From assembly GCA_905220665.1 (NCBI GenBank), contig CAJNAR010000006.1:62001-126000 (forward strand): a stretch of 64,000 nt of DNA, written 5' to 3'. Made by a program: the position numbers and the translations under genes. This DNA is from Albugo candida. Its lineage: Eukaryota > Oomycota > Peronosporomycetes > Albuginales > Albuginaceae. Positions 1 to 64,000 of this stretch are shown one piece after another (within the stretch, counting starts at the first letter, position 1; every line of letters starts with the position of its first letter). Below the pieces are notes generated by a model, which worked only from the letters and a program-made list of their open reading frames with translations, was not told the origin of the DNA and made no database searches.

Positions 1-162
1 ATAAATCCAAACAATAGAGAGAATCAGATTCTAAAGAAGATTCTGAATCGTAGACTAGCTAGGTACAGTGAACTTAATTAGCGCCCTAGCCCTCATTTAT
101 CGAATTTCCTTTCCTATCAAAGCTCTGAACGCTCTGAAACCTTGAAGCGTGCGAGTTTGATC

Positions 163-1936
163 ATGATCTCACGTGTACTCATTTTTATTTCACTTATTCT
201 TTGTATATGTCAAGTCGATGGACAGGTCGCTGCTCCAATTATTGTCCGTGGTAATAAATTGTACAATGCTAAAACTAAGGAACGATTCGTCATCGTAGGA
301 GTAAGACGTTTTCTAACGTAATTTATGCATCAACCTCTCATGACAAGAATGATATTTTAGATGACATATGAGTACGCAGTGAGCGATACATATTACACCA
401 AATACTCAAAAGAAGTCCTCCGGACCAAACTTGCCGGTCTCAAATACAACACTCTACGTTTGTATGATGTTAATCCCGAAGAATCATACGATAAGTTCAT
501 GAAAGATATGGCCGAAATTAATGTCTATGTCATCATTTCTGTCTCCCCCGACAATAATCCATATTATGGAAAATACCGATATTCAACTATCGATCGAACG
601 TTACCCGCTAATGGAAAGGATATGACCAAAACATGTTATCCTGCGTTATTGTTAGAGTACGGGAAAAAGGTACTCTTTTCTAATTCCTACTCAAAAATAG
701 ACTCAACTCATTCTCTGATTCCAGATTATCAAAAAGTTTGCAGTGCATGACAATCTCTTAGCCATATTAGTCGGTAATGAAATCCTCCAAGTGAATCTTA
801 AAGCAGCTGCATGCGTAAAGCAATATGCCGCTGATTTGAAAAATTGGATGCGCGTTAATGGGAAGAAAATCCGACTGATTCCCTTAGCGTATGCCGCAGC
901 CGATAGCAGTTATGGTGACATCATTGAGGATGCTGATAAGTATCATCTTCTTAAAATTCAAGGATTACTTTGTGGTGATCGTATGTCGAATGGAATGATG
1001 GTCAAGAGTATTGACATCTACTTGATCAATGAGTATCGTTTTTGCCCCAGCAGCACCTTCGCGGAAGCATATGAGCGATTCCTCACACTGGCCAAAGGCA
1101 TTCCAATTGTAATTGCGTTTGGCGAGTATGGATGTAAATTGTCGAAAGGGGAACCACGAACGTGGGAAATGATTTCGTATCTGTATGATCCTCCATCCAA
1201 AACAAAAGGATTCTCTGAAGTATTCTCCGGAGGACTTGCGTATTCGTATGGTGAAGCCAAACTGAGCTCAGCATCGCTTTTTCCCATGTTTACTGGCGGG
1301 TCGTCAGAAATCACTGGGAAACCGAGTGATAAGCCTTCCAAAGACTTTTACAATCTGAAACAAGCCTTGAGTAAGCATGAACCATTCCCAGACAAGGCTG
1401 AATGGACATCAAATACAATCTGCAAATGGGTACCTCCGCTGACGTATAAGATTGATCCAAAAAGCAGCATTGCATCAACGGGATTCATCCTTCCCAACTG
1501 TAATTCTCAGCAATTGACACCTAAGAAAGGTGAAACGTGGGTCACTCAAAGTCGGGAAGGAGCCATTTGCACCGATAAAGGGGCGCCTTGCGACGTTGCC
1601 ATTCATGGTAAAGTTGGTACTACGCAGGAGAGTATTTGCGGTGAGTACGAAATAGAGAGCGGTGGTGGTACTTGTTCGAGTTCGAACGATTGTGGAAGCA
1701 ATGGACAATGCGTGATCAATAAAGGTGTGGGCACTTGCCACTGTCTGGCGTGTTATACAGGAGCCGACTGTAGCATCAAAGACTCCAGCTCATGTCTCGA
1801 ATTGACTAGCTCACCAAATGCGCCAAAATTCATTTTTATGGGCGTTGGAGTCTTCCTCATTGTCATGCTCTTTATATTCATGGCGCTCGGAATCCTCGCA
1901 AAAAAGAAAGCAAGCGGTAGGTTCGTTTTCATCTGA
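163..1936 (+). CDS. GH72 1,3-beta-glucanosyltransferase with EGF-like module and C-terminal membrane segment
   Basis: Likely remodels cell-wall beta-1,3-glucan by cutting and re-joining chains at the cell surface. Three exons read as 163-300, 361-669 and 725-1936 (introns 301-360 and 670-724, both GT-AG and frame-keeping), giving about 552 residues. The ATG at 163 starts a signal peptide (ISRVLIFISLILCICQVDG). The early GNKLYNAKTKERFVIVG stretch is the usual start of the GH72 catalytic domain. Both catalytic glutamates are visible: acid/base in ILVGNEI and nucleophile in IAFGEYGC. After the domain comes a cysteine-rich EGF-like run (CSSSNDCGSNGQC, then CHCLACYTGADC) and a hydrophobic segment (FIFMGVGVFLIVMLFIF) followed by KKK. 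Fungal relatives usually end in a GPI signal or X8 module; here the basic tail suggests a true transmembrane anchor. A further 3' exon after GT at about 1918 is possible, so the C-terminus is uncertain. Confidence 0.88.
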
Positions 1937-2137
1937 TGTTTTCTGTATTAATTTCGTTTCGAATAGTGTTATCGGAACTTCGCAGCGAAATGAAATCGCG
2001 TGGTTTTGCGCACAAACCCTCTGCAGTTATGTGAGGAAGCGGTAGTGGTCTAAAATTGCGTTTAATACAAGTCGCTAGTTTTTTGTACATTTGCACGTGT
2101 GTTTTTGTATATATTGATTGGTTCCTTTAATTAAGGA

Positions 2138-2656
2138 ATGTCGCGCTCGTTTTCTCGATATTTGGACCCTCTGGCTCTTGATGAGTATATGGAAAATGAT
2201 GGACAAGAGCTCTCTATTACTCGTCTTGTCAAGTTGCCTCCCGATGAAGCGTTTGATGAGTGGTTTAATAGCGTGTGGTGTGCGATTGGCGAGAATGTTA
2301 CTTTGGGAGAAGGATCAGGATTTCTTGGAGCAAAGCATCAGCTTCCTGGAGGCGTTCTTGAAGAGATTGTCCGTGTTGGTGTACCTTCCACTGATAGTAG
2401 ATGTATACACTCGGACAGTATTCTTTCCATCTTAGTAAAAGGCACTCAAAGAGGGATTTTTCCAATACAGAATCATATTGGATATGTTCGATTTATCCCT
2501 GATACCGCATCCAAACAGACACTAATAGTCTGGAATGTGAAATGGACGCCTACTGTCCTCGGGAATGTGTTTTGTTGCGGCGGAAGTATCATTCGACTCG
2601 CTTTACGATCGACAATGACATTTTGGATGAGTCGTTTAGGTGGGACGGAAAAGTGA
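2138..2656 (+). CDS. SRPBCC/START-like (polyketide cyclase fold) protein
   Basis: A single-exon frame of 172 residues starting at ATG 2138, in a compact slot between GH72 and a convergent protease gene. The pattern GAKHQLPGGVLEEIVRVG, then HIGYVRFIPD and WNVKWTPTVLG, is typical of small ligand-binding SRPBCC proteins that close a beta sheet over a long helix. There is no signal peptide, so it is probably cytosolic. The ligand cannot be told from sequence. The C-terminal part (CCGGSIIRLALRSTMTFW) fits the long final helix. The fold assignment is by motif style, not by a search; the reading frame itself looks real. Confidence 0.6.
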   Translation: MSRSFSRYLDPLALDEYMENDGQELSITRLVKLPPDEAFDEWFNSVWCAIGENVTLGEGSGFLGAKHQLPGGVLEEIVRVGVPSTDSRCIHSDSILSILVKGTQRGIFPIQNHIGYVRFIPDTASKQTLIVWNVKWTPTVLGNVFCCGGSIIRLALRSTMTFWMSRLGGTEK

Positions 2657-2825
2657 CATTTTGAGGGGGATGTGTATAGTCGAACTGCATTTTATACAAC
2701 AAGGCTTAAGGCGAACCCGTTGGACAGTGTTAAGACAGGCTTAATCGTTCGCACTGAATGCTACTTTTACATGGAATCGTATTCAATTCAACATAGTGTA
2801 TACGTATACTCTCCTACAGTGTCAA

Positions 2826-4310
2826 TTACATTCCGGATCCCATTTGTAATCCGACTGCTTCTTGTCGAAGAGCATTGCGACGGCGTCTTACCAAAAACAA
2901 ACCGATAGCAGTCAAAATGACAGTAGCAAAAGAAGCCACGATAGCTATTGCAATCCAAGCTCCAGAGGTCAAACTCAGATATCGATCGTCCCCGCCACCG
3001 TCTACCGCGGCCGTACTTGCGCCGGCTTTGGCACCAGTTGGAAGCACTGGGAACACATTCAGTCCACAATTGATTTTTTTGTCCGCCAAAAGCTTAAGGA
3101 AACCTTTGTCGCCCCAATTGCTTCCATAAGAATTCTTAAGTATCCAGTAATCTCCTCGTAGTGGATCCGTTCCATAGCCAACGAGAAGTAGCGCATGATT
3201 CAAATCGTCTTTGCTCGGAAAGTTGCCGTTATTTGGACATGTGAAAAACCCGCCTTTGTAGTCATTAAAAGGATCCTCGGAGTTGATCGCTACAGCGATC
3301 GGCTGTCTCTGGAGAGCCGTACGCAATAAGACTGAGGCACTAGTACTAACCGAGCAATCTCCACCCACAACTTGTTCCCATCCAGTGATACTTGCTGCTG
3401 TATCAGCAGCAGGCACTTTGCACACGTCAAAAGTCGCATTCACTCTCCAGCTACCGATATTAGTATCGTCATAAGGCAACTTCAACTCTGTGACTAAACC
3501 AATTGAAAGCTGTGCAGCATCCATAAACGCTCCATGAGTCATCCCGCCATCACATCCATTATTCTGTGACTCCCATGTCACTTCAGAGGTGAGCCAAGGA
3601 GCTCCATCAACGCCTGAATCACTTGACCAACAATATTTGAACTTTTGTGTCGTGGATCGCGTGCTACATTGTAATAATTGTTGTGGAGATAGCGCAACTG
3701 CACTCACGTTTGAGCTAACCGAAACTGCGGTCTCAATCGCATCGGTTGCAGCAAACGCCCAGCAACTACCACAGTTCTCTTGACTTTTCACACCCGAGCA
3801 AACACTCCTACCCAACGGATTGTCTTTTGTGCACCAATTGAGAAGGGCTCGTATTGGGGAATTATTTGGTATTGATATATTCGTAGGCGAATCTGCCAAT
3901 CGGCGAGTAGAGCCTAATGATGGTTGTGCCTGCATAACTCGATCCACCAACGCTTGTGGCGTGTGCTTTCGCTTTCTCCCTTCGTACAAATGACGAGCAC
4001 TGACCCCCATGCGGTACGGGAACTCGTAACCGATGGATAAAGCGTACGTCATAACCTCTTCGATATACTCAGCATGGCGCATTAAATTCTGACTCGCTTG
4101 ATCACGTTCCTGCTCGCTGACACGGTGTTTCGTTAGCATTACTTTGCGCATGGTATCGCGCCCAATAAGTCGTCCATTTCCATCCGTCCACGCACAGGAA
4201 GGTGTTTCAGTATCGGAGCAGTATACAAGTGTTCCTAACGAGTGATGGTCACCCATAACAGTTCGCGATAGTAACATTATGGTCAATGAAGCCACAATGC
4301 ATTGCGACAT
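2826..4310 (-). CDS. papain-family (C1A) cysteine protease with C-terminal transmembrane anchor
   Basis: Secretory-pathway cysteine protease of about 494 residues. The open frame begins at a GTG (4322), but the first ATG, at 4310, gives a clean signal peptide (MSQCIVASLTIMLLSRTVMG), so that start is chosen. A propeptide-like region of about 150 residues follows. The catalytic triad region is complete: Q and nucleophile Cys in QENCGSCWAFAATDAIE (Cys near residue 183), His in DLNHALLLVGYG and Asn in ILKNSYGSNWGDKGFLKL. After the protease domain come a low-complexity Gly/Ala stretch and a hydrophobic helix (WIAIAIVASFATVILTAIGL) ending in LVRRRR. This predicts a type I membrane protein with the protease outside the cytosol. 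Papain relatives are normally soluble, so the anchor is notable. It converges on the SRPBCC gene with 169 bp between them. Confidence 0.9.
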   Translation of the reverse strand: MSQCIVASLTIMLLSRTVMGDHHSLGTLVYCSDTETPSCAWTDGNGRLIGRDTMRKVMLTKHRVSEQERDQASQNLMRHAEYIEEVMTYALSIGYEFPYRMGVSARHLYEGRKRKHTPQALVDRVMQAQPSLGSTRRLADSPTNISIPNNSPIRALLNWCTKDNPLGRSVCSGVKSQENCGSCWAFAATDAIETAVSVSSNVSAVALSPQQLLQCSTRSTTQKFKYCWSSDSGVDGAPWLTSEVTWESQNNGCDGGMTHGAFMDAAQLSIGLVTELKLPYDDTNIGSWRVNATFDVCKVPAADTAASITGWEQVVGGDCSVSTSASVLLRTALQRQPIAVAINSEDPFNDYKGGFFTCPNNGNFPSKDDLNHALLLVGYGTDPLRGDYWILKNSYGSNWGDKGFLKLLADKKINCGLNVFPVLPTGAKAGASTAAVDGGGDDRYLSLTSGAWIAIAIVASFATVILTAIGLFLVRRRRNALRQEAVGLQMGSGM

Positions 4311-4568
4311 AGCTCGTAACACGAGAAAAGCTTATTTTGCTATGAATCACTTTTATTTTCAACTGGCCATAACCCGAACCGCTAGAATAAGGAGCCACGG
4401 TATACGTGTCGAATGGTATACGTTTGGGTGAAAAAGGTGCCCACTGAAGCTACTGACAGAGATATGAAAAAAATGAAAATTGTCGAGATTCGTGTACCTT
4501 TGGCAAAAGATTCAAAGTAAACGAAAATACTATAGATTATATTACTGATACAAATGACTGTGACATAG

Positions 4569-5195
4569 CTATCGCCCTTTGAGAGGACTCAAATGTTGCA
4601 TTTGAAAGTGCCAAGTCGACCGCGGTGGATTTAAGTGACGAATGCACTCAACACTCCCTACCCTTCTTCGAAGCGCAATACGTTCCTCAGTGAAGGTCAC
4701 GTGCAACTGAGGATTGTCGGCTGGAGATGTTAAAGCTGGGTATGGTGGCAATTTGACTAACGGAAGACGCTCTTTCTCTTCCACATTCCAACGCGTTCGG
4801 GAGATAACTTGCATGTTTAAACTGTTAGAGAACGAACCTCGAAGTAAGCGCCCCCGAATAGCGCCTTCCACCGATTCAGTCTCCTCTTCATCATCGTACT
4901 CCTTACTGTGATTTTTATAGGAATCCAAAATGTAATTGCGATAGTACTCTCTCTGTGACCGTCGTTGCTCAAGCAATTCTTCCTGCGATAATTCATCTTC
5001 TTCCGGAGAATGATTCGAATTGTTCGAAAGTTCCGCTTGTGATGAAGACAAGGTCTTGAACATTTGCTGTAGTGCTTTAAATGTCTCATCCCGCTCGTCT
5101 TCGTCGTGGATCCTCGTTGAGTGTGCTGCTCGAGCATTAGACGCGGAATCGAAAGGATTAAGATTGAATCGTTGGAGCACGGTCATGGTTATCAT
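4569..5195 (-). CDS. hypothetical acidic, low-complexity protein
   Basis: I do not recognise this protein. The open frame begins at a TTG (5234); the first ATG is at 5195 (MITMTVLQRFNLNPFDSAS), giving 208 residues. The first half is rich in Glu, Asp, Gln and Ser (EDELSQEELLEQRRSQ) and looks helical or disordered. The second half has Pro/Leu stretches (LPLVKLPPYPALTSP) and a basic end. No signal peptide or membrane segment is seen. It shares strand with the upstream protease gene 258 bp away. Composition and uninterrupted frame suggest a real gene, with the start the least certain part. Confidence 0.5.
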   Translation of the reverse strand: MITMTVLQRFNLNPFDSASNARAAHSTRIHDEDERDETFKALQQMFKTLSSSQAELSNNSNHSPEEDELSQEELLEQRRSQREYYRNYILDSYKNHSKEYDDEEETESVEGAIRGRLLRGSFSNSLNMQVISRTRWNVEEKERLPLVKLPPYPALTSPADNPQLHVTFTEERIALRRRVGSVECIRHLNPPRSTWHFQMQHLSPLKGR

Positions 5196-5816
5196 GTCGA
5201 GAGTTAGTAGATACAATTCCTGAAAGTGTCTCAATCAACAGTAACAACGAAATTTGGTTTGCTGAATTTCGGTCAGTGTAGCCTGTAAGAAGCAAGAGAA
5301 AGTAAACCTTAGAGGGATAGAGCTGACGCCGCTGTAGAGTCGACGTATTAGATTCAAGGGAACTTTCAAGTTAGTAACGTGTATAAATAAAGCTCTGTCC
5401 CATTAGAAATGATGACTCAAGATCGAATTGCGCGAATAAATGAAATAAGTTTAATCCTACTTGCCATATAGAACCCAATTTTGGAGTACCGGAGTGAGAA
5501 GCTGTCCGTTACAAAACGTATATCCCTCAACTAATGTAACCATTTTGATCGCATGAGGGATCATCGTCATTTCTTCCGAAAACAAATATCCTTTTAGATC
5601 CCACAAAACGCCTCACCTTTACCACCTTCAATTTCATACGCGCTCGTCGCGTAGTAATCCATGTCTCAACCGATGGCACACCTCCATGACAGCGCGTCAT
5701 TCCGCCCTCTATTGAGCGTGTCCTATCGACACACACGAAGCTGCGACGGTGCTCTGGTTTGCTCATGCGTAATTAAAGCTGAAAAGGCATACTTTAAACG
5801 CTCATTTCTCGCACAA
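5196..5816. other. intergenic region between divergent genes
   Basis: About 620 bp between the hypothetical gene on the minus strand and the F-box-like gene on the plus strand. Short open frames here carry no recognisable motif. It must hold both 5' ends and promoters, but no specific element could be picked out. Confidence 0.4.
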
Positions 5817-7009
5817 ATGCGTCGCAAGCGAATACATTCTAGTATATCTCGCTCTATCAAACGTCAGAGCGACGATATTAATGTGTTTTCCCGACCATTG
5901 ACTCGATTATGCTCTCCGCTTCGAAAATATATTGCTTCATTTCTTGAAGCCAAAGATCTTGCCAGGCTTGTGACAGTACGCTCAAATGACCGCTACTCTT
6001 TTTCATACCTCAGTTTTATTGCGATAGGTTTGTTATGCTTTGAGTTTGGACGCAGAGAGCTTCGTGAAATGGAATCTACAGTCATTTCACCAAGCAGCTA
6101 TGATTACCGGCACTAGCGATTTCCTTCGCACGCAGCCGAAACCGAGAAATCAATCGTGGACGGAGTACCTTCACGTACAAACCAATTTGGTATGTGAGCA
6201 TCAAAGAAATATTCGGATTGTGATTGTGACACTAGGTTTATCGTCTATTTGTATACTATACTGGGTACAAAACGAGGGAAATGCGAACAGCTAATCCACA
6301 TTGGGCGTTTGGGTTTGTGGATGTGGACCCAAACGATCCGGCAAAAACCATCCTACCCAATGAATGGAAGGTTCATACACATGAACCGTGGAGTCGATGT
6401 CGCTTGAATGGGCAGGATGGTGAGTGGACACTCCGTGATTCCTATCAACACGCTCGAGCACCGAAAAGTTTTCATCGACAAGTTGCGACTTGGGCTCACA
6501 GTCTTCGTGTTGGAAGCTTTTTGACCGTTGCGGTACGCTTTCACTCAGTTGGGGCTTGAGGATGCTTTCGTTTTTATACTTATAATTTATAGTATCAAAA
6601 TGTTGACTCGGAGGAGTGCGGTTGGTGGCAAGCACAAGCTTGGTACGTATGGAAATCAGGATGTAATGCCGGTAAGGGACTCACTGTCTCAATAGATAGC
6701 TCGAGTATCAACCTCAAGATGCGTAGAGCCTGCCAAAGTATATGGTGCTGATCACCCTAAGCATATCAGTGTACATCCGGACGCGCTGTTAGAGCATTTT
6801 ATGGTAAGTTTATGCAAGTGGCTGAGATGCAGTATGAAAAGTATCATTGTAGGCGCATCCTTTGCACACAATCGATGCCGGATCGGTCACAGGAAAATGC
6901 TGTGTCTCATGCACCAGCCGAAAGCATTCCTTTCTTGACTGCCATGTTAAATTCGGTCATCCAATGTTATAGATTATTAGAGGTCCGTAGAGAGAAACGA
7001 CACATGTAG
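5817..7009 (+). CDS. F-box-like protein, multi-exon
   Basis: The ATG at 5817 opens a basic N-terminus followed by an F-box-like core (LRKYIASFLEAKDLARLVTV), running through an intron at 5976-6027 into CYALSLDAESFVKWNLQSF. F-box proteins use this segment to bind Skp1 in SCF ubiquitin ligases. Later exons read ILPNEWKVHTHEPWSRCRL, EWTLRDSYQHARAPKSFHRQ and VDSEECGWWQAQAW, then perhaps VYGADHPKHISVHPDALLEHF near 6740-6800. At least four introns are needed. I could fix only the first; the junctions near 6170-6290 and after 6650 are ambiguous in phase, and the end is approximate. The substrate-recognition half has no repeat type I know. Decay of the 3' part cannot be excluded. Confidence 0.5.
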
Positions 7010-7799
7010 AGGGCATTAGTCAATTGATCGAACGGGTGTAAAAAAAGGCTGATACCTAAGAGTCATTAGCTGGCGAGTCCTAAGTGCGGCGTGTAATTTG
7101 CATTGTCAAACACGCAAACTATACAGGAGCTGAAGAGTATGTTCAGTATAATAACCTGCAAATACAGAAGGTCCCTACTGATTGAATTGGACAGCACTTC
7201 AACGCATCGTACGAAGCACTACCTCTCAGAACCGTATACGAGTCATAGTGGGCTCACACTGGCAATAGTGTAGAGTCGGACGACTTAACAAGACATATAA
7301 AATAGCACACGCTCCCATTCGGAGTACGAGACTCACGTCCTACTCGAAGGAATACTAGCCCCTCACCTGCACTACAACAATACTGCGCGCTCCCTCGACA
7401 CGGTTTGAGTGCGTATTCGATCAATACGCCAAGAAGGGCCCAAGTTGACTTTATAATAGCGATCTATTCAAACGAAAGCATCGGGACTGCTTGTAGACAG
7501 CTAAGGTTCCACCAAAAATCACTGCGCGACATTCAAATGTTACAAGACGGCTTTCAGGCAGAGTGATTGCAATCACATCAATTTCGATCGCTCTTAGACC
7601 AAATGACGTTAATTGCCTCGTATTACCGTACTCACGGTCCCTGTATGATCGTCAACGCGATCAATACTGCAACTCAGAAGAAAGCTAGAAATGAGTATCG
7701 AAAGTTCAAAGCTGTAAGGAAATAGATCAGATTGGTTGAAATGTTACAATCTGCTTATGATTGGCTATCTGCTCGTGTCGAAAGCACCTCTCATTCGAA
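7010..7799. other. intergenic, no gene recognised
   Basis: No open frame of note on either strand, no repeat matched elsewhere in the window, no RNA gene recognised. It may include the 3' end of the F-box-like gene and the promoter of the uL13 gene. Confidence 0.4.
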
Positions 7800-8228
7800 A
7801 TGGTTCGCAGTCAAATCGCTAATGCTTCTAAAGTTTGTTGGCATGTTGTTGACGCTAAAGGGCAAGTAGTAGGGCGTTTAGCGTCCCAAATAGCTCCAAT
7901 CTTGTGCGGTAAGCATAAACCAACTTACGCTCCTAATGTGGATTGTGGCGATCATCTTGTTGTTATCAATGCCAAAGACCTCGTGTTCACGGGAGATAAA
8001 TGGAATCAAAAGCTATATCGATGGCACACTGGGTATCCTGGAGGGCTGAAGCAAAGAACCGCTAAAGAAATGTTTGAGCGAAAACCGGAAGAAATTCTTC
8101 GCAAAGCTGTTTACGGGATGCTGCCGAAAAATAAAATGCGCAAACTACAGATACAAAAACTTAACATTTTTCTAGACGATGAACATGAACTTCACGATAA
8201 AGTAGGCTCCAGTCCAGTCATTCTGTAA
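7800..8228 (+). CDS. MRPL13: ribosomal protein uL13, bacterial/mitochondrial type
   Basis: A 142-residue protein of the large ribosomal subunit. The family pattern is clear: WHVVDAKGQVVGRLASQIA, then GKHKPTYAPNVDCGDHLVVI, NAKDLVFTGDKW, YRWHTGYPGGLKQRTA, EEILRKAVYGMLPKNKMRK and LNIFLDDEHEL. This is the short bacterial-type uL13, so in a eukaryote it most likely serves the mitochondrial ribosome. An in-frame stop lies just before the TTG at 7761, and the first ATG is at 7800, so 7800 is taken as the start. No long targeting presequence is present; import may use internal signals. Confidence 0.92.
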   Translation: MVRSQIANASKVCWHVVDAKGQVVGRLASQIAPILCGKHKPTYAPNVDCGDHLVVINAKDLVFTGDKWNQKLYRWHTGYPGGLKQRTAKEMFERKPEEILRKAVYGMLPKNKMRKLQIQKLNIFLDDEHELHDKVGSSPVIL

Positions 8229-8291
8229 TTCATACAAAATAGATAAGGAGTGTTTCTGCTTTACACGATAACGTGCATTTCAGTTTCTTGA

Positions 8292-8645
8292 ATGAATGAA
8301 AAAAGGGATGTTGCCAGTATCGTGACGTTGATTATGTTAAATATCTTGATGAGAAGGCGCGGACCTTACAGAATAAAAGTTGACACTTATGAGTCGATGT
8401 GGAAGAAGTACCTCATAACGTTTTACTGGAAGGTACATGAGGGAATGGATTTTGTTGGAGAAGTTTTAGCACAATTTCTAGGTCTAACATCAAATCATCA
8501 AAGCGTCTTCTTCCTTCAGACTCGTCAAATTGAGGAAGAAATGCAACGAAAGGTAATTAAGCGACAAAAGGTCCGATTATATTTACAGGAACTATTACAA
8601 GTTGAGCAGCGTACATTAAACAAGCTGGAAAGGGGGGCAATTTAG
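8292..8645 (+). CDS. FAM177-like small protein
   Basis: A 117-residue frame, 63 bp after the uL13 stop on the same strand. The central part (MWKKYLITFYWKVHEGMDF, GEVLAQFLGLTSNHQSVF) resembles the core of the FAM177 family, whose members have a tryptophan/tyrosine-rich helix followed by a fixed Leu-Gly-(Leu/Ile)-Thr/Ser-rich turn and a charged coiled coil. The last 50 residues (IEEEMQRKVIKRQKVRLYLQEL) predict a coiled coil. The first 30 residues look less conserved, and an upstream exon in another frame is possible. The family's molecular role is poorly known. Assignment is by motif memory only. Confidence 0.5.
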   Translation: MNEKRDVASIVTLIMLNILMRRRGPYRIKVDTYESMWKKYLITFYWKVHEGMDFVGEVLAQFLGLTSNHQSVFFLQTRQIEEEMQRKVIKRQKVRLYLQELLQVEQRTLNKLERGAI

Positions 8646-9464
8646 TATGAGAATTTTCATTTATAACATTTCCAAGAGGAATAGATTGCAATAAAAATTG
8701 ATGAGAATCTTTTATCGTTATATTACCTGAGATAGGAGTCAGAGTCTCCTTAGTTTTTTAATTTGGCGTGCAGTAAACGGCGGTGCTAAAATATTCAACT
8801 GGGCGATTGGGCTGCTAAGATGCATGAGGTAATCACGGTGCGAACACCATTGACGAACAAGCAGATTCAATAGGCTGTCGTGAGGGATTTTCTTTACTCA
8901 CTTCGCCTTCCAATTAGTATGCCGGACACAATGATTGGTTCGAAGTTTAGTTTCAATACTCCAACAGACTACTGTCAATTAGCTTGGGATCGACACAAAG
9001 TATTGTAAAGTGAATGATTGAATAATATCCTCAGTGTAAGTGAATGTACAGTACTTTCAAAGCTGGGATGAGAGGAAGCTGAATGATTTGGCGGGAAAAT
9101 TGTTCATATCAATTAATTAGCACTTCAACATGCAAACGGTTCAAGTTTGGTTTTGTCGACGGAATCACTCATGAAAGTGTATACCATCATAACCACTACA
9201 GCAGTTTACCCGTATACAGGGACAATTCAAAGAGTTGTGTATACTCAGCCCAAGATATTTTTAACACTACTCAGAAAACGCTATACCTGAATCAAAGGGA
9301 GGGAAACGGGTGGAATCCAGCTAGTTTGTTCGTTTCGTAGAGACTTGACGTAGCGAACGGTATTTCTGTACAAGTTTGGATACACTCAGAGTATAGCTAC
9401 AGCTTCGAATCACAAAGTGTCAACATCCACAAAACGTATAGCGGAGAATCCTGATACTTTGGAA
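8646..9464. other. intergenic, no gene recognised
   Basis: About 820 bp. A frame of 85 codons at 9083-9340 has no recognisable feature. The end of the region includes the 5' leader of the chromatin remodeller; the frame leading to its ATG lacks an earlier ATG back to an in-frame stop near 9352. Confidence 0.4.
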
Positions 9465-12400
9465 ATGGTACGTGCGCATGTACGCCGGCTGCACACACGT
9501 AACTCACTGTAATTTACCGTGTAGCCACCTAAAGCTGTCATTCCTTTGCGACAACGTCGGACAACCGTCAAAAAGATCAAATATGCAGAAGATGAATTAT
9601 CAGACGGAGAAAAAGAAGAATATGCCGAGAAACGCAAAAAAGCTCGTCAGCTCGAGTATCAAACACGACAAGTTTGTACACACTTCTTATTCCCAATAAC
9701 GCGAAATTTACCTTTTGCAACGTGTAGGATACTGGGTACCCGCTCTTAGATCAAATAGTTGGTCGTCGAATCAACAAACACAACGGCCTTGTGGAGTATT
9801 TATGTAAATTTTCGGGTCGTTCCTATTTGCATTTATGGTGGCTCTTATTTGAGGAAGTCGAACTTTTTTTTCCGGAAGGATATCAAAACTTTCACCGAAT
9901 TCAAACATTTGACCGCAAAATGCGTCGTGAAGGGTATCAAGATATAGAGGATGTTGATGAACTTGAGGCTGGAAAAATAACCGTTGAAAAAATATTGAAT
10001 CATAAAGTAGATCCAATGGATCATTTGGACCAAGCAATTGAGACGCGCCGTGCACAGGTACCATCCAAAACACGATTTCCACGAGTAACAGACGCATTCC
10101 TCATCGAACATGCCGATACCGTCCATGAACGAATGTCAGCTCTCGTCAAAAAGCTCTCCAATGAACATGGAGGTGACCTCTTTCGTCAACCTGTTGATAC
10201 CAAGTATGTATTCATTCTCACAAGGTATCATTTCTCACAATACTCACCCTCCGTCCTGCAGCCTCGTCACCGACTACCTCCAAATCATTCACAATCCAAT
10301 GGATCTAGGGACAATTGGCTCTCGTCTTGCCCGGGAGAACTATTACATCGGTCCATCTGCCTCCACTCTGTTCGCTTCCGACGTCCGACTCATTTTCGCC
10401 AATTGCATGCAATACAACGCAGAAAAATCAGATATTTGGATCATTGCGTCGCAATTATCAAAGTGTTTTGAGAAATGGATGTACGACTGGATCCTGTGCC
10501 CCAGCGCGTGGCTCCAATTCCTACAAATGAACTCTCCGAACACGAAACAGCAACAAGATCGCTACGCTCGAGCTGAGCGAACCTTTACAACTTGGGCGCC
10601 TTGGGAAAGCGGTTGTTTCGTTTGCCATAGCCCCAGCGACAGCGACAAACTCCTTTTATGTGATCGATGCGATGGAGAAATTCATATGTTTTGCACATCG
10701 CCGGCGATCACGAAACTGCCCGAAGGCGAATGGCTGTGCTCCTTTTGCTGCGTGCGAAAAGAATTTGAAGCAAAGTCAGACCGTCCGCCTCGAAAGAACG
10801 ATAAAAGGAGCAAACGAAAGGCCAAAGAGACATTACATACCTCTGAATTCCCTCGGATGCTGACGGAAATGATCGATACGGAACGGAAGCATAACGCTCG
10901 ATCGCCGACTGCCAAAGCGACACAAGCGTCCGATACGAAGGCAACGTTCTTTCTGGTCAAATGGTTGGGCCTATCGATCCGATTTTCGACGTGGGAACGA
11001 CCCGAGGATATCGGTGACGATGAAGAGATCCAACGATATTTCAAATTCGCTCGCGTTCCAACAGCGAAAGAGATCGCAGAGACCACGTGTCAGCTTCCGT
11101 GCTGTGCGAAACGGAATCAGAACTCACATTCTCAGCCACGAAATTGCTGTGCCAAAGATCGATTCTGCACACTCGGACACATGCACGAAGGCGAATGCAG
11201 TCGAGAAATCAAGCGACACGAGCAAAATGCCACGTACGGGACGCAACAGTATCGAATTTGGCAAATGACGGAACAGATCAAAGCACAGCTCTTCGCGCTA
11301 CATTGTCTATTGAACAACCACACACCAAATCCTCACGTCTTGAAGCAATGTGGCGCTCGAACGTATGCGTTTGTGTGTCGGAAAGAGCTTTTAGTCGCGC
11401 CATTGAACGCTCACGACGAAGAGGAAGACGAAGAGTACGCGGTGGAGGAATCCAGTTCCGATTCTTCCGAAGACGAAAATGAAGGAATCGATCAAGAAGA
11501 AATGGAGCTTGTTGGGTCTTCTTCCATCGTACCTGACGCAACTGTGGAGAATGGTGTCATTCCGAGTAAAAAAAAGGCGAGTGTCCATGTGAGTGAGGTC
11601 GTTGGATGTATGGTCGAACACATTGCGTTTGGGTATCCTTGCGACTTGGAAAAGGTGCAAAGGCGTGTACGACGGAATGCAGCGTTCCCACCGGTGCTCA
11701 CAGGCAATTTGGAAGCGTACACAGAGTACGGAGTCACATTACGTCGCTCTCCTTTCGGTCTCGGAATGCGTCTCGGAGTCGCTGATAACGGGAGTACATC
11801 GGTGTTGGGCTTCCAGCAGTTGTCTAACGGTATGATGGGACCCGCTCAAGCGGCACAAGTGATCAGTATTGGCGATGTGTTGGTGGCTGTGAACGGCACA
11901 GCCGTCGCGGGAATGGGATTTAAAGATATCATTCAGCTGATCGCTCGTTCGATTGATTTCGTGACGCTCCATTTCCATACAAAAGCACGACCCGCATTGG
12001 CATTCCCTCCCTTCTGTCAAGCTCGTTTGGTCGTTTGCATGGACGACAGTCAGACGCATGAGGAAGCGATTCCTCGTTCTCGGTATATCCCATTCAGCTT
12101 CCAAGAGTATCATCCGGTGCTTCAGGTCGGAGGGAAGCGCGAGCCACACGCAGTAGACACTCAGCCTGCCGCGTTTGTGACGCCCAGTGGCCCCATGCAG
12201 CATCTGTACGCTGCCGTAGTAGACAACAGCATCGATCCACATGAGCATTTCGCAAGTTTTCTTCCCAATAAACCGAAAACAGCTTTGCCACACAAATTGG
12301 AAAAAGGTGATTTTATTCCGTACGAACACTCGCCGACGTACAAAGGCGGACGCACGTTGCGTTCGTATCAGGTCGATGGACTGAATTGGATCATCTCGTG

Positions 12401-15389
12401 CTGGAAAGCCCAACGCTCATGCATTTTAGCTGACGAAATGGGTCTCGGGAAAACGATACAAGTGGCTGCATTGCTGGAACATTTCAAGTCGGAAGAGAGT
12501 ATTCGTGGCCCGTTCTTGATTGTGGTCCCGCTGTCGACGATTCAGCACTGGCGACGTGAGCTGCAAGGCTGGACGGACCTCAATGTGTGCGTGTACCACG
12601 ATATCGGCGATCGACAGAACCGCGGGTTCAATTCCAAAGACATGCGAGCAATGATCCGCATGCACGAATGGTATTACTCGAATCTCGGGAACAGCTCCAT
12701 ATTCCGTTTCCACGTGCTTCTGACGACATTTGAGACGATTTTGGCTGATTTTGAAGAATTCGAATCGATTCATTGGCGTCTTTTGGTTGTGGATGAAGCA
12801 CATCGATTGAAAAGCGCAGGCTCTCGCGTCCTCAAGCAAATGCGTGTGTTACATTGCGATCGCAAGCTCTTACTCACCGGCACACCGCTTCAAAACAATA
12901 TGCAGGAGCTTTGGGTCCTTATCAATTTCTTGGAGCCCGTCAAATTTGCGAGCTTTGAGGATTTCGATGCGAAATTCGGCCGTTTGCAATCGCACGAGCA
13001 AGTTGTCACACTTCAGAAATTGTTGGCACCGTACGTTCTCCGCCGCGTGAAAGAAGACGTCGAGAAGAGTATCCCGCCAAAGGAAGAAACGATCATCGCT
13101 GTGGAGCTGACAACGCTTCAGAAACAGTATTATCGCGCCATTTACGACAAAAATCAGAGTTTCTTGTATCGCGGCATCCAAAATGGGCTTCCACGGCTTG
13201 TGAATATTCAGCTGCAGCTTCGGCAATGTTGTAATCATCCGTTTCTCATCAAAGGCGTCGAAGATCGCGAGTTGTCGGAACTTGGTTTTGAACCTTCTGC
13301 TGATCAAATTATGGACAAAACGATTCAGTGCTCGGGGAAATTCGTTTTGGTGTCGAAATTGCTTCCAAAACTCAAACGGGAAGGTCGTAAAGTGCTCATT
13401 TTTAGTCAATTTCTCAAACAATTGGATCTGTTGGAGCGATATTGCGAGTATCACGGCTTTGGGTACGAGCGGCTAGACGGATCAACCAATGGAGCTGCTC
13501 GTCAGGCTTCCATCGATCGGTTCTCTCGTCCCAATGCGAAATCGTTTGTGTTTTTATTGAGCACGAAAGCCGGTGGTGTTGGAATCAATCTCATTGCTGC
13601 GGATACGGTCGTCATCTTCGACAGCGATTGGAATCCCCAAAACGATCTTCAGGCCCAATCGCGTTGTCATCGCATCGGACAGAGCAAAACGGTGCAAATA
13701 TATCGCTTGGTGACGCGAAATACGTACGAGAGCGAGATGTTTGAACGTGCTTCACAAAAGCTCGGTCTTGAGCATGCGGTTCTCGGCTCAGGCTCTTTCC
13801 ACGACGGCGTACAAGCCAATAAACCAAGTGCCCAGGAACTGGTGGATTTGCTCAAGAAAGGCGCATACGCTTTGTTGGAAGACGATCAAGCGTCCAAGCA
13901 ATTCGCTGAGCGCGATATTGAGACAATACTTCGTGAGAACGCGCATGTATGCAAAACGAATGCGGATCATCGGATGCAGAAATCGCTGGCTGGTATCGCT
14001 GTGGATCGGTCGTCTTTCGTCGCTGATGGATCGACAGGCGAATTGAGCGTCGACGATCCGAATTTCTGGGAGAAGGTATTGCCTGGCGCCATGTCTGTAG
14101 AAATGTTGAGCATTCAATTGGAAGAGGGGAGCGCGTATGCCACCAATGAGTCGAAAACAAAATTTATTGGAAAATTGGGTGTCGCATTGGACGCGTTGGT
14201 GATCGATAAAAGCAGCGATTCTCGTATCGGCGTCGAGCGGGAATACGATCTCGCAATCCAAGTGCTGCATCGAATCAGTACGAAATTGAGCAAACATTTC
14301 TCGCGACAGCAATTGACGATAGTGGGGACGTATCTCTCACGTTTGGAGAAATCGCGTGTGCGCTCGTGTCGGACATTGGGAACGCCGGAATCGCGTCGAC
14401 GGGAGAATGGAGCCGTTGAAGAGATCAAAAAACGAAAACGGACGATCAAAGCTTCTCGAGCGAAACCAATGCAAATGATCCCAGAGACTGATGATTTGTG
14501 CACATTGTGTGGCGATGGAGGTCTGATTCTTTTCTGTGACGGTCCTTGTCATCGCTCGTTCCATCTGGAATGCATCGGAATGACGCAAGAGCCGCAAGAT
14601 GAGCAATGGTTGTGTCCCGATTGTAAGGCTGGAAAGCATATGTGTTTGCTATGCAAACAGGTTGGTGAAATGGGCGTTGAATTCGGTGTGTTACAATGCT
14701 CCATGGCGCGTTGTGGTCGTTTTTACCATCGTGGATGCCTGGAGACTGATCGACATGTGGAATGGGTCGGGAAAAAACGATTTCGATGTCCAAGTCATTT
14801 CTGCCATCAATGCAAAGAGCGGAAGCGACCACGTCACTCGACCATCGTTAGCTGTTTGCATTGTGCCCGAGCGTTCCACGCGGATTGTATTCCTTCCAAC
14901 GATAACGTCCGACTGTCTCGAGGCCTTATGATCTGCTCCAAACATGTAAAAAATGGGCAAATTCGAGCTGCTACAGAAAAAGTGTGTGAATTGTGTAATC
15001 GGGAAAATGGAGCCTTCGTCGAGACTCCTGTGCGTGTGGACAAAGCGACTCAGCGGGTAGCCGTGCATGTGGAATGTGCTCGTCACTCGGAGCATGTGTA
15101 TGTGAATAAACACGGAAGCTATTGCAATTTGGCACGCGCAATCAAACGATCTCGACAGGTGAATTGTGGTCGATGTGAGCGCGTGGGCGCCACTGTGCGT
15201 TGTCACGGAGATAATTGTCAAATGTTTCATTTGCATTGTGCTCAAGAGGATGGCGTCTTTGTGGACTCTCGGTTCTATTGCAAGGTGCATCAGCCTGTGG
15301 TCGATAGGCAAGAGGAACATAGCGAGCAAACCGATGATCGACGTAAAAGCCTTCGGAATCGGAAAAAACGCAAAGGCTCGGGTGAATGA
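9465..15389 (+). CDS. SNF2-family chromatin remodeller with bromo, PHD, chromo, PDZ and C-terminal PHD cluster
   Basis: Nuclear ATP-dependent remodeller of about 1,911 residues. Exons: ATG at 9465-9467, then 9525-9675, 9750-10203 and 10262-15389; introns keep frame. Order of modules (rough residues): chromo-like 52-85, bromodomain 175-285 (YLQIIHNPMDLGTIGSRL), PHD finger 320-366 (CDRCDGEIHMFC), chromodomain 429-463 (VKWLGLSIRFSTWERPEDI), acidic stretch, PDZ 697-772 (GLGM loop, GDVLVAVNGTAVAGMGFKDI), SNF2 ATPase from about 900 (Walker A DEMGLGKTIQ, Walker B VVDEAHRLK), helicase C 1236-1346 (DWNPQNDLQAQSRCHRIGQ), then PHD fingers from about 1612 and an extended PHD near 1777-1879. The ATPase most resembles the CHD branch. 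The readers should bind acetyl- and methyl-histone marks; the PDZ may bind a C-terminal peptide of a partner. A fusion artefact is unlikely because the last exon is open across 5.1 kb. Confidence 0.93.
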
Positions 15390-16418
15390 TTATCGTCGCA
15401 TTGTGTGTGAGTAGTCTTGAAGCTTTTGAAGATCGGATGCCACGTGAGCGTCAAAGTATGGCCGCCAGAGAAGTCGATAGAGAAAGCTGTGTGGGAATGG
15501 AACAAGTGCTCTGGCTTTGGTTTCTTCGCTTTGTCCGCCCAAGGCTTTTATGTGGTGTAGAATCCAAGGCACGACGATGCGTTTTTGTCGAATGGAAAAG
15601 AATAGTGGACGGAGAATCATTGTTTCTGACGTGACCGACTCCAACGCGGGCGCCAATTCGCACTCTTCAACAGTACACACGCTCACGAGTGTGAGAGTTA
15701 GCGTGCGGAGGTCGTGTTGTATGGTACTGATATGTGACATCCAGGCTTTCTCTTCCACTCGTTTATGAGCCTGCATGTGTCCAATGTGAGCGTCCAAAAG
15801 TGTGTTAGCGTCTTTAATCTCGTCGAGGACGTCGGATGAAATATCATTACCAACCATCGGATACAGCATCTTCCATTTGATGTCACGCTGCGAATTGAGG
15901 AAATCTGTGAATGCCGCAATTACTCGATACATTCGCTTCAGCAATTTGGGAGTTTCAGAACTCGTTGAATGGATTTGAATTGCTGTGAGAAATTGATCCA
16001 TCACAAAGCATGTGTGACGCATTGGCTCATGAAGTTGCAGTAAAAGTCGACCCGCCCAATTCGAAGAGTTTGGATCCAATACGATCGAATAAATGAGACT
16101 TTCACGACATTTGCGTGGCGGCTGAGCCTCTGGTGGGAAGGTCGATGTCTTTGAGGCTGTTTCAAGCCAATTGGAAGGGACGGATCGCATCGATTGTGGT
16201 GTGAGAATGGGCAGCATCCAAATGTTGACAGAAAGCATTCGTTGTGGCGCGGCGTAAGCGGTGGCAAAGTCTGTTTGTGCGGTAAGGAAGTAAGCGACTT
16301 GGGTGATATCAATGAATTTCAGGCTTTCCCGCGCGTTTTTTGGCATTTTCCAGAGATTGGGATACAATGCAAAGCCCAAAGGTTCCGAAGTTGCCTTTTT
16401 AACGCGTTGACAATACAT
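15390..16418 (-). CDS. hypothetical protein, mostly helical
   Basis: A single-exon frame of 342 residues from ATG 16418, not recognised. The middle is helix-rich, with spaced His and Glu (LLLQLHEPMRHTCFVMDQF, TLLDAHIGHMQAHKRVEEKA, SVCTVEECELAPALESV), loosely recalling hemerythrin-like four-helix bundles, but the metal-ligand spacing does not fit. The last part is rich in aromatic and basic residues. No signal peptide or membrane segment. Its stop codon (15390-15392) directly abuts the stop of the remodeller on the other strand. It lies 97 bp downstream of the PGP phosphatase gene on the same strand. Confidence 0.6.
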   Translation of the reverse strand: MYCQRVKKATSEPLGFALYPNLWKMPKNARESLKFIDITQVAYFLTAQTDFATAYAAPQRMLSVNIWMLPILTPQSMRSVPSNWLETASKTSTFPPEAQPPRKCRESLIYSIVLDPNSSNWAGRLLLQLHEPMRHTCFVMDQFLTAIQIHSTSSETPKLLKRMYRVIAAFTDFLNSQRDIKWKMLYPMVGNDISSDVLDEIKDANTLLDAHIGHMQAHKRVEEKAWMSHISTIQHDLRTLTLTLVSVCTVEECELAPALESVTSETMILRPLFFSIRQKRIVVPWILHHIKALGGQSEETKARALVPFPHSFLYRLLWRPYFDAHVASDLQKLQDYSHTMRR

Positions 16419-16515
16419 TTCGATCGATTTTTAATTGAGAATGAATGCGATTGGATTGTAGAGTGTGAGTTCTTTTTCAAGAGATTGGAGGGTTCTATTT
16501 ATAGCGACGCGGGTA

Positions 16516-17319
16516 TTAGCGGATGTGCGGGACGCTGGACGCCGCACGCCTGCACGCTGAGGACGCATTTCTTTTCGAGTTTTTGCAAAAAGAGGTTTCC
16601 GAGTGACTCACCTTTGCGTGTGAATGGATCCGTTCGGATTGTTAGCATTCCTGTGGCGTGAGTGAGTGATTGTCAGGAGGAAGATTGACGGTATACCGTT
16701 TAAATTGCCGAATAAGACGTCGGTGGAATAGCGATCGCCAATCATAACGAGCTGGTGTGACGAGATTGGATGAAAATACGCACGAACGGGATCGATTCCT
16801 AGCGGTTTCTAAGCGGATGTGATGAGTAGAGAAATTGAAGTGATTTGAGATAATGGGAACCTTTGTGTGATGGCGGAGAACGGGGATGTGGAGCTCGGAT
16901 TCGATCTGATTGGCTTCGTCAAAATTGGCATCCCCGCTGGAGCCAGCGGAATTGGAGAATATGACAATGCGGTCACGGAATAAGTCTTTGCATTCATTTA
17001 TTGCGTCCTACATGGAAGATTGGAGAAGGATAGGGAGAGAGGAGAGGAAGCTTGTGATGACCTGGTATTCGGATCGTAATATGCGCTCATACGGAACGGT
17101 GAGCGTGTTATCTTTGTCAATGATGAGGCCGCGGAACCCAAGGCGCTTTATCGTTTGAAAGGGAATGTCGCTGAACGCTGAAGGCGGAAATTGGATATGA
17201 GCCAATGTGAAAGTACATGCGCGAGGAGTTATTACATTGGTAGGAAAAGTGCGGGAGGAGCAGCGCAGGATCACAGCAAAGAGCTCGACAGAACGCATGA
17301 ACTCCATGCAAATTGACAT
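16516..17319 (-). CDS. GEP4: phosphatidylglycerophosphate phosphatase, GEP4/PTPMT1-independent HAD type
   Basis: Makes phosphatidylglycerol from phosphatidylglycerophosphate in mitochondrial cardiolipin synthesis. The HAD nucleophile motif is clear: LGFRGLIIDKDNTLTVPY. Later exons supply RIVIFSNSAGSS (motif II), HIPVLRHHTKKPLGID with the lysine, LVMIGDRYSTDVLFGNLNG (acidic motif) and MLTIRTDPFTRK, all typical of the yeast Gep4 family. Five exons, start ATG 17319; intron 1 is 17008-17061, the others lie near 16850, 16700 and 16590 by splice-site reading. The last exon ends at 16516 with a basic tail. It is divergent from PRP31, with 136 bp between start codons. Confidence 0.88.
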
Positions 17320-17455
17320 TTTTCATTTTACCCAACCAGAATAGTTAGCTTTTATTTGCATCCAATCGTATTGCACCGACTGCAATGTTAGGAGTAAAAG
17401 ACAATTCTACAATGTTGACGTCATTTATGTCAGAAATCTCATCTGATACAGTCCA
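17320..17455. promoter_or_regulatory. shared upstream region of GEP4 and PRP31
   Basis: Only 136 bp separate two divergent start codons, so both 5' leaders and core promoters must lie here or inside the genes. No TATA or initiator element can be named with confidence. Confidence 0.4.
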
Positions 17456-18961
17456 ATGTCGTCGTTGGCAGATTCTTTCTTAGAAGATCTCGATGAGCTG
17501 GGTAGCGGTAGCAGTGGTGATGAGGAAGAGACCAACCAAACAGTAGAAAATCTATCAACACCCCCGGTGGAATCCTCCGCAAGGCCTCAAAACAGCTCCT
17601 CTCACAAACCAACCAATAATAAGATAGAGACCTCAAAAACTGGTGGAAAGCCGCAACTTCACAAAATTGCCACTCTAAAGCGATCAGAAACGTATCTCAA
17701 TCACATCCAAACTATCGAAAAGCACTTTACGGATGGAAAAGAGCAATTGCAATCACTTTCCATGCAGAAAGACTCTGAAGAATATGACTTAGTGGTCACC
17801 TCAAACGATCTCATGGTGCAAATTGATGACGAGATTGCAGCCATTCATCGCTTCTTAATCGAAATGTATGCACCCAAATTTCCAGAACTCGAATCGCTGG
17901 TGCCGAATGCCTTGGATTACGCACGCGTCGTCGAGCGAATTGGAAATGAGACGGATATGACGCTAGTTGATTTGGCTTCATTGCTTCCTAGTGCGACGGT
18001 CATGAGTGTGTCTGTGACCGGTTCGACTACGAGTGGAAAACCGCTTCCACCGGATGCACTTGAAATTTGTATGGAAGCCTGTAAAGAGCTTTTCGACCTT
18101 GAAAAGGATAAGATTATGATCCTGGAATTTGTCGAATCTCGAATGCGATTTCTCGCACCCAATGTCGCTCAACTCGTTGGGACACGAATAGCAGCGCAGC
18201 TGATAGGGCTAGCTGGCGGTGTTTTGGAGCTGGCTCGCATCCCTTCGTGTAATTTGCAAGTTTTAGGACAGCAAAAAAAAGTTCTGAGTGGGTTTTCTTC
18301 AGCTGCGGCTTTGAAGCACACTGGGATCATTTTCCATTGTGATCTCATCCAAAATGTTCCTCCGTATCTCCGGATCAAAGCCTGTCGAGCTCTGGCTGGT
18401 AAAACAGCACTTTGTGCGCGCGTTGATAGTGACCAAAATGCATCGGATCCTGACGGACAAGTTGGTGCTCAACTTCGTCAAGATCTGATCATAAAGATGG
18501 AAAAATGGCAAGAACCTCACAAAGCCAAAAGCAAAAAAGCCTTACCGGTTCCAGACGAGAAACCACGACGAAAACGAGGAGGGAAGCGTTATCGTAAGCT
18601 AAAAGAGCGACTTCAGATGACTGATGTTCGTAAGGAACTAAACCGTAGATCGTTCGCAACCGCAGATGAAGAATACGGTGATAATGCGATGGGCCTCACA
18701 GCAGGAAGATTGGGTCAAGAAGGCTCGGGGAATCTCCGAATCTTACGTAAAGAGCAGAAACAAACAGCAAAAAAACTTAAGGCAGCAAGTTTTGCTGCTG
18801 CTAAACAGCCTCTGTCTGGGCTTTCATCTTCTTTGGCATTCACTCCCGTTCAAGGAATTGAATTAATGAATCCAGAGGCAGCTACAGCGCGAGTGCGTGA
18901 AGCAAACAAAAAGTATTTCTCTGCTGATAGCGGGTTTGTTAGCATAGTCAAGCAACCATAG
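17456..18961 (+). CDS. PRPF31: pre-mRNA splicing factor PRP31
   Basis: U4 snRNP protein needed to assemble the U4/U6.U5 tri-snRNP. A single exon of 501 residues from ATG 17456 is close to the family's usual length. It has the acidic start (MSSLADSFLEDLDELGSGSS), the NOSIC/NOP-domain core (FPELESLVPNALDYARVV, LSGFSSAAALKHTGIIFHCD, PPYLRIKACRALAGKTALC), the basic linker (KPRRKRGGKRYRKLKERLQM) and the Prp31 C-terminal motif (RLGQEGSGNLRILRKEQKQT). The GIIFHC segment matches the part of the NOP fold that recognises the U4 k-turn with protein 15.5K. Nothing looks broken. Confidence 0.96.
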   Translation: MSSLADSFLEDLDELGSGSSGDEEETNQTVENLSTPPVESSARPQNSSSHKPTNNKIETSKTGGKPQLHKIATLKRSETYLNHIQTIEKHFTDGKEQLQSLSMQKDSEEYDLVVTSNDLMVQIDDEIAAIHRFLIEMYAPKFPELESLVPNALDYARVVERIGNETDMTLVDLASLLPSATVMSVSVTGSTTSGKPLPPDALEICMEACKELFDLEKDKIMILEFVESRMRFLAPNVAQLVGTRIAAQLIGLAGGVLELARIPSCNLQVLGQQKKVLSGFSSAAALKHTGIIFHCDLIQNVPPYLRIKACRALAGKTALCARVDSDQNASDPDGQVGAQLRQDLIIKMEKWQEPHKAKSKKALPVPDEKPRRKRGGKRYRKLKERLQMTDVRKELNRRSFATADEEYGDNAMGLTAGRLGQEGSGNLRILRKEQKQTAKKLKAASFAAAKQPLSGLSSSLAFTPVQGIELMNPEAATARVREANKKYFSADSGFVSIVKQP

Positions 18962-20720
18962 TGACGCCAATAATACCAAGCTTTTAAGAAAAGCAAGTAG
19001 CAGATGGAATTATACACGATAATCCTTGGTCGTTACTCTTTAAGTGCTGATTGTCTTTCCATATACAGGTTTGGCCAGTGGCAAGTTGCACGATCATTAC
19101 ATTATACAATCAAAATCGATTGCCACACTTTTTCGTGTGGTCGCCCACTTAAGATCGAATGGGATACATTTGTTTCATACCAAAGGTGCTGCTCAGACTT
19201 TTTCCTGTAAGATCTTCTGCTAGGACAGCACATGCCAAATTCTGTTCAAGTATTTTGCCTGGGTAGAAGACTCACTGTTAATCATACCCATTAAATTGCT
19301 GGTTGTTATGGTAATGTATGCTGGTAGAGTGCTTTCGTCTACGCCATTAGGTGAAGCGAGCAAATATGATACAGACAACCAGGCGATTACCTTTATTAGA
19401 TTCCAACATCCGTGCGAGCTCGTTGAGAATCTCGAAGTGATGCCAGGAGCCTCGTGTAATCCGGAGTGTTTCTTCATCATAAAGAGCGGCTTTGAGCAGC
19501 ATGATGCTTGCGTTATGGTGTCAACATGTACTTCCTTTTGCATAATGATCAACCTCGAATGGCGTGCAAATATGGCTCAAAGCACCGATTCCATAGAATA
19601 GAAATAGAGCTTATTCAGAGGCTTTGTATAGATACAAAATAGCGTATGGAAAGATGCTTTTGTAGATCTGGAAACTGAAGTGATCGGGACATGCTTTGTG
19701 GGTCATAGTAGCTGCCTTTTATCCCATAAACTGATACGGAAGACAACATCTTTTTGTTCCTTTGCCTCGTTGTATCGAATTGAGCGCAAATGCACTTATG
19801 TTATTAAATCGGGTCTGTATACAGCGACATGCCCAAAGGATTTATGAGATAGAAATTGGATGCAAGGTAGCCGCCCCCTTGATTATGACTCTGTCTGATG
19901 GAATCTTTAAGTATAAAGAAGCCATCACCCGGCCTTGAATTTTATATAAGAAAACGAAGCATGTTAGTGCTTGACTTGCTGCAGGAATATAGCAGGTCAA
20001 TCTCTAATCAGTATAGAATTTTGCGATCGCGGTGGACAACTGATGGGCTTCAAAGTGCGCTTATTGCATCTTGAAATTTTAAAGGTCTATCGGATGAGTA
20101 CATCGTGAGTCTTATTTACTTTAAACTTCGTACAGGTTTTCATTCGGTCGTCTGCTGCATGATGACGCCTTTATGTGTAATTGGAAACAAAGTGACCATC
20201 TGCGCATACCTCAAAATGTCTCAGCCAGAATCTACTGATTCCAACCCGATCCTATTCTACATACAAAAGAACAATCAAGTCATCAGAGCTCACTTCCAAA
20301 TTCTGCGTCTTCGTCCCGTGAGACATTTTAGGGCATCACGAAGGTGTGCGGCTCGTCCTTGATAAGATTTGTGGCATGTAGCATCTCGGTGAGAGTATCT
20401 TGACAACGGACAATTTTGATATGAGTTCTAACCCATCATCAAATGCTCTGCTAACGTTTGCCACCAGCGACGAGAATCGATGTAGCTGGTTTACAAAGCA
20501 TAGTTCTGGAACGCAAATGAATTGCAGTAAGATGTATCAGTGACTCTGAGGCTAAAATCCCCATACCGAATTGCTTAAGACGCTTACGGAGCTATTTGAC
20601 TTGATCTATTCTTCCAAAGCTTTGCTACGACCGAAGACCGAACGCACATTCAAACTCCAGAAACAAAATCACAGCACATCACGACACAGTGCAAAGCGGA
20701 TGATATTCAAGATATACTGA
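18962..20720. other. gene-poor stretch with degenerate short frames
   Basis: About 1.76 kb. Short frames at 19004-19210 (+), 19220-19552 (-), 19296-19601 (+) and 20105-20362 (+) have no family motif. A hydrophobic run on the minus strand (IKVIAWLSVSYLLASP) could be chance or a very old gene relic. From about 20640 the sequence is also found, diverged, near 51,230, marking one edge of the duplicated block. Confidence 0.4.
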
Positions 20721-22071
20721 TTAAGCTCTGACAAATGTTCTTCCAGTGATTGTCTTTTTCGTGACCTTTGCTGGGTCTCTTTCAGGACGAGACCGGTTGA
20801 GCACTACAAATTGCATTAGATCATGACACAAAGCATTGTATTGAGCGCAAACCTTGTAGCAATAAATCGACACGCTTTCGCATTCGGATGTGAAGATATG
20901 TTTTCGAGCACTTGATGTGATAGTGCAAGTAGTTTCGAAAGCCCTGGAGCATCGTTGCTGCTTTTTCACACTTTTCAATGGTATCGACATGTCCTGTGAA
21001 TATGGCTATCACGACAACTCTCAGCCACGTATCAGTGCGTAGACGAGAATACTGCGCATACCAAAGCTGAGATACCCGACAAGTCCTTTTCCTCCGTGCA
21101 AGTTTGATGCTCCACGCAGCTCTAAGGGTGGGTCTTTGTTGAAAGCCACAGGTGGAGCATTGTTCACTGCTCTTCGAGAATCGACGAGTTCCTACATAAA
21201 CAGAAAACAAATTATATCATATCTTCAAAAACATGTGAAGTAACCTGCAGGAAAACTCGTGCAATCGCTTGATCCGTTTTGTCTTCAAAAAAAACTGAAA
21301 ATACGACAACGACGCGATCTGATTGCGGTAATATATAAATGCATTCGTATCGCCGAAATGGAATTTGAATTGCTCCAAGTGCTGCTGCATTTCCAGCCTT
21401 CAATGCCTGGAAGCACCTTATCGAAATCATTATGATCCGAATTCAGTTAGTGAATGTGAACAACTCACTGCTCAAACGGAGCTCCCAATATATTTCTTTT
21501 CAAAACAGCAAGACGATGGATGATGGACGCTATTATGATTACTATGTCAAACAGGTCTGCTTGCTAGAAGAAACAACTGACACGCCTGACCCGAATTTTC
21601 TGAATTGATCGCATTGACATCGATTTGGAGCGATAAATCGAAACCCTCCTTTGGCGTGACAATAGCAAACTCGGCGTATTTCTCCGGAAACATGTGTTTC
21701 ACACCATATCTGAGTGTTGCATACTTAAATTAGCTTCACTGCAGTGACGTTGAGCTTGTCTTACTCCTCAATATCTTTGTACGGTGCGTATATAAGGGAT
21801 ACGGTCAATGTACTGTTCTCAATGAAGATTTCGTACTGAGCATCTATCGATATGCGCTATGGGACTGACAATTGCAGGGAGACCTTTTCTTACCGTCAAA
21901 ATCACATAATCGAACTTGAAGCGGGTCTACGGGACGCAATGCACTGTATGAAGCGATGCGAGATTATAGAGGAGGGCCCAATGTTGTGTATTAGTCCTCT
22001 ACGTACTCTTCACCCAGTTTTTCTTCCAAAACTTCCTTAACGATTTTGTGCTCAGTCTCGAGGAATAACAT
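20721..22071 (-). CDS. ARPC2: Arp2/3 complex subunit 2 (p34-Arc)
   Basis: Core subunit of the Arp2/3 complex that nucleates branched actin. It is split into about seven short exons and no single frame shows it. Start ATG at 22069-22071 (MLFLETEHKIVKEVLEEKL matches the family's first strand); then LCDFDG, a segment with IDAQYEIFIENSTLTVSLIY, HMFPEKYAEFAIVTPKEGF, YECIYILPQSDRVVVVFSVF, NNAPPVAFNKDPPLELRG, LQGFRNYLHYHIKCSKTYLH with IRMR, and the end VLNRSRP...KTITGRTF, which is the hallmark C-terminus. A 68-bp intron in the GYLSF to GHVDTI region and one before VLNRSRP keep frame. Exon borders are by eye. It lies 246 bp downstream of the C69 gene on the same strand. A decayed copy is at 51,230-52,230. 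Confidence 0.85.
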
Positions 22072-22317
22072 TGCGATAAGTAGTTGTTTATTGGCTAAAT
22101 ATCGGTATTCTAACTTCCTACTCAACAATTGCGGTGACATACATACACTCTTTCGTATGCTGCCTTAAAGCTTGTCGGTATAAGTCAGAGTGTGAAGTGG
22201 CAAAGAGGTCTTTGCAAAAGGCAAACACAAAGTGATGAAAGATCTGGCTATTCTCTTCTTACGCAATTTGCTCTTCTTGCGTCCACAAAACAGGTCACAA
22301 CGATAGTTTCCCACTTG

Positions 22318-24255
22318 TTAGCCAATAGACTGATACGCATGGCGCCGAGAAAGATTGAGAAGAGTCAGTAGAGATATGCCTAAGAGAAAACCAGCAAGCA
22401 TTCCACCTCCTATTTGTAGCACATTAAACGAGCTCTCGCGTTGTAGCTTTGCTGGTGAGGTTGCAGTCGTTTCAGGTATAGACTTGCTCGAGTCGTGAAG
22501 CGTGGACGCGACAGGTGTTACAAAGTTGGTCAATTTGAGCCACCAAGCTGGATATCCTGGACACTCAGTTTCACCGGGATTCTCTCCAGTCAGAATGTTG
22601 CCATCACTGTATTTTGCAACCAACGTCCATGCCAATTTCCACCATTCATCTACAACATAAGCTGCAAATTTATTCTTGGCTTCTTCCAAATGTGCTACTT
22701 CGGTCGCATTTATATCGGAGCCGAAATTGTGATTGTCAAGCTTCTTTTGGAATTCAAATGCCTCTTCTTGTAGCTCCTTACTACGTTGCCGAACCTCTTC
22801 GCTTATAACGTCGAAACGCAGGAGGCACCAGTTGTTCACAAAATTGAATGCTCTCCACGCAGATTCGAGACTGAACTCACTCTGTTTTCCAGTCATATAC
22901 GACTCCGGAATGTTTTCCTGTCGACATGAAAATGGAACGTAAACTGTTCCGTGGGGGCTACCTTGTCCATACCAAATAATTCCACCTGCACCATCTGGGA
23001 GAGATGGTCTTATTTGTAAAATGTAGCTGAAAGTAGTTCGATAGATCGATATTGGCCGTTCCCAACCTCCAAGCTTTGACTTCGTTTGCCAGCGAACGGG
23101 TGATCCGAAGGGACCAGCTGCCAGACCTTTCGTCAGGTCGTAGGGTGTTTTTTGGTAATAATCTTTGTAAATATCCATCACATCGTTGACACTTACAAGT
23201 GCATCTGGTTTTACCGAGAAAGGATACGTCTTTTCCTCCATATGCCATCCTAACCGAGGATCCAAATGCAGAGAAGGAGCCAAAAGATCATACACTCTCC
23301 AAATGCGTCTACCGATATATTTTGCAACCATTTCGTCATGCTCTTGATAGCCATAAACTCGTGTAAAATCAAAAGGTCCATCCAGAGACTTGTTCCACCA
23401 TCCCATCTCTTCACAAAGACTAAAGATGTTTTTTGATGCCATAAAGTAGTCCGGTTTCTCCAAATCGATCTCGCGTATTGTGAATCCGTTTGCGACCACT
23501 GTAATATGATCATCGGCAACGCGCTGGGCCGCCCAAACAGCACTGGCGTTATTTTTACCGGTCAAAATGTGAAAGATCCATACTTCTCCATGCTTATCGG
23601 ATATACCCAATGTTTCAGCGGAATCTACATATGCTGGTGCATGCGGATCTCCACTGTCTTCACTATAGAAACCATACTCTTCCGCCAGGGAGCCCATCGT
23701 TTGAATAGCACAACGAGCAGAGACACATCTTTCTAATGCAATCTTTGAAAGCTCATCAATTCCAAACATATTGTATCCGTAGGGCAGATCTTTGGACCAT
23801 CCAACGGTTCGAGCCCCGCATGTGCTTTCAGCAATACTTAATTGCATGTCATTCATAACTCCGTAATCCTGGTCATAGTAGCCATACGTGTACGAAATCT
23901 GTGGGATGTGCCCCAATGGAACAAATACTTCTTCAAGAGCAGCGGACAAATTAGCAGACTCCAACTTTTTGGGCATATAATGCGGGCCACGCTCAAAGGT
24001 AACCACACGCGGATATCCTGCCGCGAATTTATACACAGCTCGTTTGGAGTCTGAAGGATGTTGTTGGGCAGGTACACGGACAAGACGTAAGTCGGATGCT
24101 ACACCACCTGCGTCATCAGAGTGAGCAACAAGTGTCGATCTATCGGCTGTCGCATTTTTGCCGCAGGCAATCAATGTGCAGCCTGATGCGTGTTGAGGGA
24201 GCAAAGAGATCAAAAGAACACATCCAAAAAACGTTCGAGGCTTTACAGGTCGCAT
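22318..24255 (-). CDS. peptidase family C69 dipeptidase, membrane-anchored (copy a)
   Basis: Secreted or surface Ntn-hydrolase dipeptidase, 645 residues, ATG 24255. A signal peptide ends directly before Cys26 (ASG then CTLIACGKNATADRSTLVAH), which after cleavage would be the catalytic N-terminal cysteine of family C69. Supporting blocks: SYTYGYYDQDYGVMNDMQL, STCGARTVGW, LAEEYGFYSEDSGDPHAPAY and ISDKHGEVWIFHILTGKNN. Unlike copies b and c it continues into a Ser/Thr-rich stalk and a hydrophobic segment (MLAGFLLGISLLTLL), then RRHAYQSIG, so it is probably a type I membrane protein. The other two copies lie about 30 and 35 kb away. The gene is intact. Confidence 0.9.
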   Translation of the reverse strand: MRPVKPRTFFGCVLLISLLPQHASGCTLIACGKNATADRSTLVAHSDDAGGVASDLRLVRVPAQQHPSDSKRAVYKFAAGYPRVVTFERGPHYMPKKLESANLSAALEEVFVPLGHIPQISYTYGYYDQDYGVMNDMQLSIAESTCGARTVGWSKDLPYGYNMFGIDELSKIALERCVSARCAIQTMGSLAEEYGFYSEDSGDPHAPAYVDSAETLGISDKHGEVWIFHILTGKNNASAVWAAQRVADDHITVVANGFTIREIDLEKPDYFMASKNIFSLCEEMGWWNKSLDGPFDFTRVYGYQEHDEMVAKYIGRRIWRVYDLLAPSLHLDPRLGWHMEEKTYPFSVKPDALVSVNDVMDIYKDYYQKTPYDLTKGLAAGPFGSPVRWQTKSKLGGWERPISIYRTTFSYILQIRPSLPDGAGGIIWYGQGSPHGTVYVPFSCRQENIPESYMTGKQSEFSLESAWRAFNFVNNWCLLRFDVISEEVRQRSKELQEEAFEFQKKLDNHNFGSDINATEVAHLEEAKNKFAAYVVDEWWKLAWTLVAKYSDGNILTGENPGETECPGYPAWWLKLTNFVTPVASTLHDSSKSIPETTATSPAKLQRESSFNVLQIGGGMLAGFLLGISLLTLLNLSRRHAYQSIG

Positions 24256-24459
24256 ACTTTCGTTCTCGAGTGCTTTAATAAATGCACAAGAGCGACGAAT
24301 AATAGCCAGCAGCTTTTATAGAACGTCATGAGTAGTGTGCGCAACGCAATTTTAGGGCATATGAGCGCGATAGCATCGCCAAATTCTTCCTCACCTTTTG
24401 TCTGAGAGGAGTTGATCAATGAGAAACACTGTTTTCAGCCTTCAACTGTGCATATACAT

Positions 24460-25500
24460 TCTGAGTGTACACCGGTGCATCTTGTGTAAAAAAAACGAAA
24501 CACCGAGTGGCGATTTCAACTACTTTGTTTGGTGAGTGCATAAGATACTTTAGGACTAACAACTCATCGCCACCGCAATTTTGAGTTGGATGAAAAAAGT
24601 ACTGTCTATGTCATGGACAAAATGTCTCGGTCGCATTTTGGTTGTATGAGTAACGGAATGTTTCACTTTCATTGTGACCGTGAGCCTTGGCTTCTTAATT
24701 ATGGCTAATAAAGTGTTTCTATGGGATGTGTCCGAGAAAAAGATGACTATTTATATGAAGTTGGTTGACATTCATTTTGAGTGCTGAGAAAATCCTTCCA
24801 TAAAACTTTCAGCACTCACTTTGAAATGGCCCAGCTATAAGCTTCGCCTAACCATCTTGCACAAGAGTTGAATTTCTCTGGGTAATAAAGATAATGGACA
24901 GATGGCTGGTCGGTAACATCACAAAGAATTCCTTGTGATTTGTCACTAAATCACTGTCAGTAGCACTAAGCGCCACCTCTGGGCACAACAACGATACCTG
25001 AACTTTGTTGTGCAATAAACGACAGTGACGGTCTGAAATCCAATCTACCGGCACGTCAGAGAGAAAACGGATCCAGTGATAATGGATGCAAATCGTGGGG
25101 CAGTAAATAAGAAAAATTAAATCAACGCAAAAGCTTGAATTTCTCGATTCAAGTCGTGTACTATTTGATGGACCTATACAAACAACGCGACATTCCAATC
25201 GCGTCGCAAGCTCGACAAGATTGTACGTAGCAAAGAGGCGCTTGATCAGGAGTAGACGCTAACTCATCTGATGGACTATCGTTCGAGTTAATGTATTCAC
25301 AAAGACCCTCATGAGACGCCCAACCACTATTTCAATCATATTTTCTGAGATTGTATAGATTCGTACAAGCTTGCGTACGTATGTGCATCCTCTTGGAGCT
25401 GCTTTAGAAACGATGAAACCTTCGGAAACGTGAGCACATGAGTCTACTTCGTTAATACGTTTATGCTTTTCATCAAATCCTTTATTTAGGCCTCTTTAGT
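24460..25500 (-). mobile_element. degenerate fragment of a LINE endonuclease region
   Basis: Non-coding now, but 24,460-24,700 aligns by eye with 34,140-34,330 (shared 'acaccggtgcatc', 'ggtgagt', 'gttggatg' type words), and 24,850-25,250 aligns with 34,730-35,000 (shared 'ggatccagtgat' and 'atcgcgtcgcaa'). It is therefore an older, 3'-truncated relative of the second LINE (32,340-36,850), same orientation. No intact frame remains. It lies upstream of the C69 copy a promoter. Confidence 0.55.
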
Positions 25501-25644
25501 TGTGTGTATCTTGTCCAGACTTGTTCTTTCCGTGGCAAAATTGATTATGATGGATTGCTATCGGCTCGCGAAATCTGGTTTATTGAATCAGTACTGATGA
25601 TTCACTTACTAATGACTAGTGACCATGACTGCTTTTATTACAGT

Positions 25645-26383
25645 AATATTACTGATTATTTCTAGTTCTCTACTAGATTAAAAATAAAGAAAAAATTCAG
25701 TTGGTTTTTTATATTTCGTATATGATTGGATGAAGTAATTTCATGCGCTCAGTCACTAGTGAGATAATAGTCAGCTTTTTATTACAGTGATGTTTCTGAT
25801 TATTTTCTAGTTTTTTACTAGATTCAGAGTAAGTGAGTTATTACACTGCTTTTTATTACAGTAATATTACTGATTATTTCTAGTTCTCTACTACTTTGAA
25901 TCTAGTAGAGAACTAGAAATAATGAGTCATATTACTGCAATAAAAAGCAGTGTAATAACTCACTTAATCTAAATCTGTTGTTGTGCTAGTTGGTAAAATG
26001 GAGAGTGAATATATTAGGGTCCTTTATTGTTGTTACTATTCCAAGCCCTAGCCTTTACGCATTGTCTTATAAGCTCCGCTGTATCAATCTTGATTGGTGG
26101 AATATGATGCACTGTCTTTACATTGTTTCTTGACTCCGAATATCAGCATCCGATTGGCGGAATCCTCTTCCGATCGTATGATTGGCTGATTCCATTGCGG
26201 CAAAATCTATTAGAAAACTAGAAATAATCAGTAATATTACTGTAATAAAAAGCTGACTAATTTCTCACTACTGACTGAGCGCATGGAATTATTTCATCCA
26301 ATCATATACGAAATAGATTAAAACAACTGAACTTTTTCTTTATTTTTAATCTAGTAGAGAACTAGAAATAATCAGTAATTTCC
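25645..26383. repeat. nested foldback / MITE-like element
   Basis: Two outer arms of about 175 bp (25,645-25,822 and 26,205-26,383) are inverted copies with many matching words (left 'tctagttctctactagatt', right 'aatctagtagagaactaga'). Inside, 25,829-25,895 and 25,900-25,968 form a near-perfect hairpin with a short loop. The middle (25,970-26,200) is unrelated sequence. The right end abuts the truncated Copia element. No coding capacity is seen. Confidence 0.75.
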
Positions 26384-26389
26384 ATTTCC

Positions 26390-28680
26390 ATTTCCATTTT
26401 CTCGTTCCAACGCTGACTCCACATTTGAATTGTGTTGAGTAATAATGGCAGTCTTTGATTTGGGTAATTACACTTTGCACCCTTTTCTTTCATCGCATTT
26501 TCTGATGACAATGCCTCGTTCACTTCGCTTTGCAAGAGACTTTTTTTTCAATTTGAGCTCGAACCGAGCAAGGTGAGCCGAATGTTACGACATCAACTAG
26601 ATTTGTATCATACCCGGGAAACACTTTCAAAGGGGATTGTCTTCCTTCAATCGCTCTGGTTGGGCTTCTATTAAGGATATACGTCGCATATTCAGCGGTA
26701 TCTCCCCCAAAAAATAGCGCCATGGAGCTTCCAAATATCATAGACCGCACTAGGTTCCTGACTGTCCTATTCATTCGTTCAGATTTCCCTTCGATGCTTG
26801 GTTTTCCGCCTCACTGATTTGTCTTCGAACTCCCTCTTCTTTGCAGAAAAGGTCAACATTTTTGTATTATGCGCCGCCATCAGTTCGTGGAACATGACTC
26901 CTGCAATCAAATCGCTTCTCGAAGTAAATCAGGAAATCTTGGAACCTCATAGCTGTTTCACTTTTAGTCTTGGCCAAGAATACCCGACAATAGCTAGATT
27001 TGCTGTCGATGTAATTGACCAGGTATCGATTTCACGTCGGTCTAAAGGCGTGATCGGACCCTTCCGATCACTGCATATGACTCCACCAATTCATTACAAT
27101 CGCTGATGGTCATCAATCTCGATTCCTAATTCCGGAAGCTTTGCTATACGCACAATAGTATCGTAATTTAGATGACCAAATCGTTGATGGAAGTGTACAA
27201 GACTTCCCATCTGCTCTGCTTGTTTGTTTTGTCCACGAAGTCTATTGAAGCAAGTATATCCATAAAACTTGAAACGCATTCTCGACCTTCTGTCTCAATC
27301 ACGCGAACGTTCTTGACCATATTTACTTCGAACACGATCGCACCATCATAAGTAAATTGAACAATTCTCGATCCATCTGCTTGATACATCAACTTGCATC
27401 CGTTTGCCTCCAACTTTCCATACGAGACAGTGTTCCAAGGGAGGTGTTCCGAATGTTGCACATCGTTCAAGAGAACATTCCTTAGTAAACCGTTGACTGT
27501 TGCGATAATCTTCGCCGATCCTGTCCATCTTATCTTCATTTTCTTCCCATTTGAAAGTATGCATGATTCGTTGCATTCTTTCGATGTTGTTACATGCTTA
27601 CACCGGTTAGGAGATGCCTACTGGATCCGCTGTCTAGAATCCATTTGTCTTCATTGGTTCCAGCGCAGTACCTTTGCATCCAATCCCTAAAACGATGTCT
27701 TCATTGCTGATGGAGCTCTGATTCCGGCAATCCTTTTTCAAATGTCCACTTTTTCCGCAATTGTAGCAGTTCATTCGCCTGATCGGCTTTGATTCCCTTA
27801 TCGCACCGATTCGGTCGCGAATCCATTTTGTTTGGCTCTCTTGGTGCATTACTGATGTCTAATCCATAAGCTGGGCAAATCGACACAGTTACTCGGCTTG
27901 CCGTCTGGTGTCTTCTCTCATTGTGTTGACACGGGACATCAGAGGTTGTTTAAATTCAGATTTTGCGTACTTTATAACGCTTCCCAGAAGTATATCATCT
28001 GATCCACCAGGAGTACAAGAACGGCCAGTCGGGTTTTCGCCGTAAAAATTCGTGTTGCTTGCGTTCTGGTGATATTGAGCCGAAACACTTCGTTGATCCG
28101 GTCCAACACGCTAGAGCTCTGTATCAACATTGAGGGACTTGCTACTCGTTATAAGTGAGCGCTTTGCCGCTCAGATGCCGCCCTAGGCAGTTCGGCTTCA
28201 CTTCCTCACTCCAAGACCCGCCGGATGGTTGTTGGGCATGCGATAGTTGTCGCAAGAATCGATAACCCCTTTGAGTAAATGGCAATCCAAGGCCCGAGTA
28301 TGTTTCCTTCCTGTCGAATGGCTGAGTTGCGAGCTTGATATTCCTTGCTGACGGGGATCTGACACGGTTTATCCCGTCCAGAGCATTTCGTTGCATCGCA
28401 TGGACAAAGCTTCTCCTCATCCCGCTTTCACGATGCTGCATCGGTTTCGCATCCAGGGATGACATTGTCAAACCCTGTCCTTGGTTGCTGGTCCAGCAAA
28501 TACGCTTCCCGTTCGCGCGAGTGGTGGTACGGGCGAGCCGACGCTCCGCTCGGTTTCGATCTTGTCCAGTCGATTTCCGAGTGTCTCCAGCAGCAGCATC
28601 ATTCGGTCCAACTTCGACTCATCTGATCCGTCGGATTCTTGCATGGTCTTGGCTGGTGGAATTTTCATTGGGCTCATAAC
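26390..28680 (-). mobile_element. Ty1/Copia retrotransposon, degenerate and 3'-truncated
   Basis: Minus-strand order: gag start (28,677; MSPMKIPPAKTMQESDGSDE), gag body (FDRKETYSGLGLPFTQRGYR, GGSWSEEV, CLGRHLSGKALTY), CCHC zinc knuckle (CYNCGKSGHLKKDC near 27,780), protease-like part and GAG-pre-integrase (HFHQRFGHLNYDTIVRIAKL), then an integrase end (AEYATYILNRSPTRAIEG near 26,680). Frames are broken by many stops and shifts. No reverse transcriptase or RNase H follows; the element stops at the foldback repeat. No LTR pair was recognised. It cannot move by itself. Confidence 0.85.
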
Positions 28681-28689
28681 CTGTTGGCA

Positions 28690-29305
28690 GATGAGCGAAG
28701 ACGGTTGCGTTGTGAAAAAATTGCCGAAACTGAGGATTTATTTGTTGAAAATAAAAATCCTAATCAATCGTTTAGACTGAAGAATACCAAGTGCGACTAG
28801 AAACCTAAAGCACATTCTTAATTCCTTACAACATAAATTGCTACAAAGGGCACACAGAATGAGGCGTAGTATCGCTTTCATGCAACTCATGCGATGGAAG
28901 CGCTATTTTTAGATATGCCGGCAAGGTGTACCGAGGAATCCAAAAATAGCGGTATCGTGAGTCTGCGTCCAGTAGGGCATGGCGTTCCTATTGGAGGTCC
29001 ATCATAGATAGTCAGTGTGTATTCGTAGATTGATAGTGTCGATGGAATGTGATTAAAGCAACATTATTGTTAACAAACACGGTCAAACGGCAATAAGAAT
29101 TTGTATGTATTATGTATGTATATGTATGATGTATATTGATAAATATAATCGTGGTCTAAATCCAAAAAGATCGCTGTCTATATCTCCCTTCAAGCTTCCA
29201 ATATCGTGAGTGTACCTGATTGCTCCTGCTAAATCGAGGCCGCTTCCAGCACGTTAGCTGGCTCGATATGAGGTGCTAATGATGAAGGTGGAAATATTTG
29301 TTGAT
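28690..29305. other. non-coding, with a short TG/TA-rich microsatellite
   Basis: No gene recognised. A run of 'tgta' and 'tatg' type units lies at about 29,098-29,145. Confidence 0.4.
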
Positions 29306-29309
29306 CACA

Positions 29310-32300
29310 TTATTATTATTATTATAATGTGCGTTTTTGCGGCGGCATCAAGTCCGTATTAGCAGACTCAAGGTTTCGCTTACGCCTGACTGTTTCTTTA
29401 TTCCGGTAAATTAGTTCCTGGCTATTTCAGAGACGCTGAGTAAGTTATTTCCATAATGCGCGGTCTTGTGCTAAATTTGATAGGGCTTATAGATCTGCGG
29501 TATTGCGGAGACGTAGACTGTAATCTATGTGGAGCCGTAGATCCTTGTCGAGAACGGTTGGGAGGCAAGTAGGTGTGCGGCCCCGATGAGTCGGCAAATT
29601 ACCAGCAGAATCATAATATCGGAGCATGTTCATTTGAGCTGGAATAGGCTGTGCGCGGCGGAGAATATGACCAAAGAGTCTCCAGCGAGCCCTCGTCAGG
29701 TGGATTCGAAGCGATTTTGTGTTACAGCGCTTGTGAAGGTCCGCGTTGCTGATTTGCTGAGGGTAGTGGATGCGGAGGACGCGGCAAAGGCGACGTCGGT
29801 GATACGCTTCAAGACTGCCAATGTCGCGTGAGACACCATGCGCCACAGTCGTACAGTAGGATGGGTCAAATAGTTATTGGATAAGCGAACGCGTAGTGTT
29901 TCTGGGAGTACGTGAGAGTGAATCCATACTTTCCAAAATCTTTTGAATGTAGCTGTTGCATGAGCTTTACGTAGCTGTACATCTTCAGAATCGCCAAGTA
30001 GTGATCCCAATTTGTGAACGTTGCGCCAACTTTCCTCGGTTGCGTTCGGCGCACAAGCAATAGTCGTTCGCTCTGCTTTGCTGACATTGATGGTCAAAGA
30101 CCATGCCCGGAATACTTTCTCGGCAACAAGAAGAATATGATCAATATGATCGAGACGAGTAGGGTTATGGTGGATGAAATACACATCATCGGTAAACACA
30201 ATGGCATTGAGCTCGCGCATTGATATTTCCAGGTGCAGGCATAAATCGCGTAGTACCGCTTCCAAGTAGACCACGAACAGAAGTGGGGTGAGCGCATCTC
30301 CTTGAGCTGTAGCATGGTTACTTGCGAATGTTGAGTAGCATTTCGTACCAAGGCGGAGCTGGAGGGTTGTGGCACTTAGGAGAGCTTTTATCAACTGGGC
30401 CTTGTCTGAATCCAAAATCGAGCTCAGAACTAGCAGCAATCGACGTCGATCGATGGTGTCCAAAGCTTTGCTGAGGTCGATACCTAGAATGAATATGTTA
30501 TTCTGGAAGCGACGCGTTAATGCGATATTCCATCTGTGGGCCCAGACTGCATCGGCTGTACTGCGGGCGACTCGAAAGCCACTCTGGTTAGGCGATATCC
30601 ATTTATCAACTTTTTCACGAATGCGACTTAGGATGACCGTGGATATGGTCTTACGGGTGGTGCTGAGAAGGGTGATCGGTCGAAGGTTGGTACAGCTGCC
30701 CGTCGGTTTGTTAGGCTTCGGAACGGTGATGACAACACCATGATTAAGGCTTTCGCGCATGGGTGTGGTGGGGTTATGAATATGGCAATTGATTGCTTTA
30801 TCTAGGATATCTGAAACCAATGGGAGGTATACTTGAGTAATTCGGCTGGGACGTGATCTGCGCCTGGTGCGCGATTGTTTTTTAAAGACCGGAATGCTTG
30901 TGTAACTTCCTCCGCCGTAATGGGAGATGTCATGATATATTGTCCAACAGAGATGTCACTGAGATGGGGTTTGTGGAACTGGGATGACAGAAATTCCGTG
31001 ATGACTTGGGCTGTTTCCCTGGAATTGCCAATGATGCGCTCATTAGGATCACATAGAAATAATGCTGGCCGCTTGTTTGGTGTGAGCCGTCGAACGATAT
31101 GGTACATCTTCTCCGTGTATTTGTACTTTTCGAGATCCATAATGTTCTGGGTTACGCGAAGTTTTCCAGCTGTCTTGCACTTCTGTCGTATGGTCCGTAG
31201 CAGGGCTTGTCGGCGAGACCGATAAAGCAGTAGGTCGACAAGGTTATTGCTGCTGGTGATCAAGGCACGGAGACGTTTTTGTGCAGGAGAAAGCTCGGCT
31301 ATTTCATCGTTGTGATCGGGACGTTGTGCGATATCAATCTTGGGTCGGATGATATTGTTCGCGATGGCTTTGATGCGAGTAAGTACCGATGGTCAGTCGA
31401 GTGATTCAAATCAAGTATGTCCGGACCACGGAGGAGGGCGGTGTCAAAAGTAAGCTCCGAAGGTTGCGCGCGAGAAATGTTTATGAGTATCTTATAGATA
31501 TCGGGTAGCTGAAGATGCGTGGTTATAAGCCGGTAGTCGCTGTCAACGAGTGTCCCGCTCCAAGATTGTGAATTAGAAAGTAGCAGCTTGAATCGTAGGG
31601 GGAGTATGATGTAGTCGATCTTATCAAATATGGGACTCCCTTGTCTATTGCCTTGCCATGTGGTGATATTGCGTGCGCGTCTTTTGAAGAAAGCTGTGTT
31701 TGACAGGAAGAGGTCGTTGTCTGCACAAAAATCCCGGAGCCGAATACCATTATCATTTCGGTATCCGCGCGAGTATAAACCCAAAAAAGTCTCTCCTTCA
31801 CATCGCTGCCCAATGTTGGCGTTAAATTTTCCCAAAATGAAGAAAAGCTGGTGACGAAAGCGGTGTATTGTTTGCTGAAGTATGTCATAAAAGGCATCAA
31901 ATTCGTCTGAAGAGCGTCCCATATGCGGGGAATAGACGTTGATGAATGAAACCGTGACTCTCTTTGAGAGTTTTGAACTGTAACACGGCGATGCGGTCGC
32001 TGACCATCCAATACCGATGCACATGATTAGCAACTCTATCGGACAATATAAATCCAAGGCCGTAATAGGGTTTCGCTGAACGAAGAAGTATGATTCGATC
32101 GGTTGGATGTCGGACGTCGACGAGAGCTTCTGTCATTTTAGTCTCCTGTAGAGCACATACGTCCAATTTGTACCGCGCGCGATCTTTCCCCAAGCATGTC
32201 TGCTTATATTCGACGTTAGTCCGCGAACATCAAACGTGCCGAGTTGGAGGGTCTCAAAAGACCGGATTAAAGAGCCGTCAGAATCAGACGCTGTGGGCAT
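29310..32300 (-). mobile_element. non-LTR retrotransposon (LINE A) with endonuclease and reverse transcriptase, frameshifted
   Basis: Minus-strand element. The 5' part near 32,300-31,300 is an exonuclease/endonuclease/phosphatase domain (KLDVCALQETK, FINVYSPHMGRSSDEFDAFY, IDYIILPLRF). Then a connector (NNRAPGADHVPAELLKY) and reverse transcriptase (PNQSGFRVARSTADAVWAHR, GIDLSKALDTIDRRRLL, ATAQGDALTPLLFVVYLEAV, VFTDDVYF). The C-terminal part (RRRLCRVLRIHYPQQISNAD, ARWRLFGHILRR) is normal for such LINEs. At least three frame changes break the ORF (near 32,000, 30,810 and 29,750), so it is inactive. The low-coordinate end has an (ATA)n-type tail at about 29,312-29,331, the expected 3' microsatellite tail. 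Confidence 0.85.
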
Positions 32301-32339
32301 GATCCAGTCAGGGCGTCACCCTTAACAACCGAAAATGTC

Positions 32340-35300
32340 GATCTCATTGTGAAGCAGAAATGAAAATATCCTTGTGGCTCTAATAGTAGAGTTTTTTTTC
32401 GACGCTTAAAAGCTGCCCGTTGCTGAGATTGCTTTTTGTTTGATACCGGTTTGATGTCGGCGGCGTCGAGGTTGTGTCATTGAAACGTTGTGACAAGCAA
32501 GGTAGATTTAGGAGACGAACGAGCTGAAAAAATTCGGACGGGACTGTACTTTGGAGGCGCAATGGCATGTGATGAATCCATTCAGGCAGCAATGTCAGTA
32601 AATCTAATATAAAACTTTTTCCAACGCCCATTTTTTCCAAAATGCGAAAAACATGTACGTCCGATTGACTCGATCATTAGCTTTCTCAAAGTCGAGAAAA
32701 GTCGCATAAGCTTCCTCCCCACGATGAGTGACCAAGTCTTGGATGTCGGTGAGATGTCGAATATGACGATGCATTGACCTTCCGCGAACAAATGCTTTTT
32801 GATCTTGATGGATCAATTTTGGCAAAAACCGTTGCAATCGATACGCCAACACTTTTGGAAGTACTTTCACATCGACGCAAAGCAGTCGATCGGTCTATAG
32901 TTGCCAGGATCACCTCATGATCCTTTTTTGTATAAAAGTGTGATTGCTGAGTGACGTTGTGATCGAAGTAAAATTCCTCTTTCCAGCTGATATTCGAACA
33001 CGATCTTCAGACACTCGCCAAACGTTTCCGTATCAAGCTGATAAAATGCAGCTGGTAGTCCATCCATACCTGGAGAAGAACTACTCCGCATGTGCTTGAT
33101 CGCTTCCGCCAGCTCGGTCGCACTTAACCGAGTGGAGAGACGGTCTTGCTTTGCTGAGGCAAGTGAAACTTGAATCGAATCGAGTAACTTTTTTTGCTTT
33201 CTTTCACTTGGAACATTTGAGTCGGTCTCAGAGCTATAAACAGAGCCCAAGACATCACCCCAATGGTCTCTAAATTCGTCAATAATCTCCCTCGGGTTCG
33301 ATGTCACGGTGCCACATTTTTTGGTAACATTTGCGATCGGCACGCGACGACAAGAACTATCCGGAGGGCGAAAAAATGCTTGCAAGAGTTCTCCATATGC
33401 TTCCCTTCATGGTTGAATCTTTCATCTTGTTTGTATTAAGCATTGTTTTCCACCGAAATTTTGAATTGTTCGAGACTCGATTCGTAAAATACCGTGACTC
33501 ATGGGTGTCTTGAATGCGATATCGAGCTGCTGCGACTTCCAAAACACGCTGGCTAGACTCAACATCACGTCGGCTATCTTTTGCAACCTTTTTTTCAGTG
33601 CTTTGAAGCTGTTTCTTGATTTTCGTCTTCTAACTCCCACATTTTTCCGGGATTCGAAGTTGTCCGCAACTGGTTGAGCACAAAATTCACTTCCAATTTG
33701 ATTTCTTCGACAACTTGAGGATGTTCAAATAGTCGTAATGAGCATTTCCAATATCCTCGACCCAGAGATTGAGTTGGATTTGCAAAAGTTACTTTTTGTG
33801 CCAGATGATCTCCCGCATGGCGTGGACGGAAATATTCTAAGGTTATTTATACCATATTGAATAGCTGTTCCGACATGCAGATGTCTATTCTTGCGCGGTA
33901 ATGGCCCTGTAGATACTTTTTCAGTCGGATGTTGGATTCGCCAAGCGTCTACCACACCCAACTGTGAGAGCCATTCCAGCCACGCTAATCGAATTGGCTC
34001 GTGTCGAATTGTTCCACTCGAAGCATCGATTGCTGGATGGAGTGTTGAAGTCACCAAATACGAGACGTGTTGCGGTCGATTCGAAGTGTTGGAGGGCAAT
34101 AACTCATAAAAAAAACTCGTTCCTCGGCCTTGACCGGTATATATACATCGTGAATATACACTGGTGCATCGTGAATGTGAAGACGCAAAACCAAACAACG
34201 ATTTCGAATGCTTCGTTCGGTGAGTTCTTCAGCTGTTGTATAACCGGGAAAATTCGAATGAAGGGATGTCATGACGCCACCACCGCGGTTTGAGTCGGAT
34301 GGAGAAAAGCACTGGTGTGGTCATTGACAAACAATTTGTGCTGCATTTTCAATGTAATAAAAATTGAAATGAGTTCAGCTGGTTGTGATCGTGAAACTTG
34401 GTTTCTTGAACACAACAAATGGAGTGTTGGGATAGGATGTGGTTGATAAAAAGTTGACCATTTTTTATGAATACCATTGGCATTCACCGTGAGTGTTGAG
34501 ATATTGTTCCACGTTGAATTAATCGAGGATCCCTTAGCATTCACGTTGAAGTGGACCAGCAATCAACCTTGTTTCGCCGTATTGTTGTGAGAGGTGAAGT
34601 GTTGTATGTTCATCTGGGAAAAAGCTAAGATTGACTGAATTCTCAGCGATGTCACCATGGAGAACTCCGCGCCATTCACCTCCAAACCATTTTGAACAAC
34701 ACTTTATGCCCACATCGGAGCGGAAGAAGGATATGATCACATTAGTTGGAAGTAAAGGGCAATGATGATCCGGAATGCAGATCACCGGTCCGTCGGTGAG
34801 ATATTGGATCCAGTGATCGTTTGTGTAGAATGTCGAAGCAGTACTTAGAGATAAAGAGTTCCAAGAACTCGAGCGCTTTGGTTGCTCGAGTCAAACCGAG
34901 AACTATGTCCGGCACTGACGTCCACCACGACATCACTTTCTCGAACAAAGCAGATCGCTTCGAGGGAACTTATCTACCAACGTGACGACTCCATCGCGTC
35001 GCAAACGTAACATCTTCGCCGAGATTCTGGGCTGCAAAAGCGCGATTTAACATTAGTAGATGCGCCAATTAATCCAAGGCTTTATCATTCGACTCCATAC
35101 ACGCGAGCAGCACACCATTCATAGTGGTCGGATGATCAAGTGCCGCTCGAATGATCTTGTCCGGGTTTGTACAAAATTGTACCATCTTGCGCACATGAGG
35201 TATTCACGCATCAGCTTGGACGAGCTTGTCCGGTCAAAGTGAGTGGAGAACATTTTTGGAATCGATTATCTCGCTAACTCTGGTTGGTCGCTCCTATTTC

Positions 35301-36850
35301 TCAATTATTGTGTGTGGTTTCTGATAGAAGTGTGCTGCCTCTTTCGAGGTGGCCACCCCTTTTGTCATCCGTGCATTCACGGAGATGATTTGAACGCGAT
35401 TGCCATTCTCCGGATCGGCAATCGCTTTTATTTCTTCGATCTTCACCTCCATAGTTGCGAGCACAGAAAAATAATTGTTCGTGGCTAACTTCGGAAGCGC
35501 AAGAGGTGGTGCTTTGGAGACCATTTGTTCGAATGACTCCACCCGATTACGTTTTCCACTCGTTTATGCCAACTTCATGGATACATCCCCATCCCGCTCC
35601 ACCCGTGGTTGTGAGTACGATCGACTTGCCAGTTGGAGAATAGGGGGAGAAGGCTTCAATAAGGCAGATGTCCCTGGTGGTGTGAAAGTGGAAGAAGTGT
35701 TTAGCTCCAACGAGTTTGACCGGAGAGCTTCCGTTCAGGTTTCCTCATCTCCAATTCTTGACTGGGAACTGGCCTCACTACCGTTTGTGGTGCCACCACG
35801 AGCGCCGTGTGTCGTGCTGTTTGTTTGTTTGCTGTTTCGGTTTTTGTTGCGGTTGATTCTGATTGTGATTTTTCTTTTTCTTTTGCTTGTTGGTTTGTTG
35901 TTTCCGTTCTCCAGTGGCGGAAGCTGCACCCTAATCCAAGCAATAAGGTCCACGTTGACCATAACGTGGTCGTTCTGATGGGATAGGAGCATTTTTCGCT
36001 CCAACAGGATAAAGCAACTTTTCGTATGCTATTTGTTCGCATACTTTACCGATGCGGACCAGCTGTGAGGACACGTAGCAGTACTAAAGTACACTATCCA
36101 CGTCGAGATCACGACACCCTTACACGGAACAGTTGCGTGGAAAGTAGCAAAGACTACTGGACATCCTAGACTGTGAAGGGAACGTAAAATGGGGATCCGT
36201 TCTTCCTCCCTGCCCACTCCAAGTAAGTCCAGATAGTATTCGGATTCGAGAGAATCGTACTCCCGAAAAAGGTACTGAGACCCCAGGATGGTTATCGGCT
36301 GGCACTCCCGCTGTTGCCAAGCATCCTTCGGTGGAAACCATCATCCGTAGATTGCCACCAGGCATCTCGATACTTGAGCAATGGCTCTGCTCTCCAGTGA
36401 ACTCTCGGATACCGGATTACCATGATCCTTCATAAGGGAAAAAGTATTTTTCCGTTTGGTGTACGCACCAACGCTTGACCTGTTTCCAGAATCATCGGAT
36501 AGGTGGCCTTGGATACCATAAAAGGCTTCGCTGCTTCCAATTTCGTTGCCAAGACGGACCACTCTGGATGCTGTTCATCGGCGTACAATTGCATGATAGC
36601 CTCGATACCCGAGGCTTTCGGCTTTGGGAGCTCGAGCGAAATTTCGCCCGATCTCTAGCCTGATCCTTACGCAAGGACTCCTGTGACTTGATAAGGTCAG
36701 CCAAAATGGGACTTTTAGTGTCGTCCGTACTTGCAGTTGCCTTTGTGTCACCCTGTGACGAGGCAACGACAGTACCACAAGTATTACCGGTACCACACGC
36801 GAGGCGGATACCACATCTGATACCGGTATCACTTCCGACAACGGTTTTAC
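32340..36850 (-). mobile_element. second LINE (LINE B), decayed: ORF1-like, endonuclease and partial reverse transcriptase
   Basis: A different LINE on the minus strand. From high to low coordinates: an ORF1-like region at about 36,840-35,300 (low complexity, Lys/Arg/Asn-rich near 35,900; coil-like DLIKSQESLRKDQARDRAKF), an endonuclease-like region at 34,560-33,700, a connector (SSSPGMDGLPAAFYQLDTET, ILLYKKGS-type start of the RT) at 33,385-32,915, and RT blocks (GDPGNYRPI, KVLPKVLAYRLQRFLPKLI, DQKAFVRGRSMHRHI, TFLDFEKANDRVN) down to 32,600. The RT stops before the DD box, right where LINE A begins, so it is 3'-truncated. Many stops and shifts. The ORF1 assignment is weaker than the RT assignment. 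Confidence 0.7.
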
Positions 36851-37145
36851 ACTTAATTAAAATATTTACACTATTTAAATTAAATTTTATAAAAAAAAAT
36901 TATTAAAAATAAATAAAAAAATAAAAAAGGAGATGGTCACACTGGGGGTGAGGGTTCTCCACGTCATCACACAGGGGTGATGACTCATGAGGGCTGCCAC
37001 GTCAGCACAAGTGGACGCTAGTACCCTGGGTTGTGTCGATATGTCTACTTGAACGATTGTTTTCGAGAGGAAAGAGTTGAAAAAGTAGTTTTTCGAGTTT
37101 TTTTGTAATAAATTGGCGGGTTACGTAGTAGCTGTCAAATTAAGA
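36851..37145. repeat. AT-rich spacer and dispersed direct repeat
   Basis: 36,851-36,930 is almost pure A/T. The following 36,960-37,145 resembles 50,385-50,550 in the same orientation (both have 'ggggt..tgactcat' early and 'aaattggcgg.tt.cgt.gtag' late). No coding signal. Confidence 0.5.
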
Positions 37146-37149
37146 AGTC

Positions 37150-37224
37150 GGTCAGGGGCTCATGATAGGATAAGGAAGGTAGTTAAAGAACCACATAAAC
37201 AGTGTAATGAAATCCTTGACAAAG
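37150..37224 (+). repeat. inverted copy of a kinesin-pseudogene segment
   Basis: About 75 bp nearly identical to the reverse complement of 37,996-38,072, which lies inside the kinesin pseudogene. It is directly followed by a TIR-like repeat (37,226-37,330). Confidence 0.8.
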
Positions 37225-37225
37225 T

Positions 37226-37330
37226 AAAAAACTTGGGTGGAAATAACGCCGTAATCTGATTGGTCAAAAAATCACGCGGTGGGTGGAAATAGCAAAAAGT
37301 TGGGTTGAAATAGCAATTCCCTTTTACAAT
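37226..37330. repeat. solo copy of the 46.7/47.6-kb TIR family
   Basis: Shares 'aacgccgtaatctgattgg' and 'cacgcggtgggtgg' words with 47,505-47,608 in the same orientation and with 46,664-46,832 in inverse orientation. No partner arm was found nearby. Confidence 0.75.
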
Positions 37331-37493
37331 TACATCATGTCATCGATATTTCGACATGTTCACAATAACGCTACAACGACAAAAACAACGGCTGTATCGT
37401 TCGATGATGGACGAATAAGCATGCGATGATCCTGCTTTTTGATAGAGCTAAACTAAAAGCACAAGGACGTCATAGTGTACGAGGCCCATCTGC

Positions 37494-40400
37494 TCAAATT
37501 GAGCCTCTGATCCGTGTGGCTTTGATAACCATCTTAGAACCGAAAGAGCCGGTAAAGAAAGATTTGCTTGATTGGAAAGACTCTTCAGTTCGTAGTTTCT
37601 CTTCAACTTCTGCAATAGATTCTTTCGAAGTTGAGGAAGCCGATGAGTACTGACTGCCCCCACGTATAGGTCGGACTGGATCATCGCATTGACGTGGGTG
37701 ATCAAATGAATAAAGGGGTCCCGCAGCTCCTCCGCCACGCAGCGTCTTGATGAGCGTTCCTTCCGTATTTCCATGGCTCTCAAATGAGCTCTTTGTGCGC
37801 CACGAAAGTCTAAAATCTGATCCCGTAGACGAATGAGTTCCTCCAAATGCTTCTCTAACTGCTTCCGCAGACTCTGTGATGTGTCGATTACTCGCTTCTA
37901 GTTTCTTGATATGATCGTCACGTACTGCAACTTTTCGTTTCATTTCTTTGGCGCTCTCCTCCGATGTTGCAAACTTTCGAAGAAGCTGACGGTGTACTTT
38001 GTCAAGGATTTCATTACACTGTTTATCTGGCTCTTTAACTACCTTCATTATCCTATCATGAGCCCCTGACCGTGTGAATATCACTTAAGTCGGACTTCAA
38101 ACTTAGGGAGGCAGATATTTTCCAAGCTTCTTGCTTGGGTGGACTCAAACCGCTGCCCACACTGCCGGGGATCGAACTAACGACCTCGGGCAGGGGGTCC
38201 GTGCGCTCAAGTGCTTAACCGACTGAGCTGGGTACGGGACCCCATCGGGGGGCCTAGCGGATAGTACAGATGTGTTCCGACCGTGTGTACCCCGGTTCGA
38301 ATCCCGGCGGTGGCAAAAGGGCTGCGATGGGGCCCCTCGGCGGAGGCAAAGATTCCTCCACGTAAATATCAACCTACTCAATGAAGATATGGACGTGTCA
38401 AGACCGCTGGCAACTACACCAGAAAATAACTGTACAGAAGTTGGACCGGGCTCTTCAGAGCATTACATACAAGTGATTAGAATAGAGTAGATAACCACCA
38501 AACTGTAGTAACAGAAAGGTGTCTAAATAAAAGTACTACGGGCGAACACCCTTAACTGAGCTGGGTACGGATCCTACCTGACGGTGTACTGCATACAATT
38601 CTTCAACCTTTGCTGAGTGACTTGCATGTGTTTTCGTTCTCTCTCTGTAAGTTCTGATGTCACACCGATTTGCTTCGTTGACGCAAGTACAGGAACGCTT
38701 TGTATGATCGAGCTCCTCAGCGGCATTTTTACAGATACATTAAGGCGTCGTTGAACGTCTTCGAGTGAAAGGTGTACTGGTCGAATGAATACTTTCCAAC
38801 ATGCAGTCATTTTTGGAATCAGCTTTTCGTTTCGGTGGCGACTCCATATCGTTCTCTGCACATGGTGACTGCGTTTCTCTAGTAACACAAAGCCTTGGTC
38901 GATTTACTTCGTCTGATGACAGCAGATCGAATTGCTGCTCAACTTCCTCCGCGTGAATCGTTAATTTATTGTGCTCGAAATTTAGTCGCTAGTGATCAGA
39001 CTGGAGCTCACTGTACTAGATCTCTTTCATTCAGAGCGAGTTCCAATTTCGCCACCACTCTCTTGTTGTATTCTTCGGCTTCCATACGACTCAGCTCAGA
39101 CGACTCCATCGACTGAATTTTGCTGTCCAGTTGAGCATTCAAATCTTGAATTTTATTCCCTCGTCGATCAGAGTCCAGTTGTACCTCAATTAATTCTTCT
39201 TTTCAGATTTGTAAACTTTTTCTGAAGTTGTCGAAAAGCGCCGATAATACTTGCGTCAGATGACATGGCTGCGTCATGAGCACTTGAAGCTGCAGTTTTC
39301 AATCCCGATGTTTGATGAATGCTGGTTACCGACGTGCTTTCATACGAAGTTATACACTCCAGTCGATTCTTCAACGCAGTAACGCGACTTTTTTCCAATT
39401 GTAAATCTTTTCTATTGCTTTCACAATATTTATCAGGTCATCGGCACTCTTGCGCTCATTTATCACTGTTTGATTTTTGATCTTTTTCGCGCGGCTACCA
39501 AAGCGAAGGGTTGAAAGAGGCTCAGCTGAATTCATATTGCTGCACGATATGTTGATAATCCGCGCTGTCCATGAAATTCCACCAAGATTGTCTTGCAGAA
39601 TGCGAGTGAGTTTGCTGTCTCGATACGGGACATGACTCATATTCGGGTCCGTCAAGTTGTTGATGACTATTCCAAGAGTAGACAATGATCTATTGATCAT
39701 CTTTGCCTCCTCGAGCCGTTGTCCAACAGCTTCAGTTTTCCTTACGATTTCAGAGCCAGTCAGATCCACAAGGTACAGTTTTCTTGATTTTATCACTTGT
39801 GTTTTAACATCTCTCTGAGACACTGTCACCATAAGATCGCTGTGACTGCGTGAGATGCGTCCATTCATCTGGGTTGCAGCAATAGCACGCTTGTTGGTCC
39901 CTTCAATGATGTGATGCATGAAGTCTTCTGGGCTTGTGATACACATCTCCAGAATGTTCTCAACAAAGAAACCACGTCGTGCGTCTGCCCGAATTCGTAG
40001 ATTCACTCGCGCTTTTTGAGGACCCAAAAGATCGCACACTTGCTCCATATAAATTTCAATATAACTCAATTTAGTTCTGAGTTCCAAGTTGGCATCAGCA
40101 GTATGGATGCGATCAAATAGCTCGAGAGCTGTTCTTAGTACAATTCCGTGAGTCTCAGGGCCACCTGTGTCGGCACCTTGCATCATGTACGTTTTTCCGG
40201 ACGACGTCTGCCCGTACGCAAGAAATTGTTGAGTTATATCCTTCGATGATATCTGCAGATAGTAGCTATATATTATAGGACAGCTTCATATGGTCACATG
40301 ATCACACCTTCAATACCGGGTCGGGCTACCGCACAAATACGATTAACTGGTCGTCTTGTTCGGTGAACACGTGGTCAAACTGAAATTCATGAGACACCGC
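37494..40400 (-). pseudogene. kinesin-like motor protein, pseudogene
   Basis: Motor domain on the minus strand: FQFDHVFTEQDDQ (about 40,390), a segment reading GYNSTI, the P-loop AYGQTSSGKTYMMQG (about 40,200), YIEIYMEQVCDLL, SRSHSDLMVTVSQRD, switch II LVDLTGSE and MINRSLSTLGIVINNL, then PYRDSKLTRILQDNLGG. Between GYNSTI and AYGQ the frame is off by one base, which breaks the most conserved element. Switch I reads MNGRISRSHS instead of the usual asparagine-glutamate-x-SSRSHS. Coiled-coil tail pieces follow at 39,400-38,580 and 38,084-37,494, separated by a stretch with tRNA-like repeats. I read it as a decayed paralogue of a KHC-like kinesin rather than a working gene; an unusual intron at the shift is the alternative. 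Confidence 0.75.
38130..38330. repeat. tRNA-derived SINE-like sequences, head to head
   Basis: Minus strand at about 38,240-38,150: an A-box-like 'agctcagtcggttaagc' and a B-box-like 'agttcgatcccc'. Plus strand at about 38,246-38,320: 'cctagcggatagt' and the B-box 'ggttcgaatccc'. Neither folds into a full acceptor stem, so they are tRNA-derived repeats, not tRNA genes. A third piece of the first type is at 38,545-38,572. They sit between two exon-like parts of the kinesin pseudogene. Confidence 0.6.
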
Positions 40401-41317
40401 TTCTCTCTACAGAAAAAGATGAGAAATTTGAATACATTCTGATCGCGCATGAATGGCGCACCTTGCAGTGGACGATGTTCTCGCTTGTTTGAGCACATTT
40501 GCGCTCGTTTTGGTTGAATTTTTGCATTGAAAGGTCTTAGTCGGCAACAAACGCGAACGTTGCCATATTCTTCGTGCTATTGAGTCATTTGGTATTAGAA
40601 ATGCATCTTTATGAGTGGTCATGAGCTTACTTTTGGAGTCACCATAGAGGATCTATTTGGTAGCTTCTGTTTACCTTCTCAATTATTATTACATTGCCAG
40701 GAAGCCTGACAATGATAGCATGTGTGAATTGAACATAGCTGATTAGCAATGGATGAAGATATCGTGTATTTGACGAATCAAAATGTGGTAATTAAGGCAG
40801 CAGTATTTGCCATTTTCTAAGCATGTATTAGTAGCTATAGTGGCAACATGGATGGTAAAGAAGCCTGTAGTAATTGTCAAAGCTTACGGAATAGCACAAC
40901 TTGCATAATTTTGCTCGCGCATCGTATCCGTTTAAATCTACTGCAAAATGAATGACGGCGCGATGACGCTAGTGAAAGAGAGTGCCTTCCCGCCCCAGCT
41001 TTGGATAGCTATAATGTATCGATAGCTCAGGGCCTCCGGTTGCTCCTATGAGTGAATGTCGTGCTCACTACAATTCTAAATGAAAGTAACGCTGGACATA
41101 GCATCCTCTACCATGTGTACATTATTCAAGTAAACAATTGGATGTATTCAGCCACAATCAAGATGCAATCATACCGAGAAGATCGTCAAACTCTTAATCC
41201 AACTACAGTGATTTATTCGTCTAGGATACATTCCGCACGATTTCATGGTGAGAGCCAAAATCCTTTCCGTCAAATTCAGTGTTGTATCTCGCTAAAATTT
41301 GGACGCCCAACCACACC
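40401..41317. other. no gene recognised
   Basis: About 900 bp upstream of the kinesin pseudogene. It could hold the missing N-terminal kinesin exon (a 71-codon minus frame at 40,407-40,622), but I see no motif there. The rest is non-coding. Confidence 0.35.
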
Positions 41318-41512
41318 TAAACGGCTGTTTGGTGACAACATGACAGATGGGACAAGGAGAGACGGTCACTACGTGGGACCATACTGAAGTCATGTGAAAC
41401 GTGACATAGTAATGTTTGTAATCTCATTGCACATGCATATTGTAATGCTGAAAAAAAAGGTTAATGCTGAATATATTTTACTTTAATTCTACCTGCATTG
41501 CAACAAGGGCAT
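41318..41512 (+). repeat. long inverted repeat, left arm (partner at 49,985-50,212)
   Basis: Shares 'tttggtgacaacatgacaga' and 'tgggacaaggagagacggtc' with the reverse complement of 50,130-50,205, with weaker similarity continuing to 'attgcaacaag'. The arms face each other across about 8.5 kb of transposon sequence. Confidence 0.7.
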
Positions 41513-41559
41513 TCGATTTTTTTTACTTTTAGCACGATCAAGGTTGTTCATTGTGGTTC

Positions 41560-43860
41560 TTAGAGGAGATAAAAAAGCCGGTATAGCCACATACCCTAAC
41601 TGAAATGAGAACACCGGTATCGCCACACCCCTAATATCCTAAATAAATGGGAACCGGTATCGCCGCACTCGCTAAATTAAAATTAATCAAGGGAACCGGT
41701 ATCACCCACTTCCGTATTAAATTACAGGTTTACTTCTTGTTTGCAGGACCCACATCTTCGTTTTGCCAGTTCCTGCCCCTCTCTCTTAATTTACACAAAT
41801 GCGGAAAGATCTCACTTGATACTCGTTGATCCTTTCGGCCGTCCACGTGAGGCCACTGTGGCAGGATCATCTACCCCTGGGCTTGGAATAGATGCAAGGC
41901 AACTGAGACCATGCTCAAAAGGCGCTGCCTGTGCAGAGGCAAGACCGAATAACGCTCTTGCAAATTCTTTATAATTTCCGAAAAGCTTGTTTTTTCCTGA
42001 CTAGGCATTGCAGGTTGCATTAGGGGATGTACAGGCTTGAGAAGCCACCAGTGCTCATAAATGAGCTTTATGCAAGATTGACCCAATTTTGCAGCTCTTT
42101 GATGGCATGAGAGCACGGCAATCGTTTAGTGCTCGTGAATGTTCTAGTGCACTTTTCATAATTCTCCATCGATAGTGCCTTTTGGTACTGCTTGAAGACC
42201 TACAGAAAACAATAATATGGTCAATGCATACCTTGCCAGCTGTAGAGAGCTATATGCATACAGTAGTGCATAAAGTGAGATCTTTCTATTCACAATTGTC
42301 CACAAGCTCCCACTAAGTTGGACATTAATGTGTGAACGATCGTAGCATACCAATTTCTCATAAATTGTTGCAATCCCCTGTGGAAAGTGCGATCCATTTC
42401 TTCAAGGTTGCATGTCTGCCTTCAGCGCGAGATGTAGCTACATAGCCACTCTCATTAATAGCATCTTTCAGAAGCACCCAATTCTCTTCGAATTCCTGTT
42501 TAGTGGTAGAGCATTACAATCCGTGCCACTTTGCGAAAACTTCTTTCCAGTCTTCGTCCTTTGGAAAGTGCTTTTTAGCATTTTCCATGACATTCTTATT
42601 TGATATGCCATATGCAAAGCAGATTCTTCGCTTCAGGTAAAACCCGTGAGGTTGCAGCCATCAATGCCAATTCTCTGTCAGTGACAATGGCAATCGGCCG
42701 AGTGATTTTACCTTGAAAAGTATCCTCATTAACCCCAGTGCCCCAATGTAGTCGTCTTCTGATTCGTGTCGCGAGAATACTTAGCAAAGGGAATCTGGCA
42801 GGTTTGTGTATGACACACCCATGACATGGAGCAATGGCATTTGAAACCTGGAGATTATTTGCTCTTAGTTGTTGTTGGAAAACGATTGATTGAATCCCCC
42901 CAAAAAATATTGTCTGACGAGATGCAAGGCTTAGGTGCAGTTAAGAGGCGCGATAATTGACCCGATGAGAGATCCCTCTCGATCTCATGTCTAATGGCAC
43001 TTTCCTCTAGTGTGTCCAGCAATGCTTACAAGAGGGCAACGACCAAAGAGAAACTCCGCTCGTTCACGTTTTCTACCATGGTAAATGTCTTGCCCGGTGG
43101 CAAAAAAAAAGAAGCAGGATCAGACCGCTTCATCGTACTAAAAATTAACCGAGGAGGTGCTCCGCCTTTTGGAAGTCCAAAATTTGCTGCTTCTGCACCT
43201 GGTTCAATACCCTGGTTTCTGGGACTGCTGCAAAATTCTCTGCTGCCTCATGATTGTGAGTTGCAACGACCACACTCTCTCGCCATTCTTGCATAGAATT
43301 CCGATTCAGCCTGCGCTGAATGGTGACTAATTATGGGCAAAATAGAAGCCGCGTTGATGTTTGGTGGATCGTCGTGTCCTTGTTTTTGTACCGACCACCG
43401 TGGACGCAAGCAAGCCACACCTTCAAGTATTTCCTTACTTGTCGGTCTTTGTGCGGGCTTTCTTTGTGCAATAGCCTTTTTTCCCGGCAAAGGTTTGTAC
43501 TGCCTCTTCTGCAAACTCATAGGTCTCATAGGTGTGTTCCGCGGGTAGAGCAAGTGGCATAGTGAGGATAGAGCATACGTTAGCGTAGTTATAGCTAGGG
43601 CTACAAATGGATCTAGAATCAGATCCATTCAGCAAATGGACCAACTCTCAGATCCAGATCCAGTGGATCCATTTGCAGCCCTACTTATAGCAATGTATGT
43701 AGGTGTGTAGCGAGTTGACTAATTTGGTGTGTGCTATACCGGATTCCTTGATTAGGGGTGTGGTGATACCGGTTCCCATTTATTTAGAATATATAGGGAA
43801 TACCGGTGTTCTCATTTGAGTTAGGGGTGTGGCTACACCAAAAGGGGTGTATGGCTACAC
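41560..43860 (-). mobile_element. Mutator-like element (MULE) with about 130-bp terminal inverted repeats
   Basis: Left TIR 41,560-41,712 and right TIR 43,735-43,850 are inverted copies that share 'aaatgagaacaccggtat' and 'ctaaataaatgggaaccggt'. Each TIR carries three to four spaced copies of an ACCGGTAT-type word, possible transposase sites. Between them lies a decayed minus-strand transposase. Length about 2.3 kb. Confidence 0.8.
41980..43630 (-). pseudogene. MULE transposase, decayed
   Basis: Minus strand: an N-terminal FAR1-like segment (QKRQYKPLPGKKAIAQRKPA, GHDDPPNIN) at 43,628-43,260, a catalytic-domain piece (ITRPIAIVTDRELALMAA, LLCIWHIK) at 42,787-42,596, and a SWIM-type zinc-finger remnant (LPCSHAIKEL) near 42,120. 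PIAIVTDRELALM and LLCIWHI are hallmark MULE transposase blocks. Stops and shifts separate all parts. Confidence 0.75.
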
Positions 43861-43884
43861 CAAATGCCATAAAAAAGTGTGATC

Positions 43885-46660
43885 TTATTTTATGGGAGCT
43901 TCTATCCGGACACCCCCTCTTTGCTAATTTACCCCCCCCCCTCCTCCCATATGTTTTATGGGAATTACTAAACTCACCCCATCCACTTTTTTAGCCAATC
44001 CTATTTTATTATTTTAATTAATCTTGAGTGATTTGATCAAAAGTGGAACTTGATGCAGGACGCAACCTGCAACTCCTGGCATTATGTCCTGTTGCTTGAC
44101 AAATACTGCATGTGGGAAGGCGCTAGGTTTGTGATATAGAAATCAGAGTTTGATTTCTGGCTGGACATATTCAAAAGCTGAAGGATCTCTTTGTGCTGAA
44201 TGATTGCGTGAGCCTGATGATCTGCCTCTTCCCTGATTGTCGGAGGATCTTGGATTGTTGTGTTTGTATTTGATTGTTGGCGAATTGAATTGTAAATGTA
44301 ATTTTGCCGATGAGGTAGCTCCAAAGTTAGCAAGTCAAAAATTACCCGTCTTTCTTGATTAATGTAGGTTGATGGGGGTTTCCTGCTTGAGCCACCATTG
44401 TGAGTCAAAGTCTTTTCTTTGCAAGTGGTGTGTTGTGTTCAATTAGCTGGTTTAATTTATGTTCACATTGTATGCCCAAGGTCAGCTAATGTACACCGGT
44501 GCAAGTGGTCCTTGGTAATTCGCTATTTCGCTATTGTTGTTGGGGTTCAATTGATACTGATTTCGGGCTATATTCAATGCATGCTTTATTCTGAATTTTC
44601 TTGAATTGAGTTGCACAAGAAAGCCTAATCCTATTGTAAACAGAGAGCAAATCCCTGAAACTTTTACCGATGTAGTTTTTTAATGTTGCATGCATCCCTT
44701 TTAACAAGTGCTTATTAATAACCGCACAAACGGTCGCACACAGAGACTTATTATTTAAAAGGTATGTTGGGAACTCCTTAGCATTTATCTTATGTCTCTC
44801 TACGACCTTTCACTGCCTACGACTCTTCACGAGATGGTGATCTTCCACCAGTGGAGATCTTCAACTTACCGTAGCTGTATGCAGTAGATCCGGCTGGCTA
44901 AAATATCAAATGTGATTGGATAGAAATGGGATTGGCTAAAAAAATGGATGGGGTGAGTTTAGGCAAAAGCGAGGATGAGTGTAGGAATTCCCATGTTTTA
45001 TATATTTGAATATACCCCCCCCCATCATAATCAAATATGAGTCAGTACCTTGTGATATTTTGGTCTGTCTATGTGTTGAGTTCGGCGTTTTAGTTTTGGT
45101 AAAGGGAGATGCGTTGACAAGATTTCATCGACATATAATTAAAGGGAGTCGCTATGGCCACAGACATTAATACTACGGCCACAGAAAAAACTACTACGGC
45201 CACAGACAATTGATCTAACCGGTCACAGCTCACAAATTATACTGTTGCTAAGTACGCAAGAACTGGCGAAGCAGCAAATGAGAATTGTACCTTTCGCTCA
45301 GCCGACCCCACGTGGTGACACCTTTCAACATATCAATTGAAAGATCTCATATTACGCACTTCGGAAAGTATTTGAACAGGTTTATTTATAATATTCCTTT
45401 CTTCCTACGTGTTTTTTCCAATCACTAAAGTTTCGCAATGACAGCTAGAAGAAGCTCGATGTCCAATGGCAACCGGCGCGAAGCCATGCTCTTCTACTTA
45501 TACTTCTGAATACTTTTACTTCTAAAAATAGATTTTATATTCGCAAAAAATAAATAATTTCCTAAAAAACGATTTTTTATTCTTCTCAACAGCAACAGCC
45601 ACCTTTCCAACATCCTAATCTTTAGAGTGTCTACTATTAACCTACCATATACAGATATCAGGAAAAAACCGTATCTACGCTAGAACAATATAACAAAAAC
45701 AGCTTAAGAAAGAGAATGAGCTCGTGTACAAAAGTATACAAGTGACCTGATTGGCTAGCGTACTTAGCAACATTAAAATTTTGTGAGCTGTGGTTGGTTA
45801 GATCAATTGTCTGTGGCCGTAGTACTTTTGTCGGTGGCCCGTAGCGTTAATGTCTGTGGCCATAGCGGCTCCCATAATTTAAATGTGTAAATGCTATGAC
45901 TGCTGAATCTATCGTTGATTTACTGATTGGTTGTTTAAGATTGTGTAATGAATGGGAAAGGTTATCACAAAACTAAGAGCGACGAATAAAATTCTCCATA
46001 GCCTGCCTGTACATTCCTAATTGCCACCTGCTTATACCTGTCTCCTCATTTTGATTTTAAGGCTCCCAGCTGGGCCAAAATTTCCGCGCGGAATTCTTGG
46101 GCAAGCGGGACACCGTCGGCGGAATCGTTTATCAATTTTAATAGCCTGGAAAAGAACCCGGTGAGAAGAAATCATACACGAATCATCGAGGCTTACCTCA
46201 TCGTCATTGGTAATTGTTATTGTGATGGGATGAGTCTGGAAAAACGGCAGATGTCAGTTAGAAAGTATCAAACGGGTCTTGAGACAAACCTGCATGCATG
46301 AATGGTGTTTGACATACAAAATCGCGCACTATTTCAAACAGCACGGTCGTTCAATTACGTCATGGCGACGGAAGTCGCCCGTGGTTGAACTATTTCAATG
46401 TCGTGTGGACCACAAATCGACCCTATTCCAACAGGAAGACGTTAAGGTGGAGAAGAGGCCGTGGTCATGTAGCACATATGTGTTGAATAGAGTAAGGGGT
46501 GTCCCGTATAAGATCTGCCGTGCAATAATATGTAATCCTTTTATTATCCTAAAAAAGCGGCGGGGGATGTTTATCAGTATATATAAAACATATGTGGGGG
46601 GGTCCGGTTAGCAAAGAGGGGGTGTCCAGATAGAAGCTCCCTATTTTATTTAGGGAATTG
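43885..46660. mobile_element. non-autonomous TIR element carrying nested repeats
   Basis: Left end 43,885-43,960 ('gggagcttctatccggacac' and 'ccctctttgctaa' words, C-run) is the inverse of the right end 46,580-46,660. Inside, 43,945-44,020 is the inverse of 44,925-45,005 ('ggatggggtgagtttag'), so a second, shorter element of about 1.1 kb may be nested or may share the left end. A further MITE lies at 45,134-45,893. A minus frame at 44,082-44,408 and a plus frame at 46,279-46,611 have no known motif. Confidence 0.65.
45134..45893. mobile_element. MITE-like element with 'ctacggccacagac' TIRs
   Basis: Left arm 45,134-45,243 and right arm 45,775-45,893 are inverted copies of about 110 bp with repeated 'ggccacagac' words ('gtctgtggcc' on the right). 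The 530-bp middle has no open frame of note. A typical short non-autonomous DNA transposon. Confidence 0.8.
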
Positions 46661-46663
46661 CCA

Positions 46664-47608
46664 TTTCCACACAACTTTTTGCTACATCCACCAACCGCAT
46701 GACTTTTTGACCAATCAGATTACGGCGTTATTTCCGCCCAAGTTCTCTACTAGGGAATTGCTATTTCTACCCACCACGTGACTTTCTGACCAATCAAATT
46801 TCAGCTTTATTTCCAATCAACTTTTTACTATATGGCTACAGTTTCACAGTCTTGCATGCCGATCGAAGGTATCAGAACTCAATGTTGCACACCTTTCTAG
46901 AATCCCAATTCTAGATCAGCTAACTTTATCATGCTTTTCGTTGTACCGCGTCGTTCGCAAACAGTAAATTGCGCATCTACGGATCGCCATCATATGTCGC
47001 CTATATACTACATCCTGCGAGAAAGTCTTCGGAAGTTGAAAGTACGTTCAGCCTGGTCTGAGAATTGGACTGATAGCGACAGCGGTCTTTTGCCGTATTT
47101 TTTTGTAACACGAGAAAAAATTAGAATAACTTGTAAATACATTTGTAACTTGTTTATGCCGGTTTTCAAGCGCACAGACGCCCTGGAGTTGTACTGTTAT
47201 GGGATGGGCTATCGTTTCCAGATGTTGCACGTAGCTGTTTTCAGCGGACTGCCATTTTTATACCGCTATACCGCTTGTATGCATCACCCGAATTCCGAAG
47301 TGCCCTATGGTGCAATCGAGTTCACGTTTGCGTAAGCTCTAGCGGAATTATTTGTACTGAAAAAGGTACTCTTCATTATCTCTTATGGATGCGACACGGA
47401 TAGCGGATTTTCAATACACCTGGTGTCAGGCCGTTCATTGCAAATTATATGCATCCAGGGTGGGTCTACCAATCAAAACTTCTGAGAGAGGTGCCCCTAT
47501 CATAAATAGGTGGGTGAAAATAGTAAAAAAAATTGATGGAAATAACGCCGTAATCTGATTGGGCAAAAAGTCACGCGGTGGGTGGGAATAGCAATTCCCT
47601 TTATTTAT
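46664..47608. mobile_element. MITE-like element with 'taatctgattgg' TIRs
   Basis: Left end 46,664-46,832 holds two tandem TIR units; the right end 47,505-47,608 is the inverse of one unit (shared 'gggaattgctatt', 'ccaatcagattacggcgtta'). The middle carries a plus frame of 134 codons (46,931-47,335) without recognised motif, probably non-functional. A solo TIR of the same family is at 37,226-37,330. Confidence 0.75.
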
Positions 47609-47817
47609 TCGGGAACCTATGAAATTTATACCACTTCTTATAAAAATATGTTTTATATACAAAAAGTTTGAAAAGTATGGGTTATATACCAGAACGAATA
47701 TTACACGGGTTAAATTGCAAACAGATGAAAAATACGACAAAAACTCTGGAATTTATTTATAATTACAAAAAAAATACCAGAAAGTCTGAAGTTTACACAT
47801 TCTTGAGTGCCATATCG

Positions 47818-49615
47818 CTAGAGCATTCACATCTGACGAATATGGCGGATATGGCGACTGCCGCCAACGACAGCTACGCTGGCGAGACACAAGGGTCAAG
47901 TGACGGCTGCTGGCCAGGGGACTGGGGAGATGGGAGTGCATATTTCTACTCACACAACTACATCACTCGCGACGACATATCACGTTCGATAGTTAAACAC
48001 GACGAGAAAGTTGGACGAGCGTTTCGTGTCATATCGAGCGACCGCAGACGCTACAAGGTGTTGTGTGTCGATCCAAATTGCAGCTTCGCAGTCGCTGTTG
48101 CGTATGATAGGGCATTTGAGCCGCCTCATACGTTCGTGCCGCACACATGCGACGCTACGAGGGTTGACTTGGCTTCATACGAATCGAGTAGTGGAAAAAA
48201 GACTTCATTCGTTGCTTTGCTTGATTCGGCCCTCCAGTTTGTCGTTGATAATGGTCGTGACGTCAATCCAGCTGAGATGCAGAAGAAGCAGACGGCTAAT
48301 AGGCGTCAAATGACGTACCAGACTTCTGTCGACGCCTGCATTCGACTTAAAGCGCAAGTCTTCGATAAAGACCGCACACAGTATCAGTTCATGCTGTCAT
48401 ACGTACACGAAATGAACAGAATCGGACACAAGGCAGATATCGCCTTGCGTGAGGACAAAATTTTTTGAGCTGTCATCGTGTACAAGCCCGGAATTCGTGT
48501 GCTTCGCGAATTTGCAGATCGCTGTATCAATCTGGAAGGCAGGCACATTTATAAAGCACAAATATGGTGGAGTCCTTCTTGTCGCTTGCTGGTAAAACAG
48601 CAACAATGAGATCCAAATTGTCGCGGTCGCTTGGGTGTTGAGCGAGTCAAAAGACAATTGCTCATGGTTCCTGGACTTTCTTCTACGGTGTATAGAAGCG
48701 CCAGCGTTCGTTATCTCTGACCGTGACAAGGGTCTCATTGACATCCCTCACTTTGTTTGTGTTTGTCACATACTCGAGAATGTCAACGCCAATGCGACAC
48801 TGAAGGACCAAGCATGCAATCTGGCAAAGTCCTTTACGGCTGCGTCGTTCGAACGAAGAGCCAGTGAGTTGAAAAAACAATTCAAAGGCGCTGCAATGGC
48901 TACTCGATGCATACAAGCTCAAATGGGCTGTCGCGTATAGTACGTACGCGCTTTGGGACCATGGCAAGCAACAACGTGAAGGTTGTTGATAACATCCTGC
49001 TTAAGGCTAGAGAGGAACCACTTCTGGACTGCTTCATGGCGGTGGAAAATTACATGGGGATCAAGCGGGTTAAATTTGTCGCCAAGTCGGATTCGTGGTG
49101 GGAGCTCACAGCTTACGAAAGCAAGAATTCGAGCGCAAGCGCTTTGTATCTGTCGTTGACAAGATCGAAATCATCCCGAGTTGCATGTCATCCTTCGTGG
49201 CCAAGGTGAGGAAGGATGGGGAGCTGTCGAGTGTTCTGTCGATCTAGATAATCCTGAAAATCCGTGTTCTTGAGGCTACTTTGGTGACATAAAAGGGCCA
49301 CGCTATCATCTCTATGCGGTCCTTCTATGCGTCAACAAGCTGTAACTACTCAAGACTTTCTATGATGCGTCGTGGACCAAGGAGTTGTACGAGCCTGCTT
49401 ATGACCCTATTGTAAAGATGATTCCATGAGTGACGATGGATGGACTGACGCGTTTAGAATAGCACCATCCACTCACGGTGTCAAAGAAACGTGGCCCGCC
49501 GAAGAAGTCGAAGCGAATCGAGTCCCAGGGCCACAGAAGCTTTCAAGAAGAAGCGCAGCAACAAGTTCACTACATGCGGTAACTACGGCCACAACAAGCG
49601 CACCTGCTAGGATTA
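47818..49615 (+). pseudogene. MuDR-type transposase, decayed
   Basis: N-terminal MuDR zinc-binding region in an open frame to 48,468 (GRAFRVISSDRRRYKVLCVD, FVPHTCDATRVDLASYES), then a shifted catalytic part (CSWFLDFLLRCIEAPAFVIS, DRDKGLID, FVCVCHILENVN) at 48,635-48,940, a shifted C-terminal part (49,000-49,200) and a zinc-knuckle-like end (TTCGNYGHNKRTC near 49,590). At least three frame breaks and stops. It belongs to a different MULE lineage from the one at 42 kb. No TIR pair could be assigned to it. Confidence 0.75.
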
Positions 49616-49984
49616 TTCTTTTCCTAGTTATAAAACAATATAACTTTCATAATTTTACATCAACTTTGAACTTTTTGGTGTATTTTTCAAATTTTTGCAT
49701 AAATCATATTTTTTGAAGAAAGTAATATAAAATCCCCATATTCCTATTGATTCAGTTGCAATTTATCAGACCAAACAGAGGCCACGGATTTCAATTAATA
49801 TATCAATAAAGTGGGTGGGGGTGAATTACGACTTCTTTTTAAATTTTTTTGTTATCTTGGTATACTATTTTATAATCCCTAGAAGATACTTCATTATAAA
49901 AAACAACTTTCAATTAATTTTGTATTTTCATATTTATATAAACCAGGCAGCCCCACCCACCTACAAGGTCCCCCGCACGACTAC
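49616..49984. other. AT-rich non-coding stretch
   Basis: Very A/T-rich sequence following the MuDR remnant, with no open frame that carries a motif. Confidence 0.4.
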
Positions 49985-50212
49985 CTTCGGGTCGTTTATG
50001 TTGAAAGTATTTATTATGCACTTGTTGCAATAGAGGTAGGTGTAAATGTGAGTATATTTAGCGGTAACCTTGTTTGTCAACACCACAACATGCATGTGCA
50101 ACATCATTACAAACTTGACTATGTAATCATTTACACGACGTCCGTCTGGTCCCTCGTGGTGACCGTCTCTCCTTGTCCCATCTGTCATGTTGTCACCAAA
50201 CATCCGTTCAGG
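49985..50212 (-). repeat. long inverted repeat, right arm (partner at 41,318-41,512)
   Basis: See the left arm. On the minus strand it reads FGDNMTDGTRRDGH in one frame, as does the left arm on the plus strand, so it may derive from a coding repeat or simply keep the same words. Confidence 0.7.
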
Positions 50213-51229
50213 TGAGGTCAGACTTTACCTCTAATGGATCTTGTAGTAGAGACTTAAGCCCTTGACGACCTATGAGAAACAGTATCGTCTAACACTTTAC
50301 TTCCTTCACTTCCTACTACCCGTGTCGAAAACATTTTTACATAATATACCACCCTCGAAGCGATATTTTCCCCGTTATCACAGCGGGGTCTTGACTCATC
50401 GATAGTCGTGCAAGTCAAAATGTCATCACAACTGCACGCTAAGACAGTTGCTTGTTGCGTTTAAAAGCATTATACTGTATTGGTTTTCTGAGGATGCTTC
50501 GCTAAATTGGCGGATTGCGTGGTAGCCGGAAAATTGAAAAGTAAAACTGCAGGATATGTATTCAATGGACTATCGAATTTCCCAAACGTTATTCCTTCCA
50601 TGAGTATGCAATACAGAACTTGTACATTTCATGAAAGCTTATGGTCGACGACATGCTAAATACATCCAAGCAGAGGCTTGTACAATCGCTGTACTATCCA
50701 ATGCTACTGTCTCACCATGTACAATTTGGATCGACTAGGCTTATAAACTCCTTCAATGTTGCTGTTTTCTAAGTTGGCAAGTAGCGACAAGTTGTTAGAA
50801 CGCTAGCTGCTTCCTATACCACGTACCAGGCGACGTATTGACCTGCCCCTGAGGCATATTCTGAAGGCAATGAAAAAAAGAAAGAAGCGGCAGGAATATC
50901 TCAGTCTTCCGTGAAACTCCTTTCACACTAAACAACTTACTTTCTTACCTCTGGAGATTTACCCTTCTGTATGTCTACTTCCACGGTGAGAAGCAAGGAG
51001 ATATTTAGTCATTGTCGAAGCTGTCACACAACGCTGTCGGCTCACACGGGCATGATATATTACCTGAACAGTGTTACACCTTTTTCCTCAGATTTACCTA
51101 CACGCTTTTAAGCCGCATCCAGATAAAAGTTTTCTGCTTTTGGGGCCCCTTTCCATCGTCTGTTGCTTTCGAAATTATTTTTTTTTGCGCACAAACAACG
51201 GCACGCACTACGGCCGGAGGTCGAAGCAC
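50213..51229. other. non-coding; includes a repeat at 50,385-50,550
   Basis: Only the repeat shared with 36,960-37,145 is recognised. The rest has no gene, RNA or repeat I can support. Confidence 0.4.
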
Positions 51230-52230
51230 GTTCAGACTTTCTGACTAAAATCACAGCACATGTCAACATAATACGTGTCGAAATGGTGCAAAGCGAAATC
51301 ATATTCAATGTGCGCTGTTTGAGTCTGACAACCGTTCTTTCCGTGCTTGCATTCTGGTGATTTTTGTCCAACTTATTCCAGGACAATCCGGTGACCAATA
51401 CGAAATTAGTCAGACTTTGGAAGAAAATATCGCATTGAGCATAAACCATGTAGCAATAAATCGATAGGATTTCACAGTCCGCTAAGCCTATTTGTTTTTG
51501 AGGACTTGATGTGACAATGCAAAATCCTTGAAGCATCGTTGCTACTTTCTCACACTTCAGTTTAATGAAACATGGCTATCATGACATTTCTCAGCGACGT
51601 ATGAATGCTTCGAGGAGAAGCTGCGTATAGAAAAGCTGAGATACCCAGCAACTTTTTCTCAATTCGTGAAGGATGCTTAAAAAACAAGTCCAAGATGCAT
51701 CCGTATCAAAACCTAACGTGGGCCCTTTTTCACAGCTCTTCGAGAGCCGTCACATTTCTACACATGGATCGGAATGGAAATAAATTAAGAAATTTGAAGC
51801 AAGTAAACTGCGTGAAAGCTTGCTCGTGCACTGGATTGATCCATCTTGTCTTTATAAAAACCTAGAACACGAGAACAACGAGATCTGGCTGAGATAGTAT
51901 TTGAATTGCCGAATAGATCCTAAATTGATCAAAAATGACGCTTCCTTCCAGCTTTCAATTCCTTCAAACATTTTATCGAATACATTAGAGTGCGTATATT
52001 AGCGAGACAACCGTCTGTTGTTTTTGATTGGAAATTCGTCTCGATAAACTGGTGCGTAATGGGATCGACAGTTGATGTTAGAACCCTTTCCTCCTTTCAA
52101 CATCACATAATCGAACCTGTATCGTTCAACGGGACTCGATGCGACTTGATGAAGGATATGAGATCAGAATAGCTGGAACTCAGTCTTCGCAGCTTGGTAG
52201 TAGGGTTTGTCGGCAGTGAAGCAGGTACCA
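51230..52230 (-). pseudogene. ARPC2 pseudogene
   Basis: Aligns by eye along its whole length with the intact ARPC2 gene at 20,640-22,071: for example 51,450-51,540 with 20,860-20,960 ('gtagcaataaatcga', 'gagcacttgatgtga' versus 'gaggacttgatgtga'), 51,590-51,660 with 21,040-21,090 ('aaagctgagataccc') and 52,110-52,140 with 21,900-21,925 ('atcacataatcgaac'). Indels and stops destroy every exon. It sits directly downstream of C69 copy b, as ARPC2 sits downstream of copy a. Confidence 0.8.
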
Positions 52231-52329
52231 CCTTCCTACTTTAGATGTTTCAATATGTTCAAATGCTACGATCAGGAATTTATGATTCTCATTGCGATGG
52301 TACAAAAGCATTCGAGTCCCTCAAAACAA

Positions 52330-52479
52330 TCCCTCAAGCTTGACGGGCTGGAACTAAGTGAGAATAAATGGATCGAAGAAGCAGCGAATGGCAAGCACAC
52401 GAAAGATTATACAATTAATAAACTTTTGAAAGAGAAATACCCAGCAGTATATAAGCAAGCGTCCTGGTATTACTTGTAA
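52330..52479 (+). pseudogene. 3' remnant of an unidentified gene (duplicated)
   Basis: A plus-strand frame ending LLKEKYPAVYKQASWYYL, identical in translation to 57,109-57,262. Upstream the copies differ by a frame (EFMILIAMVQK here, EFIIFIAMVQK there, followed by a shift). The conserved end next to the C69 3' end suggests the last exon of a convergent gene that lost its front. I do not recognise the family. Confidence 0.35.
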
Positions 52480-52558
52480 AGCTCCCACTTCGCCATTTTA
52501 CAGCTGCAGTTCCAGTCGTTTCAAAAATGAGCTTCTCACATGAGTGTCATCAAGAGTG

Positions 52559-54322
52559 CTAGGCGGCGGTTTCCGGTGTTACAAAGTCGGTCAGCTTCAG
52601 CCACCATTCTGGATATCCTGGATTCTCCAAGTCACTATTAGTCTCTCCAGTCAAGATCATTCCATCACTGTATTTTGCAATCAATATCCATGCCAATTTC
52701 CACCATTCATCTACAACATAAGCTGCAAATTTATTCTTGGATTCTTCCAAATAGGTTAAGTCAGTTGCATTTATATCGGAGCCAATTCTGTGATTGTCAA
52801 GCTTCTTTTGGAATTCAAATGCCTCTTCCTGCAGCTCCTTAGCACGTTGCCGAACATCTATGCTGATAACGTCGAAACGCAAGAGGCTCCAGTTAAACAC
52901 AAGATTGAATACTCTCCACGAAGACTTGAAACTAAACTCACTCTGTTTTCCAATCAGATATGATACTGGAATGCTTTTTTGCTGACATGAAAATGGAACA
53001 TAAACTGTTCCGTGAGGGCAACCTTGTCCGTACCAAATAATTCCGCCAACAGCATCTGGTAAAAATGATCTTGTTTGTAAAACATAGCTGTATATAGTTC
53101 GATAGATTGATATTGGCCGTTCCCATCGTCCAAGAAGTGAATATGTTTGCCAGCGAACTGGTGATCCGAATGGACCAGCCGCGATACCTTTCGTCAAATC
53201 GTAGCGTGTGTTCTGATAATAATCTTTGAGAACATCCATCACATTGTTGGCAGTTACGAGTGCATCTGGTTTGACCGAGAACGGATATGTCTTTTTCTTC
53301 GCCCACCAGCCTAACCGAGAATCCAAAAGAAGAGATGGAGCCAGAAGATCGTACACTCTCCACATGCGTCTACCGATCGTATATGCGACGAATTCATCGT
53401 GCTCTTGATATCCATAAACCTCTGTAAAATCGAACGATTTGCCTAGTGAACTGTTCCACCAACCCATATCCTCACAGAGACTGAAGATGTTTCTGGATGC
53501 CATGAAGAAATCCGGTTTTTTCAAATCGATCTCGCGTATTGTAAATCCGTTTGCGATCACTGTGATATGATCATTGGGAACGCGTTGAGCCGCCCAAACA
53601 GCGCTGGCGTTATTTTTACCGGTCAAAATGTTGAAGATCCATACTTCTCCATGTTTGTCGGAGATAGCCAGTGATTCAGAGGAATCTGAATATGCTGGTG
53701 CATCCGGATGGCCACTATATTCACTGTAAAAACCATACTCTTCCGCCAGGGAGCCCATTATTTGAATAGCACAACGAGCAGAGACGCATCTTTCTAATGC
53801 AATTTTTGAAAGCTCATTGATTGAAAATAAATTGTATCCGTAGGTCAGATCATTTGGCCATCCAACGGTACGCGCTCCGCATGTACTTTCAGCCATACTC
53901 AGTTGCATGTCATTCATAATTCCATAATCTTGATCATAGTAGCCGTAGGTATACGAAATTTGTGGTATGTACCCCAACGGAACAAAAAGTTTCTCAAAAG
54001 CTTTTGTATCTGACGAATCTTTAGGGACCAGCTCTTTAGGCTTATAGTCCAAGCCGCGCTCATAGGTAACCACACGCGGATACTCTGCCGCGAATTTATA
54101 AACAGCTCGCTTAGAGTCTGGAGAATGACGTTGGGCAGGTATGCGAACAAGGCGTAAATCGGACGGCACAATACCCATGTCATCAGTGTGAGCAGTAAGC
54201 GTCGACCCATCGACTGTTGCCTTTTTCCCGCAAGCTATTACCGTACAGCCTGATGCGTGTGGTGCGAGTACAGCACTAATAGAAAAACACTTCAGCAATA
54301 TTCGTTGCTTTCCAATTCGCAT
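52559..54322 (-). CDS. peptidase family C69 dipeptidase, secreted (copy b)
   Basis: 587 residues, ATG 54,322. The signal peptide (MRIGKQRILLKCFSISAVLA) again ends right before Cys26 (CTVIACGKKATVDGSTLTAH), the expected N-terminal nucleophile. Blocks SYTYGYYDQDYGIMNDMQL, STCGARTVGW and ISDKHGEVWIFNILTGKNN match copy a. The protein ends at KLTDFVTPETAA, before the stalk and membrane segment of copy a, so it should be a soluble secreted enzyme. Frame intact. It differs from copy c mostly in the first 340 residues. Confidence 0.9.
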   Translation of the reverse strand: MRIGKQRILLKCFSISAVLAPHASGCTVIACGKKATVDGSTLTAHTDDMGIVPSDLRLVRIPAQRHSPDSKRAVYKFAAEYPRVVTYERGLDYKPKELVPKDSSDTKAFEKLFVPLGYIPQISYTYGYYDQDYGIMNDMQLSMAESTCGARTVGWPNDLTYGYNLFSINELSKIALERCVSARCAIQIMGSLAEEYGFYSEYSGHPDAPAYSDSSESLAISDKHGEVWIFNILTGKNNASAVWAAQRVPNDHITVIANGFTIREIDLKKPDFFMASRNIFSLCEDMGWWNSSLGKSFDFTEVYGYQEHDEFVAYTIGRRMWRVYDLLAPSLLLDSRLGWWAKKKTYPFSVKPDALVTANNVMDVLKDYYQNTRYDLTKGIAAGPFGSPVRWQTYSLLGRWERPISIYRTIYSYVLQTRSFLPDAVGGIIWYGQGCPHGTVYVPFSCQQKSIPVSYLIGKQSEFSFKSSWRVFNLVFNWSLLRFDVISIDVRQRAKELQEEAFEFQKKLDNHRIGSDINATDLTYLEESKNKFAAYVVDEWWKLAWILIAKYSDGMILTGETNSDLENPGYPEWWLKLTDFVTPETAA

Positions 54323-54403
54323 GCTTTTGTTCTCTAGTACTTGGAATATTGCAAAATGGGATAAAGACTTCTTTCGCCCGATACGTTCGTTTCGGAATTT
54401 TTC

Positions 54404-54800
54404 TATCCTGATTTCACTTCCTGCACTTTCTCAAAGGAGAAAATGCGTAGATACTGACTTTCAGAGAGCGTTCCATGTGCGATGTTGAAGTCGATTCCAC
54501 AGCATAGCAAGAAGTATTTCGCCATATTAATCTATCAAGATCTTGTTTCATGTACTTTCCTATAGCAACAGATGTGTAGCCAGTAGCCTATATAGAATGT
54601 GCATAATTCAATTTCAGGCCATAAAAAAAAGGATGTGTTTGGCAGCTTTCTCCATCAAAATTCCACTACCTGCAATTTCTCCGAGCATCTTTTGGTAGCT
54701 AGTGGCTTTTGTGGAATGAAGCTGTTCAATGTCCATAGACAAACCAGCACCATGAAAGGCTATGTTCACATTCTCCATCAAGATGTTCTGTCTAGTTTTT
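54404..54800. repeat. decayed tandem repeats derived from the PUF6 3' end
   Basis: Several imperfect units with 'cacttcctgcactttct', 'ccactacctgcaatttct' and 'tctccatcaagat' words, all resembling the complement of the last PUF6 codons (59,560-59,605). They separate C69 copy b from the PUF6 remnant. Confidence 0.55.
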
Positions 54801-54890
54801 CAAGGATTTTATGACCCTTTTATCTCGTCCTTCGACGACATTCCGTATCCTATGATTAGTCCTTGACCGTGTGAATATCACTGAAGTCTT
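54800..54890 (-). repeat. third copy of the kinesin-pseudogene segment
   Basis: Aligns with 37,985-38,085 in the same orientation ('gaccgtgtgaatatcact' is shared exactly). The minus frame reads IFTRS..HRI..VV as in the kinesin piece. Confidence 0.7.
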
Positions 54891-55019
54891 GCTACAACAT
54901 GTGTTTTCTCTAGGAGCAGTTTTGTAGTCATTAGCTTTTAAAGAGCGTACAAACTTATGTGTCTCACGCAATTCCAGGGCATGGAAGGATTCCCATCCCA
55001 CAACTTACTTGCCAAGTGT

Positions 55020-55450
55020 CTCGCACTGCTTCGTTTAATTTCGCAGGACGGTCGCATCACCTTTTTTACATCTTTTTTTTACCATATTTCCGTGCTCTTA
55101 GCAAGTTAGTTGACCTTGGCTCGTCGTGATAGCGAAAATACAAAAGACGTCGTAAGGTGGAACGAGGTATAGGATGTGAGCATGACGGACCACCTATTTC
55201 TCGTCGTTGGCGTTTTCGAAGATTAGTTAATAAAAGTACCTATCTTAGCTGGTCTAAACCTTTCTTTATGCTAAATGGAGTTTTTATTTATTACTTTGGT
55301 GCTCATCTTCGCTACTTTCGAGTTTGTAATAAGCGCGCTGACAAGCATTCAAAGCTAAACCGTCCCTTCTACCGGTGTATCGCTGCAAATGTATCGTAAA
55401 CATCGTCCAAGACACTTGTAAGACCAAATAGCCACTGCCACGATTGATAG
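55020..55450 (-). pseudogene. PUF6 pseudogene fragment
   Basis: Aligns in pieces with the intact PUF6 gene: 55,023-55,050 with 59,603-59,630 ('gctgcttcgtt.aattt'), 55,140-55,215 with 59,770-59,870 ('acaaaagacgt', 'ataggatg.gagtataacgg' type), and 55,405-55,440 with 60,300-60,335 ('ttgtaagaccaaatagccac'). Large internal deletions and stops. Confidence 0.75.
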
Positions 55451-57049
55451 CTTTAACGACATTCTATATCGGGTTATCGCTACCTTTCTATTATCTACAA
55501 CGTAAGAGTATATTGAAGGATGCAAATCCACCAAGTAAACTTTGATGCGAGGTTTTCGTCCTCTTATCTGATGCATGCCCAAAAACGCAAAGGAGCCATC
55601 ACGGTCGTGAATTTTATGTGAAACTGACATAACTAATTATCCAAGCTGCTGCGGAATGTAGGTGAAGCTCTAATCAATATACGATGCTGGTCTCGAGGTG
55701 GAAGGTCGATAGAAAAACGACAAAATGCCATGTCGAGGTTTATTTAGCCATTGATATGAGAGTCACTCAGGATACATGGATTCCGCGCGTCTGATACGCA
55801 TTGAAGTGCGGTTATTGCATGACAGTACTCTATATGCTGGTACTGAGACTTGTAAACAGCTCGGCATTCTCGTTCCAGGGCTCTCCATGCAACTAATATT
55901 TCAACAGCGTATATAGAAGCTCACTCAATATTCGAGTCATGTGTGGTTACCTACTCGATCCGTCGTGTGAAGTTCCTTTTAAATTACGGATTGAGCATTT
56001 CTGGAGAGTGAGGTTCATCTCCAAATAGGTTCGAGGAGAGGTCATAGCGAAATATTGATAGGAGCAGACACTTTTGTTGCGATTAATAAGGCATATTTCT
56101 ATTAGTTTTCGATTTCAGCTCCGTTAAATAGTATCTGTCTTACCCCACCACGCTACGAGACATGCGCAGCTGTAACATAAAAAAATAAGTACAAATAGTC
56201 AAATAAACCGGGGTTCCAAACTGGTGACCACCACACTAAACGAAACAAAGCCATCCAACTAGGACTAGGATTGAGTTGCACTTGCAGTTCTACTTGCCAT
56301 TGCCATTCCCGCAGCAATGATGGTCGGGAGTTCGAAACCAGCGAATTTTTTATCCTTTTTAGTTAATCGATACCTACGCCAGCTGATGGAGCTCGTGTTG
56401 ATTATCAAAACCACATAAGGTACCAAAAGTGCGCACTAAACGTGGTGCAGATTACAAAAAGCGCTTGCATTGTGAGCTAGATCGCTAATTACGATTCAAT
56501 TTGGTCCATATTGTGGTCCATCGCATGCTCTGAAAGCCCGTAAGGTGGCAAAATCCATTGATAGTCTTCCACTCTGTCGGCACAATAGCACATGCAATAT
56601 TCATTCAACGCGGTCAGGAGAATCGTAGCCCTAATGTGATCTGGTTTCGCATTCACACAGAACATGTCAGTATGAATGTATTTTACCAGCCAGAATCTAA
56701 ATCGAATTGACAGCATCAAAAGAGCAGGACAGTCCTGAGGACACCATTTCGAAGATATCGTGATGTAGCAATAAACGTTCGAAGTGTTCTGTATTTGCAA
56801 GTCTGAGCGCTTCAGAGATGGCCAATTTGTCGACGAAGAACAATTTCAGGTTGCTTGATTGGGTTCCCGAACAATTTGGGAGAGTTGGGAGGGTCGAATA
56901 GATGGGAAAAGCACTTTTTCTCCATGTTAGCACTTCCAGAAACGGTCTTGCGCTTGTAGTTATGATCTACTAACTAGGTGACTTCATCTAGGTGACTTCA
57001 TCCTGCTCATCGCGAAGCAACTCTTCTTCGCCCTTTAGTATGTGTAGGA
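55451..57049. other. unresolved stretch with gene-like fragments
   Basis: Plus-strand piece near 55,780-55,900 (ARLIRIEVRLLHDSTLYAG) and minus-strand frames at 56,489-56,933 (ALRLANTEHFERLLLHHDIF, KPDHIRATILLTALNEY) look protein-derived but are broken. The second pair could be a remnant of an armadillo-like protein such as the PP4 regulatory subunit 3 (SMEK) family; this is a weak guess. Confidence 0.25.
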
Positions 57050-57108
57050 TCTATAATCAGGAATTTATAATTTTCATTGCCATGGTACAAAAAGACAAGC
57101 GTCTACAA

Positions 57109-57262
57109 ACAATCCCTCAAGCTTGACGGGCTGGAACTAAGTGAGAATAAATGGATCGAAGAAGCAGCGAATGGCAAGCACACGAAAGATTATACAATTA
57201 ATAAACTTTTGAAAGAGAAATACCCAGCAGTATATAAGCAAGCGTCCTGGTATTACTTGTAA
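57109..57262 (+). pseudogene. 3' remnant of an unidentified gene (second copy)
   Basis: Same translated end as 52,330-52,479 (ELSENKWIEEAANGKHTKDY and following). The upstream frame is shifted relative to the first copy. Confidence 0.35.
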
Positions 57263-57341
57263 AGCTCCCACTTCGACATTTTACAGCTGCAGTTCCAGTC
57301 GTTTCAAAAATGAGCTTCTCACATGAGTGTCATCAAGAGTG

Positions 57342-59105
57342 CTAGGCGGCGGTTTCCGGTGTTACAAAGTCGGTCAGCTTCAGCCACCATTCTGGATATC
57401 CTGGATTCTCCAAGTCACTATTAGTCTCTCCAGTCAAGATCATTCCATCACTGTATTTTGCAATCAATATCCATGCCAATTTCCACCATTCATCTACAAC
57501 ATAAGCTGCAAATTTATTCTTGGATTCTTCCAAATAGGTTAAGTCAGTTGCATTTATATCGGAGCCAATTCTGTGATTGTCAAGCTTCTTTTGGAATTCA
57601 AATGCCTCTTCCTGCAGCTCCTTAGCACGTTGCCGAACATCTATGCTTATAACGTCGAAACGCAAGAGGCTCCAGTTAAACACAAGATTGAATACTCTCC
57701 ACGAAGACTTGAAACTAAACTCACTCTGTTTTCCAATCAGATATGATACTGGAATGCTTTTTTGCTGACATGAAAATGGAACATAAACTGTTCCGTGAGG
57801 GCAACCTTGTCCGTACCAAATAATTCCACCAACAGCATCTGGTAAAAATGATCTTATTTGCAAAACGTAGCTGTATATAGTTCGATAGACTGATATTGGC
57901 CGTTCCCATCGTCCGAGGCGTGAATATGTTTGCCAGCGAACTGGTGATCCGAATGGACCAGCCGCGATACCTTTCGTCAAATCGTAGCGTGTGTTCTGAT
58001 AATAATCTTTGAGAACATCCATCACATTGTTGGCAGTTACGAGTGCATCTGGTTTGACCGAGAACGGATATGTCTTTTTCTTCGCCCACCAGCCTAACCG
58101 AGAATCCAAAAGAAGAGATGGAGCCAGAAGATCGTACACTCTCCACATGCGTCTACCGATCGCGTATGCGTGCTTCTGATTAGGCCCTTGATATCCATAA
58201 ACTCGTGTGAAATCAAAAGGTTCGACGTAAGACTTGTTCCACCAACCCATTTCTTCACAAAAACTGAAGATATTTTTGGATGCCATAAAGTAATCCGGTT
58301 TTTCCAAATCGATCTCACGTATTGTAAATCCGTTTGCGATCACTGTGATATGATCATCGGCAACGCGTTGAGCCGCCCAAACAGCGCTGGCGTTATTTTT
58401 ACCGGTCAAAATGTTGAAGATCCATACTTCTCCATGTTTGTCGGAGATAGCCAGTGATTCAGAGGAATCTGAATATGCTGGTCTATCTGGGGAGCCACTT
58501 AATTCACCGTAAAAGCCATACTCTTCCGCCAGGGAGCCCATTGTTTGAATAGCACAGCGAGCGGAGACGCATCTTTCTAATGCAATTTTTGAAAGCTCAT
58601 TGATTGAAAATAAATTGTATCCGTAGGATAGATAATTGGGCCATCCAACGGTGCGCGCTCCACATGTACTTTCAGCCATACTCAACTGCATGTCATTCAT
58701 AATTCCATAATCTTGGTCATAGTAGCCGTACGTATTCGAAATTTGTGGTATGTACCCCAACGGAACAAAAAGTTCTTCAAAACGTTTTGTATCTGACGAA
58801 TGAACAGGCTCAAGCTCTTTAGGCTTATAATTCGGGCCTCGATCATTAACGACCAGACGTGGATACCCTGCGTTAAATTCATAAACAGCTCTTCGAGAGT
58901 TTGCAGAATGTTGTTGAGCAGGTACTCGGACAAGACGTAGATCGGATGGCACAAAACCGGTGTCATCAGTGTGAGCAAGTAGCGTCGACCCATCGACTGT
59001 TGCCTTTTTCCCGCAAGCTATTACCGTACAGCCTGATGCGTGTGGTGCGAGTACAGCACTAATAGAGAAACACTTCAGCAATATTCGTTGCTTTCCAATT
59101 CGCAT
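57342..59105 (-). CDS. peptidase family C69 dipeptidase, secreted (copy c)
   Basis: 587 residues, ATG 59,105, same signal peptide and Cys26 as copy b, same short ending (TPETAA) without membrane segment. From about residue 325 to the end it is almost identical to copy b. In the middle it is closer to copy a: RVADDHITVIANG and LEKPDYFMASKNIFSFCEEM follow copy a where copy b has RVPNDH and LKKPDFFMASRNIFSLCEDM. This mosaic pattern suggests gene conversion. The frame is intact. Confidence 0.9.
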   Translation of the reverse strand: MRIGKQRILLKCFSISAVLAPHASGCTVIACGKKATVDGSTLLAHTDDTGFVPSDLRLVRVPAQQHSANSRRAVYEFNAGYPRLVVNDRGPNYKPKELEPVHSSDTKRFEELFVPLGYIPQISNTYGYYDQDYGIMNDMQLSMAESTCGARTVGWPNYLSYGYNLFSINELSKIALERCVSARCAIQTMGSLAEEYGFYGELSGSPDRPAYSDSSESLAISDKHGEVWIFNILTGKNNASAVWAAQRVADDHITVIANGFTIREIDLEKPDYFMASKNIFSFCEEMGWWNKSYVEPFDFTRVYGYQGPNQKHAYAIGRRMWRVYDLLAPSLLLDSRLGWWAKKKTYPFSVKPDALVTANNVMDVLKDYYQNTRYDLTKGIAAGPFGSPVRWQTYSRLGRWERPISVYRTIYSYVLQIRSFLPDAVGGIIWYGQGCPHGTVYVPFSCQQKSIPVSYLIGKQSEFSFKSSWRVFNLVFNWSLLRFDVISIDVRQRAKELQEEAFEFQKKLDNHRIGSDINATDLTYLEESKNKFAAYVVDEWWKLAWILIAKYSDGMILTGETNSDLENPGYPEWWLKLTDFVTPETAA

Positions 59106-59169
59106 GCTTTTGTTCTCTAGTACTTGGAATATTGCAAAATGGGATGAAGAGTTCTTTCGCCCGATACGT

Positions 59170-59605
59170 TCGTTTCGGAATTTTTCTATCCTGATTTCAC
59201 TTCCTGCACTTTCTCGAAGGAGAAAATGCGTAGATACTGACTTTCAGAGAGCGTTCCATGTGCGATGCTGAACTCTATTCCAAGGCATAGCAAGAAGTAT
59301 TTGGCCACATTAAATTTATCAAGATCTTGTTTCCTGTACTTTCCTATAGCAACAAATGTGTAGCCAGTAGCCTATATAGAATGTGCTGAGTACTGTCCAT
59401 GACTGGATCCCGAGCCATAAAGGATTCATTCCGCATATTTTGCCGTCAAGATTTTACTCCCTGCACTTTCTAGGAGCAACAATTGTGTAGCTTGTAGCTT
59501 TTAACGAATGAGCTAAAAAATTATTTGCGTGACGCAATCCCAGGATATAAAGGTTTAATTCGCAAGTTTCTCTATCAAGATCTTACTTCCTGCATTCTCT
59601 AGCGC
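59170..59605. repeat. tandem repeats of the PUF6 3' coding end
   Basis: Imperfect units starting at about 59,180, 59,320, 59,440 and 59,570, each with 'caagatctt' or 'cctgatttcac' followed by 'cctgcactttct' and 'gtgtagc'. The last unit is the real PUF6 C-terminus (complement of codons for AGSKILIEKLAN). They fill the gap between C69 copy c and PUF6. Confidence 0.6.
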
Positions 59606-61300
59606 TGCTTCGTTCAATTTTGGCATAGACGCTCGCAATACCTTCCTGAGTTCTTTTTTCGCCTTCTTCCCGTGTTCTTCATTCTCCAAGCAGGACAGCA
59701 CAACGAATGCGCCGCGATTGTTGGCGACAGCCCATTCAGCAAGTTGACTTCTGCTCGTTTCTAAAAACGACAGTACAAAAGACGTTTCCTTAAATACACG
59801 TCGTAATGTGTAGTGCGCGATAGGATGCGAGTATAACGGACCATTATGTTGCTCGTCATTGGCAAATTCGAGCTTTGCCGTCTGTTCAAATGCCGATTTC
59901 AGCTGGTCTAAATCTTCCGTGTTCTGCTGTTCAGACTCTTTGATTACTTCAATGAGCACGTCGCGACCGTGTTTGGAGCACATGAGTGCTTGCATGTGAT
60001 CGCAACACATTGTATGAAGCTTTGGTAACCATCCACGAAGATAAGTTTCTCGTTTGGTGACAGGGTCCTTCTTATAATTGACGATAAGGGAATCGTTAGT
60101 GGCTTTGTCATTGCTTGGAATCATTGGTGGCGCCAGAAGAGAAATCTCGTCCGGTGAGAGATACTTTGAATTTAATGGCGATAACAGTTGTAATAATACT
60201 TTCCTTCCGGTAGAATGCATGGCCACTTCGAAAAGATGATCATTCAGCTCGCTAAGAATTGTCTTCTGCACGAGTACTGTATCATCAACAACATCTAAAA
60301 TACGTTGTAAGACCAAATAGCCACTGGGATGATTGGTTGCTTCAAGGACTTTATCTTTGAGACACTTAAGTATTCTCTTACGGTCTTTTGTGGTGCCGAA
60401 ACCCAAGCAACGATTGACTACACAAGCTCCTTTATAAGTCGCCAATAGCGCTAATGAAAAGTCTCGAACATTTGGAACTATTGAGACAACATCCGCGTAC
60501 TCTGCATGAGAAAAGTAATCCCAGAGTAGCGCTTGAACGAAGACGAGACTCAAAAGCTCTTTATCAATCATCCGACTCAGAATTTCGCCCAAGTGTTTGA
60601 TGATCGCATTCTTTTTATCCGGATATGTCTCTAACAAACCATTTAGATTGCGCCCTTTGATGTCGGAAGGAAAATAAGCAAACTCTTTTCCATAGAACTC
60701 CAGTTTAAGTTTCCAAAACAATGATGTCGACAAGTATTCCTGAGCAGTCTCAAGTACACTAGCAGCGACATTATGTGTTCCAACTACAATGGCTTGTCCC
60801 GTCAAAGCCTTTGCGATTGCAGCTCGGTCGTTATCAGAGCCATATTTAAGCATTTTTTTTATTAAAAAGGAGCCGTACTGCGTCTTTGCCAGCTCAATGA
60901 TATGATCCTTCAGTTCCAAAACGATTTGATCGCGATGCTCACGAGTTCCATGTTGAAATAGACCTTGAATGACCCGCGAAGCATCGTGCTTTGCAGATAT
61001 CTGATAGATGTTGTTCTTAACCACTTCATACAAGTCGCTTGCAAGCTTTGACCGTTTCGCTTTGTCAATCTTTCTTTCGCGGAGGTTATTCCATAGTTGC
61101 TTTGCTCGAGTAACCATTGCATAATGCGGCTTTTGCGCACAGCGCTGCTTGCGAGTGGCTTTTTGATCCATAAAAGACTTCTTTGCGTTTCCATCAAAAG
61201 CTTGCGAAGCATTACGCTTATTGTACTTTCTCTGGCTTGCATTGTTTGAGTTTGAATCAGACGCTGAGGTTTGCTGTCGATCGACTTTCGTTGCACTCAT
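59555..61300 (-). CDS. PUF6: Pumilio-family nucleolar protein PUF6/PUM3 type
   Basis: RNA-binding protein of the Puf-A/PUF6 group, in yeast linked to ribosome biogenesis and mRNA repression. 581 residues, ATG 61,300, single exon. A basic start (KRNASQAFDGNAKKSF) is followed by the typical WNNLRERKIDKAKRSKLASD and a row of PUF repeats (NIYQISAKHDASRVIQGLFQ, ELAKTQYGSFLIKKMLKYGS, NHPSGYLVLQRILDVV, EVAMHSTGRKVLLQLLSP). The C-terminal CPL domain is seen at YSHPIAHYTLRRVFKETS and AVANNRGAFVVLSCLENEEH. Intact, while its duplicate at 55 kb has decayed. Confidence 0.93.
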   Translation of the reverse strand: MSATKVDRQQTSASDSNSNNASQRKYNKRNASQAFDGNAKKSFMDQKATRKQRCAQKPHYAMVTRAKQLWNNLRERKIDKAKRSKLASDLYEVVKNNIYQISAKHDASRVIQGLFQHGTREHRDQIVLELKDHIIELAKTQYGSFLIKKMLKYGSDNDRAAIAKALTGQAIVVGTHNVAASVLETAQEYLSTSLFWKLKLEFYGKEFAYFPSDIKGRNLNGLLETYPDKKNAIIKHLGEILSRMIDKELLSLVFVQALLWDYFSHAEYADVVSIVPNVRDFSLALLATYKGACVVNRCLGFGTTKDRKRILKCLKDKVLEATNHPSGYLVLQRILDVVDDTVLVQKTILSELNDHLFEVAMHSTGRKVLLQLLSPLNSKYLSPDEISLLAPPMIPSNDKATNDSLIVNYKKDPVTKRETYLRGWLPKLHTMCCDHMQALMCSKHGRDVLIEVIKESEQQNTEDLDQLKSAFEQTAKLEFANDEQHNGPLYSHPIAHYTLRRVFKETSFVLSFLETSRSQLAEWAVANNRGAFVVLSCLENEEHGKKAKKELRKVLRASMPKLNEAALENAGSKILIEKLAN

Positions 61301-61639
61301 TGTATTGCTTTACTCTTGCGCGTGAACCAACGATTATCTGGTGGAAGCGCTCAAAAATTGTGATAGCATGCGAGCACACTAATCTAGGCTCGTTCACACC
61401 AGTTTCGAATAGAGTCTACCTTTTAAAGGAATTCTTGTCAATTGCGATATGCGATTGCGAGGTATGAGCCTTACTAAAGAATAAATCCATTATCTGTCAC
61501 ATTACTGCAATGAAATATTTCACGGAGCAACGTAACATTGAAAATTCTCCTATCTATACGAAACCTGTAAGACGAAAGCAAACCTAACAAGAAATAAAGC
61601 TTATTTTGCACTTGTCTCAACATGTTTGTCCTCCTGGTC
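61301..61639. other. intergenic, no gene recognised
   Basis: About 340 bp between two minus-strand genes; holds the PUF6 5' leader and the 3' region of the HABP4-like gene. Confidence 0.4.
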
Positions 61640-62764
61640 TCAATTCAATGTTGGAAAGGCTTGTAAATCGGAAACATTTGGGGCGCTAAAGCGACCACGT
61701 CCGCGACTACGTCCACCGCGCCCAAAGTCGCTTCGACCAAATTCTCCCCGACCATTGCGTCCACCACGACCAAAGTCACCGCGGGCACCACGACCACCAC
61801 GATCAGAATCATTTCGTGCAGATTCATTACGACCACCGCGTCCACCACGACTGTCGTTTTCACGAAATCGGCGATCCATTGGAGGTGCTTGAAATCCCAA
61901 GTCTGTGATGAGCTGCTTCTTTCGGCCGGAATTTTTCTTACTGAACACTTTTTCATACAAAGGCTCAATGAAATCAGGTGTTTTTCCGTCTTTGGTCAGC
62001 TGAACCGCATTGGTGAAATCTTCCACGATTTGACGTGCCTCTTTCTCTTTGAATAATTCTCCAGTTCGTTCAGATTTTTTCTTTTCAAGATATTCGTCCA
62101 GAGAAAGCTGTACTTCTTCTTCTTCTTCTGGAACAGGTTCTTCAGCATGACCTTCTTCAGCACCGGACACTTCTTCTCCGGATGGAGAATTGCTTTTTTC
62201 TTGTTCACCGGCTTCTGCAACAAGTTCGGACTCGTCATTATCATTTCCCCAATTATGCGCTCCACCACCATGTTTGCTAGCCTCCTTACCCCGGCCAGTT
62301 CCACTTCGGCGGTCAAATTCACGACGTCCTCCACGGTCTCCGCGTGCCCCTCGACCTCCACGTCCTCCCCGACCACCGCGGCCGCGGGTTCGATCGCTGC
62401 TCTCTGGAATATCGCGATCACTACAGTAGTCAAGTCAGGGTGCTGGATTGATTAACCTGAATGCTCTTCATCGTGTATAAAGTAAGCTTACCTTTTATCA
62501 GCTTTTTTTTCAGTGGTAGCTGTGACGTCACTTTTGTTCTGATTACGCTTATTTCCAGCCGCTGGTTTATTTAGTGATACCGCTTTGGTAGCGGACGTAT
62601 CTTGTTCCTTTTTATTGGACTTGCTCCTTTTTGGAACGTCTTCATCGTCCGAGTCCAGTAAAGTGAATATATTCTTGCTACGCGCAGCCTAAACGTACGT
62701 TAACCAAGGGAGAAGGCTTATTCTTCACAACATTTGACAAGATTGAAGCAACAACTGGTACCAT
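61640..62764 (-). CDS. HABP4/SERBP1/Stm1-like RNA-binding protein
   Basis: Ribosome- and mRNA-associated protein of the hyaluronan/mRNA-binding family. Exons: ATG 62,762-62,764, then 62,688-62,492 (AARSKNIFTLLDSDDED), then 62,420-61,640; introns 62,689-62,761 and 62,421-62,491 keep frame. Exon 3 has an RGG-rich part (TRGRGGRGGRGGRGARGD), the family signature FDRRSGTGRGKEASKHGG with GAHNWGND, the VQLSLDEYLEKKKSE block and a second RGG-rich tail. The longest open stretch starts at an internal ATG (62,170), but the signature lies upstream, so that ATG is not the start. The family in yeast (Stm1) guards resting ribosomes. Exon 1 appears to hold only the start codon. Confidence 0.87.
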
Positions 62765-63095
62765 TTCGTCACGGCAAGGCGAAAACTTGATTTGATAAGT
62801 GGTCAAGTGATTGGTGAGGAATGCGCGTTTGGTGTGATCCGATCTAATCCGGAAAAAGAAATACTGTATACGTGTATACCATCATCCGGTAGTATCGGTA
62901 ATGTAAATAAAAAATTAAATAACGACCTTCAAGGATCGAAAGGTCGTACAAGAGACCGTTGCTTGCTTCGAATCTGCTTCATGAAGAGACACCAAGTCGC
63001 CAAACAACTTGGTTCAGTTTCTACAGGAAGCTTGCTTTATCTTTTTCTGTACATTCGGCAAACCAAGCTGACGGCAAACGAACCCATTTGATGAG
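62765..63095. promoter_or_regulatory. shared upstream region of two divergent genes
   Basis: 331 bp between the start codon of the HABP4-like gene (minus) and the ATG at 63,096 (plus). A frame runs through it (62,792-63,091) without a recognised motif. No core element can be named. Confidence 0.35.
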
Positions 63096-64000
63096 ATGGG
63101 ACAAAATGCCTCTAGTAGCCAAGAGCCTTTGGGCTCTACAGCTCCAGAAGATGAGAAATCACTACTATCACTTTCCAAACAGTCTAAACCCAGACATCTG
63201 GTTCCATTATCGCCTTATTTCCTCCCACTTTGCAATATTGCTAAAATTGGAGATCCAGCAACCGCAATGTCTGCTACATCGACAGATAGCAAAGACGCAG
63301 TTGAAAAGATCTTGGACTTTGACGAGTCAATACAATGCCTTCCAGAAGGTGCACAACAAATTATTGCTAGAATCCTTCCGCTTAGTCCTAAAGGTCTTTT
63401 TTCGCAGGTTTGATGTCGTCTTCCAACACGAGCGAGCTGCAAGATTTGATGGAGAGTACACTTCCAATGGATTCTGAGCAGGAGATGTTTCAGTATATTT
63501 CACGAGTGCTCTTCTCCAATCCAAAACTTTCGAATTTCTGTGAATCGTATCGGGATATGAGGAATGTGATACGGCCAGATGACCAAAAAGCTATACCTGG
63601 AGGTTTTGAGGCTCGGATCAGTTCTTATATCCAGCTTTTGCAAAATCTTTACCATCTTACGAAGAAGCAAAAGTACCATTATGAACAACGATCAGAACTA
63701 GCTATCTCCCATGCAAGCCTACAGCGCAAGATAGCCTCCCCACCGCTCCCCCTTCCAACGCAAGGATGTATCACATTGGGATGGGATCTCGCTATCTTTT
63801 TGATCCGATCAACTTGGATTGAGAATCCGGAAAAATATATCCAAGCTATTGACATGATAAAGGCAAACTTGAGGCCTTTAAAAGCTATGGCGTATTCAGA
63901 AACTTCCTACCTTTCTCCATCCGCTTCGAATGCATTTAGTGAGCTATCCGATTGCTTGGAAGATCTTATACACTCAGACACAGATGAAGTGAATGGGGAG
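63096..64000 (+). CDS. unidentified protein, N-terminal part (runs off the window)
   Basis: ATG 63,096 gives MGQNASSSQEPLGS; glycine at position 2 and serines near 6 would permit N-myristoylation. Exon 1 is 63,096-63,348; an intron 63,349-63,407 (59 bp) joins in frame to exon 2 (EGLMSSSNTSELQDLMEST) that stays open to the window end. Exon 2 is helical and Leu-rich (FEARISSYIQLLQNLYHLTK, WDLAIFLIRSTWIENPEKY), in the style of a large scaffold or E3-type protein, but I do not recognise the family. An ATG at 63,091 is in another frame. Confidence 0.7.

Follow-up and report, generated by a model that had tools for sequence, protein, structure and literature searches.

A CHD-like chromatin remodeller with a PDZ domain in Albugo candida, and a putative PDZ-AP2 module among its relatives

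A gene within the 64,000-nucleotide stretch of Albugo candida DNA analysed here (the window) encodes a putative ATP-driven nucleosome remodeller, in which a PDZ domain lies between histone-reading modules and a CHD-like motor. Taken as a whole, the evidence is best explained, with a probability of roughly 55%, by a CHD-like remodeller whose PDZ would dock the C-terminus of a partner protein and would itself stem from an ancestral PDZ-AP2 module. The best-known PDZ domains are those of membrane and cell-polarity scaffolds. A preliminary description of this DNA, whose interpretation is partly supported overall, had called the architecture non-standard, and to our knowledge it is indeed unlike the textbook CHD, ISWI or SNF2 layouts.

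The layout has, however, been in print since 2014. Table 2 of PMC4030286 (BMC Evol Biol 2014 14:101) gives PITG_03401 of Phytophthora infestans, named Chromodomain-containing protein (D), as [Chromo], Bromodomain, PHD, Chromo, [PDZ], SNF2, helicase C and a PHD set, with brackets for matches that, in some species, are absent or fall short of significance. As printed, this is identical to the layout of the window protein, and a P. infestans D-type protein, P0034, is among our matches. That article places PITG_03401 among candidates for dating and mentions the PDZ twice, both times as a table row. The second row is PITG_10083, Chromodomain-containing protein (B), a further PDZ remodeller with [PDZ, QLQ] and no AP2. 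What is new here, judged from sequence profiles, is an AP2/ERF-like domain after the PDZ of this second type (B), unlisted in PMC4030286, together with the same tandem outside the oomycetes; the ancestry of the remodeller and the link to an AP2-type domain seem not to have been described before.

The gene bounds of the preliminary description were right, with an ATG at 9465 and a stop codon ending at 15389 (Table 1), and the last 5.1 kb do form a single exon, open throughout. In our in-house splice, removal of three short GT-AG introns (57, 56 and 58 nt) brings chromodomain 1, the two bromodomain parts and the long exon into a single reading frame. The public A. candida model, P0001, has 1898 amino acids and, over the first 330 residues printed, is the same as the splice except for the first few residues and one Tyr/Phe change. 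It begins MVRAHPPK, as though the donor of exon 1 lay a few bases further on, and its final residues are not those of the splice. We infer a single transcript for the whole gene, because the exon is open and homologues carry these domains within one protein.

Table 1. Features of the remodeller gene, in window positions.
Feature	Positions	Strand	Basis
Whole gene, start to stop codon	9465..15389	+	In-house splice; public model P0001
Exon 1	9465..9467	+	In-house splice, predicted start
Exon 2, leader rich in charge	9525..9671	+	In-house splice
Exon 3, chromodomain 1 and first part of bromodomain	9728..10203	+	In-house splice, Pfam
Chromodomain 1	9749..9889	+	Pfam, weak: 24.2 bits alone, cut-off 25.1
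Bromodomain, split by intron 10204-10261	10136..10451	+	59.0 bits on P0001; coordinates converted from P0001 numbering
Exon 4, remainder of bromodomain through protein end	10262..15389	+	Open frame, splice
PHD finger 1	10614..10748	+	Pfam
Chromodomain 2	10932..11045	+	Pfam
PDZ domain	11739..11969	+	Pfam bounds; structure modelled on 11679-12008
SNF2 ATPase N lobe	12366..13244	+	Pfam; PDB sequence comparison
Helicase C lobe	13338..13679	+	Pfam
PHD finger, NSD type 1	14490..14627	+	Pfam
PHD finger, NSD type 2	14631..14798	+	Pfam
Variant NSD-type PHD finger	14802..14948	+	26.9 bits, slightly below cut-off 27

The set of domains previously read from the sequence (chromo-like, bromo, PHD, chromo, PDZ, SNF2, helicase C and PHD fingers) was recovered in one protein by Pfam search. 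Matches above cut-off on P0001 were SNF2 (262 bits), helicase C (86.7), bromodomain (59.0), PHD (56.1), PHD_NSD (48.6) and chromo (42.0). Among PDB sequences the SNF2 ATPase is nearest to CHD motors, with CHD1 the best at 459 bits, and, as in CHD1, CHD4 and CHD6-9, chromodomains lie N-terminal of the motor, two in number here, the first of which scores slightly below cut-off. The tandem, adjacent chromodomains of CHD proteins are absent; a bromodomain and a PHD finger separate the two, and the protein is therefore termed CHD-like rather than a canonical CHD. It differs from the same proteins also in its PDZ and in its C-terminal part, none of the domains specific to CHD subfamilies I/II/III (CHD1 HTH, CHDCT2, BRK) being among the P0001 Pfam matches at E<=0.05. 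Going by their families, the bromodomain, PHD fingers and two chromodomains would read histone marks, while the motor would remodel nucleosomes at the expense of ATP.

The presence of a PDZ domain is confirmed at the level of a predicted structure. Its Pfam score, 22.9 bits for the frame of the long exon and 22.7 for P0001, falls slightly below the cut-off of 23.2, as might be expected of a chance resemblance or of a split gene with the PDZ on another transcript; the 110-residue fragment alone scores 28.8 bits. Structure prediction and profile comparison agree and thereby support the fold, the predicted model being confident and matching PDZ structures. Placed at residues 690-775 by the preliminary description, the domain covers spliced residues 702-778 by Pfam and 683-789 by the family profile. 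Since the 5.1-kb exon is open, the model is of this quality and homologues hold PDZ and motor within one protein, chance or a split gene is ruled out for practical purposes. The domain resembles those of the PSD-95/DLG/GRIP type in its predicted fold, its GLG-hydrophobic loop and a basic residue at -4, but differs in its host, a chromatin motor, and in having Phe at alpha-B1, a position taken by His in class I PDZ domains.

Homologue searches located the remodeller PDZ in oomycetes, diatoms and the brown alga Ectocarpus, whose protein P0072, as query, found three relatives besides itself. The suggestion that the complex is stramenopile-specific fits the named matches, as none of the seven from outside stramenopiles has the PDZ, though these seven rank low and so do not prove it. 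The PDZ is N-terminal of the motor in 44/44 oomycete D-type rows that have one, and it follows chromodomain 2 in all six proteins compared (the window protein, P0043, P0051, P0067, P0072 and P0101). So fixed a position is also what would be seen if the PDZ were a structural or gating element, packed on the ATPase or chromodomains and tuning activity without binding free C-termini. The chromo wedge of CHD1 tunes motor activity in such a manner.

The carboxylate-binding loop bears on both readings. The loop and its upstream Arg/Lys are kept in all 44 oomycete-type rows, the G-L-G being invariant, which argues against a purely structural element and makes a tether to a free C-terminus plausible. 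The pocket positions chosen overlap core positions, and their low entropy is therefore no proof of binding. Most of the 52 other rows have a changed loop, in keeping with a structural role; 40 of them have Met or Leu as third loop residue and 39 have Ile or Val at -4, so that canonical docking may be limited to oomycetes. A ligand was not evident among the C-terminal tails of 44 D-type proteins, 24 of B-type and 20 others, which also suits a structural PDZ. Most D-type tails in Phytophthora and downy mildews are acidic (...TDE-like), most B-type tails are basic (...KRS-like), and QLI ends occur in P0042 and P0043 without being general. Docking within or between paralogues through their own C-termini was rejected for lack of a general tail match, a weak result as several gene models are partial. 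Against the structural reading, finally, stands the second A. candida remodeller, in which the PDZ-AP2 unit (residues 137-321) lies far ahead of chromodomain 2 (662-698) and of the motor further on, and is therefore a movable unit. A structural PDZ is on balance rather unlikely. Docking of a partner C-terminus remains the likeliest role, and the docked partner would bring the motor to a site or hold a complex together.

This second remodeller, of type B (locus L001), is the Albugo counterpart of PITG_10083, and its PDZ is matched by the D-type PDZ profile at 62 bits. It shares a CHD-type motor and a PDZ with the window protein; the PDZ stands N-terminal to the chromodomains, with an AP2-like domain and a match to QLQ after it. 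The AP2 identity in paralogue B rests on sequence profiles: a profile of paralogue B and Ectocarpus-type homologues drew five PDB matches, all AP2/ERF, while Pfam AP2 at E<=0.01 detected 11 of 18 members, with the Albugo member below the cut-off (17.6 vs 33.3 bits). The structural model of the unit is of low confidence (pLDDT 60.9), and the PDZ fills the 50 structural matches listed, AP2 not being among them. An AP2 adjoins the PDZ in 24/24 B-type rows and in 13 of 75 non-oomycete first-search matches, including Ectocarpus, and the two kinds of tandem align with each other.

The oomycete D-type differs, with no AP2 beside the PDZ in any of its 45 rows or in the window protein, and no remnant above 10 bits in the linkers of P0001-P0045 and the window protein. 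Such a distribution might suggest that the AP2-less copy retains only a relic of a DNA-targeting module, with little function left. This appears improbable, as the oomycete PDZ looks constrained, being 99% identical between two Albugo species against 74-78% for the adjoining linkers, and as its G-L-G loop does not vary. Global alignment with P0067 and the diatom protein P0051 gave no extra conservation of the PDZ (23-25% vs 21-25% for linkers), which counts against the docking reading.

Motor trees are consistent with an origin of the module before the paralogues diverged. Types B and D are supported sisters in a 37-row tree from which nine long-branch rows were removed (P0109, Chromera P0112, P0107, P0113, P0094, Albugo A (L003), C16, C154 and C32), and the PDZ-AP2 module may therefore predate the duplication; leaving out the PDZ-less P0112, P0107 and P0113 with the six others favours a single origin. 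With 46 rows, oomycete D and other D-type proteins group without support (51/8), and those three PDZ-less rows sit within the larger group. Constraints in the fuller tree were not rejected, either for D-type and B together (p 0.10) or for oomycete D with B alone (p 0.15). Rows were our selection from 145 proteins and 8 loci; P0060, P0119 and Albugo C18 had been removed beforehand for motor length, and Albugo C155 (L008) was unused. P0094, which carries its PDZ at the C-terminal side and does not belong to the group of B and D in the 46-row tree, was set aside.

On the preferred reading, the PDZ would derive from a PDZ-AP2 module of an early stramenopile CHD-type remodeller, the oomycete D copy having lost the AP2 but retained the PDZ with its loop, and the B copy having both ahead of its chromodomains. 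More tentatively, the cassette could be an ancient stramenopile targeting module, in which the PDZ would dock a partner C-terminus and the AP2 contact DNA, linking motor, histone reading and sequence-directed recruitment in one protein; parts would later have been dropped or moved, with oomycetes splitting the cassette between two paralogues. A conserved PDZ in a chromatin motor would offer a handle on the partners that recruit the remodeller in oomycetes, diatoms and brown algae, and the PDZ-AP2 pair of paralogue B and Ectocarpus suggests recruitment to DNA, which is directly testable.

The remodeller gene of this oomycete, Albugo candida, was modelled from its open frame and splicing, with exon 4 by itself open over 5.1 kb, and the spliced product comprises 1917 residues in this analysis vs. 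1898 in the public Albugo candida model, P0001. The encoded protein and P0001 share 100% identity over the query region of the homologue search. The start of P0001 is slightly unlike the splice made here, and its end is different too, the C-terminus YCKPSESEKTQRLG departing from our splice at about 15280–15389 of the window. This terminus looks like the product of an extra intron close to the stop, while the end of the A. laibachii homologue, P0002, matches the unspliced reading of the window and not P0001. The convergent frame beyond the remodeller stop gave no Pfam match at E ≤ 0.01.

Features in the window (contig C6, bases 62001–126000; assembly 38.9 Mb, 196 contigs) and the second PDZ remodeller elsewhere in the assembly
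Feature	Position	Strand	Basis or observation
Remodeller gene	9465–15389	+	open frame and splicing
Neighbouring frame	7761–8225	+	matches ribosomal protein L13
Neighbouring frame	15393–16430	-	convergent open frame, 346 residues stop to stop, abuts remodeller stop
Neighbouring frame	17011–17322	-	matches part of mitochondrial PGP phosphatase
Neighbouring frame	17447–18958	+	matches Nop/Prp31 splicing factor
Paralogue B, L001 (G000:C160)	294–5438	-	

In P0001 the bromodomain, PHD, chromo, SNF2 and helicase C domains and two NSD-type PHD families exceed their Pfam cut-offs. Marginally below are the third NSD-type PHD family (26.8 vs. 27 bits) and the PDZ domain (22.7 vs. 23.2 bits), and the first chromodomain is weak (24.2 vs. 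25.1 bits). The PDZ passes when a 110-residue fragment is scored alone (28.8 bits) and, across 24 aligned PDZ members (the window protein, 11 oomycete-type and 12 other), PF00595 matches 20 and PF17820 matches 22 at E ≤ 0.01.

The first homologue search used the best 120 of 344 proteins, where P0001–P0045 are oomycete-type, 9 of these 45 having been placed there by similarity. A PDZ family profile, trained on some of the same 45 rows, detects the domain in 44 of them, the single miss (P0045) being a short model that begins past the PDZ position. Among the 75 other hits of the best 120, 57 carry a PDZ above 25 bits, three of them weakly (P0092, P0096 and P0108, 26–33 bits). Carriers with an organism name belong to oomycetes, to diatoms (Thalassiosira, Entomoneis, Mayamaea, Nitzschia, Seminavis) or to Ectocarpus. 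The profile found no PDZ in the seven named non-stramenopile matches of this set (Phycomyces, Cunninghamella, Histomonas, Chromera, Hydra and two Amphiprion), which are low-ranking and matched through the motor end. For diatom P0051 and for P0067, PDZ identity in global alignment is no higher than linker identity; their PDZ was recovered by local alignments and the family profile.

Outside oomycetes the PDZ may be followed by an AP2 domain, as seen in 13 of the 75 other hits among the best 120 of 344, with a spacing of 22–34 residues in 11 and of 68 and 76 in two. Precomputed Pfam annotation gives bromodomain, chromo and PHD in 12 of the 13, the remaining one, P0059, being a fragment. Ectocarpus P0072, one of these carriers, reads bromo, PHD, chromo, PDZ, AP2, SNF2; diatom P0051 reads HMG box, bromo, PHD, chromo, PDZ, SNF2, without AP2. 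Extra DNA-binding parts are added to the same core as an HMG box ahead of the bromodomain in P0051 and P0067 and as a CXXC zinc finger behind the motor in P0096. The chromodomain SNF2 protein P0094 carries a C-terminal PDZ (residues 1274–1336, 36.5 bits), and towards its N-terminus lies a PDZ_2 match that fails when scored alone; the protein is apparently another, distinct PDZ-remodeller fusion.

In the second Albugo PDZ remodeller, L001, two chromodomain stretches and SNF2 are above the Pfam cut-off, while N-terminal matches to PDZ_2 (20.9 vs. 27 bits) and QLQ (16.1 vs. 23.8 bits) lie below it. An AP2/ERF-like stretch adjoins this PDZ on its C-terminal side, also below the Pfam cut-off (16.5 bits). 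With an AP2 profile of 18 rows, six of them B-type (L001-like), the PDB yielded five sequences at E ≤ 1; each is AP2/ERF, and WRI1 ranks first (3.3e-15). The third protein search yielded 24 B-type proteins, every one with PDZ then AP2 at a spacing of 29–34 residues. Scored with a PDZ profile of D-type proteins (those resembling the window protein), built without any B-type row, B-type PDZs reach 41–68 bits vs. at most 49.7 bits for any sequence in the comparison set, the PDB. Alignment of B-type with Ectocarpus-type proteins spans both PDZ and AP2.

A tree of 46 chosen motors supports oomycete D (100/100), oomycete B (100/100) and diatom plus Ectocarpus-type (100/99), and groups all of these with Chromera, P0107 and P0113, which have no PDZ (98/93). 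Joins inside this group lack resolution: oomycete D with other D-type receives 51/8, and neither a constraint uniting B with D-type (p 0.10) nor one pairing oomycete D solely with B (p 0.15) is rejected. In a second tree, built under a mixture model with nine long-branch rows removed, including Chromera, P0107 and P0113, B groups with D-type at 99/97, and the diatom plus Ectocarpus type is joined by oomycete D at 95/92. Based on this second tree, from which PDZ-less rows were taken out, the simplest reading is that PDZ-AP2 was gained once, before the B/D split, that oomycete D and diatoms lost AP2, and that the module changed place in one line.

The domains of both proteins, D and B, were tabulated previously with PDZ bracketed (PMC4030286, BMC Evol Biol 2014); in that paper "PDZ" occurs twice, both in rows for these two proteins, and AP2 is absent from the table entry for paralogue B. 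Searches by their locus tags gave no further paper in the literature covered, largely outside subscription journals. As far as the accessible text of the matches listed goes, there was no other recognisable treatment of PDZ or AP2 with chromodomain, SNF2 or remodelling in oomycetes, stramenopiles, diatoms or brown algae, nor of chromodomain or CHD proteins in Phytophthora or Albugo candida, and the portion of PMC3145265 seen contains no PDZ, CHD or bromodomain. "Undescribed" holds for this searched literature.

The peptide pocket was compared in the 96 rows (44 oomycete-type and 52 other) with a suitable BLAST match among the 120. All 44 oomycete-type rows have the loop G-L-G-(M 41, L 2, I 1), Arg (36) or Lys (8) at -4 before it, and Phe at alpha-B1. 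Of the 52 other rows, 40 have Met or Leu as the third loop residue and 39 have Ile or Val at -4. Across the 44, entropy averages 0.24 bits at 12 pocket positions, assigned in this analysis and several doubling as core positions, vs. 1.13 bits at 74 others. That the PDZ is a relic seems improbable, and its being a gating element, rather less so, is still an unlikely account. The favoured reading, at a probability of roughly 0.55, is that the PDZ would serve as a docking site for C-termini on the CHD-like motor. A hydrophobic alpha-B1 residue in PDZ domains suits ligands that are hydrophobic at -2, and the Phe at this position suggests that the ligands of the oomycete PDZ would be of this kind.
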